Part shown: piece after piece, positions 1 to 61,203 of the stretch
Position numbering within the stretch: position 1 is the stretch's first letter
Layout: each line of letters opens with the position of its first letter
Origin: Chloroflexota bacterium
GTDB lineage: Bacteria > Chloroflexota > Dehalococcoidia > Lucifugimonadales > UBA2962
DNA length: 61,203 bases
Direction of reading: 5' to 3'
Assembly (NCBI GenBank): GCA_003228095.2
Contig: QGNM01000005.1
Span: 1 to 61,203, forward strand
The notes under the pieces: model-generated
What the model was told of the DNA's origin: nothing
The model's input: the letters and a program-made list of their open reading frames with translations, nothing else
Database searches by the model: none
Translations under genes and position numbers: made by a program

Positions 1-49
1 AGTCCTGATAAGACTGAGGTCCGTGGTTCGAGTCCACGTTGGCCCACCA
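1..49 (+). tRNA. tRNA-Ile (GAT), 3' part, cut by window edge
   Basis: The window opens inside an anticodon arm: loop ctgataa at 5-11 with anticodon GAT at 7-9. A T-arm follows at 22-38 (stem cgtgg/ccacg, loop ttcgagt), then acceptor strand ttggccc at 39-45, discriminator A46 and an encoded CCA at 47-49. GAT with a ttggccc acceptor fits tRNA-Ile. The 5' half lies outside the window. Confidence 0.93.
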
Positions 50-114
50 TAAGTTCTTCAGTACTTATATATTGAACCAATAGTTTTACAGAGATATTCT
101 AAAAAAAAGAGGTA

Positions 115-390
115 ATGAAATTGGAACTTTTTTGGAGAGAACGACGTAAAGGTGAACGCTTGATTTTGGTTACAGGCCCTGGGCAAGAAGAAGAGGTTGG
201 CGGAGTTAGAGAAACCAAAACGGGTTATGATGCTTTTGCTAAAACATTCGGATATGAACCAGGTCGTGCTGAAAAAGACATCACTTCAATGAATGAAGCT
301 AAATCTTTCGTTGAATCTTTTCGACCCTGGGAGCTTTTCACTGATATTGAAGGATTAGAACCAGAGCCTACTAGTCGACATGAGGCCTAG
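115..390 (+). CDS. Small conserved-looking protein, unknown function
   Basis: A 91-residue charged, soluble protein with no signal peptide or membrane segment. An agagg ribosome site lies just before the ATG. The N-terminus is basic (WRERRKGERL) and the C-terminus acidic and proline-rich. I do not recognise a domain. It sits between tRNA-Ile and a TatA-like gene that starts 20 nt downstream, so the two may be co-transcribed. The ribosome site and co-directional neighbour make it likely to be real. Confidence 0.65.
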   Translation: MKLELFWRERRKGERLILVTGPGQEEEVGGVRETKTGYDAFAKTFGYEPGRAEKDITSMNEAKSFVESFRPWELFTDIEGLEPEPTSRHEA

Positions 391-410
391 TAGAAAAGAA
401 AATATATAAA

Positions 411-539
411 ATGCCTATACACTTAGGACCGATAGAAATTTTAATAATAGTTGGTATCGTGGGATCGGTTCTGGGACTAGGTAGACTGACAGAGGTTAGT
501 GAAGTTATGTTAAAGGCAATTAGAAATATTAAAGGTTAG
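411..539 (+). CDS. Very short TatA/Hcf106-like protein
   Basis: Translation from ATG 411 gives 42 residues with the TatA layout: a short N-terminus with GPIE, a hydrophobic helix (LIIVGIVGSVLGLG), a hinge resembling FGxxKLPE (here GRLTEVSE), then a short amphipathic helix ending KAIRNIKG. TatA forms the twin-arginine translocation pore and is usually 60-90 residues. This copy lacks the charged C-terminal tail. The last 11 nt overlap the 3' end of the convergent MFS gene. It could be a minimal TatA or a related small membrane protein; the motif match is good but short. Confidence 0.6.
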   Translation: MPIHLGPIEILIIVGIVGSVLGLGRLTEVSEVMLKAIRNIKG

Positions 540-1776
540 TTTCATTATTTTCTTTTAATAGCGATAGTTTGCTGCATGCATTAATCATGGGAAAAGATAA
601 TGCTATAAGAATAGCTATTACTGGGAATACCCAATTTAAACCATAGAACTTCGCTATAGCCCCTCCTAATAAAGCTATTAGTCCACCTATAATCGGTGCG
701 ATACCATACATGATCGCGAATCCTTTTCCATGCATTTCTAGTGGTACATTCTCGCTTATTAATGTGTTAGTCAAAGGGGATCTCATATTTCCGAGTAATC
801 TTATAAAAGGAGCTAATACTAGCAGCCATGTACCTGTTGTCAGACTTATTGCTATCAAAAACGGTATTTGTATAATTAGGATTAAATTGAGAGATTTATA
901 AATACCTATTTTAGTCCCTAATACGCCACCATAAAGGCTTCCTGGGACTCCCGCTAGAACCATTAAGCTTACAAACAGGCCGGTTAGCGATAGTCCTATT
1001 ACCTTTGTTTCTTTCAGCCCGCCTATTTCTGCTACTGCTATAGGCATAAATGTATCTAAACCTGTTGCAGCGGCCTCGGTGATTATCAATATCGCATATG
1101 TCATAAGCACCAAAGGGTTTGCAAATGTTTTTATAACCGATTTGACTTGATATTTAATGCTTTGGTTGCTTGAATTTACTGCTTGATACTTATCATATTC
1201 TTGATCAATAAGTGGTAAGAACAGTAAGGGTATGAGTGAAATAAATCCTGCAGCTAAGAAAGCATTTTTCCATCCGAAAGATAAACCAATTGAAGTCAAC
1301 AGTATTGGGATTAAACTCATTCCAATACATCCAGCTGATTCATGAAGACCTAAAGCTTTGGTTTTAGATTTTATGAACCTTGTTAGAGAAGAAAGTCCAA
1401 CAGGGTGATATATACCTGTACCTATGCCTAATACTGCAACTGCGAAAAGCAGCATGGTTTGGTTGATTGAGAGGTAAACCAAAAAACAGCCCAAGGCGGA
1501 AAGTATTGCAAAACTAGAATATATTAATTTACTACTATATTTATCCGCAAGAATTCCTGATATTACACCTGAAAAACCTCTAGATACAATCATAATATTT
1601 GCTACTAAGCCTAAAAAGAAAAAATCATCATAATCAACAGCAATTAAGAATAGCAAGGCAGGGTAAATCATGTGCCAAGCGTCGCATATTGCGTGCGATA
1701 AACCTGTGAAAATTAATAGATTCCGATCTTTTTTGTTAAAGACTTGGGGTGTAGTATCAAGTAGATCTCTAGTCAT
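529..1776 (-). CDS. MFS transporter
   Basis: A 415-residue integral membrane protein with about 12 hydrophobic segments. The loop after TM2 carries SGVISGILADKYSSK, the usual MFS signature area (G-x-L-A-D-[KR]), followed by a second half of similar layout. The substrate cannot be told; the general look resembles fosmidomycin-resistance or sugar-phosphate-type MFS. ATG start, and the length is normal for the family. It is transcribed away from the lipoprotein gene at 1908. Confidence 0.85.
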   Translation of the reverse strand: MTRDLLDTTPQVFNKKDRNLLIFTGLSHAICDAWHMIYPALLFLIAVDYDDFFFLGLVANIMIVSRGFSGVISGILADKYSSKLIYSSFAILSALGCFLVYLSINQTMLLFAVAVLGIGTGIYHPVGLSSLTRFIKSKTKALGLHESAGCIGMSLIPILLTSIGLSFGWKNAFLAAGFISLIPLLFLPLIDQEYDKYQAVNSSNQSIKYQVKSVIKTFANPLVLMTYAILIITEAAATGLDTFMPIAVAEIGGLKETKVIGLSLTGLFVSLMVLAGVPGSLYGGVLGTKIGIYKSLNLILIIQIPFLIAISLTTGTWLLVLAPFIRLLGNMRSPLTNTLISENVPLEMHGKGFAIMYGIAPIIGGLIALLGGAIAKFYGLNWVFPVIAILIALSFPMINACSKLSLLKENNETNL

Positions 1777-1833
1777 CGATATAAGTTATGTATTTATTAT
1801 TTAGAATACAAGAGAATGTTTGCGTATAAATTC

Positions 1834-1856
1834 GAAAAAAGTAACTAACTTTTTTC
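1834..1856. repeat. Perfect 9-bp inverted repeat between divergent genes
   Basis: gaaaaaagt (1834-1842), a 5-nt loop, then acttttttc (1848-1856). It lies between the divergent MFS and lipoprotein genes. It could be an operator or just AT-rich symmetry; no function is demonstrated. Confidence 0.4.
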
Positions 1857-1907
1857 AGATTAGAGACGTTAAATTTATTAATACAAAAAATAAAATAGGA
1901 AAATCTA

Positions 1908-2801
1908 TTGATAATTATCGCCATATCGACCTTAAGTAGTTCATTAAATTTATTGAGTGAACTACGACACCAAATAAAACTCATAGTATTCATGTCTTTA
2001 ATGATACTAGCTTTGTTTCTTATATCTTGTTCAGGTAACGAAGAGAGTGATGCCAAGTCTATTCAAGATACTGTGTCCGTATCAGCGCCTATTAGAGAAG
2101 TGATTGTAGCTTCTAATCCAGATAATAATGAGCACACTGTTTTCGTGTTATCCGCACAATTATTTAAGTGTCATAAACCTTCAGTATGGAATATAGAAAG
2201 GCAAGGCGATTTAATTAATATTGATGTTTTTAATTTGCAGCCAGTTGTGTTACCTGATGATTGTAAAGAAAGTTTAAGTACTACACAAAACGAAATTAAT
2301 ATTGGAGCAGATTATGAGATAGGTAATACATACACCGTAATAGTAAATGGTTTCACGAAAGCATTTATAGCAGGAGGAGAGGACTTGAAGGGTTTGGATG
2401 CAGCTAAAACAGAGATTATTGAAGAAGAGAAGGAATTCATACAAGAAATTAAATTGAATCCTGAATTACCGGCAATTGATGCTCCTGTTATGTCAAAGAG
2501 TATTGATGCGGATTGGAATTTTGAAACCCGTAAAGTAATTATTACTATTTTAGTGACTACAAAGCCAGAAGAACCTGTTGAAGGGTTAACTGTTGAAGTT
2601 TCTTTATCAGGACCTGTAGGTCCCGATATTCAGTCACTTACTGCTAAGAAAATAACTTCACAAAATGGAATAGCTACATTTGATGCGGTTTTAGATAAAG
2701 ATGGGTCATATATGTTTTCTGTTGAATACATAAATGGTAGGGGAGTCCAGTTTGACAAGGAATCAGGAGAGTCATATTTACAGATTGATATAGGTGATTA
2801 G
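1908..2801 (+). CDS. Secreted lipoprotein with Ig-like C-terminal domain
   Basis: 297 residues from a TTG that has an agga ribosome site 7 nt upstream; later starts at TTG 1953 or ATG 1992 would give a more usual lipoprotein signal length. The signal ends in a lipobox, LISC-SG, so a diacylglycerol-anchored exported protein is expected. The middle part has a Cys pair (KCHKP, DDCKE) and a strand-rich stretch. The last ~100 residues look like an immunoglobulin/carboxypeptidase-regulatory-type beta domain (VEGLTVEVSLSGP, GIATFDAV). Function unknown. Its stop overlaps the convergent amidohydrolase stop by 4 nt. Confidence 0.72.
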   Translation: MIIIAISTLSSSLNLLSELRHQIKLIVFMSLMILALFLISCSGNEESDAKSIQDTVSVSAPIREVIVASNPDNNEHTVFVLSAQLFKCHKPSVWNIERQGDLINIDVFNLQPVVLPDDCKESLSTTQNEINIGADYEIGNTYTVIVNGFTKAFIAGGEDLKGLDAAKTEIIEEEKEFIQEIKLNPELPAIDAPVMSKSIDADWNFETRKVIITILVTTKPEEPVEGLTVEVSLSGPVGPDIQSLTAKKITSQNGIATFDAVLDKDGSYMFSVEYINGRGVQFDKESGESYLQIDIGD

Positions 2802-4381
2802 TCTCGGCCGCGCCTTAGCGACTTACCAGGTAGTGCGAGAGTATTGGTTCCATTATCTATTACCAATTCTCCGTTAACTATCACATAGTCGATACCTATT
2901 GGGAACTGTTTCGGGTTTAATCTAGAGGCGTGAGTTTTTACCGTTTTGGGATCAAAAATCACTATGTCGGCTTTCATATCGTCTCGTAATATTCCACGGT
3001 CTTTTAAACCAAGCCGTTGTGCTGGGAATGAAGTCATTTTCCTAATTGCTTCAGGTAAACGCAGATGTTTCTCAGCTCTCACGAATTCTGCCAATACAAT
3101 TGGAAAGCAACCATATGTTCTGGGATTTGGGTAATCACCAAATAGAATAGCATCACTGGCTATCATTCCATATGGATGTGATACGAAAGCTGGTAATGTA
3201 TGAGCGTTAGTGCCAGTTCCAACCTGAGAAATTCCAAGGTTTTCTTCAATAAGAAGCTCAATCATTACGTCAACGGGATCCTTCTGTTTTAAGTTAGATA
3301 TTTCTGAGAGTGACATTCCTTCATATTTTTTATTAAAAGATTTAGTGAATGCAGTTAACCACAGGTCATCCCACTTAAAGGGGGCATCACTTTGCGATTG
3401 GATTTCCTTTTTAATTTTCTCTTTAATAGTTGAGTCGTTTAGCCTGTTCATTGTATCTTTTGGCCCTCCACTTTTACTCCATAATGGCAATTGTATTGTG
3501 AGTGAAGTTCCCGAATAGGGATAGGTGTAACAATCAAATGTTACATCCATCCCCTCGTTTCTATTGTTATCAACTAAATCTAAATAATCTAAATGACTTC
3601 CGTCTCCGACAAAGCTTTGCCGGTAATGTGTTAAATGTATTGGGATACCGCTCTTTTTGCCAATTTCAATTGCTTCTTCCCATGGAGCTAATGTTCCATT
3701 ATTTTTTAAGCTAGCTCTTGTGTGTGTATGATAAAACCCTCCTAGTTCATTAGCCGTCTTAGAGATGGCTATGAGTTCATCTGTACTGGCATAAGCCCCT
3801 GGAGGGTAGTCTAAACCAGTTGAAATACCCCAGGCACCTTCTTCCATGGCTTCACGAACTACCGCTTGCATATTATGGATCTGTTTTTCGGTTGCTGGAA
3901 TGTCATCCCATCCGACTGACCAGATTCGCACAGGAGAATTCCCTAATATGATTGCCATATTAACTGCAACTTTATTGTCATATTTGGTCAGTTGATCAGC
4001 TACCGTTAACCAGTCAGCAGGGATAGGAGGATACCCATTCAACCCAGAGTCAAGCCAAATGTATCTATTCAGCTCATCTACTGTTTTGAAGGGGGCATGC
4101 GATATGCCGTCTATTCCAATTAACTCGGTTGTGACTCCCTGGCGGACTTTAGGATCGTGGTTTGGTTCTCCTAGTATTGTTAGTCCGGCATGCGAATGTA
4201 GATCTATAAACCCAGGGCATACCACCATATTTGTGGCATCAATTATTCTGTTAGCTTGAATTTCATTATTGCTACCCCGAAGTATATGAATCGAATCCCC
4301 GGAGACTCCTACTGATCCATAAAATCCCTCGCTACCAGTTCCGTCAATTATCAGTGCATTTTTTATAAGTATGTTAAACAT
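2798..4381 (-). CDS. N-acyl-D-amino-acid deacylase-type amidohydrolase
   Basis: 527 residues, normal for D-aminoacylase/dihydroorotase-like amidohydrolases, which remove acyl groups from D-amino acids in the cytosol. Seen: the metal motif HSH (H62, H64), the GVTTELIG stretch (82-89), later metal His motifs (HTHTR; HLTHYRQ), the catalytic Asp in IASDAILFGD, and the C-terminal strand block GKADIVIFD-type. The Cys that bridges metals in typical D-aminoacylase (GNCG) is Asp91 here (GIDG). A paralogue with the same change lies at 42965-44533. The substrate is inferred only from family. Confidence 0.85.
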   Translation of the reverse strand: MFNILIKNALIIDGTGSEGFYGSVGVSGDSIHILRGSNNEIQANRIIDATNMVVCPGFIDLHSHAGLTILGEPNHDPKVRQGVTTELIGIDGISHAPFKTVDELNRYIWLDSGLNGYPPIPADWLTVADQLTKYDNKVAVNMAIILGNSPVRIWSVGWDDIPATEKQIHNMQAVVREAMEEGAWGISTGLDYPPGAYASTDELIAISKTANELGGFYHTHTRASLKNNGTLAPWEEAIEIGKKSGIPIHLTHYRQSFVGDGSHLDYLDLVDNNRNEGMDVTFDCYTYPYSGTSLTIQLPLWSKSGGPKDTMNRLNDSTIKEKIKKEIQSQSDAPFKWDDLWLTAFTKSFNKKYEGMSLSEISNLKQKDPVDVMIELLIEENLGISQVGTGTNAHTLPAFVSHPYGMIASDAILFGDYPNPRTYGCFPIVLAEFVRAEKHLRLPEAIRKMTSFPAQRLGLKDRGILRDDMKADIVIFDPKTVKTHASRLNPKQFPIGIDYVIVNGELVIDNGTNTLALPGKSLRRGRD

Positions 4382-4569
4382 TTAGACAACCAATTTAATA
4401 AGTTATATTGTAGTCGGTTATTGAAAATAAATTCATCTATTGTTTGCTTTTATAGGTATATGACATGCTAACTCATGGTTTTAAGTTATTGTTCTATTAG
4501 GGTTGTTACTGATATTTTTATTAAACAAACAGATTTAACAATAATTTTAAGAACTAACCAAGGAGTAAA

Positions 4570-5484
4570 TTGAAAGCAGTATTAACCGGAGGTGCAGGTT
4601 TTATTGGCTCGCATATAGCCGATGATCTTATAGATAAGGGGGTGGAAGTTCTTGTTATTGATGACCTTTCCTCAGGTTCTTTATCTAATTTGTCAAAAAG
4701 AGTGGAGTTTTTAAACCTCAACATCGCCGATCGTAAATTATCTGATGGGTTAAAAAATTTCAAAGCAGACATGTTGATTCATTGTGCTGCACAAGCCTCT
4801 GTATCTCACTCAATTCATGCCCCAGCTTTTGATGCAGAAGTGAACATATTAAATGGTTTAAAAATTATGAATTATGCCATGGAATCTGGAGTTGGTTCAT
4901 ATGTGTATTTAAATACCGGTGGTGCATTATATGGCGAGCCACAATATCTGCCTTGTGATGAGCAACATCCGATTAACCCTATTAGCCCATATGGATTGAG
5001 TAAATGGACTTTGGAAAATTACTTCGACTTATTGCTACCAGCTTCTGCAAAATTCACCAGTCTGCGCCTCGCAAATGTGTATGGTCCACGCCAAGACCCT
5101 GGAGGTGAAGCAGGAGTAGTCGCTATATTTGCTCAAAAGATGCTTAATGGTGAAGATATCAAGATTTTTGGAGATGGAGATCAAAGTAGAGACTTCGTTT
5201 ATGTTAAGGATGTCGTAGCATCTGTAATTGCTGCATTGGAAACGGGAGTACAAGGACATATAAACATTGGCTCTGGTGAACAGACATCCGTTAATCAGAT
5301 TTTTGAACATTTAAGCTCTGAGATTGGATATACAACCCCCCCTATTTATGAATCAGAGCGAGAAGGTGATGTCAGGCACATATATCTAAGCATTGAAAAA
5401 GCGAAAGAAGATTTGGGATGGACGGCTAAAATGAATTTAGAAGAAGGTCTAAAGCAGACTGTTAATATATTGAGACACAGATAA
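4570..5484 (+). CDS. NAD-dependent sugar-nucleotide epimerase/dehydratase (GalE-like)
   Basis: 304-residue extended SDR. The N-terminal Rossmann motif TGGAGFIGSH (6-15), the YxxxK pair Y141/K145 (SPYGLSK) and the NVYGPRQDP substrate-domain motif are all present. This class interconverts UDP-sugars, for example UDP-glucose/UDP-galactose, for envelope polysaccharide. TTG start at 4570 with an aaggag site 6 nt upstream. The exact substrate cannot be told. It stands alone; the next gene converges 6 nt beyond its stop. Confidence 0.88.
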   Translation: MKAVLTGGAGFIGSHIADDLIDKGVEVLVIDDLSSGSLSNLSKRVEFLNLNIADRKLSDGLKNFKADMLIHCAAQASVSHSIHAPAFDAEVNILNGLKIMNYAMESGVGSYVYLNTGGALYGEPQYLPCDEQHPINPISPYGLSKWTLENYFDLLLPASAKFTSLRLANVYGPRQDPGGEAGVVAIFAQKMLNGEDIKIFGDGDQSRDFVYVKDVVASVIAALETGVQGHINIGSGEQTSVNQIFEHLSSEIGYTTPPIYESEREGDVRHIYLSIEKAKEDLGWTAKMNLEEGLKQTVNILRHR

Positions 5485-5490
5485 ATGGCT

Positions 5491-6495
5491 TTAGCTAGAT
5501 TTAAGAGTCTTGATAACTCGGTACTTTTTGTTTAACCCTTTATTCCCGTCTTTCATGCAATTCATTGTTGGAACGCTTTTAGTGTATTGAATCTTAAATT
5601 CAAAACCGTGCTTTGAATTTAATTGAGGTTCTAAATAAAAGGCGGAAACAATATGGGAATCATTTTTACTTAATGATTCAATTGTGGAAATTTGTTTTTT
5701 CATGTCGATCCAGTTCCAACCTAAATCGAACAACAATTCTTTCTCTGCGTTTTGCTCTTGTTCAGAAGATAGTAGTGCGCAACCTCGGTAATTTCTGATT
5801 AGCGTTTTTATTGGCTCTGATTTAGCTATTATTGAATCTAAAGTCAACTCATTTACATATGCCCAATACCGACCTTGAGGTAGATCTATAACGGTTGGTG
5901 CGAATCTGTGCCCGCCGGTATGACTGGTTCTCCAAATACGGATAGAGTGCATAAGGTTATTAGATTGTGAGTATTTGCTTCGCAATTGGTTGTATAAAGG
6001 TACGGCAATCGACCCACAACATCTATCTCGATTACCATGAGTGCAAATCAATATATCTCTCATTGATTGATGATCTTGTTTAAACTTTGCGTATATTTTT
6101 GCCTGTTCAGAGTTTTCTAAAATAGAGATACATAGATCGGTTAACGACTTTTCGGGGATTAAATATTCTAAGCGATGAGTCGCTAGTAGAAATTTTGGAT
6201 CTTTAGTAAATAAGATGACTCTTCGCATACCAGGTTTTGAGTAATATTCGTCTGGTAAGATACATTGGAGTCTGATGCTATGTCCCGCCTGGTTTAATTT
6301 ATTTATACAATTAGTTATAGATGCATCAAAATGCTTTGATTCCTCAATTTTTACTGACCACGGAGGGGGCAATTCAATTATGATACATTTTTCCCATAGA
6401 GGGGCCGTCCCTATTGGGTCCTCTTCTAGCAACTGAGATAATTCGGAACAAAGCTTTAACATAGACTTTTGTTTACATATCGATAATTCTGTCAT
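5491..6495 (-). CDS. Sucrase/ferredoxin-like (Apd1-type) thioredoxin-fold protein
   Basis: 334 residues of the sucrase/ferredoxin-like family. These are thioredoxin-fold [2Fe-2S] proteins whose cluster is held by two Cys and two His, as in yeast Apd1. Seen: C151-THGNRDR-CC (159/160)-GSIAVPL, then RTSHTGGHRFAPT with H192 and H196, the family hallmark. The reaction is unproven; an electron-transfer or redox-metabolite role is likely. Divergently transcribed from the alcohol dehydrogenase gene. Confidence 0.85.
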   Translation of the reverse strand: MTELSICKQKSMLKLCSELSQLLEEDPIGTAPLWEKCIIIELPPPWSVKIEESKHFDASITNCINKLNQAGHSIRLQCILPDEYYSKPGMRRVILFTKDPKFLLATHRLEYLIPEKSLTDLCISILENSEQAKIYAKFKQDHQSMRDILICTHGNRDRCCGSIAVPLYNQLRSKYSQSNNLMHSIRIWRTSHTGGHRFAPTVIDLPQGRYWAYVNELTLDSIIAKSEPIKTLIRNYRGCALLSSEQEQNAEKELLFDLGWNWIDMKKQISTIESLSKNDSHIVSAFYLEPQLNSKHGFEFKIQYTKSVPTMNCMKDGNKGLNKKYRVIKTLKSS

Positions 6496-6564
6496 TTACT
6501 ACTAAACATTTATTGTCTGAAGTATATTATGATTCATTTTTATTGGATTACAAACAAGTCAGAG

Positions 6565-6582
6565 TTTAAACTATGGTTTAAA
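6565..6582. promoter_or_regulatory. Inverted repeat in a divergent promoter region (possible operator)
   Basis: tttaaac-tatg-gtttaaa lies 30 nt before the alcohol dehydrogenase ATG, between two divergent genes. The position suits a repressor site, but this rests on symmetry alone. Confidence 0.3.
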
Positions 6583-6612
6583 TAAGTGATATTTTAATTT
6601 AAGGGAATTTAT

Positions 6613-7701
6613 ATGAAAGCTGCTGTACTTTACGAAGCAAATACTCCGTTAGTCGTCGAGGAACTTAACTTAAGTCCTCCAAAATTTGGGGAAGTTAAAG
6701 TCAGAATGGCTGCTGCTGGAGTGTGCGCCAGTGATCATCATTGGATGACTGGAGAGATGCGCGGCCAAATGCCAATTGTACTCGGACATGAAGGGTCAGC
6801 AATTGTTGAGGAAGTTGGGGAAGGAGTAACCAGAGTAAAGCCAGGAGATCGTTGCATATTGTCTTTTGTATCTAGTTGCGGATATTGTCGCCTATGTAGA
6901 ACAGGCAGCCCGCAATTGTGTGACACAGTAGCTACGACAGGATCGACACTGTTTGATGGAACGACTCGCTTAAGTAAAGGCAAAGCTCCTGTTTATCAGA
7001 TGGCCAAGGTTGGGATTTTTTCCGAAATGGGTGTCGTGCCTGAACAAGCATGCCACAAAATGCCTGATTCAGTGCCATTTGATGTGGCTGCTTTGATCGG
7101 ATGCTCAGTAACTACGGGTGTTGGTGCAGTTATCAATAATGCTGCATCTCGACCCGGTGCAACCGTAGCGGTGTTTGGATGCGGGGGAGTTGGGCTGAAT
7201 GTAATACAGGGTGCAAAACTAATGGGAGCCTCAAGAATAATAGCTGTTGATATATACAATCATAAATTAGAGTTCACATATAAATTTGGAGCCACAGAAG
7301 TTATTAATTCAAAAGAAGTAGACGCTGTTGAAGAAATCAAAAATATGACCGAAGGGGGAGTGGATTTAGCTTTTGATAGCTTTGGGTCTGCTGTTACGAC
7401 TTCAGCCGCAGTTAATTCTTTAAGAAAGAATGGTACAGCCGTATTAGTTGGTTTAGCTCCACTCGGAGCTGAAGCTCCTATTAATATGGTTGACTTAGTA
7501 AGATCCCAGAAGACTTTAATTGGTAGTTATTATGGCTCAGCAAGCTCTCACGAAACTTTTGACAAATTAATAGATTGGTATCTTAAGGGCCGATTAAATA
7601 TAGACGAATTGATAACAAGGCGATACTCATTAGAGGAAATCAATGAAGGTTTTGATGCATTAAGTCGTGGCGAAGATGGACGCGGAGTCATCATTTTTTA
7701 G
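6613..7701 (+). CDS. Zinc-dependent alcohol dehydrogenase (MDR family)
   Basis: 362 residues, class-III-like zinc alcohol dehydrogenase that oxidises alcohols with NAD(P). Catalytic zinc ligands C38 and the GHE motif (H59, E60) are present. The structural zinc site has four Cys (C89, C92, C95, C103). The nucleotide-binding motif VAVFGCGGVGLNVIQGA sits near the middle. ATG start with an aaggga site. It resembles benzyl-alcohol/NDMA-dependent enzymes; the substrate is unknown. The MFS gene follows closely, so the two may form an alcohol or aromatic-substrate unit. Confidence 0.92.
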   Translation: MKAAVLYEANTPLVVEELNLSPPKFGEVKVRMAAAGVCASDHHWMTGEMRGQMPIVLGHEGSAIVEEVGEGVTRVKPGDRCILSFVSSCGYCRLCRTGSPQLCDTVATTGSTLFDGTTRLSKGKAPVYQMAKVGIFSEMGVVPEQACHKMPDSVPFDVAALIGCSVTTGVGAVINNAASRPGATVAVFGCGGVGLNVIQGAKLMGASRIIAVDIYNHKLEFTYKFGATEVINSKEVDAVEEIKNMTEGGVDLAFDSFGSAVTTSAAVNSLRKNGTAVLVGLAPLGAEAPINMVDLVRSQKTLIGSYYGSASSHETFDKLIDWYLKGRLNIDELITRRYSLEEINEGFDALSRGEDGRGVIIF

Positions 7702-7724
7702 TCTATTCAGTCGGAGTTATTGAT

Positions 7725-8966
7725 ATTTTAAAAAACAAGAATCCGTTTGGATTTCATCGTGGTTGGGCGGTAGTAGCTGTAACTTTTTTATCTGCTGCAT
7801 TAGCAATTGGAGCATCAAATTATGCTTTTGGTTTATTTGTAGAACCACTAGCTAATGAGTTTGGTTGGGGCAGAACTTATATTAGCGCATCATTGTCTTT
7901 TATGGCTTTGGGAAGTTTAACAAGCCCGCTTATTGGCAGATTAATGGACCGATACGGCGCGAAACCGATTATGTGTAGTTCACTAATAATTATGTGTGTC
8001 GGCTTTGTATTACGCCCTTTTATGACTGAACTTTGGCATTGGTACGCCTTGTCAGCCTTGCAGTTTGGTGCTTTAAATGGAGCATCTATTTTACCTGCAG
8101 GTCGTCTAGTGGGTCTTTGGTTTCCAAAAACTCGAGGTAGAGTAATGGGCATGACCATGATGGGTAATAATTTTGGTGGATTAACTCTTCCTATACTTAT
8201 AGGTTTGTCAATTGGGGATAATGCATCTTGGGATGTCGCGTATCTATATGTTGCCATTGCGGCGTTAATTATTGCTATTTTCTCGTTTATTATTGTGAAG
8301 GAACCTTATATAGAAAAAATTGAATTAGAAATTGATGAAGTTAGAACTGAAGATCTCGGCGATGCTAATTGGAGCGTCAAAAAGTTACTTAGAAACCCTA
8401 CGTTCTATGCGATAACTCTCGCGATTATGCTAGGCAATTTTACATACACCACCATCCTTGGTCATGTTTTTGTGTATTTAGTTGATATAGATATATCCGA
8501 GACATCCGCCGCATTGTGCCTGACGGTTTTAGCAGGTTTTGGAATGCTTGGGAAAGTCATTCTAGGGTACTCCACGGAGAAGATTCAAACACGATTTGTG
8601 ATGATGGTTTGCTTTATGGGGCAGATATGTGGAATTATCTTGATTTTATTGCTTGGAGGCGGAGTAGGAATATGGTTTGCGGTCGCATTGTTTGGCTTTT
8701 TCATGGGATCATTTGGAGCACTTGTTCCTTTATTGGTGCAAGATTCATTTGGTTTAAGAAATTTTGGCACAATAATGGGATATATATCTGTGACCACAGT
8801 AATATCGTTTGGGTTAGGTCCTATTATTGCCGGATTATCCTATGACTTACTAGGAGGATATCAAGCTGCCTTTATGTTAGTAGCTATATTGTTCGGAATT
8901 GCAACATTTGCGCTATACTGGGCAGAGGGAAATCAAAATATAAATGTGCAACATGCAAGGAATTAA
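7725..8966 (+). CDS. MFS transporter with no canonical start codon at the expected place
   Basis: The protein is a monocarboxylate/oxalate-formate-type MFS carrier: GRLMDRYGAKP after TM2 and GRLVGLWFPKTRGRVMG before TM5. The first ATG/GTG/TTG in frame is TTG 7893, but starting there would delete TM1. The same frame is clearly coding upstream (GWAVVAVTFLSAALAIGASN, then FGLFVEPLANEFGW). It is open to 7702 without ATG, GTG or TTG. An ATT at 7725 sits 8 nt after a ggag site and would give 413 residues, the normal size. An indel near 7726-7735 is the alternative. The coordinate given is the ATT proposal. Confidence 0.8.
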   Translation: MLKNKNPFGFHRGWAVVAVTFLSAALAIGASNYAFGLFVEPLANEFGWGRTYISASLSFMALGSLTSPLIGRLMDRYGAKPIMCSSLIIMCVGFVLRPFMTELWHWYALSALQFGALNGASILPAGRLVGLWFPKTRGRVMGMTMMGNNFGGLTLPILIGLSIGDNASWDVAYLYVAIAALIIAIFSFIIVKEPYIEKIELEIDEVRTEDLGDANWSVKKLLRNPTFYAITLAIMLGNFTYTTILGHVFVYLVDIDISETSAALCLTVLAGFGMLGKVILGYSTEKIQTRFVMMVCFMGQICGIILILLLGGGVGIWFAVALFGFFMGSFGALVPLLVQDSFGLRNFGTIMGYISVTTVISFGLGPIIAGLSYDLLGGYQAAFMLVAILFGIATFALYWAEGNQNINVQHARN

Positions 8967-8970
8967 CTAA

Positions 8971-9540
8971 ATGTCCCATGAGCATCAAAAAAAATTACCT
9001 AACATGGATTCAATCATAGAAAACATGGAAAAAGAGGTTTCTGATTTAACTGAGATAATTGATTCTGATCCTAATGATTCTAGTGCTTATTCAAGAAGAG
9101 GGTTGCTTTTAGGCCAATTGGTGAGGCCAAAGGACGCTATTGACGATTTTACTAAAGCAATAACTATAAACCCTGAAGACTCAAACATCTTTTATAATCG
9201 TGGAATGGCATATATTCATGTTAAACAACTTTCTTTAGCAATTGATGATTTCACCCAATCAGCTACTCTGGATCCTGCAAATGTAGATGCAATAAGCAAT
9301 GCTGCTATGGCGCATTATGAATCTCGACACTATGATGCGGCTATTAGAGAGTCCAATCGGGCAATAAGTATCGATAATAAACGGTCTTTGCCATATGCTG
9401 TCAGGGCATTATCCAGGGCTGCACTCGATGAAGAAGAATTATCATTAGAAGACCTTGCAACTGCAGTTAAATATGGTTTTGACGCACACACTTTGGGAAT
9501 GCTAATAAAGCAAGCTAGGCGTAAGAGAGGGGAAAACTGA
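8971..9540 (+). CDS. TPR-repeat protein
   Basis: 189 residues with about three to four tetratricopeptide repeats (DSSAYSRRGLLLGQLVRPKDAIDDFTKAI; DSNIFYNRGMAYIHV; NVDAISNAAMAHYE). These form a helical scaffold for protein-protein contacts. No signal peptide, so cytosolic. It begins 4 nt after the MFS stop and ends 1 nt before the SDR start, so the three genes are probably one transcript. The partner is unknown. Confidence 0.82.
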   Translation: MSHEHQKKLPNMDSIIENMEKEVSDLTEIIDSDPNDSSAYSRRGLLLGQLVRPKDAIDDFTKAITINPEDSNIFYNRGMAYIHVKQLSLAIDDFTQSATLDPANVDAISNAAMAHYESRHYDAAIRESNRAISIDNKRSLPYAVRALSRAALDEEELSLEDLATAVKYGFDAHTLGMLIKQARRKRGEN

Positions 9541-9541
9541 C

Positions 9542-10318
9542 TTGGTTAGCAGATTAAAAAATAAAGTATCTTTTATAACTGGTGGAGCCAATGGAAATCA
9601 TGGGCAACTGATGGGAATAGCAGGAGCTTATGCATGGCTTGCGAGTAACGAGGGTTCAGCTGTCGTTATTACAGACATAGATACTGAATCGGGAAAGCTT
9701 ACGGCAGATCAAATTAATAAATCAGGTGGAGATGCAGTTTTCATTAAATTAGATGTAACGGATGAAAAAAATTGGCAGGAATCCATAAATTTTGCGACCA
9801 GTCATTATGGAGGAATTGATATTCTGATTAATAGTGCTGGAATCCATACCCTGAAAAACATAGAAGAAACTAGCGGTGAAGAATGGGATAGGATGATGGC
9901 AATTCATGCTAAAGGCACTTTTTTGGGAACCAAATATGCAGTCCCGGAAATGCGAAAAAGGGGCGGTGGCTCAATAGTAAATATTTCATCAATGTGCGCT
10001 ATGTTTGGTAGTCCAACAAATACAGCTTATCATGCTGCCAAGGGAGCAATACGATCTTTTACTAAATCAGCAGCTATTCAATACGCTGAAGAAGGCATTA
10101 GAGTGAATTCAGTTCATCCAGGGTATACTGACACTCCATTTACTACCGCTCCGTTCTCTTTGCCAGGGGCTCTTGAAAGCAGGCTGTCTAAAATACCGCT
10201 TGGCCGACTTGCCAGTGCAGAAGAGATAGCCAATTCTGTACTATTCCTTGCCTCTGATGATGCATCTTACGTAACAGGTGCTGAGCTGGTTGTTGATGGT
10301 GGATTTCTCGCTCAGTAA
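9542..10318 (+). CDS. Short-chain dehydrogenase/reductase (SDR)
   Basis: 258 residues, classical SDR that oxidises or reduces alcohol/carbonyl groups with NAD(P). Seen: NSAG (NNAG-like), the active-site Ser in NISSM, YHAAKGA (YxxxK) and a C-terminal VDGGF. The glycine-rich loop is unusual: TGGANGNHGQLMGIAGA, with extra residues between TGGANG and the helix compared with TGxxxGIG. Start is TTG 9542, directly after the TPR gene. Substrate unknown. Confidence 0.88.
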   Translation: MVSRLKNKVSFITGGANGNHGQLMGIAGAYAWLASNEGSAVVITDIDTESGKLTADQINKSGGDAVFIKLDVTDEKNWQESINFATSHYGGIDILINSAGIHTLKNIEETSGEEWDRMMAIHAKGTFLGTKYAVPEMRKRGGGSIVNISSMCAMFGSPTNTAYHAAKGAIRSFTKSAAIQYAEEGIRVNSVHPGYTDTPFTTAPFSLPGALESRLSKIPLGRLASAEEIANSVLFLASDDASYVTGAELVVDGGFLAQ

Positions 10319-10333
10319 CACTAGTTATTTTTA

Positions 10334-12094
10334 CTACCTAGGTACTATTGGTAATATTACATGAGACGGATATTTATTATTGTGATAAACAATCTGTGTA
10401 GCTTTTATAAAGTCAGTTTCTTCCCCAATTGTACCTCCAGTATTTAAGTTGCGATCAAATCTTGGAAAATTAGAACTTGATATATCTATTCTAATTTTAT
10501 GACCCTTTTTAAATACGTTACTAGTTGATAATAAATCTATTGTGTATTCGTAAACTTCATTAGGTGTCAAAAGGTCAGCTTTTTTAGTTCCATTTCGATA
10601 TCTTGCGCGTATTATAGAGTCGGTTAGGTTTGTAGCCTTTTCATCATCGGGGTATACGTCAACTAGTTTAGCGGTGAAATCAGTATCCTTGCCTGAAGTG
10701 GATGCATATAATTTAACTATGATTGGGCCTGTTACCTCAACGTCTTTATCTAAAATAGGTGTAGAAAATACTAGGACATCATTTCTTAGTTCTACATCTG
10801 ATTGATCAAATGATCCAGCTCCTCCTAGTGAGTCATAACAGCACAGTCCTCCACCTTTTGTAGGCACAGGAAACTGAGGGTCATAAGTGAATGTATCTGT
10901 ATCAATATTATCTGATGGGTTTGTCGTAAGAAGCCCATCTCCATTCCTTGAATTGGCATTGCCATTACTGCTCATATAATAGTTTGTATTAACTGCTCTT
11001 AATAATGGCCATTCACTTTCTTCACGCCAGACGTTTTCGCCCATAACAAATATATTTATTGGTTTTTCATCAGATAAACCATTTTGAATACCTTTAAGAT
11101 GATGGTCAAAGAACTTTAATAGTATTCCATGCATATCAATAACGCCTGAATATGAGCGAATCCCAAAATATTCTTCTCCTACTGTAACTCCAGGAAATCC
11201 TGGCAACATGCCTGGATGAACCCAAGGTCCAATTAAAAGTTTTTGATTAGACCTTGCATTTGAGGTCTTTCCGTTTTCAGACATTCCAGTATAGTTTTTT
11301 ATTGTTCCACCCATAAATATGTCAAACCATCCACCTATGGAAAGTGCAGGCACATCAATATTATTATAATGTTCCTCGATCGCAATTGATTTCCAATAGT
11401 CGTCGTATTCTGGATGCTCTAGCCATCGGTAATAAAAATCGCCAATCCCTTTAAGGCCAGGCCAGTCTTTAAGCGAAAGATGAGAATATTCATCCATTAA
11501 GCGGTCTGCCATGTCTGTTAGTTCTTCAATTTTATCTGGAGGTGCTCCAAAATTATTAACTAGGTTTTCATAATTTGCTGACACCAAATGAATTAGAGAC
11601 CATGACAGATTGAAATCTAATTCAAATGCTCCACCTTGATACGTCCATCCTTCATGATAATTTGAAGCTGTAATTCCAGGAGTAATTGCTTTTAGAGCAG
11701 GAGGTTGACTCATCGCAGCAAGCCACTGAGTTGCCCCAACATATGATCCTCCAAACATGCCCACGTTCCCGTCACACCAGTCTTGGTTAGCAATCCACTC
11801 TATAGTGTCATACCCATCATTAATTTCATTTACAAATGGATGAAATTCTCCCTCTGACTCAAATCGGCCTCGACAATCTTGTACCATCACCACATATCCT
11901 GAAAGCGCAGCAGCAATGGAGTCGAGAGACATGCTTCTGGCAAAAGGAGATGTTCGGTTATATGGAGTTCTCTGTAATAATACTGGGTACTTACCGTTAC
12001 CTTCAGGTATAAATAAGTCAGAATATAAACTTACCCCATCTCGCATCTTAATCGGTATAGTTGATTCGAATCTGACTCCATCTTTAGTTGACAC
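10334..12094 (-). CDS. CocE/NonD-type alpha/beta hydrolase (X-Pro dipeptidyl-peptidase family)
   Basis: 586 residues with the two-part layout of CocE/glutaryl-7-ACA acylase/X-Pro dipeptidyl-peptidase proteins. The N-terminal alpha/beta hydrolase domain carries the nucleophile elbow MFGGSYVGATQW and the tract VVMVQDCRGRFES. The C-terminal galactose-binding-like beta domain starts near GAGSFDQSDVELR. The enzymes hydrolyse esters or amides. No clear signal peptide. It is downstream of the glutamine synthetase gene but separated by a strong hairpin, so probably its own unit. Confidence 0.88.
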   Translation of the reverse strand: MSTKDGVRFESTIPIKMRDGVSLYSDLFIPEGNGKYPVLLQRTPYNRTSPFARSMSLDSIAAALSGYVVMVQDCRGRFESEGEFHPFVNEINDGYDTIEWIANQDWCDGNVGMFGGSYVGATQWLAAMSQPPALKAITPGITASNYHEGWTYQGGAFELDFNLSWSLIHLVSANYENLVNNFGAPPDKIEELTDMADRLMDEYSHLSLKDWPGLKGIGDFYYRWLEHPEYDDYWKSIAIEEHYNNIDVPALSIGGWFDIFMGGTIKNYTGMSENGKTSNARSNQKLLIGPWVHPGMLPGFPGVTVGEEYFGIRSYSGVIDMHGILLKFFDHHLKGIQNGLSDEKPINIFVMGENVWREESEWPLLRAVNTNYYMSSNGNANSRNGDGLLTTNPSDNIDTDTFTYDPQFPVPTKGGGLCCYDSLGGAGSFDQSDVELRNDVLVFSTPILDKDVEVTGPIIVKLYASTSGKDTDFTAKLVDVYPDDEKATNLTDSIIRARYRNGTKKADLLTPNEVYEYTIDLLSTSNVFKKGHKIRIDISSSNFPRFDRNLNTGGTIGEETDFIKATQIVYHNNKYPSHVILPIVPR

Positions 12095-12155
12095 GATTTA
12101 AACTCCATATTCGAGATTGATTTTATTAACGGGAATGATAAATCTAATTTACTGA

Positions 12156-12202
12156 GTAAGTCAACTAGAAACGATGTACATCAACGTTTCTAGTTGACTT
12201 AC
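12156..12202. terminator. Perfect 18-bp hairpin between glutamine synthetase and CocE-type gene
   Basis: gtaagtcaactagaaacg (12156-12173), an 11-nt loop, then its exact complement (12185-12202). It lies just past the glutamine synthetase stop on the minus strand and before the next minus-strand gene. The position fits a terminator, but neither side has a clear T-run, so an RNA-processing or protein-binding site is also possible. Confidence 0.5.
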
Positions 12203-12259
12203 GATGGCTGTTTTATGTGAATTTCCGATCTTGATGAACTATATATATATGCTTAATGA

Positions 12260-13264
12260 CTAAGTTTGTATAGCTTCACACACAGTTTCAGTTATCAATC
12301 CAGTAACTAGATAAGGGTTGCAATTTGCATTTGGTCTTCTGTCTTCTAAGTAACCTTTTTGATCTTTGTCTACTTGCCAAGGTATTCTTATTGAGGCGCC
12401 CCGGTCAGAAACGCCGTATCTGAATTCTTTGTAAGAACAAGTTTCATGTTGTCCAGTTAGTCTTTCTTCTATTCGATCACCATAATTTACGATATGTAAA
12501 TCAACTTTAGCTCCTAACGCCTTTGCTCCTGCAATTATGGGGGCATAGGATTCTCTCATCTCTTTGGTAGAGAAATTTGTATGAGCTCCAGCCCCATTCC
12601 AATCGCCTTTGACGGGTTTAGGGTCTAAAGTAATAGTAATTCCATAATCTTCAGCGATTCTATATAACAGCCATCTAGCTACCCATAGTTGGTCAGATAC
12701 AGCTACTGGGTCTAAGGGTCCAACCTGGAATTCCCATTGAGCTGGCATAACTTCAGCATTTATCCCAGATATTTTTAGGCCAGCCTTTAAACATGCTTCT
12801 AGGTGATCTTCAACTATGTCTCTACCAAAAACCTCATTTGCCCCAACACCACAATAATAGCCTCCTTGTGGTGCTGGAAAACCATTTAACGGCCATCCTA
12901 GCGGGCGAGATCCATCAAAAAAAGTATATTCTTGTTCAATACCAAACCATGGCTCATGGATAGAGTATTTATTGAAAATATCAAGACACTTAGATCTCTG
13001 ATTGCTTGAATGAGGGCTCATATTGATGTTAAGCACTTCACAAAGCACAAGTATGTCACCTTCCGACCGCAGAGGGTCTGGGCATGTATATACTGGATTT
13101 AATACACAATCAGAGTCGCTGCCAACTGCTTGATTTGTGCTAGAGCCATCAAACCCCCAGACTGAAGGGGAATCATTCTTTTCAATCACCTTTGTTTTTG
13201 ATCTAATAAATTGTGTTGGTTCTGAACCATCGATCCAAATATATTCCGCTCTATAAGATGACAT
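12260..13264 (-). CDS. Glutamine synthetase, type II (GSII)
   Basis: 334 residues, short like eukaryote-type GSII rather than the ~450-470-residue GSI. It makes glutamine from glutamate, ammonia and ATP in the cytosol. Seen: N-terminal AEYIWIDG and WGFDGSSTNQA, the ATP/metal segments WFGIEQEYTFFD and NAEVMPAQWEFQVGP, GDWNGAGAHTNFST, and ASIRIPWQVD near the end. No adenylylation-loop tyrosine block of GSI is evident. The upstream neighbour is a gamma-glutamyltransferase, hinting at glutamate/glutamine recycling. Confidence 0.93.
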   Translation of the reverse strand: MSSYRAEYIWIDGSEPTQFIRSKTKVIEKNDSPSVWGFDGSSTNQAVGSDSDCVLNPVYTCPDPLRSEGDILVLCEVLNINMSPHSSNQRSKCLDIFNKYSIHEPWFGIEQEYTFFDGSRPLGWPLNGFPAPQGGYYCGVGANEVFGRDIVEDHLEACLKAGLKISGINAEVMPAQWEFQVGPLDPVAVSDQLWVARWLLYRIAEDYGITITLDPKPVKGDWNGAGAHTNFSTKEMRESYAPIIAGAKALGAKVDLHIVNYGDRIEERLTGQHETCSYKEFRYGVSDRGASIRIPWQVDKDQKGYLEDRRPNANCNPYLVTGLITETVCEAIQT

Positions 13265-13391
13265 TTTACCTTCTATATTGTGTTTCTATAAAGTTGCTAG
13301 ATACAAATTTCAGTCGTAATATTAAACATACCATTTATTACTAAGTGTAATCAATAATCATTTTATGGAAATGGTAATTTGTTCTTTAGTT

Positions 13392-14984
13392 TTACCATGC
13401 TACAGCCATACCGTCTGATCTTGGTTCACTTCCCCCTATCAACATTCCATTTTCTAAATTTGTTTCAATAATTTGACCGCTACCAAAAAATGATGGGTGA
13501 GGCTCAGCGAAAGAAATATTATGGCCTTTCGCCTTGAGGCCAGTAAGAATATTATTTTGAGCGATTGTTTCTATGAATGACTCATTGGTAATAGAAGTTC
13601 TGAATCTTGGAGCGTCTAAAGCTTTTTGTGGAGACAACTTAAAATCAATCATATTTACTAGCATTTGAAGATGTCCTTGAGCTTGTTGCATACCGCCCAT
13701 CACCCCATAAGTGAGCCAAAGCTGATTATCTATAGTGGCCATAGCTGGAATTATTGTATGAAAAGGTCGTTTATTTGGTTTAATCAAATTGGCATGATTA
13801 TCTGTTAAAGAAAACCCTTTCCCCCTGTTATGCAGTGCAATACTTGTTTCAGGGACGACGATTCCACTTCCAAAAGCCTCGAATAAACTATTAATTAATG
13901 AGCAAGCATTACCATCTTTGTCGACAACGCTGATATATACGGTGTCATTAATTAAGTTTTGATTGATTGAAACATCAACGTCCGCCACATTATCTGGAGT
14001 TATAAATGACCTTTTATAATCGGCATGTTCTTTGCTTAAGAGTGACTTTATTGGAATGTTACTGGTATCGGGGTCGGCAATATATGTTTCTCCGTCTATG
14101 AAAGCTAATCGCATGGCTTCGATCAAATGGTGATAGGTTTCTATGGATTGAAATCCCATTTTTGATATATCAAAACCTGATAATATATTTAGTGCTATAA
14201 GAGTGTTTAAGCCTTGTCCGTTGGGGGGGCATTCCCAACAAGTAACGCCCCTGTATTCAGTGCTAATCGGTTTTACCCAACTTGCTTCATGCTGAGCAAA
14301 ATCCTCTTTTGTTAACCATCCGCCGAGAGATTGAACATGAGCTGTAATTTTAGAAGCCAAGTCACCTTTGTAAAACGCATCCATTCCTCCTTCACCTATG
14401 GTTCTGAGGGTTTGGGCTAACTCGGGCATGGTGACGATTTCGCCTGGGTTTGGTGGTCGTCCATTAATTAGTAGATCACTTTTTAATCCAGTTTTCGATA
14501 TCCGAGCAGCGTTTGCTTTCCATTGTGCGGCAATAATCTCCGATACGGGATATCCATTTTCTGCGTATTCAATTGCTGGCTTTAAACATTCTTGCAAATC
14601 CATGTTCCCATAGCGATTTGTGAGTGAATGCCAACCACTTACAGTTCCAGGAACGGTGACTGAATACGGACTATCGCTAGGTATTTCAGAGAAATTTTGA
14701 TCACGAAGTTCTTGTATTGAAGTTGCACCTGCTGATCTTCCGCTCGCGTTGAGTGCTGTAATTTTTGCATGAGGTCCCATTTTTACTAACGCAAACAGGT
14801 CTCCCCCAACTCCTGTAGACATCGGCTCAACGACATTTAACGTTGCGGCTGCAGCGACAGCAGCATCAACAGCGTTACCTCCATTTATTAAAGTTCTTAA
14901 CCCTGCCATTGCCGCTAGTGGCTGTGTTGTTGCCACTATTCCGTTCCTTCCATGTACATTTGATCTTCTAGAAGTAAATTTCAA
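13392..14984 (-). CDS. Gamma-glutamyltransferase family protein (YwrD/oxamate-amidohydrolase-like)
   Basis: 530 residues, Ntn-hydrolase that self-cleaves and attacks gamma-glutamyl or related amides with the new N-terminal Thr. The predicted nucleophile is T348 in NDTVYISVVDKDGNACS. The N-terminal GGNAVDAAVAAAATLNVVEP and GVGGD blocks and the GSEPRSDGMAVAW tail are typical. The DTVYxxVVD form is more like the YwrD/oxamate-amidohydrolase branch than E. coli GGT. No signal peptide, so probably cytosolic. Start ATG 14984, 15 nt after the kinase-like gene. Confidence 0.88.
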   Translation of the reverse strand: MKFTSRRSNVHGRNGIVATTQPLAAMAGLRTLINGGNAVDAAVAAAATLNVVEPMSTGVGGDLFALVKMGPHAKITALNASGRSAGATSIQELRDQNFSEIPSDSPYSVTVPGTVSGWHSLTNRYGNMDLQECLKPAIEYAENGYPVSEIIAAQWKANAARISKTGLKSDLLINGRPPNPGEIVTMPELAQTLRTIGEGGMDAFYKGDLASKITAHVQSLGGWLTKEDFAQHEASWVKPISTEYRGVTCWECPPNGQGLNTLIALNILSGFDISKMGFQSIETYHHLIEAMRLAFIDGETYIADPDTSNIPIKSLLSKEHADYKRSFITPDNVADVDVSINQNLINDTVYISVVDKDGNACSLINSLFEAFGSGIVVPETSIALHNRGKGFSLTDNHANLIKPNKRPFHTIIPAMATIDNQLWLTYGVMGGMQQAQGHLQMLVNMIDFKLSPQKALDAPRFRTSITNESFIETIAQNNILTGLKAKGHNISFAEPHPSFFGSGQIIETNLENGMLIGGSEPRSDGMAVAW

Positions 14985-14999
14985 TAGTCACCTCATTCT

Positions 15000-15971
15000 T
15001 TAAGTTATAAATTTTTCTGATAGGGCAGCTTGTTCAAGAGTCTTGTTGATTGAAACTACGGTTGGACCTAACTTCTTAAGAGTTATTGAAGCAGACTGAT
15101 CTTTTTTTAAGACCCATGTTCTTTCTCCATCCACTGCAATCGAGCACGGCTTTAAATCAACAATTAGCTTTTCATCAAAATTAATTTCTGACCAACTACT
15201 TACTTTAACTTTAGAAATTACTCCTGGAGTAATAGGGGCTGAAACAATGTGTTTACCCCCTCCTAGCTTTACATAAATTCCTGATTTGGTACGAATTGGA
15301 ATCCTGGAAGCAATTGATGCCAAGCCAATACTTGATGGATAGAAACCAGACACAAATATCTCATCGATTGATTCTGCATCCCAAACTGCCCTGGCTCCTA
15401 TATAAGCTTGCTTAGATATGGCAGCGTCAATTAAAGCTACTCCGACAATATTGCCATCGATCTCAATTTCAATAACGGGTTTTTGAGTCGTTGTGGTTTT
15501 TAGGTCAACTGATTTGGTTGCAATTAATCCCGCAGCCAAACCTGCAGTAGTCCCCTCAACCAATACTGGAAAAACGTTATTAGTGCCTGTGGAAACAGGA
15601 ACAATAGGTGTGCTTGATGAATGTTCAGCTATACATCGGTTTGTTCCGTCCCCACCAAGACTAACGATACAGCCAACTCCTGATTCAACCATCATCTTTG
15701 TTGCTAAAGCTGTATCTTGATCGATACCAAAACTAGGCATATCTAATATTTCAACATGAATTGTACTAGGTGATTTGTTGACAGCTGCTTTGATTAAACC
15801 TATTGTGTCTGGCATTGCTAACACGTTGTCTACACCTGCATCGGTCAAACCAGTTAGTATTCTAGAGACAATATTTAATTTCTCTTCGTCTGTAGTGAAG
15901 CGACCGTAAGATACGATACGTCTAATATCTTTGCCAGCGTTGGGATTTACTATTAAGCCAACAGTATTCAT
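15000..15971 (-). CDS. ATP-NAD kinase-fold protein, AcoX-like
   Basis: 323 residues. The kinase signature GGDGT (VSLGGDGTNRCIAEH) and an N-terminal NPNAGKD tract place it in the NAD-kinase/diacylglycerol-kinase fold. The STGTNNVFPV motif matches the AcoX branch found near acetoin genes, whose true substrate is unsettled. It lies 5 nt from the PLP enzyme and 15 nt from GGT, so one operon. Regulation and substrate unknown. Confidence 0.82.
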   Translation of the reverse strand: MNTVGLIVNPNAGKDIRRIVSYGRFTTDEEKLNIVSRILTGLTDAGVDNVLAMPDTIGLIKAAVNKSPSTIHVEILDMPSFGIDQDTALATKMMVESGVGCIVSLGGDGTNRCIAEHSSSTPIVPVSTGTNNVFPVLVEGTTAGLAAGLIATKSVDLKTTTTQKPVIEIEIDGNIVGVALIDAAISKQAYIGARAVWDAESIDEIFVSGFYPSSIGLASIASRIPIRTKSGIYVKLGGGKHIVSAPITPGVISKVKVSSWSEINFDEKLIVDLKPCSIAVDGERTWVLKKDQSASITLKKLGPTVVSINKTLEQAALSEKFIT

Positions 15972-15976
15972 TTAAA

Positions 15977-16948
15977 TTAATTTATTAACAGAGTCTCGGA
16001 TTTTGCCAACAGGTCTAATAACGAACTTTTTAGATGAGAGCCAGTTATTATTGCGGCAATTTTTTTCCCGGCTATTAAATTTTGATTTTTGACACACCCT
16101 GCAATGGTTATAGCTGCTGACGGTTCGGTCATGATTTGATCATATTCCATTAGTGTTTTCACTGCGGGAAGCAACATCGATTCAGGAATAACCCATATAT
16201 CATCTATTAAATGAGAGATTTCCTCGGAGATCTCCATTATAGGTATTCTTACATCAAGTCCATCTGCTTCTGTGTTTGTAGATTCATTAATGTCGAATTT
16301 TTGTCCAGTTATAGCTTTTTGCATGACTGGGGCTCCACTTGATACAAGTCCAATAATCTTTGTCGTGGGCTTTATTTCCTTGAACAAAGATGAGATTCCT
16401 TTAATTAGCGATCCATTTCCTATGGGTACCAAGACTATGTCCCAGTCAATATTTGTATTTAATAATTCATCAGCGATCGTTGCTGCCCCATATGACATCT
16501 CAGCGACAACGCCATCTTCCCAGAAGTTAGCCTGGTCTTTCATTGCAGTTTTTTTGCCGTGCTCTTTCGCCTCATCAAAGTCTTTTCCATGACAGATTAC
16601 GCTAGCTCCTGTGTCTAATATGCAGCGAATTTTAGAAGGGTTTGCGTTTTTAGATACAAAAACGGTCACATCTACTCCGAACCTTCGTCCCGCTTCTGCA
16701 ATTGCAAGGCCGTAATTGCCAGCTGATGCAACATATACTGGGGTATTTCTAAGTATATGTTTGTTGGAAGACATTGCAGTCAAGCCGCCGCGTAATTTAA
16801 ATGAACCAACTGGAGAACAATCTTCACGCTTTAACCATATTTCTGAATTAAGTCTATGACCGATGCGCGAAGGTAGAAGCGGTGTAGGAAGCCAAGTTTC
16901 ATTCTTTAAAATAGAATATGTGTGTTTTAGTTGTTCAGAAGGGTTCAT
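15977..16948 (-). CDS. PLP-dependent threonine/serine dehydratase-like enzyme
   Basis: 323 residues of PLP fold type II. The Schiff-base Lys is K51 in SPVGSFKLRGG; a phosphate-binding turn is at IGNGS and substrate contacts at ASAGNYGLA. Family members deaminate threonine or serine to 2-oxoacids, or act as racemases. It lacks a C-terminal ACT regulatory domain, so a catabolic rather than biosynthetic enzyme is likely. Second gene of the HEAT/PLP/AcoX/GGT cluster. Confidence 0.86.
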   Translation of the reverse strand: MNPSEQLKHTYSILKNETWLPTPLLPSRIGHRLNSEIWLKREDCSPVGSFKLRGGLTAMSSNKHILRNTPVYVASAGNYGLAIAEAGRRFGVDVTVFVSKNANPSKIRCILDTGASVICHGKDFDEAKEHGKKTAMKDQANFWEDGVVAEMSYGAATIADELLNTNIDWDIVLVPIGNGSLIKGISSLFKEIKPTTKIIGLVSSGAPVMQKAITGQKFDINESTNTEADGLDVRIPIMEISEEISHLIDDIWVIPESMLLPAVKTLMEYDQIMTEPSAAITIAGCVKNQNLIAGKKIAAIITGSHLKSSLLDLLAKSETLLIN

Positions 16949-16974
16949 TTTTAATTTTGTTGAATTATATTGTA

Positions 16975-17892
16975 TTATTCTCTAAGACTTAAACCTAACG
17001 GATCTTGTTCAAAATCAATATTAGCTAGAGCGTTTATTGCAGTATCTCTTATGTTGTCATCATCATCTTCCGTCCAGGTTAAAATTTCACGTTTTGCTAA
17101 TTCACCTCCGATATGTCCTAGAGTTGTTAATGCTGATGTTTGTATTTGTGTATCAGGGTCTTTGGTGAATGGAATTATTTGTGTCACATTAGATTCATCA
17201 CACAAGAAACCAGCTGCATTCAAAGCTTCGAACCTAATTGCAGTATGCTCATCAGTTAAATCATTAAGAATTATGTCTATCCACTTTTGATGTGCGTTTC
17301 GCCCCATTGCAAAAATTGCACTTTGCCTTAAAAAAGGATTTTTATGACGATGAAACTTATTCAAAGCATCATCAACCGCTTGCCCTGAAAAATAGCCTAG
17401 AGATTCAAGAGCTCTCCCAAGAACCTTGTCATTTTCTTTGACATTCTCAATAGTTTGGATAAGGGCTTCAAACACTTTTATTGAATCCCTATTAATCAAT
17501 TTTCCATTTTGAGACATTTGTGCAAAGGAGCTCAGCGATAGTGCAGCAGCAGACTTTACATCTGGGTCAGGATCATTCAGTAATATATCTATTATAGGTT
17601 GTAAAAAACTTCTATCTTGTATTTCCCACAAGCCCTCGAGAGCTATTTTCCTTATATTAGGATCTATGTCTGATAAGCCTAGTTTACAGACAGGAGTGAA
17701 ATCGAGCTGTACATCATTTTCAGCAAGTTCAGTTAAGCGTGTTAAAATTTTGGCTTTAATTCCGCTTTCAAGAGTAAGCCAAGCATCTGAAAAGTTATCA
17801 AGCTCCTTTCCTGACACTCCAGATAGCTCCAAGAGAGTAGATGTTTTTATAGTTTCTGGTTCAGCTGTCAGTTCGCTTAAATAATCTTTCAA
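16975..17892 (-). CDS. HEAT-repeat protein
   Basis: 305 residues made of HEAT/PBS-lyase-type helical repeats (DPNIRKIALEGLWEI; DPDVKSAAALSLSSFA; NPFLRQSAIFAMGRNA; DTQIQTSALTTLGHIG; DDNIRDTAINALANID). A protein-binding scaffold or lyase-associated repeat; no enzyme motif. TTG start at 17892. First gene of a four-gene minus-strand cluster (26 nt to the PLP enzyme), though the functional link is not clear. Confidence 0.82.
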   Translation of the reverse strand: MKDYLSELTAEPETIKTSTLLELSGVSGKELDNFSDAWLTLESGIKAKILTRLTELAENDVQLDFTPVCKLGLSDIDPNIRKIALEGLWEIQDRSFLQPIIDILLNDPDPDVKSAAALSLSSFAQMSQNGKLINRDSIKVFEALIQTIENVKENDKVLGRALESLGYFSGQAVDDALNKFHRHKNPFLRQSAIFAMGRNAHQKWIDIILNDLTDEHTAIRFEALNAAGFLCDESNVTQIIPFTKDPDTQIQTSALTTLGHIGGELAKREILTWTEDDDDNIRDTAINALANIDFEQDPLGLSLRE

Positions 17893-17960
17893 TATGTCGA
17901 GATCCCTGTTAAAAAGAAGTAAGTAGATTCTATTTTAAATGAATTTACTTAAATGCATTG

Positions 17961-17983
17961 TAACTTAAATGAAATTTAAGTTA
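17961..17983. repeat. Perfect 10-bp inverted repeat in divergent promoter region
   Basis: taacttaaat, a gaa spacer, then atttaagtta. It sits between the divergent HEAT-repeat and endonuclease III genes, about 37 nt before the latter. Possible operator; only the symmetry supports it. Confidence 0.35.
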
Positions 17984-18019
17984 ATCAAATCAAATTCCTG
18001 AGGTAAAATTCAACTTTAA

Positions 18020-18688
18020 ATGAACACCGCGACAAAGTCTAATGTAATGAGATTATCTTATATTTTAAAACAGGAATATGGGGAAATTTCATGGTATCCC
18101 AGACGTGATCCTATTAACGAACTTGTGTACACCATATTGTCTCAACATACCTCTGATATTAATTCGGAGAGAGCTTTTGATCAGTTAATCACACATTTTA
18201 TAACTATAGAGGCTATATCGAATGCAGATGTTCTCGAAATTGAAGAATGCATTAAAACGGCAGGACTGCATAAAATTAAAGCTGTAAGGATTAAAGAAGT
18301 TTTAAATATAATCAACAATATGACAGGCGGTTTTGACCTTAGTTTTTTAGCCGAAATGCCGTTGCAAACTGCCAAAAACTGGCTTAAATCGTTGCCGGGC
18401 ATCGGGCCCAAAACAGCGGCTATTGTTCTATGCTTTTCTTTTGGAATGCCTGCAATGCCAGTCGATACTCATATTTATCGTGTCTCACGGAGACTAGGCC
18501 TTATTGATTTGAAAACATCTGTAGATAAAGCTCATGATTTGATGGAAAAAATAGTAGCTCCAGATGAGATTTTCCCTTTTCATATGTACTTAATTAAGCA
18601 TGGGCGTAAAATTTGCAAAGCCTTAAAGCCAAGGTGTAATGATTGTATTGTGGCTTCGAAGTGTCCTTCCAGATTAAAACCCAGCTAA
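18020..18688 (+). CDS. nth: Endonuclease III (base-excision DNA glycosylase/AP lyase)
   Basis: 222 residues, full length. It removes oxidised pyrimidines from DNA and nicks the abasic site. The helix-hairpin-helix LPGIGPKTA holds the catalytic K131, and D149 is in VDTHIYRVSRR. The C-terminal [4Fe-4S] loop has C199, C206, C209 and C215 in the family spacing (6-2-5). ATG start. Stands alone before argC. Confidence 0.95.
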   Translation: MNTATKSNVMRLSYILKQEYGEISWYPRRDPINELVYTILSQHTSDINSERAFDQLITHFITIEAISNADVLEIEECIKTAGLHKIKAVRIKEVLNIINNMTGGFDLSFLAEMPLQTAKNWLKSLPGIGPKTAAIVLCFSFGMPAMPVDTHIYRVSRRLGLIDLKTSVDKAHDLMEKIVAPDEIFPFHMYLIKHGRKICKALKPRCNDCIVASKCPSRLKPS

Positions 18689-18815
18689 GAATATACTAAA
18701 TTAGTTATATCGAAGCAGGTTTTTATGTAGGATGAAATTTTATAGAATAATATTGTATAAATTGAATCAATGATGGATTGCAAATCGCGAAGATTAAGAA
18801 ATAACATCTAGGCAT

Positions 18816-19850
18816 ATGAAAGCAGGAATACTTAACATAACCGGTTATGGGGGAGTTGAACTCGCTCGTATTTTGAATCGGCACACTGAATTTGAAATCA
18901 CTTCCGTTACTGGAAGGAGTGCTGCGGGTGAGAACTTGTCCGATATTTTCCCTCATTTATCTGGATTGAACTTAACTATAAAAGATCAATTAGATGATGA
19001 TGTTGATATTGTGTTTTCTGCTTTGCCGCACGCTGCAAGTGCACAGAAGCTTAAGGCACATATAGATAATGGTCAAAAGGTGATCGATTTCAGTGCGGAC
19101 TTTCGTTTGGATGACCCAAAAGAATATGAGTCTTGGTACGGAACGGCTCATCCATTACCAAATTATTTAAATACAGCTTCTTACGGATTGCCTGAGTTGA
19201 ATCGAAAGTCTATAAAAGCCAGCTCAATTGTTGCTAATCCGGGGTGTTACCCAACTGCTAGCATCTTGGCGTTAGCCCCAGCCATGGCGAATTCATTTAT
19301 TACCGAAGATGTGATTATAGATGCTAAATCTGGAGTCTCAGGGGCAGGGCGTGGACTTTCATTGGACACGCATTTTTCAGAGCTTAATGAAAGCATAAAG
19401 GCATATTCAGTTTCAGGTCATCGTCATATGCCAGAAGTGATTCAGGAAATTAACAAATTAAATAATGATCTGAAAATTAAACTAACATTTATGACTCATT
19501 TGATACCTATAACTCGTGGTATTCTGGTTAGTGTTTATGCCGGCATAAATCCTTTGAAACTGGAGGGCAGATCAAATAATATTGATCTAATTCGTGCTAT
19601 ATACCAAGAATATTATAAGAACGAGAAGTTCGTGACAGTAACTAATCAGCCTCCAACGACAAAACAAACTTTAGGGACTAATCAATGCTTGATATATCCG
19701 ACCATAGATACTCGCAATAATCGATTGATAGTTATAGCCTGTATTGATAATCTAGTCAAAGGAGCTGCTGGTCAAGCAGTTCAAAATGCAAATATCCTTT
19801 TTGGATTCCCTGAAGAAACAGGGCTTGAAGAGCTGGCTTTATACCCTTAA
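18816..19850 (+). CDS. argC: N-acetyl-gamma-glutamyl-phosphate reductase
   Basis: 344 residues. It reduces N-acetylglutamyl phosphate to the semialdehyde in arginine synthesis, using NADPH. Seen: N-terminal NITGYGGVELARIL nucleotide site, catalytic C144 in ANPGCYPTA, and H in HRHMPEV. The C-terminus IDNLVKGAAGQAVQN is the family signature. ATG start. The other arg genes are not in the window. Confidence 0.95.
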   Translation: MKAGILNITGYGGVELARILNRHTEFEITSVTGRSAAGENLSDIFPHLSGLNLTIKDQLDDDVDIVFSALPHAASAQKLKAHIDNGQKVIDFSADFRLDDPKEYESWYGTAHPLPNYLNTASYGLPELNRKSIKASSIVANPGCYPTASILALAPAMANSFITEDVIIDAKSGVSGAGRGLSLDTHFSELNESIKAYSVSGHRHMPEVIQEINKLNNDLKIKLTFMTHLIPITRGILVSVYAGINPLKLEGRSNNIDLIRAIYQEYYKNEKFVTVTNQPPTTKQTLGTNQCLIYPTIDTRNNRLIVIACIDNLVKGAAGQAVQNANILFGFPEETGLEELALYP

Positions 19851-19900
19851 GAATAAACTTTTCGTTTTGATGTCATAATATAAACTTGAACATATAATAT

Positions 19901-19977
19901 GCTCCCATCGTCTAGTGGCCAAGGACACCGCCCTTTCAAGGCGGAGATCACGGGTTCGAATCCCGTTGGGAGTACCA
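19901..19977 (+). tRNA. tRNA-Glu (TTC)
   Basis: Acceptor gctccca (19901-19907) pairs with tgggagt (19967-19973), with a G-U first pair. The anticodon stem ccgcc/ggcgg closes loop ctttcaa with anticodon TTC at 19935-19937. The T-loop is ttcgaat. Discriminator A and encoded CCA end at 19977. Confidence 0.96.
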
Positions 19978-20029
19978 AATCAATGGTTGATCAAGTGCAA
20001 TGCACTATTTGAATATTTAATTTTAACTT

Positions 20030-20683
20030 ATGAAAAATCTTGAAATTTTTGACCATATTAAAGACAGATCACTAATGGCAGTATTAGTTGTAGACCGGGT
20101 GGAAGAAGCAGTTAACACAGCTAATGCCTTGATCAAAGGTGGCGTATCAGTTGTCGAATTAACATTAAGAACCCCGATAGCTATTGAGGCCATACAGGCT
20201 GTTATAGATAATTGTCCTGGCATGTTGGTGGGGGCTGGTACAGTTTTAAAACCGGAACAAGTCGAGAGAGTAAAAAAAGCAGGAGCTCATTTTGCTTTGT
20301 CTCCTGGCGTTAACGCAAATGTATTAATAGAAAGCAATAATTTTGAATTGCCGTTTATACCGGGAATTGCCACTCCTTCGGAATTGCAAACAGCAATAGA
20401 CCTGGGGTGCACTTGTCTGAAATTGTTTCCAGCAGAACCGCTGGGAGGAATGCCGTATCTTAAGAGTCTGTCTGAGCCTTATAAACACTTGAACATCAAA
20501 TATATTCCACTTGGAGGTATAAACATTAATAATTTTAGTAGTTACTTGTCATGTCCTGAGGTTATCTCTATTGGAGGATCCTGGTTGACCCCAGAGACAC
20601 TAATAAAAGAACAATCTTGGAAAAAAATAACTACTATTGCTGAAGAATCTATCAGGATTATAGGCAAGAAGAGTAATTGTTAA
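20030..20683 (+). CDS. eda: KDPG/KHG aldolase
   Basis: 217 residues, (beta/alpha)8 class I aldolase that splits 2-keto-3-deoxy-6-phosphogluconate to pyruvate and glyceraldehyde-3-phosphate. Schiff-base Lys K131 in CLKLFPAE and catalytic E43 in VVELTLRTP are both in place; GAGTVL and PLGGI bind phosphate. The sugar kinase follows 4 nt downstream, giving a two-step route from KDG to triose and pyruvate. Confidence 0.92.
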   Translation: MKNLEIFDHIKDRSLMAVLVVDRVEEAVNTANALIKGGVSVVELTLRTPIAIEAIQAVIDNCPGMLVGAGTVLKPEQVERVKKAGAHFALSPGVNANVLIESNNFELPFIPGIATPSELQTAIDLGCTCLKLFPAEPLGGMPYLKSLSEPYKHLNIKYIPLGGININNFSSYLSCPEVISIGGSWLTPETLIKEQSWKKITTIAEESIRIIGKKSNC

Positions 20684-20687
20684 AATT

Positions 20688-21767
20688 ATGAAAAGAATAG
20701 TAACTTTTGGAGAGGTAATGATTAGATTTAGCCCCCCAGGCCTGAAAAAGGTAATTCAATCCTTGCCAGGAACCATTGAAGCTAGCTACGGTGGGGCTGA
20801 AGCAAATGCAGCAGTTCAGATAGCGATGTTAGGAGGAAATGTTGATTTTGTGTCATCTTTACCCCTGGGAGCTGTCGCCGATGGTTGTTTAAACTATCTT
20901 AAAGGCTTAGATGTTAATGTTGATTCTGTTATTAGGTCTGAATTGGGTTGTATGGGAGCTTATTATCTAGAGACAGGAGCTAACCAGAGATCGTCGGTAG
21001 TTGAATATCATCGCGCTGGGTCAACATTTTCAACACTACCAAAAAAATACTATAACTGGAAAAACTTTTTGACTGGTGCGGAATGGATTTTAGTAAGTGG
21101 AGTGACTCCTGCTATTTCCAAAGTAGCAAGTGAGGCAGTTATGGACGCTATAGAAACTGCTAAACAATTAGGTGTAAAGGTGTGTTTCGATTTGAATTAT
21201 AGAATGAAGCTTTGGCGGTGGGATCCAAAGTATACTCCGATACAATTAGCTTCCAAAGTCTTATCTGCATGTATCCAGAAATCTGACCTAGTAATTGGTA
21301 ATGAACAGGTATTCTCTAATGTTCTTGGTATTTCACCCGAAAATGGAATCGAAGATTTGACTATGCGAAGTACAAATTTAGCGAAAGAAATAATAAAGTC
21401 ATTCCCCGATTTATCGTATGTGGCTTTAAATATGAGAGAAATACTTTCAGCAACTCACAACAGATTTGGGCTCACTTTCTACGTTAAAGAAAAAGATGTT
21501 TCGTACCATGCTCCGTCCAACATGACTACCTATATCCCTTATGAGATTGATAGTATAGTAGATCGAGTTGGGGCTGGTGATGCACTTGCAGGAGCACTGC
21601 TTTATGGAATGTGCAACTTAGACACTTTTGATTATAAACAAGTTGCTGAATTTGCTGCAGCGGCTGGATGTCTATCCCATTCAATTATTGGTGATTTTAA
21701 CTTCATAAATAAAAAAGAAATCGAAAATTTGCTAAGTGGTAGTAGTTTAGGGGGAGTAGTCAGGTAG
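20688..21767 (+). CDS. kdgK: 2-keto-3-deoxygluconate kinase (PfkB family)
   Basis: 359 residues, ribokinase-like. N-terminal FGEVMIRFSPP and GGAEANAAVQ match KDG kinases, and the C-terminal DRVGAGDALAGALLYG is PfkB signature 2 with the catalytic Asp in GAGD. It phosphorylates KDG to feed the adjoining aldolase. Same operon as eda. The gene name is an assignment by context plus family. Confidence 0.88.
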   Translation: MKRIVTFGEVMIRFSPPGLKKVIQSLPGTIEASYGGAEANAAVQIAMLGGNVDFVSSLPLGAVADGCLNYLKGLDVNVDSVIRSELGCMGAYYLETGANQRSSVVEYHRAGSTFSTLPKKYYNWKNFLTGAEWILVSGVTPAISKVASEAVMDAIETAKQLGVKVCFDLNYRMKLWRWDPKYTPIQLASKVLSACIQKSDLVIGNEQVFSNVLGISPENGIEDLTMRSTNLAKEIIKSFPDLSYVALNMREILSATHNRFGLTFYVKEKDVSYHAPSNMTTYIPYEIDSIVDRVGAGDALAGALLYGMCNLDTFDYKQVAEFAAAAGCLSHSIIGDFNFINKKEIENLLSGSSLGGVVR

Positions 21768-21800
21768 ATTTATTTGATAAGATTTCGAAAGGAAATCAAT

Positions 21801-22346
21801 ATGACTAAAATTCTGTTTGGATTTATTACATTAATTATTTTATTTGCTATGGCTTGCGGAGGTAGCGGTGGTGCATCAGCATCTTTCAAAGACGCTGAAC
21901 GTTCTGAAGCAATCGTAGACGACGAACGACTCGAACCAACACCTACTGTGGAAACTCAGTTAGGTGAATATGGAGGAGGAGGGGGAGAAGTTACAAGCCT
22001 TGAGGATAGGGGTTTTGGATTGCCTCAAGATATAGCTTTGGGCGAAGAATATATGTTTCAAGAGGTAACAACCGTAACTGTAGATTTCAGAGAATTACTC
22101 AGTGATACTCGTTGCCCAGAAGCAAATACTTGTGAAGACCCAGGCCAAGCTGTCGTAAAACTAGGTGTCAGATCTGGTGGAATGTCAATGGGAGCTAGTG
22201 ATTTTTTAATTGAAGCAGGAGCGGTAGGCGAAGTTAAAAAACTTGGAAGATTTTCAGTTCAGGTATTAGATTTGGTTCCGCTACCGAATGTTGATGGAAC
22301 TCTTAGTAACGATTATGTTGCAACCGTACAAGTTTTTAGGCAATAA
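21801..22346 (+). CDS. Lipoprotein with Cys-rich beta-domain signature
   Basis: 181 residues from ATG 21801, chosen over an earlier in-frame start because an aaagga site precedes it and the signal then begins MTKILFGF. Lipobox AMAC-GG gives lipid anchoring. The mature part has a Gly/acidic linker, then VDFRELLSDTRCPEANTC and GQAVVKL. This resembles the widespread but uncharacterised DSRCP...C...GxAxV family of exported proteins. Function unknown. It lies 33 nt after kdgK. Confidence 0.75.
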   Translation: MTKILFGFITLIILFAMACGGSGGASASFKDAERSEAIVDDERLEPTPTVETQLGEYGGGGGEVTSLEDRGFGLPQDIALGEEYMFQEVTTVTVDFRELLSDTRCPEANTCEDPGQAVVKLGVRSGGMSMGASDFLIEAGAVGEVKKLGRFSVQVLDLVPLPNVDGTLSNDYVATVQVFRQ

Positions 22347-22379
22347 ATCTTTCGACTTAGATTAAAGATATCAAGGTTG

Positions 22380-22391
22380 GGCGAATTCGCC
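22380..22391. repeat. 12-bp perfect palindrome between two lipoprotein genes
   Basis: ggcgaattcgcc is self-complementary and GC-rich against an AT-rich background. It sits 44 nt before the next gene. It may be a protein site; nothing more can be said. Confidence 0.3.
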
Positions 22392-22434
22392 AGACGTTTT
22401 CGCGGATCCTCTTGTTTTTAAAGCACTACTAACG

Positions 22435-24012
22435 ATGTTCAAAAGATATATAGGCATTATATTTTATTTATTCTTAATGCTTGTTGCTTGCTCACATGAA
22501 ACTAAAAACGGTGCAGTTGAAACTTCATCAAGAATCAACAACTTCACCAAGATAGATTCAGATATTCCACTATCTTATAAAAGTTCCGATGACGTAGCTA
22601 CATATGGCCCCGTGATAAATGAAACAAGAGATGATGTAGTGTTACTTTCCGTACCTCCAATACTTCCAAATCTCAAACCAGGCTGGCTATGGGATACTGA
22701 TGGGCCGATAGTGTTATCAACTAAACTTGATACAAGTTTCGATGAAATATTGATTGTTGGTTCAAATGTTTTTGCTGACATTATTGTTTTTAATGGTAGT
22801 TTAATTTCTGTAGAGTCAGGGTTCAGTGTTGATATCTTTTTTGATAATCAAAAGATATATAAAATTCACTTTACTGGGTCCACTCCGGGTGCTGGATTTA
22901 GACGAAGCATTGATGTGATGAGTGAAACTATCGATTCATTAAATGTGACTTCAGGCGAGCATATCGTTGGGATTCATATAGACCCTGACAATCAAATTGA
23001 AGAATTTGATGAAAATGACAACGTGTTTGAGAAAATATTTGTTTGGTCTGATTATCAAGTTGATATGAAATTTGACATAAATTACTCTGACGATGATTTA
23101 AAAACAATATTATCGAAAGTGCCAAAACTGTTGAAATCAAATAGGCCTGTAATAGGTGAAGTTGGGTCGTTAGATATTGATGAGATACTTAATATTGCTG
23201 ATGCGGGTATATTTTTGCTTACGGGGTCAAGTGTTATGGATAAGCGAATTAGGATACAGATACTTAGTAGACAGGATTATTTGAATCGTCTAGACATAAT
23301 TTTTAAAGACATGCTTGCATTAAATGACGGTTCTGATTATTTGGCTTTTCATCAAGAAATAGGTTTTCAGAAAAAGTACTCTCTTGGGAAGAAAGACAGA
23401 ATAGATGGAATGGTTGATGTTATGGTTGATGGATCAAATACGTTTGATTTAGTGATCGGTACATTGGTACATGAATTGGCACACGCATTACAGGATTTAC
23501 TTGCCCCTATACAAACTGAAGGTAGCACACCGACTAATTCTCTTGAATTGATGGTAATTCGAGAAGCAGAGGCACAGCAGTTTGAAAGAGCTTTTTGGTT
23601 AGCCATACAGGAAGTTACAGGAGAGGATCTTTTTAGTTTTAGAGATAACAAATCTCGGGATGAATATATAAATTTCAATACATATATAGATTCTAATGAG
23701 GGGTATTATCAACACGATTTAGGTAGGTTGATACAATGGCTGGCGGTATTATCTGACAAAAATCTAGAAAATTTGAAAATTGAGTTGCTCAAGAACGGTG
23801 AATTGAGTTATAAATCTGGGATAAGTTTATTTGAGTATTTTCTTACGATTGAGCCTGATGATGTATCAGATTACGTCGTGAATTTGTTAGCGTCATTTGA
23901 TTATTATGATAGCGAGATTATAAGTCTACAAAAGGGCAGATTGACAACTAATGGGAACGCAGTGGAGTTTGAATATAAAGGACTAGAAAAAGTCAGCTTA
24001 CTTATGCCTTAA
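22435..24012 (+). CDS. Putative secreted zinc-metallopeptidase lipoprotein with CARDB-like domain
   Basis: 525 residues. The signal peptide ends LMLVAC-SHE (C19), a lipobox. Residues ~85-200 look like a CARDB/adhesion-type beta domain (GEHIVGIHIDPDNQIEEFDE-type strand pattern). The second half has HELAH (H346, E347, H350) followed about 27 residues later by REAEA, consistent with a gluzincin third ligand at E377 or E379. An extracytoplasmic peptidase is likely but unproven, and I do not recognise the family. ATG start; its stop overlaps that of convergent thiS by 4 nt. Confidence 0.75.
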   Translation: MFKRYIGIIFYLFLMLVACSHETKNGAVETSSRINNFTKIDSDIPLSYKSSDDVATYGPVINETRDDVVLLSVPPILPNLKPGWLWDTDGPIVLSTKLDTSFDEILIVGSNVFADIIVFNGSLISVESGFSVDIFFDNQKIYKIHFTGSTPGAGFRRSIDVMSETIDSLNVTSGEHIVGIHIDPDNQIEEFDENDNVFEKIFVWSDYQVDMKFDINYSDDDLKTILSKVPKLLKSNRPVIGEVGSLDIDEILNIADAGIFLLTGSSVMDKRIRIQILSRQDYLNRLDIIFKDMLALNDGSDYLAFHQEIGFQKKYSLGKKDRIDGMVDVMVDGSNTFDLVIGTLVHELAHALQDLLAPIQTEGSTPTNSLELMVIREAEAQQFERAFWLAIQEVTGEDLFSFRDNKSRDEYINFNTYIDSNEGYYQHDLGRLIQWLAVLSDKNLENLKIELLKNGELSYKSGISLFEYFLTIEPDDVSDYVVNLLASFDYYDSEIISLQKGRLTTNGNAVEFEYKGLEKVSLLMP

Positions 24013-24224
24013 CCTCCTCCTACTGCTCTTACAATTTCTATTTCATCTTTAGGATAAATTTGTACTTTATCCAGATCCAGTCTCCGAATCACAACTCCAT
24101 TCAACGCTATAGCAATAAGTTTGATGTTTATGTCCAACTTGGTCATCAATTCCGCTATTGTCATACAAGAATTGATTTGCTTATTTTTACCGTTAATTTT
24201 GATATTTATGGTCTTTGTCTCCAT
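24009..24224 (-). CDS. thiS: Sulfur carrier protein ThiS
   Basis: 71 residues, ubiquitin-like fold with the required C-terminal Gly-Gly (VRAVGGG). The C-terminus is adenylated then thiocarboxylated to deliver sulfur for the thiazole of thiamine. Last gene of thiG-thiE-thiS. The activating enzyme ThiF is not nearby. Confidence 0.9.
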   Translation of the reverse strand: METKTINIKINGKNKQINSCMTIAELMTKLDINIKLIAIALNGVVIRRLDLDKVQIYPKDEIEIVRAVGGG

Positions 24225-24229
24225 CGATA

Positions 24230-24853
24230 TTAATTAACCACCAATTTTTGCTTTAATGTTTTTGCAGCATCTTTAGGGTTGCTAGCACTCCATATTGAAC
24301 TTATGACAGCTATACCATGAGCTCCTGCTTTGATTACACTTTCAGCGTTATCTGCATTAATGCCCCCGATGCCTAATATGGGGGTCCTCAGAACTTTACA
24401 TAGCGTACTTATTAAACTTAATCCTGAAGGGTCAATTTCTAAATGCGAGTTACTTTTAAATAAAGTGCCTGCGATAAGAAAATCAGTTCCGGCCTTTTCT
24501 GACTTCAAAGCTGTTGTTTTTGAATGAATTGATCTTCCTATCAGTAATCCTTTAGGGATATCTGCTGCAACAGTGTCGATTCTACTTTCTGGTAACTGCA
24601 CACCGTCTGCATTAATTTTATGCGCGATCTTTGGGTTCCCATTAAAAATAAACAATGCCTTGTTTTTGGTAATTTCTCTGATTAAATTTCCAGTCTTTAT
24701 AACCTTACTCTCCGTGAATGCAGGTTCTCGCAACTGAATCATATCAACTCCACCTTCAATTGCGCCCTCTATTAAATCGAAATCGAGTTCACCGTACCTA
24801 GTGCTGTCGGTCAATAGAGTCAGGCACGGATTTGCGAAAGTTTCCATATGCAT
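24230..24853 (-). CDS. thiE: Thiamine-phosphate synthase
   Basis: 207 residues, TIM barrel. It couples hydroxymethylpyrimidine diphosphate with thiazole phosphate to make thiamine phosphate. Motifs: LLTDSTRY, MIQLREP, GVQLPESR, IAGTLF, GIGGINADNAE. It lies between thiG (13 nt) and thiS (5 nt), one operon. Confidence 0.93.
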   Translation of the reverse strand: MHMETFANPCLTLLTDSTRYGELDFDLIEGAIEGGVDMIQLREPAFTESKVIKTGNLIREITKNKALFIFNGNPKIAHKINADGVQLPESRIDTVAADIPKGLLIGRSIHSKTTALKSEKAGTDFLIAGTLFKSNSHLEIDPSGLSLISTLCKVLRTPILGIGGINADNAESVIKAGAHGIAVISSIWSASNPKDAAKTLKQKLVVN

Positions 24854-24866
24854 AACTTGTTGGACT

Positions 24867-25649
24867 TTAAGCCGATACGATATCTTTTGTGGAACTACTT
24901 GCTGAAGCGGTACTTTTGGCTTTAATGCGCCCAGCCATTAAACACTTTCGCCCAGCTTCAACGCCTAGTTTAAATGCCTCGCCCATCAAAACAGGTTCGT
25001 CAGCCTCAGCGATTGCCGTATTTACGAGTACCGCATCGGCTCCTATTTCCATTGCTATAGCTGCGTCGGATGGAGTTGCTAAACCTGCGTCTACTACGAC
25101 TGGCACATTTGCATTCTGAATGATTAACTTTATTTCTTCCAAGGTTTGTATTCCTTGACCTGATCCAATACAAGAACCTAAAGGCATTACTGTTGCACAT
25201 CCTAGTTGTTCTAACATTTGAGCTAACACAGGATCGGCATGAATATATGGAAGTACCGTGAACCCTTCATTAACAAGGTGTTTGGCGGCCTCATATGTAC
25301 CAACCGGATCAGGCATAAGGTGTGAACCTTCAGGGATCACTTCCAGTTTCAGCCAATTTGACCCTGTTAGTTCGCGAGCTAAGTTTGCTACGAATATTGC
25401 TTCTTCGGCGGTTTTACATCCAGCAGTGTTTGGAAGAATGGTGTATTTCTCCCAATCAAATAAATCCAAAATATTTCCCTCTTTTGGATTGTCTAAGTTT
25501 AATCTTCTTATTGCGACGGTAACGATTTGTGCCCCTGAAGCGGCTATAGACTCAACCATTTCAGTGTTGCTTCTATGCTTACCGGTACCAACCATAAGTC
25601 TCGATGAAAAAACTTTACCAGCTATCTTAAGAGGTTCACTCAAATGCAA
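24867..25649 (-). CDS. thiG: Thiazole synthase ThiG
   Basis: 260 residues, TIM barrel that builds the thiazole phosphate from deoxyxylulose phosphate, dehydroglycine and the ThiS thiocarboxylate. Seen: [24 protein letters not shown], the imine-forming Lys in [47 protein letters not shown]. First gene of the operon. No thiamine-pyrophosphate riboswitch was seen upstream. Confidence 0.95.
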
Positions 25650-25826
25650 CTCCGTTTTTAATTTAATTCATTTAGTTGTGGTTGTAATTATTATTATAAA
25701 AACCAACAGTTTTTTGGATGATCTGTTATCCTAAATTACTTCTTTTTAAGATTCTAATGAATCAGATTATTGTAATTAAACATCCCAGTCAAATTAAAAG
25801 TAAATTATAAACGGAAATAATAGAAA

Positions 25827-26333
25827 ATGAATTCAGTTGGTCAGAAATTTATTAGACACTTTACCGCTACTGGATTTGTCGTCAATAATAATTCTCTTTT
25901 ATTGCATTGGCATTCTAAGGTTAAAGCTTGGCTACCACCCGGAGGCCATATTGAACGAAATGAAGATCCGACTGAAGCATTGCTACGGGAGGTTTTGGAA
26001 GAGACAGGGCTAGTAGTCGAGATTTTACAAAGTGAACATAATTTGGGATTTGAGTATCCGAAGCAAATACCTCCACCGTTTACTATTTTGATTGAGGATA
26101 TCAATGATAATGAAATTGGCGAACATCAGCATATTGATATGATTTATTTTTGTACACCAACTCGCCATAAAGATGTTTTTACAGATTTGAACCCCGGGTG
26201 GTTGTGGGTTAAAAAGGAAGACTTAGATAAAGGTTTACCTCTTAAAAATCATAAGGGAGACTTAGATATACCTCCAGAAGATGTTTTAATACTGGCTTCT
26301 CATGCCTTTAAGGCCGTAAACTTAATTGGTTAA
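25827..26333 (+). CDS. Nudix hydrolase
   Basis: 168 residues with a complete Nudix box, GGHIERNEDPTEALLREVLE followed by ETG, where the REVLEE glutamates bind the metal. It hydrolyses a nucleoside diphosphate linked to another moiety; the substrate is unknown. It precedes leuS by 42 nt and may share its transcript. Confidence 0.92.
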   Translation: MNSVGQKFIRHFTATGFVVNNNSLLLHWHSKVKAWLPPGGHIERNEDPTEALLREVLEETGLVVEILQSEHNLGFEYPKQIPPPFTILIEDINDNEIGEHQHIDMIYFCTPTRHKDVFTDLNPGWLWVKKEDLDKGLPLKNHKGDLDIPPEDVLILASHAFKAVNLIG

Positions 26334-26375
26334 GTGACAAACATAGTTAAAATCCAAATGGAGTATGCAATATAG

Positions 26376-28844
26376 ATGACTAGGCCAGAAAACGATATCC
26401 TAGCCTATAATCAGGCAGGTATAGAAAAAAAGTGGCAAGACAAGTGGCAGGATAGTGGTCTGCACACAGTTAATGATGATGATGAAAGACCTAAGTGGTT
26501 TGAAATGACTATGTGGCCTTATACATCTGGTGACCTTCATATTGGTCATTGGTATGCTATGGCACCGTCTGATACTCACGCTCGCTTTAAAAAAATGCAA
26601 GGTTATAACGTATTACATCCAATGGGATTTGATGCATTTGGGCTCCCTGCTGAAAATGCTGCTATAAAACGCGGCATTCACCCTTATGAATGGACAATGT
26701 CCAATATCGAAAACATGAGGCGCCAATTGAGACGTATGGGAACTATATATGATTGGGATAGAGAGGTTGTGACTTGTAAATCGGAATATTATCGATGGAA
26801 TCAATGGATATTCTTAAAATTTTTAGAAAATGATTTGGCTTATCAAGCGTATGCTCCAGCAAATTGGTGTCCAACTTGTAACACCGTACTAGCAAACGAA
26901 CAAGTTGTAGGGGGTGAATGCGAACGGTGTAGCTCAGAAGTATCTCAAAAAGACCTAAATCAGTGGTTTTTCAGGATCACCAATTACGCTGAAGAACTAC
27001 TTGATCAATCTAAAATTGATTGGCCAAATAAAATCAATATAATGCAGACAAATTGGATCGGTAAGAGTTATGGAACTCATGTTCAATTTGATATATCTTC
27101 TCTGGGTCTTGGAACAACTAAAATAGACACTTTTACGACTAGAGTAGACACTATTTATGGGGTTACCTTTATAGTTATATCACCTGAACATTCACTTGTA
27201 GATCAACTTACGATTTCACAAAAAAAGGAAGAGGTTGATCAATACGTTGTCAATGCAAGAAAACAATCTGAGATAGAACGACTATCAACTGACAAGGAAA
27301 AAACAGGCATATTTACAGGTTCCTATTGTGTTAACCCATTAACTAACGAAAAAATACCAATTTTTGTAGGTGACTACGTGCTTTCTAGTTATGGAACTGG
27401 AATAGTTATGGGTGTTCCTGCTCACGATGAACGTGATTTTAAATTTGCAAAAAAATATGATTTGAATATTAAGACAGTCATAAAAGCAGATAAAGAAGCT
27501 AAGTCGAACCCTAATGTTGCTTATACGGGCGACGGTATATTGGTTAACTCTGGCCCTTATAATGGGTTGACGAGTGAGGTAGCAATAGGCAAGATTTCAG
27601 GCTATCTGGAATCAAAAAACTTAGGAGAAAAATCAGTTCAGTATCGTATGAGAGACTGGTTGATTTCAAGACAGCGTTACTGGGGCACTCCAATTCCTAT
27701 AATTTACTGTAAAGATTGTGGAACAGTTCCTGTACCAGAAAAAGACCTACCAGTGCTATTGCCAGACGATGCTGAATTTAAACCTACAGGAGAATCTCCT
27801 TTAGAATTACATGAGAAGTTTGTTAACGCTGAATGCCCACTATGCAAAAAACCTGGTCGGCGAGAGACAGACACAATGGATACTTTTGTGGACTCCTCTT
27901 GGTATTTTTTACGATATTCTAGTCCTAAATATTTAGAAGGACCTTTCGATCCTATTGCTTTGAAGAAATGGCAATCTGTAGATCAATATACTGGAGGAGC
28001 TGAACACGCAGTAATGCACCTTCTTTATGCCAGGTTTTTCATCAAAGCTTTAAGAGATATAGGTTTATTGGAATTTAATGAACCGTTCCTTAAATTATTC
28101 AACCAAGGCCATATAACTCACTCAGGCTCTCGCATGAGTAAATCTAGAGGCAATGTGGTTTCACCTGACAATTATGTAAATAAAGTTGGAGCCGATGCGG
28201 TCAGATGTTACTTAATGTTTTTAGGGCCGTGGGATCAAGGCGGAGATTGGATTGACACTGGTATTAATGGAATATCGCGATGGTTAAATAGAATTTGGTA
28301 TATATCAACACGAGATGTTAAGAGTGTTGATATATCAAAAGTAGTTGATGAAAAAAACCTTAAATTAAATCAATCGATAAACAAGACATTGAAGAAGGTT
28401 ACAGAAGACCTTCAGAATTTTAAATTCAATACTGCTATTGCTACTTTAATGGAATTTACAAACAACTTAAATGATTTATGGAAAGACAGGCAGGTAGATC
28501 AGAACTTGTGGGAAAGAGCAATTAGAAATCTTCTATTAATGATTGCCCCGTTAGCTCCACATGTAGCGGAAGAATTATGGGAAATCAATGGTTTAAAATT
28601 TTCTATTCATGCTCAGGACTGGCCTACGTGGGATCCGGAATTCATAAAAGAACATAATATTAATTTAGTTGTGCAAGTTAACGGTAAAGTTAGAGATACT
28701 ATTTTAGTGTCTGCAGAAATAACAGAAGGTGCTGCTAAAGAAACAGCCATATCATCAAAAAAGATTGAATTACATATTAAGGGTAAAGAGATTAAGAAAA
28801 TTATTTATGTGACAGGTAAATTAGTTAATATAGTTGCAATTTAA
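26376..28844 (+). CDS. leuS: Leucyl-tRNA synthetase
   Basis: 822 residues, full length for bacterial LeuRS. HIGH motif as HIGH at 55-58 (GDLHIGHW) and KMSKS as RMSKS at 586-590. The zinc-finger Cys pairs (CPTCN, CERC) and the editing domain (TFTTRVDTIYGVTF, the T-rich pocket) are visible. It charges tRNA-Leu. No T-box was seen upstream. ATG start. Confidence 0.97.
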   Translation: MTRPENDILAYNQAGIEKKWQDKWQDSGLHTVNDDDERPKWFEMTMWPYTSGDLHIGHWYAMAPSDTHARFKKMQGYNVLHPMGFDAFGLPAENAAIKRGIHPYEWTMSNIENMRRQLRRMGTIYDWDREVVTCKSEYYRWNQWIFLKFLENDLAYQAYAPANWCPTCNTVLANEQVVGGECERCSSEVSQKDLNQWFFRITNYAEELLDQSKIDWPNKINIMQTNWIGKSYGTHVQFDISSLGLGTTKIDTFTTRVDTIYGVTFIVISPEHSLVDQLTISQKKEEVDQYVVNARKQSEIERLSTDKEKTGIFTGSYCVNPLTNEKIPIFVGDYVLSSYGTGIVMGVPAHDERDFKFAKKYDLNIKTVIKADKEAKSNPNVAYTGDGILVNSGPYNGLTSEVAIGKISGYLESKNLGEKSVQYRMRDWLISRQRYWGTPIPIIYCKDCGTVPVPEKDLPVLLPDDAEFKPTGESPLELHEKFVNAECPLCKKPGRRETDTMDTFVDSSWYFLRYSSPKYLEGPFDPIALKKWQSVDQYTGGAEHAVMHLLYARFFIKALRDIGLLEFNEPFLKLFNQGHITHSGSRMSKSRGNVVSPDNYVNKVGADAVRCYLMFLGPWDQGGDWIDTGINGISRWLNRIWYISTRDVKSVDISKVVDEKNLKLNQSINKTLKKVTEDLQNFKFNTAIATLMEFTNNLNDLWKDRQVDQNLWERAIRNLLLMIAPLAPHVAEELWEINGLKFSIHAQDWPTWDPEFIKEHNINLVVQVNGKVRDTILVSAEITEGAAKETAISSKKIELHIKGKEIKKIIYVTGKLVNIVAI

Positions 28845-28846
28845 AT

Positions 28847-30028
28847 TCAACTGATTACTCGAAATCCATAAGAAATTTCATTTTGATTTCCCTTGCTAAA
28901 CCGGTCTGCTTTCAAAGCGGTGATATCGACAAAATCAGACCTGCCTTTTGTTATTAACTCGGACATACATATCCCTACAGCTGGAGCTAGCTTAAACCCA
29001 TGCCCGGAGAATCCAGTACATATATATAAACCATCAATACCATCTATCTTATCTACTATTGGGTGTGTGTCCGGAGTGGAAGTATAAAGCCCTGCATATC
29101 CGGTAAAGTATTGTCCTTTAGCGATTGCTGGCATCCTTTTCGCCAGCCTTAGCCATACATCTTCTAGGTAATCCATTGAAGGCTTTAGGTTGTATTTGTC
29201 TGGATCGACTACATGTTCACGATTGCCATTTCCAACTAGGGTCATATCATTACCTTCTGGCCTAAAGTAGGTCATATTTGTCATGTCTGCACCGCTAGGA
29301 TGATTTAGGAGTAAATTATTATCTCTCTTAATAAAAAACACTTCATGCCTGGTTGCAGTTAACGGGAGATCTATATTCAGTTTTGATAAAAACTGATTTG
29401 ACCAAGGGCCAGTGGCCATTACGGCAATTTCTGTTTCAAAAGTTTCTTTTTCTGTATGTATTGAAAATACGGTATCGTTTTTAATTCTGATCTCATTTAC
29501 TGGGGCCTTTAATATGATTCTTGCACCATTCTGTTCTGCTTGCTTTGCATAAGCCATAGCTGTGCCAGATGGATCACCGTGCCCACTCTGAGGTTCCCAG
29601 GCAAATACTTCATCATCTGTAAAATGAAATCCTGGGGCAACCTCCCTTGCTTGCTTTAAGTCAATTATGTTGGTGTCAATACCAACTTTTTTCTGTATAG
29701 ACACATTTTTATAAAAGCCTTCTGTAGAGGCTGGACCAGCTATGGCTATAAATCCAGTTTTAATAAATTGAGGCTTTTGTTGTCCAATCAATTCGTCAAA
29801 GTGTAAAAAATACGGGAAGCTTTTCCAAGACAATTCGGCATTTACTTTTGTCGAATAGTGCATTCTAATTAATCCTGAAGATCTTCCTGTCGATCCTGAG
29901 CCAAGAGTGTCACGCTCGAGTAAGACACAATTTTTTAACCCCTGTTTTGTTAAGTTATATAAAATGCTGGCGCCCATAACACCACCACCTATAACTACTG
30001 CATCGACTCTTTCTGTCATTAGTGTCAC
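28847..30028 (-). CDS. FAD-dependent oxidoreductase (DAO/sarcosine-oxidase-like)
   Basis: 393 residues. The N-terminal FAD motif VVIGGGVMGASILYNL and the SSGLIRMHYS region are typical of the DAO superfamily (sarcosine oxidase beta, glycine oxidase, D-amino-acid dehydrogenase). The C-terminal part has TPDTHPIVDKI and GFSGHGFKLAPAVG, as in sarcosine oxidase. It likely oxidises an amino acid or N-methyl amine. Ends 2 nt from the convergent leuS stop. Confidence 0.87.
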   Translation of the reverse strand: MTLMTERVDAVVIGGGVMGASILYNLTKQGLKNCVLLERDTLGSGSTGRSSGLIRMHYSTKVNAELSWKSFPYFLHFDELIGQQKPQFIKTGFIAIAGPASTEGFYKNVSIQKKVGIDTNIIDLKQAREVAPGFHFTDDEVFAWEPQSGHGDPSGTAMAYAKQAEQNGARIILKAPVNEIRIKNDTVFSIHTEKETFETEIAVMATGPWSNQFLSKLNIDLPLTATRHEVFFIKRDNNLLLNHPSGADMTNMTYFRPEGNDMTLVGNGNREHVVDPDKYNLKPSMDYLEDVWLRLAKRMPAIAKGQYFTGYAGLYTSTPDTHPIVDKIDGIDGLYICTGFSGHGFKLAPAVGICMSELITKGRSDFVDITALKADRFSKGNQNEISYGFRVIS

Positions 30029-30142
30029 TTTATCCTGTAATATTTTAAGATCATATAATATGAGAACGATTAGATGCAGTCTTTAAAAACATATTGACCC
30101 TGGGTGTCTAACTAGTTTTTGTTTTGGGAGGATTTAAACACT

Positions 30143-31249
30143 ATGAAACTAAATATTGCTGTTTTGCCAGGAGATGGAGTGGGGCCTGAAGTGATTGCAG
30201 AGGCGGAAAAAGTATTAAATTCAGTCGTTGATCGATTTGGTCATAAGTTGGATGCTAGCATTGGGCTGATTGGTGGATCCGCCATTGACGAAACTGGAAC
30301 TGCTTTACCCGAGAACACATTAAGTATGTGCCGTAGTTCAGATGCCGTTTTGTTTGGGGCAGTTGGTGGCCCAAAATGGGACTCTTTATCTTCTGATATA
30401 AGGCCTGAAGACGGAATATTAACTATACGTAAAGAGTTGGGTCTTTTTGCTAATATCAGGCCAGTTAAAGCTTATAATTCTTTAATTCACTCTAGTCCCC
30501 TTAAAGAAGATCGGTTGTTAGGCGTGGATATGGTGATAGTTCGAGAACTTACTGGAGGATTGTATTTTGCTGAGCCAAAAAAGAGATGGACAGATGGAGC
30601 TGAGAGACAAGCAGTAGATACGCTTTTATATTCTGAAAAAGAGATTGCTCGTATATTAAAAGTAGCATTCGAACTTGCATCGTCAAGGAAATTAAAAGTG
30701 ACGTCTGTTGATAAGTTTAATGTTTTAGAAACTGGGCGACTTTGGAGAGAAATTGCAAATGAAGTGGGCGCTAATTATCCGGACATAGAGTTAGAGCATA
30801 TGTTAGTTGATAATGCCGCGATGCAATTAGTTAGAGCTCCAGCAAATTTTGATGTTATAGTTTCTGAAAATACATTTGGAGACATACTTTCTGATGAAGC
30901 TTCTGTCCTTACTGGTTCTATGGGAATGCTACCATCTGCTAGTTTATCTGGAGCAATTAGTGAATCAGCTACCTCTAGTAAGGCCAGCTTGTATGAGCCA
31001 ATCCATGGTAGCGCACCAGATATTCAGGGCAAGGGTATAGCTAATCCAATTGCTGCGATACTAAGTGTGGCTATGATGCTACGTTATTCGTTTGATCTTA
31101 AGGAGGAAGCTGAAGCAATAGAAATGTCAGTGCAAGAGGTTCTCAATTCAGAATATCGGACCCCTGATTTAGCAACTGATAAGTCCCTTGTGGTTTCAAC
31201 TTCAGAAATGGGCGATAAAATTACAGATAGGATTAATCGACCGTCCTAG
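30143..31249 (+). CDS. leuB: 3-isopropylmalate dehydrogenase
   Basis: 368 residues from ATG 30143, preceded by gggagg; a further TTG at 30119 is in frame but gives a non-family N-terminus. It oxidises and decarboxylates 3-isopropylmalate in leucine synthesis with NAD. Seen: VLPGDGVGPEV, GAVGGPKWD, LRE-type ELTGGLYF, the Lys/Asp site DKFNVLETGRLWR, DNAAMQLV, and GSAPDIQGKGIANP. Other leu genes are not in the window. Confidence 0.94.
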   Translation: MKLNIAVLPGDGVGPEVIAEAEKVLNSVVDRFGHKLDASIGLIGGSAIDETGTALPENTLSMCRSSDAVLFGAVGGPKWDSLSSDIRPEDGILTIRKELGLFANIRPVKAYNSLIHSSPLKEDRLLGVDMVIVRELTGGLYFAEPKKRWTDGAERQAVDTLLYSEKEIARILKVAFELASSRKLKVTSVDKFNVLETGRLWREIANEVGANYPDIELEHMLVDNAAMQLVRAPANFDVIVSENTFGDILSDEASVLTGSMGMLPSASLSGAISESATSSKASLYEPIHGSAPDIQGKGIANPIAAILSVAMMLRYSFDLKEEAEAIEMSVQEVLNSEYRTPDLATDKSLVVSTSEMGDKITDRINRPS

Positions 31250-31256
31250 GAATTAG

Positions 31257-31433
31257 TACGAATCAAGGGAAAAATGGTTTGATGTTGCTTTTTTTGCAGT
31301 AACAACTCAAGTAGTGTTTTGGATTTTATATTCCCAGGCTGAAAATATTGCTGTGAGTATCGGTATAACTGCTGGTGTTTTATATTGGTTGGTTAAACTA
31401 CCCCAAGGTAAACTACAGAGAGACCGGTATTAA
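31257..31433 (+). CDS. Small membrane protein reading frame with no obvious start
   Basis: The frame from 31257 to the TAA at 31431 encodes about 58 residues: KWFDVAFFAVTTQVVFWILY, then a second hydrophobic run SIGITAGVLYWLVKLP and a basic tail. That is a two-helix small membrane protein. The stop overlaps the convergent EVE gene stop by 4 nt, as several real gene pairs here do. The only canonical start is GTG 31314, which would cut the first helix. Either a rare start, a frameshift or a decayed gene. Confidence 0.4.
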   Translation, partial: YESREKWFDVAFFAVTTQVVFWILYSQAENIAVSIGITAGVLYWLVKLPQGKLQRDRY

Positions 31434-31906
31434 TTTAATTTCTGTGGATCCCCTAGGTCTAAGATACAGTCCCACTCCGAATTCGTTACAGGTTGAACAG
31501 ATAGACGTGATAGTTTTACCAGCGCCATATCTTGGAGCATTGGGTGAGCCTTAACATCCTTCAACGTTACAGGATATTTCATCTTGGCTTGAGCCTTTAA
31601 ATCTACCATGAACCATATCGGTTTTTCGGGAGTGCTTTTAGGGGCTGGGTGCTCTGAGTTTGGATCCCATGCAGTGTCATCTGGATACGCCTCTCTTACA
31701 ACAACACTTGTTCCTACAACTTGAGGGGGGACAATCATCGAGTGATAAAAGAGAACTTGGTCGCCAACCTTCATTTTTTTTATATTGTTCCTAGCGGTAT
31801 AGTTTCTTACACCATCCCATTCAGCTGTCATATCTTCCTCTGAAATCAAATCTTCAAATGAATAAGCTGACGGTTCAGATTTAACAAGCCAATAATTTAT
31901 ATTCAT
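31430..31906 (-). CDS. EVE-domain protein
   Basis: 158 residues, one EVE domain (PUA-like). Family features: YWLVKSEPSAYSFEDL at the N-terminus, WDGVRNYTARNNI, GDQVLFYHS and IWFMVDL. EVE domains bind modified bases in nucleic acids; the target here is unknown. ATG start. Isolated on the minus strand with a ~275 bp gap upstream. Confidence 0.92.
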   Translation of the reverse strand: MNINYWLVKSEPSAYSFEDLISEEDMTAEWDGVRNYTARNNIKKMKVGDQVLFYHSMIVPPQVVGTSVVVREAYPDDTAWDPNSEHPAPKSTPEKPIWFMVDLKAQAKMKYPVTLKDVKAHPMLQDMALVKLSRLSVQPVTNSEWDCILDLGDPQKLN

Positions 31907-32181
31907 AGGTGTTACTCATGTTTTCCTGGCAAGAGGCCGTTAATAAAAGATTCTTAATTTTAAAAAAGTTTTCCAGTATTGACGACTGGTAGAATTTACT
32001 CCAAGAGACTTTTAAAGTGATAGTAATGGGGATTTTATTAAATGAAAATAGGTATTATTTATCTAGAATTATTATAAAGTTATATTAAGTATAGTCTTTT
32101 AATCAAATATTTATGGTGGAGATGTTGAAAATCTGCAATGAAGAGATCACAATTGATACAGATAATTGATATAGGTGTTAT
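31907..32181. other. Intergenic stretch, no gene recognised
   Basis: AT-rich region between the divergent EVE gene and the small zinc-type protein. I see no RNA motif and no frame I would call coding. It presumably holds both promoters. Confidence 0.5.
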
Positions 32182-32427
32182 ATGTCAGTAAACATTGATG
32201 GTAAAAACGTAAAACAAGTAAACTCAAAAGATTGTGTTCATTATTGGGTAATCGATTCTCCTAATGGTCCTCAGAGTCAAGGCACGTGTAAGATTTGCGG
32301 TATTGAAAAAGAATTCATGAATTATTTAGAGAGTTCTGCGTGGAGTAGTGGGGATGATAAAAAAAAGAATGACGCTAAATCCAAGAACAATGATAAGGCC
32401 AAACAGCCAACCAAAGCGACTAAATAG
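32182..32427 (+). CDS. Small Cys/His protein with Lys-rich tail
   Basis: 81 residues. The core DCVHYWVIDSPNGPQSQGTC-KIC-GIEKEF has a Cys/His pair then a CxxC knuckle, which could bind zinc. The last ~25 residues are Lys/Asn/Asp-rich and disordered. I recall similar HxW...NGP..G.C..CG..K.F proteins in Chloroflexota and Actinobacteria but know no function. ATG start. Lies 9 nt before the convergent cofE stop. Confidence 0.75.
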   Translation: MSVNIDGKNVKQVNSKDCVHYWVIDSPNGPQSQGTCKICGIEKEFMNYLESSAWSSGDDKKKNDAKSKNNDKAKQPTKATK

Positions 32428-32436
32428 ATAACCGAA

Positions 32437-33204
32437 TTATCTGAACATATCTGTTTTTTCATTCCTTAATATTGAATATGTTCCGAGCTTGTTATCTTGA
32501 TATTGAAATCCTCGGATTATAGCCACAGGAATTTGCAAAGTTTTACCCATAACTAATTCTGCAGCGCTTGCCATTTCGTCTATTATGGCTATTTCGGTTA
32601 CCTTCATGACTCTATCAAAGGTATCTTTATTACCTCTGTAATCCACTGTTGGTTGGATGCCAGCGGAACCAATTGAATAGTTAACATGACCTTCTCTCCA
32701 CGGTCTACCAAACGTATCTGAGATTATTACAGATAACTTTGATAGACCAGTGAGGCGCTGTATTTTAGAAACCAATTTATTTGCTGATAGATCTGGGTTT
32801 TTAGGCAATCGCAGTACGACCTCATCTCCACCGACGTTTGAAGAATCAACTCCAGAATTAGCACAGATAAATCCGTGATGGGTTTCTGTTATAAGTATGC
32901 CTCTATCGTAGTCTATTTTTATTATCTTCCGACTATCTTTAAGAACAACTTCTATAAGCCTTGGATCTCGTCCACTCTTTTGACTGAAAATTTTTGCAAA
33001 TGAGGACGGCTTCACGCCAGATAAGTGCACAAATTGACCTTCTGATTTACTTACAATCTTTTGTGCGATTACGAAAGTGTCATTTTCCTGGATCACACAT
33101 TTTTGATTACTCACGGATCTTATGATTAGTTCTGCGATGTCATCACCAGGTTTAATTTCCGGAATGCCGTTGATTCCTATGATTTCGATATTGTGTTTAT
33201 CCAT
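32437..33204 (-). CDS. cofE: Coenzyme F420-0:L-glutamate ligase
   Basis: 255 residues, the stand-alone (archaeal-type) CofE. It adds gamma-linked glutamates to F420-0 with GTP. Seen: KPGDDIAELI, VIAQKIVSKSEGQ, ETHHGFICANSGVDSSN, VIISDTFGRPWREG and GIQPTVDYRG. This implies F420 chemistry in the organism. CofC/D are not nearby. Confidence 0.93.
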   Translation of the reverse strand: MDKHNIEIIGINGIPEIKPGDDIAELIIRSVSNQKCVIQENDTFVIAQKIVSKSEGQFVHLSGVKPSSFAKIFSQKSGRDPRLIEVVLKDSRKIIKIDYDRGILITETHHGFICANSGVDSSNVGGDEVVLRLPKNPDLSANKLVSKIQRLTGLSKLSVIISDTFGRPWREGHVNYSIGSAGIQPTVDYRGNKDTFDRVMKVTEIAIIDEMASAAELVMGKTLQIPVAIIRGFQYQDNKLGTYSILRNEKTDMFR

Positions 33205-33353
33205 TAATTGATCATTTTAGTAGAATAATTATTTAGTTCTTTAAATAGTAGCTTTAAGTGTAAATTGTTGTTCAATGGCATGCTATACTCATCTACTCAA
33301 ATAGTGAGTTTATATTGCTTTTATCTATTTTATTAATTCCATAAATTGAAACT

Positions 33354-34256
33354 ATGATTAACGAACCTTTACTTAGAAGTTTACTATTTATACCAGGAAA
33401 CCAACCGAAAATGCTGGCAAAGGCTTTTTCAGTATACCCAGATGCTTTTGTATTAGATTTAGAAGATTCTGTTCCAATTTCAGAAAAGAAAAACGCCAGA
33501 GAAATAGTTATGGAGCACATTCATAAGATAAGGAAAACTGACATTCTTATTATTCCACGGGTGAATTCCTTGTCGACTGAGTTTATAGATGATGATTTAA
33601 GTGCTGTTGTAGGACCGGAAATCTGGGGTATTTCGGTAGGCAAGATTAGCTCTCCCGAAGATTTGATAGTCTTAGATCAAAAGATTTCAAAATTGGAAAA
33701 AAAATGTGGGATTGAAGTGGGTAAGATTAGATTGTTGGCTTGGTTAGAAACGGTATCAGGAATTGTCAATTCACATCAAATTTGTCAAAGTAATGACCGG
33801 CTAGCTGCAGTTTGTTTTGGTGCAGAAGATTACACGAATGACATGGAAATACCTCGGCATACGACCTCCTTGCTTGTGGATAATCCCTCGCTGGCATACC
33901 CTAGAACTGTTATTCCAATACATTCGAAAGCGGCTGGTATCTTTGCATTGGATAGTCCATATTTTGGATATAAAGATGAAACAGGATTGATAAATGATTG
34001 TCAAAATGCGAAGCAATATGGATTTCAAGGCAAATTTGCTATACATCCTGGGCAGATTGATACGATAAATAAAATCTTTTCACCGTCGAAAGAAGAATAT
34101 GACAAAGCATTACAAGAAATTAATGCGTTTAAAATAAGTGAAGCTATGGGCAGAGGATCAACTTCTTTACAAAACCAAGTTATAGATGTACCTGTGGTAG
34201 AAAGAGCGCTCAAGTTAGTGAAGAAATACGAGTCTGTTTTTGGACAAGGGGAATAG
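33354..34256 (+). CDS. HpcH/HpaI aldolase / CitE-like lyase
   Basis: 300 residues, TIM-barrel lyase of the CitE family. Seen: RSLLFIPGNQPKMLAKA, DAFVLDLEDSVP, the metal-binding Glu region RLLAWLETVSGIV and FGAEDYTNDM, and FAIHPGQ. Family members cleave or form C-C bonds on CoA esters such as malyl-, citramalyl- or citryl-CoA. The substrate is unknown. folB starts 1 nt after its stop. Confidence 0.88.
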   Translation: MINEPLLRSLLFIPGNQPKMLAKAFSVYPDAFVLDLEDSVPISEKKNAREIVMEHIHKIRKTDILIIPRVNSLSTEFIDDDLSAVVGPEIWGISVGKISSPEDLIVLDQKISKLEKKCGIEVGKIRLLAWLETVSGIVNSHQICQSNDRLAAVCFGAEDYTNDMEIPRHTTSLLVDNPSLAYPRTVIPIHSKAAGIFALDSPYFGYKDETGLINDCQNAKQYGFQGKFAIHPGQIDTINKIFSPSKEEYDKALQEINAFKISEAMGRGSTSLQNQVIDVPVVERALKLVKKYESVFGQGE

Positions 34257-34257
34257 C

Positions 34258-34623
34258 ATGTCAGAAGATCGAATTCAGGTAAAGGGGATGAAGTTTTTTG
34301 GACATCATGGTGTCACTGAAGAAGAACAATCTATTGGGCAAAGAATTGAGGTAGATGTTGAAGTAGAGGTTGATTTAAAGCATGCAGGGAAGGTTGATGA
34401 CCCTAATTTAACTGTAGATTACACTTTAATTTATCAGTTGACTAAAGAGGTTGTAGAAGGCAAATCAGTCAAATTAATAGAGACACTAGCAGAATCAATT
34501 GCTGGTCAATTGATAGGTAAATTAAAGGTGGATTCAGTATGGGTAAAAGTTACAAAGCCGAACCCTCCAATTGATAACAGTGTAATAGGATATGTGGCAA
34601 TTGAAATACAGAGGGACAAATAG
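34258..34623 (+). CDS. folB: Dihydroneopterin aldolase
   Basis: 121 residues from ATG 34258, chosen because of the aagggga site and the family N-terminus. T-fold enzyme of folate synthesis that cleaves dihydroneopterin. Seen: KFFGHHGVTEEEQ with the active-site region, VDYTLIYQL, and the C-terminal KPNPPI with pterin contacts. Coupled to the upstream lyase gene. Confidence 0.9.
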   Translation: MSEDRIQVKGMKFFGHHGVTEEEQSIGQRIEVDVEVEVDLKHAGKVDDPNLTVDYTLIYQLTKEVVEGKSVKLIETLAESIAGQLIGKLKVDSVWVKVTKPNPPIDNSVIGYVAIEIQRDK

Positions 34624-34667
34624 TATTTATCCAGCGTGTTTAGTTGATCAAGATAAGGAGCATTGTA

Positions 34668-34850
34668 ATGCCGATAGTAAAAATTGAAATGTGGGATGGC
34701 CGTACCTCTAAGCAAAAGGCTCAGTTGGCTAAAGAAATAACTGACTCATTTGAGAGATTAGGGACTGATCGAGACGCTACCATAGTGGTGTTCAATGATG
34801 TTTCAAAGGATAATTGGGCTCAAGGAGGAACATTAGCTTCTGAGTCATAA
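34668..34850 (+). CDS. 4-oxalocrotonate tautomerase-family protein
   Basis: 60 residues from ATG 34668 with an aaggag site. After Met removal the N-terminus is Pro (PIVKIEMWDG), the catalytic base of the tautomerase superfamily. The rest (RTSKQKAQLAKEIT) fits the 4-OT beta-alpha-beta unit. The substrate is unknown. It lies just upstream of the trp promoter. Confidence 0.85.
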   Translation: MPIVKIEMWDGRTSKQKAQLAKEITDSFERLGTDRDATIVVFNDVSKDNWAQGGTLASES

Positions 34851-34856
34851 ATCTAA

Positions 34857-34886
34857 TTGACCATAACGGATTAAGCAGTCTATACT
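34857..34886 (+). promoter_or_regulatory. Sigma-70-type promoter for the trpS-trp operon
   Basis: -35 ttgacc at 34857-34862 and -10 tatact at 34881-34886 with an 18-nt spacer. The predicted start near 34893 is just before the T-box leader. Confidence 0.6.
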
Positions 34887-34910
34887 GGTTCGTATAAGAA
34901 TAAATTAAAA

Positions 34911-35180
34911 GCTATGAACAGGATTAGTAAAACCTGAAATTGACCAAGAGAGCCGGATAAGCTGCGAACCGGCGTCAACAGCAAGGATTGAATGGACCTG
35001 GGAGCTGCCTCCTGAACACAGATGTAAATTATCATCTTTAAGAGTAGGGCAAGGCCGGAATTGGCACCGTTAATAAAGCCTAGGACATCAAAATGTCTGT
35101 AATAAGAGCCTTAAGTTGAATTAAGGAAATAGGGTGGCACCACGGAATTACAACCCGTCCCTTCTGGGATGGGTTTTTTT
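34911..35180 (+). promoter_or_regulatory. Tryptophan T-box riboswitch upstream of trpS
   Basis: A class-I T-box leader that senses uncharged tRNA and controls termination. Stem I base cagg (34919-34922) pairs with cctg (34997-35000), closing an internal loop with attagta on one side and the specifier TGG (34993-34995) on the other. The AG-bulge/terminal loop region is agagagccgg...ccggc. The T-box proper agggtggcaccacgg is at 35131-35145; its TGGC bulge pairs with GCCA of tRNA-Trp. A terminator follows. The specifier and the downstream genes agree on Trp. Confidence 0.95.
35152..35180 (+). terminator. Intrinsic terminator of the T-box
   Basis: aacccgtccc pairs with gggatgggtt around a ttct loop (10 bp, one G-U), followed by a T-run. 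The 5' arm follows the T-box bulge sequence, as expected for the competing antiterminator. Confidence 0.93.
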
Positions 35181-35204
35181 AATTACAGAATAAGGATACA
35201 CATA

Positions 35205-36236
35205 ATGCCTACCTCCAACGCCAAAAAGAGTAGAATCCTAACAGGCATCCAGCCTTCTGGAGATATGCAATTAGGGAATTATTTAGGTGCAGTTAAACAT
35301 TGGGTAATGAACCAGGACATTCAAACCAATTTCATTCCAGTTGTTGATCTTCACTCTATAACAGTTAAACAAGACCCTGAGGAATTAAGCCGCAACACTC
35401 TATCCCTTGTAGCAATGTTAATTGCATGTGGAGTAGATCCAGAGAAAAGCACTTTATTTATCCAAAGTCATATTTCGGCTCATGCTGTATTGTCCTGGAT
35501 TTTAAATTGTACTACCCCGGTTGGGTGGTTAGAGAGAATGATTCAATATAAAGAAAAGTCTCATAATCAAGAGAGAGTCTCAACCGGACTTTTAACGTAC
35601 CCGATATTAATGGCTGCTGACATACTAATTTATGATGCTGATGAAGTTCCAGTTGGAGAAGACCAAAAACAACATGTTGAGTTGACTCGAGACATAGCTG
35701 AAAGATTTAACAACCTATATGGAGAGACATTTGTTCTTCCAAAGGCTGTTGTGCCTAAAGTTGGGGCACGAGTAATGGGATTAGATAACCCTTCACTTAA
35801 AATGTCTAAAAGCTATGCTCATATTCGGGGCCATGCTATCAGTATGTTGGATGATCCAAAGGAAATAGATAGGTCTATAAAACGAGCTGTTACAGACTCT
35901 TTTAATGAAATTTGTTTCTCGAGCGATAAAGAAAGAGCAGGTGTTAATAATCTTTTAGGAATATACCAGGTTATTACGGGGAAAACATTTACAGAGGTCG
36001 AAAACGATTTTAATGATGCAAGGGGATATGGCGACTTAAAATCAAGGGTAAGTGAAGTAGTCATATCAGAAATTGAACCTATACAAAAACGGTATCATGA
36101 ACTAATAAATAATTCTCCTGAACTTGAGAGTTTAATTCAGAAGGGCGACGATTTAGCCAAACAATATGCTGATCCTAAACTAGATGTTGTTTTGGGAAAA
36201 GTGGGCCTTCATAGAAATGGTCATTCCGGTGTTTAA
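35205..36236 (+). CDS. trpS: Tryptophanyl-tRNA synthetase
   Basis: 343 residues from ATG 35205 (aagga site upstream); an earlier in-frame start would lie inside the terminator. Class I synthetase that charges tRNA-Trp. HIGH variant PSGDMQLGNYLGA, GEDQKQHVELTRDIAERFN, and KMSKS in SLKMSKS. First gene after the T-box; trpE starts 1 nt after its stop. Confidence 0.96.
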   Translation: MPTSNAKKSRILTGIQPSGDMQLGNYLGAVKHWVMNQDIQTNFIPVVDLHSITVKQDPEELSRNTLSLVAMLIACGVDPEKSTLFIQSHISAHAVLSWILNCTTPVGWLERMIQYKEKSHNQERVSTGLLTYPILMAADILIYDADEVPVGEDQKQHVELTRDIAERFNNLYGETFVLPKAVVPKVGARVMGLDNPSLKMSKSYAHIRGHAISMLDDPKEIDRSIKRAVTDSFNEICFSSDKERAGVNNLLGIYQVITGKTFTEVENDFNDARGYGDLKSRVSEVVISEIEPIQKRYHELINNSPELESLIQKGDDLAKQYADPKLDVVLGKVGLHRNGHSGV

Positions 36237-36237
36237 T

Positions 36238-37761
36238 ATGCCTCTTAATAATTCTCCATATTCAATTACTATTGAAGACTTGAAAAGTCTTTTAAAGAAC
36301 GATGTTGATGGCAACTTAGTCCCTTTAATACAAAAAATTAACACAGAAAATGAAACACCTGTTTCGATCTATTCTAAAGTGGCAACTCAACCCTACTCAT
36401 TTTTATTTGAAAGTGTAGAAGGAGCCGAAAGGATCGCACGGTATAGTTTTATTGGTATTAAACCATATGAAATTATTAAAACTGGTGCTGGGCAAGCCTA
36501 TGGATCAGTTGATCCGCTCAAATTAATTGAAAAAAAATTAAGTAATAGGAAAGTTGTTGAACAATTTAAGTCGAATAGATTTGACGGGGGAGCTGTTGGA
36601 TATGCTTCTTACGAGACTGCATCTTATTTTGAAGATTTGCCTGTAGCAAAACAGGATAAGTTAAATCTACCAGAATCGGTGTTTATGTTTTTCAATACCT
36701 ATATTATGTTTGATCATATTGATAACTCCATTAGTATAGTTAGCCACATAGATATAGATGAAGACATAGAAACATCCTATGCTGAAGCTGTGGATAGTAT
36801 AGAAAGTGTTATTGGATTACTTTCAAATGATGTGGTCAAAAAAGAAAGATTTCTAAATCAAGCCATAAATCGTAACCAATCGATTAGTGACGATAAGTCA
36901 TTACCAATAGTTAATTTTGATGGAGTTAATGCCACTGTCAATATTGATAAAGACTACTATAAATATGCATTAAATAAGATCAAGGAGTATATATACGAAG
37001 GAGACTGTATACAGGTTGTTTTTTCCCAACGATTTAGTCTGTCTACCGTGGCAGATCCGTTAGACATTTACCGGTCATTGAGAGAAGTAAATCCATCACC
37101 ATACATGTTTTTCCTTGATTTGAAAGACTTTCAGATAGTTGGCGCATCCCCTGAGATGTTAGTGAGATGTGTTGATAATAAAATTGACTATCACCCGATC
37201 GCGGGTACAAGGCGACGCGGATTAGATAGTGAAGAAGATGACAAAATAGCAGTAGAATTATTAACAGATGAGAAGGAATTAGCTGAACACATAATGCTAG
37301 TTGACCTAGGCAGAAATGATGTTGGACGCGTTAGCAATCCTGGTAGTGTAGAAGTGACTCAGTTAATGGAAGTGGAATTATATTCTCACGTGATGCATAT
37401 TGTTTCGCATGTTACTGGATTTTTAAAACCGGGATTAAGTTGCTATGATGCTTTTCGATCTTGCTTTCCAGCAGGTACAGTGTCCGGTGCGCCAAAAATT
37501 AGAGCGATGGAAATATTGTCTGAATTGGAGCCAGTGAAGAGAGGTCCATATTCAGGGGCAGTAGGCTATTTTTCGTTTTCTGGGAATATGGACACCTGCA
37601 TAGCTTTACGGACATTAGTGATTAAAGATTCGATAGCACATGTTCAAGCTGGCGGAGGGATAGTAGCTGATAGCAATATTGATGATGAATATGAAGAAAC
37701 TATTAATAAAGCTAGTGCTGTAATGAAAGCTATTAAATTAGCTGAGTTAAATGACAAATGA
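36238..37761 (+). CDS. trpE: Anthranilate synthase component I
   Basis: 507 residues from ATG 36238, directly after the trpS stop. It makes anthranilate from chorismate with ammonia from TrpG. Seen: an N-terminal tryptophan-feedback-like domain ([24 protein letters not shown] area), then the chorismate domain with [41 protein letters not shown] and QAGGGIV. Confidence 0.96.
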
Positions 37762-38324
37762 ATATTTTAATAGATAATTATGACTCGTTCACTTACAACA
37801 TATACCAGCTTATATGTGAGTTGGGAGTGGAAGTTAAAGTGGTTAGGAATGACAAGGTAACTGTTGAAGATATCTCAAGTATGAACCCAGAGAAAATTAC
37901 AATATCTCCTGGTCCTTGTAACCCAGATAAAGCTGGCATATCGACATCAGCTATAGATTATTTTAAATCTAGCTTGCCTATTCTCGGTATATGTTTAGGG
38001 CATCAGTGTGTAGGTCAGGCATTTGGAGCTATAGTTGATCATGCCGGGGAAATAATGCACGGAAAAACCTCAAATATTTATCATGATGGGAAAGGTGTGT
38101 TTACAGATATTCCAAACCCATTCAAGGCAATTAGATATCACTCTTTATCTATATCTAAAGATAAATTCCCAGATGATTTAGAGATTTCAGCCTGGACTGA
38201 AAACGGCATAATCATGGGTGTGCGACACAAATCATTACTGGTTGAGGGAGTGCAATTTCATCCAGAATCAATAAAAACTGAACATGGTAAGAAATTGTTG
38301 CAGAATTTCTTATCATTAGAGTGA
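37758..38324 (+). CDS. trpG: Anthranilate synthase component II (glutamine amidotransferase)
   Basis: 188 residues, class I amidotransferase. Oxyanion motif SPGPCNPDKAG, nucleophile in GICLGHQ, and the His-Glu pair in GVQFHPESI. It supplies ammonia to TrpE. ATGA overlap with trpE suggests translational coupling. Confidence 0.96.
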   Translation: MNILIDNYDSFTYNIYQLICELGVEVKVVRNDKVTVEDISSMNPEKITISPGPCNPDKAGISTSAIDYFKSSLPILGICLGHQCVGQAFGAIVDHAGEIMHGKTSNIYHDGKGVFTDIPNPFKAIRYHSLSISKDKFPDDLEISAWTENGIIMGVRHKSLLVEGVQFHPESIKTEHGKKLLQNFLSLE

Positions 38325-38338
38325 ATAAGGCAAGCTAG

Positions 38339-39352
38339 ATGATTAAATCATGCATACAGAAATTATTTTTGGGTGAAAACCTCAGTTTTGATTTAGCTTC
38401 TGGAGCCATGGAAGACATAATGACTGGTGATGCCACAGCGGCACAGTTCGGTGCTTTTGTGACAGCACTCAGTTTCAAGGGGGAGACTCCTGAGGAAATA
38501 GCTGGGATGGCAGAGGTAATGCGTACGAAATCATTACGTGTGGAGCCTGATTACCCAGTTATAGACACATGTGGAACAGGAGGAGATGGATCCAATTCTT
38601 TTAATATTTCTACTGCTTCAGCTTTTGTAGTCGCAGGTGTAGGAGTTAAAGTTGCAAAACATGGTAATCGTGCGATGTCTGGATCAAGCGGTAGCGCAGA
38701 TGTTTTAGAAGCATTAGGTGCAAATATAGATTTAAGCTCTAAATCAGTTGAAAAGTGTATAAATGAAATTGGATTTGGATTCATGTTTGCTCAAAGGTAC
38801 CATCCATCGATGAAGTTTGCTGCTGAGCCTAGAAAAGAAATAGGTATCCGAACAGTTTTTAATATCCTTGGGCCACTAACAAATCCCGCAAAGGCGCAAT
38901 TTCAGTTAATTGGGGCCTCAAATCGAGCTATTGCTTCAAAAATGATACAAGTATTAAAAATACTTAAATCTGAACATTCAATAGTTGTATGTGGTGAGGA
39001 TGGAATGGATGAGGTTTCCTTGTCTGGCAGTACACAAATATGGGAATTGAAAAATGGAATCATAAAAGAAAGCATAATCAATCCCTCGGACCTGGGATTG
39101 CCATCAGTAGATAACGCAGAAATAAAGATAAACAATCCGAATCAGAGTGCAAAAATATTAGAACAAGTTTTATTGGGACACGAAATCCCAGCACGATTTT
39201 TAGTTTTAGCTAATGCTGGAGTCGCACTAGTAGCAGCAGATAAAGCAGAATCTTTTATTGACGGTGTTGCAATGGCTGCTAAATCAATAGATAGTGGGTC
39301 CGCTCTTAAAGTACTGAAATCTTTTATTAAATTAAGTAACGAACTTGCTTAG
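38339..39352 (+). CDS. trpD: Anthranilate phosphoribosyltransferase
   Basis: 337 residues, full length. It transfers phosphoribose to anthranilate. Seen: DTCGTGGDGSNSFNIST (PRPP site), KHGNRAMSGSSGSADVLEALG, and FMFAQRYHPSMK. Third step gene in the trp operon, 14 nt after trpG. Confidence 0.96.
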   Translation: MIKSCIQKLFLGENLSFDLASGAMEDIMTGDATAAQFGAFVTALSFKGETPEEIAGMAEVMRTKSLRVEPDYPVIDTCGTGGDGSNSFNISTASAFVVAGVGVKVAKHGNRAMSGSSGSADVLEALGANIDLSSKSVEKCINEIGFGFMFAQRYHPSMKFAAEPRKEIGIRTVFNILGPLTNPAKAQFQLIGASNRAIASKMIQVLKILKSEHSIVVCGEDGMDEVSLSGSTQIWELKNGIIKESIINPSDLGLPSVDNAEIKINNPNQSAKILEQVLLGHEIPARFLVLANAGVALVAADKAESFIDGVAMAAKSIDSGSALKVLKSFIKLSNELA

Positions 39353-39366
39353 AAATTGAGAGGCCT

Positions 39367-40155
39367 ATGGATATACCAGATATATTACAGGAAATAGTTA
39401 AAGCCAAGAAAACTGAGGTTGAATATCAAAAGACAAAATTACCATTGTGTGACCTTGAGGAAATAGCATCACAACAACCTATGCCTTTGAACTTTTCCGG
39501 AGCACTGTTAGGTTCATCTATTCGTGTAATTGCAGAAATAAAGAAGCGTTCTCCAGCAAAAGGGAATTTAGCGCCTAACTTAGATGTGTCCAAGCTAGCG
39601 GGTATTTACTGTGGTAACGGTGCTGCTGCTATTTCTGTCTTAACTAACTCAGATCACTTTGGTGGCAGTATTGATGATTTAAAAATAGTTGCCGGAATTG
39701 CTCATCAGGAAAGAATCCCTGTTTTAAGAAAAGAATTTATTTTTGATCCTTATCAAGTTGTCGAAGCTAGGGCAAATGGAGCAGACTCTATTTTACTAAT
39801 TGCATCCATGTTAACTCTTAAAGAAATGCAAAACTTAAAAGCAGTAGCAGATGGATTATGGATGCAACCTATTTTTGAAGTTCATGATGAAGAAGAAATG
39901 AAAAAAGTTCTTGAATGCAATGCGGAAATCATTGGTATTAATAATAGGAATTTACATACATTTGTAACAGACATTGAAGTTACAGAACGATTAGCACCTT
40001 TAATTCCAGAAGGGAAAATCATTGTTAGTGAGAGCGGTATTTCTGGAACAGAAGACTTGACTAGGATTGCAATCGCCGGAGCTCATTGTGTTTTAATTGG
40101 AGAGACGTTAGTTACAGCCGATGATCCTGGTTTAATGTTGAGGCAACTAGTTTGA
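39367..40155 (+). CDS. trpC: Indole-3-glycerol-phosphate synthase
   Basis: 262 residues, TIM barrel that closes the indole ring. Seen: AEIKKRSPAKG with the catalytic Lys, VLRKEFIFDPYQV, IIGINNRNLHTF, VSESGI and LIGETLV. Not fused to trpF. Its stop overlaps the trpF start. Confidence 0.96.
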   Translation: MDIPDILQEIVKAKKTEVEYQKTKLPLCDLEEIASQQPMPLNFSGALLGSSIRVIAEIKKRSPAKGNLAPNLDVSKLAGIYCGNGAAAISVLTNSDHFGGSIDDLKIVAGIAHQERIPVLRKEFIFDPYQVVEARANGADSILLIASMLTLKEMQNLKAVADGLWMQPIFEVHDEEEMKKVLECNAEIIGINNRNLHTFVTDIEVTERLAPLIPEGKIIVSESGISGTEDLTRIAIAGAHCVLIGETLVTADDPGLMLRQLV

Positions 40156-40811
40156 CAAAAGTCAAGATATGCGGGTTGAAAAAGATAGAGCACGCATTAA
40201 TTGCTGCTGAGTTGGGAGTAGATTTCTTGGGGTTTGTTTTCGTGGAAGGGGTTCGACGCCAGATTTCAGTTTTTGATGCTCTTGAGATTATCAAGCAGCT
40301 GAAAGAAACCTACACTAATAAATTGCCTCAATTAGTGGGTCTGTTTGCGAACCAAGAATCATCATATGTAAATCAAGTTGTAAGACAGTGTGGGTTGGAT
40401 ATAGTGCAACTGTGTGGGGTTGAAGGGCCGAAATATTGGTCTAAAATCAATTGTTCAATAATCAAGCAAGTTAAGGTGGATACTGCAAACCAAGGAAAAG
40501 ATTTATTGGGCGAGATTAAGCAAAGAGTAGACGACGTTACGGAAGCTGGTCACATAGCTTTACTTGACTCATACGAACCTGGGGCGCTCGGGGGAACCGG
40601 CAAAACATTTGATTGGTCTATAGCAAAATTAATAAACGCAAATAAAAGGATAATTCTCGCTGGAGGTTTAACAGCCGATAATGTGAATAATGCAATAACA
40701 ACAGTACATCCATTGGCTGTAGATGTGTCGAGTGGGGTAGAAACTGATGGGCAAAAAGACGAGTCAAAACTCCGTAATTTCATTAATAACGCACGCAATG
40801 CAGACAAATAA
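40152..40811 (+). CDS. trpF: Phosphoribosylanthranilate isomerase
   Basis: 219 residues, TIM barrel Amadori isomerase. KICGLKK holds the catalytic Cys, LLDSYEPGALGGTGKTFDW the Asp and phosphate region, and LAGGLTADNV/DVSSGVE the C-terminal phosphate site. TTG start overlapping the trpC stop. trpB and trpA do not follow. Confidence 0.95.
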   Translation: MTKVKICGLKKIEHALIAAELGVDFLGFVFVEGVRRQISVFDALEIIKQLKETYTNKLPQLVGLFANQESSYVNQVVRQCGLDIVQLCGVEGPKYWSKINCSIIKQVKVDTANQGKDLLGEIKQRVDDVTEAGHIALLDSYEPGALGGTGKTFDWSIAKLINANKRIILAGGLTADNVNNAITTVHPLAVDVSSGVETDGQKDESKLRNFINNARNADK

Positions 40812-40917
40812 CACATAACTTCCAGTACTGAATCTTGACAGTTCTAGAGGCATTTCATAGCCTTTTGATTTCCACGAATAAAAATTAAATCAGCAACAAT
40901 AAAATTGGAGAATTATA

Positions 40918-41307
40918 TTGACTTACGAATTTAACCACGTTCATCTTAAAGCAGCGGATCCTAAAGCAGCGGCCGATTGGTACGTAAAAGCTTTCGGATT
41001 TACAATTATTAGTGACGCCACTCGTAACTTTGGGGACCGATTTATCGCATGCGATACCATCGATGGCGTACGAATAAATATTTCAAATGAAAGAACGGGA
41101 GAAACTTTGGCTACAGGGGATCCTGGAGCTCATTATGGCATAGAACATTTTGGGGTAAACGTTGAGGATTTACCTGCGGCGATTTCAGACTTGACCAACT
41201 TGGGAGCTGAATTATTAGAAGGACCAATTGATTGTGGAGGAGGATTACATATTGCTTTCGTTAAGTGCCCGCAGGACACACGTGTAGAATTATTGCAAAT
41301 GCCATAA
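40918..41307 (+). CDS. VOC-family (glyoxalase/dioxygenase-fold) protein
   Basis: 129 residues, two beta-alpha-beta-beta-beta units. Metal-type residues: H in FNHVHLKAAD, the central HFGVNVED and E in RVELLQM. TTG start with a ggag site. Could be a lactoylglutathione lyase, dioxygenase or resistance protein; the substrate cannot be told. Confidence 0.87.
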   Translation: MTYEFNHVHLKAADPKAAADWYVKAFGFTIISDATRNFGDRFIACDTIDGVRINISNERTGETLATGDPGAHYGIEHFGVNVEDLPAAISDLTNLGAELLEGPIDCGGGLHIAFVKCPQDTRVELLQMP

Positions 41308-41322
41308 ATACGGAAACATTTT

Positions 41323-41670
41323 TTGAATACCAATAATAGCTGTATTTTCTGTAAAATTCTTTCTGAGCAATCAGAAGATAAGTTTTTATTTAAAGACGAA
41401 TTTTGCTTTGCAATTAGAGATATAAATCCGGTTGCTAAAGCACATTTTTTGGTAATACCAAATCAGCATTTAACATTTCTCGAACAATGGGATGAATCTA
41501 ATTTGCACATAATTGGCAAATTAGTGAAGAATGCTAGTAATTTAACAGTCCTAGAAGGCATAGCTGATGGTGGATATAGATTATCAATAAATCAAAAAGG
41601 AGATGCTGGCCAAATGATTGACCACTTGCATCTTCACGTATACGGTGGGGAAAAATTAAGGAGTATGTAA
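41323..41670 (+). CDS. HIT-family nucleotide-binding protein
   Basis: 115 residues. N-terminal CIFCKIL zinc/Cys motif and C-terminal histidine triad HLHLHVYGG. HIT proteins hydrolyse or transfer on nucleoside phosphoramidates or dinucleoside polyphosphates. TTG start. Its stop abuts the next TTG start. Confidence 0.92.
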   Translation: MNTNNSCIFCKILSEQSEDKFLFKDEFCFAIRDINPVAKAHFLVIPNQHLTFLEQWDESNLHIIGKLVKNASNLTVLEGIADGGYRLSINQKGDAGQMIDHLHLHVYGGEKLRSM

Positions 41671-42240
41671 TTGCCATCGACAGAAGTAGTGATTGCTAAG
41701 AGATTTAATAACTTATTAAGGCCACTTCAGGTGCATATTCATCGAAGTACCGTCTTGGCCGGTGAATTAGCTCAAATACATCACGTAGATGTAGAAGCAT
41801 GTGAACTAGCAGCTGGTACTCATGACCTTTTCCGATCTGAACCAGATTTTGCACAAATATCTACTGCAGAGAAATACGGTATACCAATTGGTGATATCGA
41901 AATGAAGACCCCTATGTTACTTCATGGAGCCAATGCAGCGGCCTGGTTGGAGAATGAAGCTGGATTAACTGACAATCGTGTTCTTGAAGCAGTTAGATGG
42001 CATACATTCGGATGGCCAGAAATAGATGACATAGGTAAAATTCTGTATCTAGCGGATAAATTAGAACCAGGGAAAGTTACTGCAGATCCGAGTCTGGCGG
42101 TTATTAGGAATATGGCCGATATTCATCCGGATAAAGCTTTATTAGCACTTTTACAAAAACGGGTCGAGGCTCAGCTATCGAAAGCATTAGAAGTACATCC
42201 ATTAACTTTAGCATTAATTGAAAATCTCAAATCAAATTAA
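41671..42240 (+). CDS. YqeK-like HD-domain hydrolase (Ap4A-type)
   Basis: 189 residues. HD residues are spaced as in YqeK: H in HIHRSTVLA, HD in AAGTHDLFR, MLLHGANAAAW, AVRWHTFGW and D in YLADKLEPGK. YqeK enzymes cut diadenosine tetraphosphate symmetrically. TTG start directly after the HIT gene. Confidence in the fold is high, in the substrate moderate. Confidence 0.88.
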   Translation: MPSTEVVIAKRFNNLLRPLQVHIHRSTVLAGELAQIHHVDVEACELAAGTHDLFRSEPDFAQISTAEKYGIPIGDIEMKTPMLLHGANAAAWLENEAGLTDNRVLEAVRWHTFGWPEIDDIGKILYLADKLEPGKVTADPSLAVIRNMADIHPDKALLALLQKRVEAQLSKALEVHPLTLALIENLKSN

Positions 42241-42871
42241 TTCCGCGTATAAAGAAATATATTCCCATCCCTCCCATACCAATACCACATAAAGCTAGTA
42301 CTATTTTGTATATTTTTCCAACAATGATTTTTCTACCACTGGCTATGATTATTGATACTAGACTGAACCATGCAAAATCAGCCAAAATGTGACCGAAGTA
42401 AAAGCAAGCAACACCTACCAATCCATATTCCTGAGACCATATCAAGTATGCTAACCCTACCGTAACCCACCAAATACTCCAGTAGGGATTAGAAATAGTA
42501 ACTATGATCCCCCCCATTATTGGGCCTAACTTGTTTAAATACGAATTATTTGGTGTGACGGATATCTGGTTATCTTTTATGGAATTTTTTATAAAAGTTA
42601 TGGCCATAAACAAGAGTACTGTTCCACCTATAATTGAAATGTAAATCTGTGCAATATTAGAGTCTAATATTGATGCCGCACCAAAATATAATAACGCCAC
42701 TATTCCTAACTCAAGAATTGAGTGTCCTAACGAGATTGCCGGACCCGCCCATGGCCCTATACGCAGTGTTTCTTTGATATCGTAAGCAAGTAATGGGCCA
42801 GGTGAAACAGCTCCTGAGAGTCCAACAATCCAGGATGTTGCAAAAATTGGTAATAACACTTCAAGGTTCAT
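42227..42871 (-). CDS. LysE/RhtB-family exporter
   Basis: 214 residues with about six membrane segments. N-terminal GLSGAVSPGPLLAYDIKETLRIGP is the LysE family signature. Family members export amino acids or small metabolites. It overlaps the convergent YqeK gene by 14 nt. ATG start. Confidence 0.87.
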   Translation of the reverse strand: MNLEVLLPIFATSWIVGLSGAVSPGPLLAYDIKETLRIGPWAGPAISLGHSILELGIVALLYFGAASILDSNIAQIYISIIGGTVLLFMAITFIKNSIKDNQISVTPNNSYLNKLGPIMGGIIVTISNPYWSIWWVTVGLAYLIWSQEYGLVGVACFYFGHILADFAWFSLVSIIIASGRKIIVGKIYKIVLALCGIGMGGMGIYFFIRGINLI

Positions 42872-42964
42872 TATTTGATAACTTTATCAGAATTTTTATT
42901 TGTCGTTACCTCAATATTATTAGATGATGTATAACTACATTAAATTAAAGTTTAAGGATGATTC

Positions 42965-44533
42965 ATGTTAGATATTTTAATAAAAGGTGGACTTGTTTTA
43001 GATGGAGCAGCAAATCCCGGACAGTATTTATCGGTTGGGATAAAAAATGACACTATTCAGCTGTTAAGAGGCGATGTGTCAGAAATAGAAGCGAGGAAAA
43101 ATATAGATGCTTCCGGGAAAGTAGTTAGTCCAGGATTTATAGACGTACACGCCCATTCAGGTTTAGTTATCTTGTCTGAACCAGAGCATATGCCTAAAGT
43201 TCATCAAGGAGTTACTACTGAGTTGATAGGTATCGATGGCAACTCTTATGCTCCTTTCTACAATGATCTAGATTTAAAGCGAATGATTCAAATTAATTCA
43301 GGATTAGATGGAGACCCAAATATTGATTATAATTGGAATACAGTTACAGATTATTTAGACAAGTTTGACAGAAAAGTTGCAGTCAATATTGCATATGTAG
43401 TTGGGAATTCTCCTCTTAGGATTGGCGCTATGGGCTGGAGTGCTAATAAAGCGACTTCTAAAGATCTAGATAAGCAAAAAGGTTTGCTTAGAGAGGCTAT
43501 GCAAGAAGGAGCTTTTGGCATATCAACAGGACTCGATTACCCTCCAGGAAATTATGCTGATACAGATGAGCTAGTCGCAATTGCAAAAGAATCAGAAAAA
43601 CTAGGCGGTTTTTATCACACCCATGTTCGTTATAGGTTAGGTGATAAATACCTTGACCCTTTTAGAGAGGCTATTGAAATCGGAAAGAGAAGTGGTATTC
43701 CGGTACATTTAACGCACATGTTTAGAAGAACTACTAATCCTGGAGGTATTTCAAAAATATTTGATTTGGTTGAAAGCGCCAGAGATTCAGGCATGGATAT
43801 AACTTTCGATTGTTTTCCATATAAATACGGGGGCACTAGGATATTAATTATTTTTCCTGACTGGGCTCATGAAGGAGGCCCAGAGGCACTGATTAAAGTG
43901 TTATCTTCAAAGGATGCTCGAGAGAGGCTAAAACGTGAAGTTGTTCCACGTAGTTTGGGCTGGGATGAGATGTGGCTCACTTATTTTAAAAAACCACACA
44001 ACAAACAATATGAGGGTAAATCAATTGCTTTAATTTCTGAAATGCGCAAACAACATCCCGTGGATGCTTTATGTGACCTTTTGTTAGATGAAGATCTTAG
44101 AGTGTCATATTTTGCTGATTCAGTAGATGCCCGAACCATCCCTGATTTAATCGCACATCCCTTGTATATGGTTGGTAGTGATGCATTGTTGATAGGGGAT
44201 TTCCCGCCCCCAATGGGATATGGTTGTTTTCCTGTAATTTTATCTGAGATAGTTCGAGAGGAAAAAAAGTTGTCTTTGCCAGAAGCTATAAGAAAGATGA
44301 CTTCATATCCTGCACAAAGGATTGGTCTTAAAGATAGAGGTCTGATTAAAGATAACTTTAAGGCTGATATTGCCATATTTGACCCGGATACAATAAAGGC
44401 AAATGCTACTAGACAAAACCCTCGCCAACTTTCTACAGGTATTGATTATGTAATCGTCAACGGCGAAGTAGTTATTGATAAAGGAAGTCATACTGGAGCA
44501 TTGCCTGGCCGAGCTCTGAAACGTACAAGTTGA
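42965..44533 (+). CDS. N-acyl-D-amino-acid deacylase-type amidohydrolase (second copy)
   Basis: 522 residues, a close paralogue of the protein encoded at 2798-4381: HAH metal motif (H62, H64), the same GVTTELIGIDG with Asp91 in place of the usual Cys, FYHTHVRYR, HLTHMFRR and the GSDALLIGDFPPPMGYGCFP block. Substrate likely an N-acyl-D-amino acid, inferred. An ATG follows an aagga site. rsmI begins 4 nt after its stop. Confidence 0.86.
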   Translation: MLDILIKGGLVLDGAANPGQYLSVGIKNDTIQLLRGDVSEIEARKNIDASGKVVSPGFIDVHAHSGLVILSEPEHMPKVHQGVTTELIGIDGNSYAPFYNDLDLKRMIQINSGLDGDPNIDYNWNTVTDYLDKFDRKVAVNIAYVVGNSPLRIGAMGWSANKATSKDLDKQKGLLREAMQEGAFGISTGLDYPPGNYADTDELVAIAKESEKLGGFYHTHVRYRLGDKYLDPFREAIEIGKRSGIPVHLTHMFRRTTNPGGISKIFDLVESARDSGMDITFDCFPYKYGGTRILIIFPDWAHEGGPEALIKVLSSKDARERLKREVVPRSLGWDEMWLTYFKKPHNKQYEGKSIALISEMRKQHPVDALCDLLLDEDLRVSYFADSVDARTIPDLIAHPLYMVGSDALLIGDFPPPMGYGCFPVILSEIVREEKKLSLPEAIRKMTSYPAQRIGLKDRGLIKDNFKADIAIFDPDTIKANATRQNPRQLSTGIDYVIVNGEVVIDKGSHTGALPGRALKRTS

Positions 44534-44537
44534 GTTA

Positions 44538-45359
44538 ATGAACAGTTTATATGTAATCGCTACACCGATTGGAAATTTGGAAGATATTTCTATTAGAGCA
44601 TTAAATATTCTAAGAGGAGTTGATTTAATCGCAGCAGAAGATACACGCATAACTATTCGATTGTTGAAACACTACAATATCGACACAAAATTGATTAGTT
44701 ATCATGAGCACAGTAAGTACTCTAAGCTTAGAAAGTTAATAAATATACTAGAGGATAATGATTTGGCCTTAGTGTCTGACTCAGGAACCCCTGGTATAAG
44801 TGATCCTGGACGTGAGTTAGTTAAGATGGCACAAGAAGAGGGTTTTAATGTGGTTCCTATACCAGGTCCATCATCCGTGATTGCAGGGTTATCAGTTTCA
44901 GGTTTAGACATAACGAATTTTTCATTCGTAGGATTTTTGCCTCGTAAAGTTTCTCAGCGGATTAAAATATTTGAAAAATTCGTTCCAAACGGTACAGCAT
45001 TGGTTTTTCTTGAAAGCCCGAGGCGACTGAGGAAGAGTTTGACTGATTTGAAAAATTCCTTGGGTGATCAAAAATTAACTATATGCAGAGAGATGACAAA
45101 AATTTATGAAGAAATTTTTGTTGGAACTGTAACTACAGCATTAGAACATTTCCAAGAACCACGAGGAGAGTTTATAGTAATCCTTGAAGGTGATGCTGCA
45201 AATGGGCCTGATGATTTAATTCAAGAAAATGCTAAAAATATGTTAGTCCAGCTAGCTGGAATGGGCGTTTCAGGACGAGATTCAGTTGAATTTGTAGTAA
45301 GTCAAACAGGAATTACAAAACGAAAGGTGTATGAGATGATGCAGAATGTTATTATGTGA
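44538..45359 (+). CDS. rsmI: 16S rRNA (cytidine-1402-2'-O)-methyltransferase
   Basis: 273 residues. SAM-dependent TP-methylase fold that modifies C1402 of 16S rRNA. Seen: VIATPIGNLEDISIRALNIL, DLIAAEDTR, LVSDSGTPGISDPG, VPIPGPSSV and the C-terminal helix TGITKRKVYEMM. Precedes metG. Confidence 0.95.
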   Translation: MNSLYVIATPIGNLEDISIRALNILRGVDLIAAEDTRITIRLLKHYNIDTKLISYHEHSKYSKLRKLINILEDNDLALVSDSGTPGISDPGRELVKMAQEEGFNVVPIPGPSSVIAGLSVSGLDITNFSFVGFLPRKVSQRIKIFEKFVPNGTALVFLESPRRLRKSLTDLKNSLGDQKLTICREMTKIYEEIFVGTVTTALEHFQEPRGEFIVILEGDAANGPDDLIQENAKNMLVQLAGMGVSGRDSVEFVVSQTGITKRKVYEMMQNVIM

Positions 45360-45399
45360 TACATACCGCTAGAAGGCTTTGTTCAAGGTTAACAAATTC

Positions 45400-47070
45400 G
45401 TGACGGCTTCACAAAAAATATTAGTTGCTGTGGCATGGCCATACGCAAATGGATCAATTCATGTGGGCCATATTGCAGGCACATATTTACCGGCTGACAT
45501 ATTTGCCAGATATCATAGACTAAAAGGTAATGATGTTCTGATGGTGTCTGGAAGTGATGGGCATGGTACTCCAGTTACATTGGAAGCTGAGAAGAGGGGA
45601 GTTACTCCTGCAGAAGTATCTGATTTCTATCTGAATGAATTTAAAGACAATTGGAAAAGACTTGGCATATCATTTGATCTTTTTACGTCAACAACTACTG
45701 CAACACATGCTTCAGTATCTAAGGAGCTCTTCTTAACACTTAACGAGAATGGCTATATTTATGAAAAGGCAATGTATCAACCATTTTGCCTAGACGATAA
45801 TCGGTTTTTAGCAGATCGGTATGTTGAAGGTAAATGCCCCTTATGTTCCTACGAAAAAGCCAGGGGAGATCAATGTGATGATTGTGGAAGAACCTTAGAT
45901 CCTCAAGATCTTATTAATTTAACATGTGGTTTATGTGGAGGTACTCCAGAAATAAGAGAAACCACACATTTCTTTTTCAAGCTCACAAAATTTGAAGATT
46001 CATTAAAACAATGGATTTCAACAAAACTTAAATGGAAACCGAACGTCCTTAATTTTACAAAAGCGTTTTTGGAGGGTGGTTTAGTTGACCGTCCGATCAC
46101 CAGAGACATTGAATGGGGAGTAGAAGTTCCTTTACCAGGCTATGAGAGTAAACGACTGTATGTATGGTTTGAAGCTGTCATAGGATACCTTTCTGCATCT
46201 AAGGAATGGGCGATTTTGAGAGGTACTCCTGAAGCGTGGAAGGATTTCTGGACAGGTGAAGCTCAATCTTACTATTTTATGGGTAAAGACAACATTATTT
46301 TCCACTCAATTTTATGGCCTGCTATGTTAATGGGAAATAAAAATCTTAATTTACCAACCAATGTTCCAGCGAACGAATATTTAAATATGGAAGGTTTTAA
46401 GTTATCTACTAGTAGGAATTGGGCAGTATGGTTGCCTGATTATCTTGATCGATATGAACCAGACCCTTTACGATATGTGATTGCATCTAATTTGCCAGAA
46501 TTGTCAGACTCAGATTTTTCTTGGAAAGAATATGTACGTGCAAATAATGATGAATTAGTAGCCACTTATGGGAATTTAGTGCACCGAGTTTTAAGTATGA
46601 CTTACAATTATTTTGAAGGTCAAATTCCGAGCAATAAATCGATTGACGCTGAATGTGAAGAACTTCTTTTAAAAGGCGACAAAGCAGTTTCATTAGTAGG
46701 AGAGTCAATTGAGAATGCTCAATTTAGAAAAGGATTATCCGTTGCTATGGCATTAGCTTCTGATGCCAATAAATTTTTAGAAGAACGTAAGCCATGGCAA
46801 ACCAATAAGGTTGATAAAAATAAAACAGCAGCATCTTTATGGACTGCGCTTTCTGTAATTAATTGTCTAAGGATTGTAATGGAACCTTTCCTACCATTTT
46901 CATCAATAAAATTAAAAAATATGCTTGGTCTTATTGATACAAAGACACCTAGCTGGGAATGGGACCGTAATGCCTTGATTCCAGGTGGTTTGATAAAAAA
47001 GCCGGACCCATTATTTAAAAAACTTGATGATCTGATTGTTGAAGCAGAAGACGCTAAGTTAAAAAAATAA
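45400..47070 (+). CDS. metG: Methionyl-tRNA synthetase
   Basis: 556 residues from GTG 45400 (ttcaagg site 11 nt away); a TTG at 45379 is also in frame, but aagg is only 2 nt before it. HIGH motif HVGH in PYANGSIHVGHIAGTYLP. Two Cys knuckles (CPLCS/CDDCG and CGLCG) form the zinc domain. The KMSKS segment is KLSTSRNWAVW. It lacks the C-terminal tRNA-binding extension found in some MetRS. Confidence 0.95.
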   Translation: MTASQKILVAVAWPYANGSIHVGHIAGTYLPADIFARYHRLKGNDVLMVSGSDGHGTPVTLEAEKRGVTPAEVSDFYLNEFKDNWKRLGISFDLFTSTTTATHASVSKELFLTLNENGYIYEKAMYQPFCLDDNRFLADRYVEGKCPLCSYEKARGDQCDDCGRTLDPQDLINLTCGLCGGTPEIRETTHFFFKLTKFEDSLKQWISTKLKWKPNVLNFTKAFLEGGLVDRPITRDIEWGVEVPLPGYESKRLYVWFEAVIGYLSASKEWAILRGTPEAWKDFWTGEAQSYYFMGKDNIIFHSILWPAMLMGNKNLNLPTNVPANEYLNMEGFKLSTSRNWAVWLPDYLDRYEPDPLRYVIASNLPELSDSDFSWKEYVRANNDELVATYGNLVHRVLSMTYNYFEGQIPSNKSIDAECEELLLKGDKAVSLVGESIENAQFRKGLSVAMALASDANKFLEERKPWQTNKVDKNKTAASLWTALSVINCLRIVMEPFLPFSSIKLKNMLGLIDTKTPSWEWDRNALIPGGLIKKPDPLFKKLDDLIVEAEDAKLKK

Positions 47071-47084
47071 AAGGCTGTAATCCA

Positions 47085-48077
47085 GTGAGTCTAAATAAAT
47101 CAAACCCCAGACTAGATCTTTCCGATATATATTCACCTATAGCTAAGTCATTAGATAAGGTAAAAGATAAGATTTCATCGTTAAAAGATGATGAAATCTC
47201 TGATATTTCTCCATTAGTTAAGCACGTAATTTCATCTAAAGGAAAAAAAGTTAGACCTGCGATCACAGTCTTATCTTCTAGATTTTACCCAAATGATGGT
47301 GTAACTTCTGAAATCATGGCCGCAGCGGTAGAGATGTTACACATAGCAACGCTGATACATGATGATACCGTTGACAATTCCAATATTCGAAGGGGAAAGG
47401 AAACTGTTTCAAGTTTATGGGGCGTAGATGAAGCAGTCGTTTTAGGAGATTATATGTTTGCTGCTTCAGCAACATTTGTTTGTGACACCGGTAATATTAG
47501 AGTAATTCGCCGGTTTGCAGAAACTATTATGGAATTGTCGAAGGGGCAGATGAACGAGTTAGCGAATGCATTTAGTCCTGAGCAGGATATGAAGGGTTAC
47601 TTGGATCGAATCTATAATAAGACCGCATCATTATTTGCTACTGCAGCTGAGTCTGGTGCAATACTTAGTGGAGCTGAAGAGAATATTGTCTGTGCCTTGC
47701 GAACATATGGAGTCAACTTCGGACTGGGATTTCAATTAATAGATGATATTTTAGATATTGCAAGTAGTGTAGAAAAAACTGGCAAGCCTGTGGGCAATGA
47801 CATCTTGCAAGGAATTATTACTTTGCCGGTTTTGACATACAAGAAAAATAATCCTCAAGACCAGTGCATAGAACGATATTTTGAAAACCCAGATGATTTA
47901 CAGCGTGCAGATGAGATACTTGGTAAAATTGGATCTGATTCTGTAATAGAGGAATGTATAGCCATAGCATATCAGTATAAACAAAAGGCTGCTAAAGCAT
48001 TAGAGTCGTTGCCTCATACTATCGAGCGGGATTGTTTACATGATTTACTTGAATACGTTTTTCTTGACGGCCGTTAA
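47085..48077 (+). CDS. Polyprenyl diphosphate synthase (trans)
   Basis: 330 residues. First Asp-rich motif LIHDDTVDN (DDxxD) and second LIDDILDIA, plus GKKVRPA for diphosphate binding. It elongates isoprenoid diphosphates for quinone or carrier lipid. Chain length cannot be read off. GTG start 14 nt after metG. Confidence 0.92.
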   Translation: MSLNKSNPRLDLSDIYSPIAKSLDKVKDKISSLKDDEISDISPLVKHVISSKGKKVRPAITVLSSRFYPNDGVTSEIMAAAVEMLHIATLIHDDTVDNSNIRRGKETVSSLWGVDEAVVLGDYMFAASATFVCDTGNIRVIRRFAETIMELSKGQMNELANAFSPEQDMKGYLDRIYNKTASLFATAAESGAILSGAEENIVCALRTYGVNFGLGFQLIDDILDIASSVEKTGKPVGNDILQGIITLPVLTYKKNNPQDQCIERYFENPDDLQRADEILGKIGSDSVIEECIAIAYQYKQKAAKALESLPHTIERDCLHDLLEYVFLDGR

Positions 48078-48102
48078 TTAGTATTAAAGATATCAACATA
48101 TT

Positions 48103-49131
48103 TTATATATAGAATATTGCAGCACTAGCTATTATGTAAATTATGATGAGTATGGAGGATTCTAAATTAATCCATTTAAATGAAAAGGCTTGTGGATGAT
48201 GTCTCCTTAGCAACAAAGTTGTTACGACAATTATAGTCATAAAAATCCCTGTTAAACCTGTAATCACGTGTGACAAAGAAATATTTGACCATAATGAACC
48301 ATTTGTTATAGCAATCTCGTCCGCAAATAATACGAATCCCATATTGAAAAGGTTGGACCCAAGCAAGTTAGCAACTGCCATTTCAGGATTACCTAATCTT
48401 AATGCAGCGATCGTAGTTGCCAACTCTGGCAAAGAAGTGCTTATAGCTAAAAATTGGGTTCCTACAAAACTTTCTTCCCACTGTAGAGTCTCAGCTAGTT
48501 TGTCTCCTACTTCAGATAGCCATATTGAGGTTCCAATTATGCAAAGGGAGGATATTATGTAAAAAGCGAATGCACGCTTAGTTTCAGGATCCAGTCTGTT
48601 TATTATACTGGAGCCTTTCCTTTTAGTGTTTCCAGAATCCTCGTTTTTATTATCGATACGATAAATAACGTATGTCGCAATCAGGAAAAATAAAATCAAT
48701 ATAATTGATAGAGGACTTATATACCAATGATCAAATATGTCAGTCCAATGATGTACCGCAGTAGATAGCGTTGCTATGAATATTAGTATAATTCCGAGGA
48801 TGGCGACTATGATTGGACCTCGTGAAACAGAGGCCAGCATAGGTCCTCTTGGCCACATTACATCTGCAATAGCTATAATCAAGAGATTCACTATGTTACT
48901 TCCAAAAGCTGCACCTGCTGCTAAATCTGGGGCTTTAGAAAGTGTAATTGAACTAATGCCTGTAGCTAGTTCAGGTAAAGAGGTGGCTGTAGCCAACAAA
49001 ACTATTCCAACAAATGTGTGGCCAAGACCAAGCTTAGTAGCAATTTTGCTGGAAGAATCCACAAGGTATTTGGAAGATAGAAGAATTAATATTGCCGCAG
49101 CAATTAATTGTATCCAAAGAAGAGTTAGCAA
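48103..49131 (-). CDS. CaCA-family sodium/calcium antiporter
   Basis: 342 residues with the two inverted alpha repeats ATSLPELATGISSI/AAFGSNIVNLL and STSLPELATTIAAL/NLLGSNLFNMG. About 10-11 membrane segments. It exchanges Na+ or K+ for Ca2+; similar to YrbG. It starts 3 nt after pyk and is likely co-transcribed. Confidence 0.9.
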   Translation of the reverse strand: MLTLLWIQLIAAAILILLSSKYLVDSSSKIATKLGLGHTFVGIVLLATATSLPELATGISSITLSKAPDLAAGAAFGSNIVNLLIIAIADVMWPRGPMLASVSRGPIIVAILGIILIFIATLSTAVHHWTDIFDHWYISPLSIILILFFLIATYVIYRIDNKNEDSGNTKRKGSSIINRLDPETKRAFAFYIISSLCIIGTSIWLSEVGDKLAETLQWEESFVGTQFLAISTSLPELATTIAALRLGNPEMAVANLLGSNLFNMGFVLFADEIAITNGSLWSNISLSHVITGLTGIFMTIIVVTTLLLRRHHPQAFSFKWINLESSILIIIYIIASAAIFYI

Positions 49132-49134
49132 AGA

Positions 49135-50571
49135 TTAAACCGACATAACTCGCAGCATATTAGTACCTCCTGTAACGCCAATTGGGAGCCCCGCTACTAG
49201 CACGACTAAGCCGTCTCCTTTTATATCTGGAAACTTATTTACTTCCTTTTTCACGATATTGAAGAAATCATTCACATCTTTAACTGGTAATGTGGTTACA
49301 GGCGTGACCCCCCAGTTAAGTGTAAGTTTACGCTGAGTTCCCAGGAATGGTGTTAATGCAAGAATAGTTGAGCGTGGTCGATATTTAGAAACCCGTGCAG
49401 CTGTACTTCCCGATTCAGTGAACGCCACAATCAAATCGGCGTTAAGTTGGTATGCTGTCTGGCATGAGCTATACGCTATTGAATCATCGGTTTGATGTTC
49501 CATGTGTTTGCGTTTTTCTAATAATATTTCGTCATATGGCAAAGCTTTCTCCGCTTCTAATGCAACTTTAGACATCATAGAAACTGCTTCAACTGGATAC
49601 TTGCCGATGGAAGTTTCCCCTGAAAGCATTATTGCATCTGAGCCATCGAAAACAGCATTTGCTACATCAGTTACTTCGGCACGAGTTGGGGATGGTGAAT
49701 TGATCATTGATTCTAACATTTGAGTGGCTGTTATAACTGGTTTGCCAGCAATATTAGACGATCGTATAAGCTGTTTCTGAATTATTGGCACTTCTGATAA
49801 CTCTATCTCGACACCCATATCTCCCCGAGCAACCATAATGCCATCACTGGCAGCAAGTATTGATTTGAATTGACGAATACCCTCAGCTGTTTCGATTTTC
49901 GATATGATCGCGGGATTGATATCATAATGAGAAAGTTTTTCTTTGATTGATTCAACATGAGATGCAGATCCAACTCCTGATATCGCTATAAAATCGGCAT
50001 CATTTGCAGCAGCAAAATTAATTGATACGTCAGTAATTTCATCCAGAAAGTCACCTGTAGGTACAACTCCCACCACACTTACACCTCTTCCTTTGGATAT
50101 ACTGCCTGGAGTTATTGCTGAGCAGATAACTTCTTTGCCTAAAACCTTGAGAACTTTTACTTTTACTAATCCGTCAGCAATAGCTATAATTTTTCCTGGT
50201 TTAGCATCTTGATGTATTCCTGAGGGTTTGATAGGCAACATTTCTGCCGACCCTATTATGTCCTCACTGGTAAGCTTTATTTGGGAGTTGAGATCAATAT
50301 TAATGATTTCAGGAACAGTATCTCCGGTGCGATATTTCTTTCCAGGAATATCAACCATTATTCCAATTGGCTGATTTAGGTCTTTAGATACAGTTCTTAC
50401 AAGGCTTGCTGATTGTTTGTGGTCTTCAATACTGCCATGAGATAAATTTAGTCGTGCAACGCTCATTCCATTTCCCACAAGGGCTTTTATTTGGGCTAAG
50501 GAATTTGTTGAAGGGCCTAAAGTGCAGACTATTTTAGTTTTAGTCTTTTCTCTATGTTGTGATTGTTTCAC
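49135..50571 (-). CDS. pyk: Pyruvate kinase
   Basis: 478 residues. Makes pyruvate and ATP from phosphoenolpyruvate, last step of glycolysis. Seen: TKIVCTLGPS, VARLNLSHG, ISKIETAEGI, the metal Glu/Asp in MVARGDMGVEIE, KPVITATQMLESM and DAIMLSGETSIG, and a C-terminal regulatory domain. ATG start. Works downstream of the KDG route seen earlier. Confidence 0.95.
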   Translation of the reverse strand: MKQSQHREKTKTKIVCTLGPSTNSLAQIKALVGNGMSVARLNLSHGSIEDHKQSASLVRTVSKDLNQPIGIMVDIPGKKYRTGDTVPEIINIDLNSQIKLTSEDIIGSAEMLPIKPSGIHQDAKPGKIIAIADGLVKVKVLKVLGKEVICSAITPGSISKGRGVSVVGVVPTGDFLDEITDVSINFAAANDADFIAISGVGSASHVESIKEKLSHYDINPAIISKIETAEGIRQFKSILAASDGIMVARGDMGVEIELSEVPIIQKQLIRSSNIAGKPVITATQMLESMINSPSPTRAEVTDVANAVFDGSDAIMLSGETSIGKYPVEAVSMMSKVALEAEKALPYDEILLEKRKHMEHQTDDSIAYSSCQTAYQLNADLIVAFTESGSTAARVSKYRPRSTILALTPFLGTQRKLTLNWGVTPVTTLPVKDVNDFFNIVKKEVNKFPDIKGDGLVVLVAGLPIGVTGGTNMLRVMSV

Positions 50572-50690
50572 TTAAAATCAATCCTATATAACTACTAGGC
50601 TACTACAGCCTTGATATACTCGACTAGACACGTTTGTAGACGCAACCGATACAATGTGCGATATTTTCAATATATATTAGAATATTTAAT

Positions 50691-51392
50691 ATGAATGATA
50701 TGCAATCAATATTTGACCTACAAATAGCCGACTTACAAATTGGTGATCTTCAAGCTGCCCTTGCAGTTATTTCGGAGAAGTTAAAATCCGATGGTGATTT
50801 GGCTATGATTAATAATAGATTAGAAAAAATAAACACAGCTTTAGGAATAAAAGAATCTGACAAGAAATCGAAAGAACGTGTGATTAGTGATTTGGTAAAC
50901 AAGATAGAAGAGTTAAAGGGACTTCTATACGGTGGAGTCATTACGAGTCAGAAAGAATTGCAAGCTCTGGACGAACAAAAAGATTATACTTTTGGCGAAC
51001 TAACTTCTAGGGAAGATGACTTGCTTGAAGTTATGATAGAAATTGAAAAATTTATTGATTCTAGAGATAAACATCGTTCCGCTGCAGATAAACTTATAGA
51101 AAAGAAATCTTCGGAGTTAATTCATTTGTCAGTGAAGCAAAAAGAGTTGACTTTGGCCTTAGATAAACAGAAGTTAGAACGAGAAGCTTTAGCTCGAAAG
51201 ATTTCTGGCGATGTGATAGCGCTTTACGAAAAATTGAAAAAAAACAAAGCAGGACATGCTGTATCTAAGTTAGAAGGTCATCTTTGTGGTGTTTGTAGAG
51301 TAGAGCTTCCTGTGAAGGAACTACTGGATGCTAAGTCAGGAATTAGGCTGGTTCAGTGTAATAGCTGCAGAAGAATAATATATGTGAGTTAA
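50691..51392 (+). CDS. Coiled-coil protein with C4 zinc ribbon
   Basis: 233 residues: long helical coiled coil (~1-185), then a zinc ribbon CGVCRVELP...QCNSCRRIIYV with two CxxC pairs. This is the zf-RING_7/YacO-type family, associated with nucleotide or cell-envelope roles but not well defined. ATG start. Divergent from pyk; precedes the recombinase-like gene. Confidence 0.85.
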   Translation: MNDMQSIFDLQIADLQIGDLQAALAVISEKLKSDGDLAMINNRLEKINTALGIKESDKKSKERVISDLVNKIEELKGLLYGGVITSQKELQALDEQKDYTFGELTSREDDLLEVMIEIEKFIDSRDKHRSAADKLIEKKSSELIHLSVKQKELTLALDKQKLEREALARKISGDVIALYEKLKKNKAGHAVSKLEGHLCGVCRVELPVKELLDAKSGIRLVQCNSCRRIIYVS

Positions 51393-51428
51393 TTTTTATT
51401 TGATTGTTAAATTTAGGAAAGACATTCA

Positions 51429-52772
51429 GTGAGAGCAGTAGGTTACTTTAGAAAACAAAAAACTACAGAATGGTCTAATATTGATAATTCTTATGAACTA
51501 GAATTTTCTGAATATTGTGAAATCAATTATCATCAAAATATGGGATTTTATATTGATGAATTTGGATCTAAAAATCAATATAAAAAATTATTGACATTTT
51601 TAAACGATTCTAACTCAGAATACTTGATTCTAATACCTGAAGCTCGGCACCTAGGAACAGATTTAGAGAAATTAATACGTTCATTATTAGAAATCAGTTA
51701 TTCTGGTTCTAAGTCTCTATGTATGAGCGAAACTATTTCAGATCCAGTACAAAACGGATTCCAAACCTTAGGTATTAAAGGGGTGTCTAAAACCCGTAGC
51801 GATCGCGTCAAAGAATCCATGAGGGTTAAAGCAGCTCAAGGAAAGCCATTAGGACGACCACCGTATGGATATAAGATAAATGATGATGGGGATTTGGTTA
51901 TCGTACCAGAACAAGCCACAGTGGTTGAGTTGATCTATAGGTTATATACCCGAGATCAAATAGGATTCCGATTAATTGCACAGCATCTAAATGACCGTGA
52001 GATAACTACCCGAAAAGGTAAACCATGGAACGTTGTCACCGTGCGAAATATATTACGTAACATAGCATACACTGGTACATACAGTAGATTTGGACTTAGA
52101 AAATCTAAAGTGCATGAAGCAACAATTCAACCGAAAACATTCAAAGAAGCACAAGATATAACCATGTCTCGAAGACCAATCGGCCGAGTGTCCAAATCAG
52201 AGCCATTTCTATTGTCTGGCCTAGCTTACTGCGCCAATTGTGGAAATAAAATGATGGGTGTTACCAGGAAACAAAAATGGACGCGTAAAGATAATCGCAG
52301 GTCATTTGGAACGTATCGTTACTATCAGTGTCAATCTAGGCAGAATCAAGGAACGTGTAGTTATGTTACTTGGCGGGCTTCAATGCTGGAATCAACGGTT
52401 ATAGGCAGGCTATTTGAACAGGTGAGTGATTCTTACCGAGATGTTGAAATTCAATCTGTGGTTGTCAATGAAAAAGAACAACGTGTTAAAGAAATGAACA
52501 ATGACCGTGTCAAGACAGCTGAACGTAGGTTAATGTCTGGTTTAAGAAGGGTTGCAAATGCTGAAATACCTTTAGACTTGATGACAGAATATGTAGAAAA
52601 CCTTGATACCGCAAGAAGACTATCTAATAGGTCACGGCATAAGAAATCTGGGAAAGTATTCAATAAAATGACTGAAATTGAATCATTGAAATATGAAGAC
52701 AAAAGAGTGCTTCTACAGGAAAATATCAAAGGCATTACTGTTCACAAAGAAAGAGTAGAAGTTTCCTTTTGA
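51429..52772 (+). CDS. Large serine-recombinase homologue with degenerate catalytic domain
   Basis: 447 residues. Central recombinase domain (GRPPYGYKINDDGDLVI ... IAQHLNDREITTRKGKPWN ... VRNILRNIAYTG) and zinc beta-ribbon (CANCG...CQSRQNQGTC) are clear. The N-terminal resolvase domain is divergent: YFRKQK stands where YxRVS has the Ser nucleophile, and EARHLGTD replaces RLxR. No catalytic Ser or second Arg is evident, so strand exchange is doubtful. GTG start. It lies between a housekeeping gene and rnpB; no attachment site was seen. Confidence 0.82.
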   Translation: MRAVGYFRKQKTTEWSNIDNSYELEFSEYCEINYHQNMGFYIDEFGSKNQYKKLLTFLNDSNSEYLILIPEARHLGTDLEKLIRSLLEISYSGSKSLCMSETISDPVQNGFQTLGIKGVSKTRSDRVKESMRVKAAQGKPLGRPPYGYKINDDGDLVIVPEQATVVELIYRLYTRDQIGFRLIAQHLNDREITTRKGKPWNVVTVRNILRNIAYTGTYSRFGLRKSKVHEATIQPKTFKEAQDITMSRRPIGRVSKSEPFLLSGLAYCANCGNKMMGVTRKQKWTRKDNRRSFGTYRYYQCQSRQNQGTCSYVTWRASMLESTVIGRLFEQVSDSYRDVEIQSVVVNEKEQRVKEMNNDRVKTAERRLMSGLRRVANAEIPLDLMTEYVENLDTARRLSNRSRHKKSGKVFNKMTEIESLKYEDKRVLLQENIKGITVHKERVEVSF

Positions 52773-52821
52773 TTTCTCTATTAGTGATAAATACTTGAAT
52801 ACTCTGTTAAAATTTTACATG

Positions 52822-53245
52822 GAAGCAAGATGGCTGGGTGGTTGCTCTTCTTTATAAGGGGAGAGGAAAGTCCGAGCTTCATTCGAGCTGAATGCCCGTT
52901 AATGGCGGGGCGGGGCGACTCGACGGAAAGTGCCACAGAAACATACCGTCTCTTAATGAATTATTTATAAAGAGATAAGGGTGAAATGGTGAGGTAAGAG
53001 CTCACCGCCTTGATGGTAACATCAAGGGCAGGGTAAACCCCATTCGAAGCAAGGCCAAGCAGAGGACCTGAATTAATTCAGGTAAAAGAGAGCTCGAACT
53101 CTACTCGGGTCGGCCGCATGACCTAGTTGGCAACATCTAGGCTAGATAGATAATCACCACTTGTCATTGATGGAGGAAGAAGTCTATGGATGTAAACTTA
53201 CATTAATAACTTGTACAGAACTCGGCTTACAGGCTGTCTTGCGAC
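52822..53245 (+). ncRNA. rnpB: RNase P RNA
   Basis: Bacterial RNase P RNA that removes the 5' leader of pre-tRNA. Seen: P4-side motif gagaggaaagtccgagctt (52861-52879), the agggtgaaatggtgaggtaagag segment, gggtaaacccc, and the 3' conserved agaactcggcttacag. P1 forms between gcaagat (52825-52831) and gtcttgc (53236-53242). Ends are set by P1 and are approximate. Confidence 0.95.
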
Positions 53246-53281
53246 CTTTTATCAATTAGTTAACCAAAATATTAAGTTGTT

Positions 53282-53313
53282 AACTGAAAAAACTTGATAA
53301 ACTAATTTCAGTT
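53282..53313. repeat. aactgaaa/tttcagtt inverted repeat before tRNA-Trp
   Basis: aactgaaa (53282-53289) and its complement (53306-53313) with a 16-nt spacer, just after rnpB. Similar ctgaaa/tttcag hairpins occur at 53441 and 57503. Confidence 0.35.
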
Positions 53314-53349
53314 ATTTAACTTGAAGTCATGTAATTGGCTTTAAAGTGT

Positions 53350-53426
53350 AGGAGCGTAGCTCAGTCTGGTAGAGCAATGGTCTCCAAAACCATCGGCCGC
53401 GGGTTCGAATCCTGCCGCTCCTGCCA
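53350..53426 (+). tRNA. tRNA-Trp (CCA)
   Basis: Acceptor aggagcg (53350-53356) pairs with cgctcct (53416-53422). Anticodon loop ctccaaa at 53382-53388, anticodon CCA 53384-53386. T-loop ttcgaat. Discriminator G53423, encoded CCA. Its GCCA end complements the T-box TGGC at 35135. Confidence 0.97.
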
Positions 53427-53440
53427 ATAATTATAAATAA

Positions 53441-53456
53441 CTGAAACTGATTTCAG
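53441..53456. repeat. ctgaaa-ctga-tttcag hairpin after tRNA-Trp
   Basis: 6-bp stem with a 4-nt loop between tRNA-Trp and the SDR gene. The ten bases ctgaaactga recur at 57503-57512. Confidence 0.35.
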
Positions 53457-53472
53457 ATATAAGTGAATCAAT

Positions 53473-54246
53473 ATGCAATTAAAAGGTAAGGTCGCAATTG
53501 TAACTGGGGCTGGCCAGGGTATTGGTAAAGCGATCGCTCTTGATTTAGCATCAAATGGCGCTGTAGTACTTGTTGTAGATTTGGATTATAAATTAGCGCA
53601 AGAGACTTGCGCATTAATAGGAAATAGTAGCGACTCTTTACAGGTTGATATTGCTAACCTGGATGATGTTCAGAAAATGCTTGATATTTGCGTCCAAAAA
53701 TTCGGCCAAATAGATATTTTAGTTAATAATGCCGGAGTAACACGATTTGTGGATATCATGGGTGTCACCTTGGAGGATTGGGATTTAATGCATTCTGTAA
53801 ATGCGCGAGGAACATTTTTTGCTATGCAGTTTGCAGCTAAGCGGATGATAGATGGAAAAGTTAAAGGGAATATCATCAATATAGCTTCTATAGCCGGTAA
53901 AGGATACTCGGGGAGTTCCAACGCAGCCTATGCAGCAAGTAAGGGAGCAGTAATTGCTATGACTACTATTGCCGCACAGCAGTTGGGTCGATACGGGATA
54001 CGTGTAAATGTGGTTTGCCCCGGCACAACACAAACAGCTCTTTTAGACAGAATTGTCGACTCTATTGCTGAATCCCAAGGGGTTAAACCGGAGATAGTGA
54101 GTAATTCACGGTCCAGTATTATTCCTACTGGCAGAAATTCTACGCCTGAAGACATTGCTTATATGGTTACGTTCTTAGCTGGCCCTGGGGCCTTAAATAT
54201 CACTGGACAAGCCATAAATGTTGATGGCGGGTTAATGACGCATTGA
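53473..54246 (+). CDS. Short-chain dehydrogenase/reductase (SDR)
   Basis: 257 residues, classical SDR. TGAGQGIGKAIA cofactor site, NNAG, Ser in NIASIAGKG, YAASKGA (YxxxK), and C-terminal VDGGLMTH. Oxidoreductase on alcohols or ketones with NAD(P); substrate unknown. ATG start after tRNA-Trp. Converges on the amidase gene with 17 nt between. Confidence 0.9.
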   Translation: MQLKGKVAIVTGAGQGIGKAIALDLASNGAVVLVVDLDYKLAQETCALIGNSSDSLQVDIANLDDVQKMLDICVQKFGQIDILVNNAGVTRFVDIMGVTLEDWDLMHSVNARGTFFAMQFAAKRMIDGKVKGNIINIASIAGKGYSGSSNAAYAASKGAVIAMTTIAAQQLGRYGIRVNVVCPGTTQTALLDRIVDSIAESQGVKPEIVSNSRSSIIPTGRNSTPEDIAYMVTFLAGPGALNITGQAINVDGGLMTH

Positions 54247-54263
54247 ATCGATCTGTTCCTTAA

Positions 54264-55670
54264 TTATATTGTTGGTCCTTGAAAAGCTTCAAAGCTTTTT
54301 TCTAATTCGAGAGCAACAGCAATGACCTTGTCTTCACACCAAGGTTTAGATATTATTTGAATCCCAACTGGTAAGCCTTCTTTTGATGTGCCTCCTCTCA
54401 TGACTAAAGCCGGCCATCCTGCCAGGTTATAAGCGTGACTATAGCTACCGTTCTCAGGAAATCCATCATAACCGTGTCCATGTAAAGGTGCTACAACTGG
54501 TGCAGCAGGACCAATCATGACGTCTGTGTTTGTGTGTTCCATGAATTGGAGTAACTGGCTTCGGTATTCTTCAAGTTCAATAAGTGTGTTTAAAAAGTCT
54601 GGTAAGTATGCTGGTTTTTCAGACATCATTTTTATCCTAGATAAAAGGTTCGGGTCCATTGTATTCGAGCCAGCGTTTTTCAAAATAGCCCTTGCTGTTT
54701 CCCCAGCATCTGCTCCCATTATTTGAGAGTGCAACGAAGCGGACATTTTAAGAGCTTCCGGTGCCTTTTGCTCGATAGACCTCACTTTTGCTTCTAGTAT
54801 TTTGGCAGCGTTTTTAACAGCATTTTGGATTTCTTCAATTGGTGATGAAAGCCCATTGTTCGTATGGAATGCTATATTGAGATTTGATAATTTAACTTTA
54901 GCAGGGTCATTTAAAGGAATAGGTATTACGGTAGGATCTATACCATCAGGTCCACTTAATATCGGGAGGGTTAAGGCGATGTCTTCAACAGAACGAGCCA
55001 TTGGCCCTACTTGAGTTACTAGACTAAATATACCCGAAAACGCAGGCCAGTGTCCGGTTCTGGGTATTCGTCCCGTAGTTGGTTTCATTCCGACTATACC
55101 GCAACAATGAGCGGGCCACCTTATACTTCCTCCAGCATCACTTCCAATTCCAAATGGTGAACCTCTAGCAGCAATTATCGATGCTTCGCCTCCACTACTG
55201 CCTCCTGGTATCCTTTCAACATCAAAAGGGTTATTAGTCCTGCCATATACTAAGTTTGAGCTCTCGAATCCCATGCTAATTTCAGGTAAGTTTGTTTTGC
55301 CTAATATAATTGCGCCCGCTTGTTTTAACCTTTTTACCGACGTGGCATCTGTATTTGGCACATAATCTTTTCTTCCTAGAGTACCTCCGGTGGAGATCAC
55401 CCCAGACACTTCAAAGGCATCTTTAATGGTAACTGGCACGCCATGTAATGGAGGTAAAGAGTCGGACTGTTTTGTTAATGAATCCGCTTTACGTGCGGAA
55501 TTTAACGCTGATTTTTCAGTCAGAACCACTACTGCATTTAATTTAGAATTAACCTTCTTAATTCTGGATATATGAGCTTTAACTACCTCTTCCGACGAGA
55601 CCATATTACTTCTTATTAATTCGGCAAGTTTAGAGGCGCTACATGTGGTTAAGTCATGCGTATCGTTCAT
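54264..55670 (-). CDS. Amidase-signature hydrolase
   Basis: 468 residues. The Ser-cisSer-Lys triad is in place: K83 in VPVTIKDAF, cis-Ser in GGSSGGEA (158-159) and nucleophile S182 in GSDAGGSIR. It hydrolyses amides to acid and ammonia. Not a clear GatA; GatB/C are absent nearby. Its start overlaps the upstream amidohydrolase stop by 17 nt, so translational coupling is likely. Confidence 0.9.
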   Translation of the reverse strand: MNDTHDLTTCSASKLAELIRSNMVSSEEVVKAHISRIKKVNSKLNAVVVLTEKSALNSARKADSLTKQSDSLPPLHGVPVTIKDAFEVSGVISTGGTLGRKDYVPNTDATSVKRLKQAGAIILGKTNLPEISMGFESSNLVYGRTNNPFDVERIPGGSSGGEASIIAARGSPFGIGSDAGGSIRWPAHCCGIVGMKPTTGRIPRTGHWPAFSGIFSLVTQVGPMARSVEDIALTLPILSGPDGIDPTVIPIPLNDPAKVKLSNLNIAFHTNNGLSSPIEEIQNAVKNAAKILEAKVRSIEQKAPEALKMSASLHSQIMGADAGETARAILKNAGSNTMDPNLLSRIKMMSEKPAYLPDFLNTLIELEEYRSQLLQFMEHTNTDVMIGPAAPVVAPLHGHGYDGFPENGSYSHAYNLAGWPALVMRGGTSKEGLPVGIQIISKPWCEDKVIAVALELEKSFEAFQGPTI

Positions 55671-57267
55671 ATTTCAAGTCGCCATCCACGTATGTTTGTT
55701 GCACTGTTATATTTAAAATGGAATCAGGGTTAACTGTTGTTGGATTGTGGCTAAGTACTACCATGTCTGCCCGTTTACCAACTTCGATCGACCCAACTTC
55801 ATGGTCTCTGTTAATTGCATATGCAGACCCATTGGTATATTGCCTTAAGGTTTCTTCAGGAGAAATTGCTTGTTCTGGAGCAATAATGTTTCCTGCAGCA
55901 GTTTTACGGGTAGCTAAAACAGATATTCCAATCATAGGGTTGAGAGGGGCACAAGGAAAGTCTGAACCCGCAGCAATCTTAGCTCCGGAGTCTACCATTA
56001 CTCGGTATGGGTCAGCTGGAAGGTCGATACCAAATTCATCAACAACTCCTTGAAACATGTCTCCGATAGAGTGTAGGAATGGAGGTTGCATCGAAAGGAC
56101 GATTGGCATATTAGCAGCACGCTTTATTTGATCTTCTCTAGGGAAGGACATGTGTTCTACCCTCAATCTCAGCTTATCTGCTCCGGGCACTTCGTTAATT
56201 GCTCTTTCGAATGAATTCAGGGTTTGGTCAATTGCTCTGTCTCCAATGCTGTGTATTGCTACTTGAATCCCCTTGCTTGTAGCTGATAGAACCAAGTCAT
56301 CCACCTCATCTTGGGTGTAATATGTTTCTCCCGCGGGGGTTAGGTGCCCATCAGCATCACAATGGTTCATTCCATACATTGGATAAACTGGATCCATGAA
56401 GAGCTTCATGGCGCCGCCTCTTAATCTGTCAGAAACATTGTCTTGATCAAATACCCCTTTTGATGCTTGTTCAGGGATTTGGAAGAACCCATCTCCACCT
56501 CGAAGTTGCTGTACAGCAATGGGAAGTTTACCTTTTGAATCAGCTATTCTGTAAACTTCTGCACTGTCATTCATTGTTAGTGCGTCGCCAATGCTGGTTA
56601 TTCCATAGGCAAGGTGTCGCATAGCATTTTGGTGCACTAAATCAGCGATCCCGTCGTCTCCATACTCCTCCATATGAGCTTGCATGGACATCTTATGTAC
56701 GGGATCCATGGCTCTTTCCCATAAAAACCCATTAAGTTTCCCGTCTTCACCTTTTTGGATCCAGCCTTTATGAGGATCTGGCGTTTCAGAATCTATTCCA
56801 GCAAGTTTCAATGCGGATGAATTCGTATAGCAAGCATGGTAAGAAAAGTCCATTACGCATACTGGATTGTTAGGAGCCACTTCGTCTAGTTCACCCATAG
56901 TGATAATGGACTCGCCTGTAATCATCGCATTATATCCAATGCCCCAAATCCATTGACCATTGGGTCTGCTTGATGCGGTCACTGCTATTGCATCCAATAC
57001 AGATTGTTTGCCTAAGGGTGGCATCCGGCAGTCAATTGAAACTGGCTCGAAAGTGGTCATTGAGAAATGATTATGTGGATCTATAAAACCAGGTGTAATT
57101 GTGCGACCATTTAAATGGATTACTTTGGAAGATTCTGTAATAAGATTTCGTATTTCTGCGTTTGAACCAACTGCCATAAATTTACCATTTTTAATAGCTA
57201 AAGCTTCCGCTCTTGGCTTTTTATCATCCATTGTTAGGATTTGTCCTTCTAGCATTATCAGATCCAT
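55654..57267 (-). CDS. YtcJ-like amidohydrolase
   Basis: 537 residues, metal-dependent amidohydrolase. Metal motif HNH in FIDPHNHFSM, HSIGDRAID, RVEHMSFP, and the late Asp in AAGSDFPCAPL, with the tail KRADMVVLSHNP. ATG start with an aggag site. Paired with the amidase, suggesting stepwise breakdown of an amide or N-substituted compound. Confidence 0.9.
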   Translation of the reverse strand: MDLIMLEGQILTMDDKKPRAEALAIKNGKFMAVGSNAEIRNLITESSKVIHLNGRTITPGFIDPHNHFSMTTFEPVSIDCRMPPLGKQSVLDAIAVTASSRPNGQWIWGIGYNAMITGESIITMGELDEVAPNNPVCVMDFSYHACYTNSSALKLAGIDSETPDPHKGWIQKGEDGKLNGFLWERAMDPVHKMSMQAHMEEYGDDGIADLVHQNAMRHLAYGITSIGDALTMNDSAEVYRIADSKGKLPIAVQQLRGGDGFFQIPEQASKGVFDQDNVSDRLRGGAMKLFMDPVYPMYGMNHCDADGHLTPAGETYYTQDEVDDLVLSATSKGIQVAIHSIGDRAIDQTLNSFERAINEVPGADKLRLRVEHMSFPREDQIKRAANMPIVLSMQPPFLHSIGDMFQGVVDEFGIDLPADPYRVMVDSGAKIAAGSDFPCAPLNPMIGISVLATRKTAAGNIIAPEQAISPEETLRQYTNGSAYAINRDHEVGSIEVGKRADMVVLSHNPTTVNPDSILNITVQQTYVDGDLKYERYA

Positions 57268-57626
57268 ACAAACTCTCCTAAATTTTAAAGTAATTCTCTT
57301 AAATCTTTTAATGTAAAACGTCTATATAACGCAACATAATTTTAGATGAGTTTATTTCCGAGGTGTCGTTCAGTCAAGCAGTATATGGCAGGCTTGGTAT
57401 GTACAGGGCCTCCTATTATAGAAATTGAGGCCATTTGATTGCCCCTCACTCCTTTCTCCACAGAGTGATGTATTATCAAGATGACCTAAAAGCTTGTAAT
57501 ATCTGAAACTGAACCTCTGTTTCAGTTCAATTGGCTAACTTGATTGTCTAATATTAATAATATAGAAACAGGTGACAAAGTACTGCCTACATTACGATTT
57601 ATGTAACTTGCTAAGGTGAAATTTAA
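57268..57626. other. Intergenic region with small inverted repeats
   Basis: About 360 bp without a convincing gene. It holds a ggcctc/gaggcc repeat (57407-57432) and a ctgaaac/gtttcag hairpin (57503-57525). Divergent promoters probably lie here. It marks the border to the less dense right end. Confidence 0.5.
57503..57525. repeat. ctgaaac/gtttcag hairpin
   Basis: 7-bp stem, 9-nt loop. Shares ctgaaactga with the hairpin after tRNA-Trp at 53441. Confidence 0.35.
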
Positions 57627-58322
57627 GTGATTGATGGATTCAACTTTACCGTTGATGTGATACGAACAAACCGCGTGAGATCTGTATCCATATATCTTGA
57701 GGGCGAGATTGTAAAGATGCGTGTTCCGAAGTCACTTTCTGAGAAACGTATACGTGAATTCATTACTAAGCGTACTCCTTGGATTAAAACTAAGCTCAAA
57801 GAAGTGTCAGAGAGACCACTTGTTAAATCTAAAGAGTATGTCAGTGGTGAGATGTTAAGTTACTTAGGAAGAACGTATCGTTTAAAGGTAACTCATGGAA
57901 ATGAAACTTCTATTAAATTAAAGGGGCGCTTCTTTTCTGCAACCGTACTAAAAGCCGATAAAACAGCTCAGGAGACAATCAGATCAATGTTGATCTCATG
58001 GTATCGGCAACATGCAGAAATAGGATTAAGTAAGAAGACAGAATATCTGGCGGAGATTATTGGTGTTCAACCAAACTCAATAACAGTGAAGGATTACAAA
58101 TCTCGATGGGGCTCATGCTCCAATAGAGGAGATATTACTTACAACTGGAAAGTGATTCTTGCGCCTCAACCCATCATCGATTATGTGGTGGTTCACGAGC
58201 TATGTCATATGTTGGAGCCCAACCACTCCAGCCGATATTGGAAGCATGTTGAGAGGTACGCTTCTGATTGGAGAGATTGTCGAAATTGGTTAAAGACAAA
58301 TTCCCATAGTATGTGCATCTAA
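57627..58322 (+). CDS. YgjP-like metallopeptidase (DUF45, SprT-type fold)
   Basis: 231 residues. Zinc motif HELCH (H190, E191, H194) followed by EPNHSSRYW with a likely third ligand H200. Before it YKSRWGSCSNRGDITYNWKV is the family signature. The N-terminal third is a beta-rich DUF45 part. Such proteins often sit near restriction-modification loci, but none is seen here. GTG start with an aaggtg site 8 nt away. Confidence 0.9.
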   Translation: MIDGFNFTVDVIRTNRVRSVSIYLEGEIVKMRVPKSLSEKRIREFITKRTPWIKTKLKEVSERPLVKSKEYVSGEMLSYLGRTYRLKVTHGNETSIKLKGRFFSATVLKADKTAQETIRSMLISWYRQHAEIGLSKKTEYLAEIIGVQPNSITVKDYKSRWGSCSNRGDITYNWKVILAPQPIIDYVVVHELCHMLEPNHSSRYWKHVERYASDWRDCRNWLKTNSHSMCI

Positions 58323-58503
58323 ATGAGCTAGGCAATAATCCAATTTCTCAAGGAGGAAAAGAAAGAATAATAGTTGGGTTTATTAATATTATTGATAAAC
58401 AATTAAATAGTTGAAGAAGTATTATTAGAGAAACAAGAGAGCGGTATTAAAAAATCCTAATCTAGGAAATAATTGCAAAAGCCAAGCTTAGAAAACGAGT
58501 CTT

Positions 58504-58902
58504 TTATTGAGTCAACGGCCAATCTTTAAACTCTTCTTTACCGCCACGAATGCTCCAGTCTGAGTCGATTGTTAATTGACTTGTTATTCCGCCACGAACA
58601 TTAAACTTCATAATTATGCGGATACGTTTTGGCGAGTAAATATTCATTAAATCATCATAGACAGTATTGATGATTCGTTCATACGAAATGTGTGTATTTC
58701 TAAATTGGTAAAAATATTGTTTTAGTGACTTTAATTCCACAACGTTTTTATTGGGATAAAATAATATATCAGCTGTTGCAAAGTCTGGTTGTTCCGATGC
58801 GCCGATAAACGTTATTTCATGCGCATGAAGTTTAACTTCATATGCATCATCTGTTGGGTTTTTGATGCTTTTTAATATGCTAGAGTCACTCCATGTATCC
58901 AA
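58504..58902 (-). CDS. QueF-fold (T-fold) protein lacking the catalytic Cys and His
   Basis: 132 residues matching single-domain QueF, the preQ0 nitrile reductase. Seen: QPDFATADILFYP (38-50), VELKSLKQYFYQFRN (55-69), Y74-E75 in the FHE position, and KFNVRGGI (99-106). In active QueF a Cys sits in TSLCP before the GQPDF block; here the stretch is TFIGASE with no Cys, one residue shorter. The family His next to the substrate Glu is Tyr74, while Glu75 and the QPD Asp remain. So binding of a pteridine-like or deazaguanine base may persist but not the known reduction. TTG start with a gaggtg site. Confidence 0.8.
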   Translation of the reverse strand: MDTWSDSSILKSIKNPTDDAYEVKLHAHEITFIGASEQPDFATADILFYPNKNVVELKSLKQYFYQFRNTHISYERIINTVYDDLMNIYSPKRIRIIMKFNVRGGITSQLTIDSDWSIRGGKEEFKDWPLTQ

Positions 58903-58925
58903 TAGTTCACCTCTTTAATTAAACT

Positions 58926-58954
58926 GAATTATAAATAGCTTAACTTTATAATTC
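58926..58954. promoter_or_regulatory. 10-bp perfect hairpin just upstream of the QueF-fold gene
   Basis: gaattataaa and its complement around a 9-nt loop, about 15 nt above the ribosome site on the minus strand. Operator or leader hairpin; no preQ1-riboswitch pattern was found. Confidence 0.4.
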
Positions 58955-59052
58955 TATCGTATCCTTTTTTGTGGGTTTTGGAGACTTTTAATAGAGCAGA
59001 TTCTTGAATAATTGGGCTATTGTTTCTTCTCCAATTCTGTATAATTAATCTT

Positions 59053-59078
59053 GGATGGTATGCGGCTGCATATCATCC
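59053..59078. repeat. 11-bp near-perfect hairpin
   Basis: ggatggtatgc and gcatatcatcc around ggct, one G-T pair. Lies between two minus-strand genes. Confidence 0.4.
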
Positions 59079-59114
59079 ACTTATTTAGACGGTTTACCAG
59101 CTTCTTGAGGCTCT

Positions 59115-59140
59115 TTTGGAGAACATAGTTGTTCTCCAAA
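59115..59140 (-). terminator. 10-bp perfect hairpin after the two-gene cassette
   Basis: tttggagaac, a 6-nt loop, gttctccaaa, 43 nt past the stop of the minus-strand cassette. The place fits a terminator, though no clear T-run follows. Confidence 0.4.
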
Positions 59141-59182
59141 TAATCATTAAGATGCGGGCGTGAGTCAACATTAGTTCCATCA

Positions 59183-59587
59183 TCAATAGTGAGGTGGTGG
59201 GTCAAAATCCTTCGCTATCATTTGTTGAACCTTCTGTTCTTCGTCTATGTAGCTATCACTATTAATTTGTAGTTTTTCATCGTGTTTTTCTGACACAGTA
59301 TCTTCTAGTAAATCCGTAAGGTTATCTCCAAGTTCTTCTTCCCAAAGCTGGATTAGAATTGCTTTTTTGATGAGGTTAAATGTTTCCAGTCGGTTCTCAG
59401 GATTAAGTTGTTTATTGACTCCCATAATTTTATTGTCGATATACGCTTTATTTATATCTATTTTCGCAAACGCCTTAGTTATTTCTTCTTCGTTAGTTAA
59501 TTTAAGAACGTTTTTGACAAAATAATGAGCTACACTGAATCGTTCACCTTTTGCAATCATCTGCTGAAACTTCTGTTCTTCGTCCAT
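59183..59587 (-). CDS. Unknown protein with N- and C-terminal copies of one motif
   Basis: 134 residues, acidic and helical. It opens MDEEQKFQQMIAK and near its end has IDEEQKVQQMIAK followed only by DFDPPPHY and stop. The first copy continues GERFSVAHYF; the second ends in HY too, so the end looks like the start of a second, truncated gene copy. No known domain. ATG start; the partner gene is 2 nt upstream. Real as a frame; function unknown. Confidence 0.65.
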   Translation of the reverse strand: MDEEQKFQQMIAKGERFSVAHYFVKNVLKLTNEEEITKAFAKIDINKAYIDNKIMGVNKQLNPENRLETFNLIKKAILIQLWEEELGDNLTDLLEDTVSEKHDEKLQINSDSYIDEEQKVQQMIAKDFDPPPHY

Positions 59588-59589
59588 GT

Positions 59590-60147
59590 TTATTCCTCAC
59601 GTCTTAATAAGTCAGATATGTTCAATTGCCTATGTGGTTGAATTCGTTCACTAACTAATCTGAGTAAATCCCATTCATCTTCTTTAATGATATTTGAGAT
59701 CATTGTCCAAACACCTTTCTTAGAATTATCAATGAATCCTTTAAGCTTAAGTGATTTAAGTTGGTCATCAACGTAGCTTTCTAAGTTTTCCTCGAACCAT
59801 ACTGGATATATGCTCATCCATGTGGTTCCATTGGGGTATGGCCGTTTCATACGTTCTCTAACTGTAGTAATTATTTCAGTCCTAGTTTTATCTTTAGTAG
59901 TTTCATAATATCTAGCTTCATATTCCCAACATCTAAGTATTGCTGCATCCATAATTACAGGTGCAGGGCCAATCTGTTCTTTATAGATCTCTCTTGTTTT
60001 ATTAGACTTCGGTTTTGCAGCCTTTATTCCTAAAAGGTTAACTATAGCGTCCTGGTAGGTTTCACTCCCAGAAATCTTCATATGCTTGTCTAATGCTGCC
60101 TTAGTTTTTGTATCTAATTGAATTGGTATTTGTTTCTTTTCAACCAT
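59590..60147 (-). CDS. Putative DNA-binding protein: ribbon-helix-helix plus winged helix
   Basis: 185 residues. The N-terminus QIPIQLDTKTKAALDKHMK, then SGSETYQDAIVNLL, looks like a ribbon-helix-helix/CopG segment. The C-terminal half (ENLESYVDDQLKSLKLKGFI, then KKGVWTM) resembles an Mrr-N-like winged helix. Both point to DNA binding. ATG start; the following gene is 2 nt away, so an operon. Assignments are pattern-level only. Confidence 0.65.
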   Translation of the reverse strand: MVEKKQIPIQLDTKTKAALDKHMKISGSETYQDAIVNLLGIKAAKPKSNKTREIYKEQIGPAPVIMDAAILRCWEYEARYYETTKDKTRTEIITTVRERMKRPYPNGTTWMSIYPVWFEENLESYVDDQLKSLKLKGFIDNSKKGVWTMISNIIKEDEWDLLRLVSERIQPHRQLNISDLLRREE

Positions 60148-60474
60148 TTACCTTTACCCACTTAACTTACTGAATAGTAATAATGTTTTCATATTCAAAT
60201 ATTACCATTCCAGTATACATTTGAGGTAATTTGATGGTCTGTTTAATATGTCCTGGCAAACCCTATGCGTGCAATCCGGCGAAGAAAAACAAGCGTGACT
60301 TGAATAGAACTAAATTGTTACATAATTAGAAAATTAAGTTTAAATAATGTCTAGTCTGTTTGTGTATATGGGGATAAATGAAACAGTTATAAAAGATACT
60401 TCTAAAAAAATAAAATCCTGGTAATTTCAAAACTATTTCTTTAATAATTGGAGTTTAGTTTCAGCCCACAACTC
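60148..60474. other. Intergenic region with one possible 31-residue frame
   Basis: About 330 bp, AT-rich. It contains the small frame at 60234-60329 listed separately and the promoter region of the minus-strand cassette. Nothing else recognised. Confidence 0.5.
60234..60329 (+). CDS. Possible 31-residue Cys-containing peptide
   Basis: ATG 60234 with a gagg site 8 nt upstream encodes MVCLICPGKPYAC, then a basic stretch NPAKKNKRDLNRTKLLHN, ending at TAG 60327. CxxC plus another Cys could bind a metal. Too short to judge from sequence alone; could be chance. Confidence 0.25.
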   Translation: MVCLICPGKPYACNPAKKNKRDLNRTKLLHN

Positions 60475-60939
60475 CTAATGATTTCTAGGGTCATCCCCAT
60501 ATTTGTTTGGACCTTTATCGCCTTGCTGAGCAAGATAATAAATTAGTAAAAAGATCACTAGAAACGTTAAAACAGATGTTATACCTATTGCTGTGTCGTA
60601 AAGTGACCAGCCGTCTAAATTAGCACGATCAGTCAAGCCAATAAGAATTATTATTACTGTTGCTACTATGGGTACAAGCCACAACAATTGCCAGCATCCA
60701 GTTTTATTAATGTCATGAAGTCTTCTTGATCCAATAGAAATCGATGGGATAAGGGTTGCAGCCCAAAAAATTACGAATAATACGCTGGTTAATCCAGAAA
60801 TTTGATCAATAACACCAGTTATTATCAACCCAGTAACCCAAAAAGCAGCCCACCACCAAAATTCAGCACGGGTAGCTCTACCTTTAAAGACTAAATATTT
60901 ATTGAATCCCCTCTTTATTGCTTCTGGGAAATTAACCAT
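60475..60939 (-). CDS. DUF805 membrane protein
   Basis: 154 residues from ATG 60939, which gives the usual DUF805 start; an in-frame ATG at 60948 is also possible. N-terminal FPEAIKRGFNKYLVFKGRATRAEFWWW is the family signature, then SIGSRRLHDINKTGCWQLL with the conserved RRLHD. Four membrane segments. Function unknown. A 14-bp palindrome overlaps the upstream ATG. Confidence 0.9.
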   Translation of the reverse strand: MVNFPEAIKRGFNKYLVFKGRATRAEFWWWAAFWVTGLIITGVIDQISGLTSVLFVIFWAATLIPSISIGSRRLHDINKTGCWQLLWLVPIVATVIIILIGLTDRANLDGWSLYDTAIGITSVLTFLVIFLLIYYLAQQGDKGPNKYGDDPRNH

Positions 60940-60941
60940 TG

Positions 60942-60955
60942 CTAGCATATGCTAG
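60942..60955. promoter_or_regulatory. 14-bp perfect palindrome at the DUF805 start
   Basis: ctagcatatgctag, three nt above the preferred start. A possible operator; symmetry is the only evidence. Confidence 0.3.
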
Positions 60956-61203
60956 AGTATAAGTTATTTTCCAATAATTATGCTAATCCAGTAGTTGTAG
61001 CAAAGTGGGTAGGGCATAGTGATATAGCTCAATAATACGAAGCCTATTACAGAAACAAGAGATATTCTGCTGCACTTACTGTCTGGAATAGCTTCCTAAT
61101 TCAAGCTGGAAAAAGTTTTAACCATTAGTTTTAACCAAGCTAGGTTTTACCTTTGTTAAGGATTTAGCTACAATATTTAGTCTATTAGCACTTAATGCTA
61201 GAT

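Follow-up and report, generated by a model that had tools for sequence, protein, structure and literature searches.

A Cys-less QueF-family protein in SAR202 bacteria, Bacteroidota and environmental phages: a candidate T-fold reductase for methylene-tetrahydrofolate

In QueF, the catalytic Cys55 forms a thioimide with preQ0, and Asp62 is the general acid. The criteria used to recognize the family are Cys55, Asp62, Glu97 and the QueF motif; Glu97 anchors the substrate and the QueF motif binds NADPH, and the QueF authors treated sequences without the catalytic Cys as non-QueF (PMC5372742). For 5-methyltetrahydrofolate (5-methyl-THF), the only routes named in PMC7857596 and PMC11094777 are MetF and the mycobacterial Mfr. 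All methylene-tetrahydropterin reductases described are (beta-alpha)8 barrels, and in them the C1 carrier is protonated to a 5-iminium cation that accepts the hydride; Mfr passes the hydride directly from NAD(P)H to methylene-H4F via the N5 iminium, without a flavin (PMC11094777). Our literature search found no paper tying QueF or the T-fold to methylene-THF reductase (MTHFR); preprints and most subscription papers were outside its reach, and an earlier description is possible.

Here, we analyzed a Cys-less QueF-family gene (X) in a window of 61,203 nucleotides, the whole stretch of DNA under study, from a genome (G000) whose near relatives are SAR202 MAGs. X lies on the minus strand, as do all the features of it given below, at 58504..58902; it encodes 132 aa from a TTG start, and a Shine-Dalgarno-like AAAGAGGTG (58908..58916) can be read directly from the sequence 5 bases before that start. 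It scored 79.8 bits against Pfam QueF (cut-off 27.3) and 98.7 bits against NCBIfam QueF-II (TIGR03139, cut-off 86.9), so the NCBI pipeline would label it preQ(1) synthase. The Pfam scan gave QueF and QueF_N only, and no PF02219 similarity was present in X.

Bacillus subtilis QueF (4fgc, 4f8b, 5udg) matched X with an E-value of about 1e-14 and ~33% identity. In the alignment, the Glu29-Asp40 loop (EITFIGASEQPD; 58783..58818) occupies the site of the catalytic Cys55: the TSLCP loop of QueF is TFIGASEQPD in X, with the Cys gone and one residue fewer. His96 of QueF corresponds to Tyr74, Glu97 –the substrate anchor– to Glu75, and Asp62 to Asp40; Tyr74 and Glu75 fall within SYER (residues 73-76; 58675..58686). 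The QueF motif E(S/L)K(S/A)hK (Glu78 in QueF), which binds NADPH in that enzyme, is intact as ELKSLK (residues 56-61; 58720..58737). The alignment bears out the original prediction, which had described the QueF blocks, the missing Cys, the change of His to Tyr74 and the retained Glu75 and Asp. It had overlooked the C-terminal motif IDSDWxxRGGxExFxDW (residues 112-128, ending in W128; 58519..58569), which is specific to the clade described below.

The catalytic position lacked Cys in all 72 aligned members of X, and the length of the loop was constant. Invariant residues in the 72 members were Glu29, Thr31, Phe32, Gly34, Pro39 and Asp40 around the loop, and Glu56, Lys58, Lys61, Arg68, Ser73-Tyr74-Glu75-Arg76, Asn79, Arg103-Gly-Gly (RGG, residues 103-105; 58588..58596), Ser108 and Asp113 elsewhere; Leu57 of the QueF motif was also listed as invariant. 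In a tree of 90 rows, X formed a monophyletic clade (96/95) apart from canonical QueF (99/99). The conserved clade that was to count as support for the original prediction, Cys-less and with its Glu and Asp kept, does exist, and the known thioimide chemistry is impossible for it. By the published criteria (PMC5372742), X is not QueF because the catalytic Cys is missing; it is a real, conserved, non-QueF family.

X was found in SAR202 MAGs, in Saprospiraceae/Flavobacteriales MAGs and in about 80 environmental phage contigs of IMG/VR, up to 289 kb long. Isolate phages and plasmids gave no match above 60% identity, and the annotated ones among their more distant matches were ordinary QueFs. A phylum-wide search of Chloroflexota (E 1e-20) returned mostly canonical QueF, from which X stood apart (247 bits vs. 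at most 90), and a phylum-wide draw of Bacteroidota had X in 2 of 395 genomes, only in the order already known. Two other departures from the QueF loop were seen in Chloroflexota. One genus carries a second Cys-less group (L016, L018, L019, L024 and L033, at about 1440-1900) with a TFKDP loop and SHERI, His-Glu being kept; the tree places this group next to X, though its branch is long, and no methionine neighbours were seen. The QueF of genome G017 (L040, 1447-1830, minus strand) reads FTCLAP, with Ala for the catalytic Cys, and its close relatives read FTCLCP.

The genome of the window has a second QueF that retains the Cys (FTAVCP); queC and queE, named from their own sequences, come immediately after it in a queF-queC-queE operon. 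This Cys-containing QueF (L002, 1306-1740) is very divergent and has the longest branch in the tree. The X gene of the window is under purifying selection, with dN/dS of about 0.11 and 0.075 against the sister copies in L003 and L005. Given the Cys-containing queF in the same genome and a dN/dS of about 0.1, X is not a decaying queF, which had been named as a way in which the original prediction could fall. A sequencing error was likewise ruled out by the 72 Cys-less relatives and the dN/dS values.

Sister SAR202 genomes carry X just after rpoC (L003, 8001-8390; L005, 2588-2977), in opposite relative orientations. Since X lies elsewhere in the window, the gene moves. The window also holds a serine recombinase of the XisF/Ccr type (51429-52772, plus strand) 0.6 kb before a tRNA-Trp (53350-53426), a possible trace of a mobile element. 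A defence role was considered and set aside, as neither X nor its neighbours had a PADLOC match.

At the structural level, the AlphaFold2 model built from the X alignment reached a pLDDT of 89.5 and a pTM of 0.85. X is predicted to have the small T-fold of unimodular QueF, with mixed strands and helices: the best PDB match of the model was unimodular QueF (Z 16.6, 127 residues at 2.8 A), followed by QueF-L (Z 14.2), FolE (GTP cyclohydrolase I) and FolB (dihydroneopterin aldolase, a pterin enzyme). The model and the profile matches thus agree with the membership in the QueF/T-fold group that had been proposed. Purine or pterin binding is the theme of the T-fold enzymes QueF, QueF-L, FolE and FolB, and a common fold with them by itself shows no function.

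In the bacterial loci L007 and L009, metH is split, and X separates its homocysteine-methyltransferase portion from the portion for pterin, B12 and activation. Elsewhere in bacteria, X lies between a cystathionine synthase/lyase-family gene (metB-type) and homoserine dehydrogenase, hom (L144, L146, L147), or divergent from a full metH (L139/L154, L149/L155). In the SAR202 genome G431, X ends one base before a gene resembling a methyl-THF:corrinoid/iron-sulfur-protein methyltransferase. The genome of the window has a homologue of that gene (45% identical) whose operon also encodes a corrinoid protein, homocysteine methyltransferase, MetV, MTHFR (MetF) and RACo; the copy of X in the window has no adjacent methionine genes. 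A SAR202 operon (L174, 5894-14848) combines homocysteine methyltransferase, two URO-D/MtaA-like proteins, Pterin_bind, a corrinoid protein, MetV, MTHFR and RACo, and is likely a corrinoid demethylation system.

In viral contigs, the genes near X were SAM synthetase (metK, 17 loci), MTA/SAH-nucleosidase-like (12), adenine-phosphoribosyltransferase-like (10), S-adenosylhomocysteine hydrolase (ahcY, 9), MetE (3) and MetH (1). Many of the ORFs in these SAM-cycle neighbourhoods overlap the phage X by a few bases. A metK, ahcY, metE, metH or nucleosidase gene lay at most two ORFs from X in 25 of 77 viral loci (the remaining 52 had no SAM-cycle neighbour), against a mean of 4.6 and a maximum of 11 in a random-ORF control; the viral loci are related, so that the effective number is smaller (5 of 28 representatives at 80% identity). 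Wherever a viral locus had any SAM-cycle gene, it was beside X (25/25) and never only further off. Together with the bacterial loci, they strongly support a role of X in the methionine/SAM cycle, with which, and not with queuosine, the gene is associated. Other neighbours were noted as well. In phage contigs, a DUF2452-like protein is often at or near X (L049, 10413-10868, and 14 other phage loci). In L115 (10393-11091), X is directly followed by a protein of the nucleoside phosphorylase superfamily whose domain carries a fused cysteine motif of the DUF5522 type. A small 4Fe-4S ferredoxin gene adjoins X on some phage contigs (L120, 10385-10621, and five other loci).

The step missing among these neighbours is the making of 5-methyl-THF, and we therefore tested for the presence of MTHFR, scored by PF02219, in 199 genomes of one Bacteroidota order (that of G304). 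X was present in 14 of them, and 10 of the 14 lacked PF02219 while all 10 had MetH; among the genomes with MetH and without X, 11 of 168 lacked PF02219. The p-values of this association (Fisher, 3.2e-8; 2.2e-6 after a rough collapse of the X-containing genomes with common neighbourhoods) overstate independence, because the genomes are related and the completeness of the Bacteroidota is not given. The 11 genomes with MetH and neither X nor MTHFR are possibly MAG gaps. The Saprospiraceae genomes G304 and G306 have X and no PF02219, and the SAR202 genome G431 (84% complete) gave no PF02219 match. Against a replacement of MTHFR, the two genes occur together in six Bacteroidota genomes (G601, G674, G689, G691, G305 and G307) and in SAR202 genomes of the window's genus, where the MTHFR is of the MetVF type and belongs to the corrinoid operon.

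The replacement is also positional. Relatives carry metF divergent from metH (L156, L157, L159, L160, L161); in G505 and G551, X occupies this divergent slot upstream of metH, and PF02219 was found nowhere in either genome. Among the phages, MTHFR was present in none of 50 X-phage records, and the three viral loci with MTHFR were all on contigs other than those with X.

From sequence and genomics, X is probably a flavin-free, NADPH-dependent 5,10-methylene-THF reductase with a T-fold that replaces MetF. We infer its substrate, cofactor, reaction direction and residue roles as follows. Glu75 would hold the pterin by its 2-amino-4-oxo-pyrimidine face, in the way that Glu97 anchors preQ0 in QueF. 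Asp40, derived from the QueF acid, or the invariant Tyr74 would give a proton, and the imidazolidine ring would open to the N5 iminium. NADPH bound on the ELKSLK motif would then pass one hydride to the iminium carbon, yielding 5-methyltetrahydrofolate. With a C=N+ cation as the acceptor, a nucleophilic Cys would be dispensable; in QueF, by contrast, the preQ0 nitrile has to be activated by the Cys. The loss of the Cys beside the invariant Gly34 could free room for a larger substrate. In cells, X may serve methionine synthase and the SAM cycle as a non-homologous replacement of MetF/MTHFR; in phages, it may keep SAM regeneration going with their own MetK, AhcY or nucleosidase, and MetE or MetH.

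We lean towards the wider view that 5-methyl-THF can be made by a new structure: a reductase of ~130 aa, flavin-free and NADPH-dependent, that would have derived from QueF by loss of the Cys. It would be carried by environmental phages, some with a portable SAM-regeneration cassette of MetK, AhcY and MetE, and would also occur in lineages of Bacteroidota and SAR202, of which several would have lost metF.

Other readings have to be weighed against a methylene-THF reductase. X could act at another point of the methionine/SAM cycle, where it might, for example, deliver methyl-folate to methionine synthase, protect that enzyme, or be a regulator; its neighbours MetH, MetE, MetK, AhcY and nucleosidase, and its occurrence with both MetE and MetH, would fit such a role. 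The loss of MTHFR and the replacement in the same slot indicate the reductase step instead, and the NADPH motif, the Asp and the Glu are invariant, which makes this reading unlikely. X could also reduce a different pterin, for instance by standing in for DHFR and turning dihydrofolate into tetrahydrofolate. This would likewise be an NADPH-dependent reduction of a pterin C=N bond, and a search of eight SAR202 genomes found no DHFR_1. However, that gap extends to a genome without X (G388, one of the eight), DHFR was kept in 9 of the 11 Bacteroidota genomes searched that have X and lack MTHFR, and the neighbours are methionine genes, so we consider a DHFR substitute improbable.

The original prediction had offered a binder of 7-deazaguanine or pterin that works as a sensor, carrier or different enzyme. 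The evidence points towards the pterin and the different enzyme, and an invariant NADPH motif is more to be expected of a reductase than of a sensor. The 7-deazaguanine part did not hold up: descent from QueF and the retained Glu anchor and Asp speak for preQ0 or preQ1 as ligand, but X has no association with queuosine genes in the face of a strong tie to methionine genes, only two of the 50 X-phage records held a QueC above the cut-off, one of them through a fragment of 48 residues, and the genome of the window has its separate Cys-containing queF. There is thus little chance that X acts on 7-deazaguanine. Modification of phage DNA with 7-deazaguanine was rejected on the same scarcity of QueC. 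Finally, X could be a preQ1 synthase with relocated chemistry, as automatic annotation would have it; the copy in the window, and also those in L139 and L114, score above the QueF-II equivalog cut-off. With the shortened loop, a Cys at the catalytic position in 0 of 72 members, and Cys-less sequences set outside the family by the QueF authors (PMC5372742), this is highly implausible.

If a methylene-THF reductase is correct, a T-fold enzyme fills the gap in genomes with MetH and without MTHFR, and phages gain a nearly complete methyl cycle. It would also mean that an enzyme for reducing nitriles can become one for reducing iminium ions through the loss of a single nucleophile. Moreover, automatic annotation would be corrected, as X genes pass or approach the NCBI cut-off for 'preQ(1) synthase'.

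Compared with known systems, X is closest to unimodular QueF (B. subtilis; TIGR03139, PF14489), with which it shares the predicted T-fold, the NADPH motif, the equivalents of Asp62 and Glu97, and RGG. It differs in lacking Cys55, in its invariant Gly34, in Tyr for His96, in the C-terminal IDSDW motif and in its methionine-cycle context. QueF-L archaeosine synthase (5jyx, 5k0p) is likewise a T-fold QueF paralogue with an altered reaction; unlike X, it has the Cys and the thioimide, and works on preQ0-tRNA and ammonia (PMC5485725). With MetF, the FAD-dependent MTHFR (PF02219, TIGR00676), X would share the reaction, and it fills the slot divergent from metH and the absence of that enzyme; MetF is a (beta-alpha)8-barrel flavin enzyme, whereas X is modelled as a T-fold and is unrelated. 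Mfr would be alike in the direct, flavin-free transfer of hydride from NAD(P)H to the N5 iminium, but it is a barrel and has been described only from mycobacteria (PMC11094777). Since the known reductases are all (beta-alpha)8 barrels, the T-fold of X would be a new fold for this activity.
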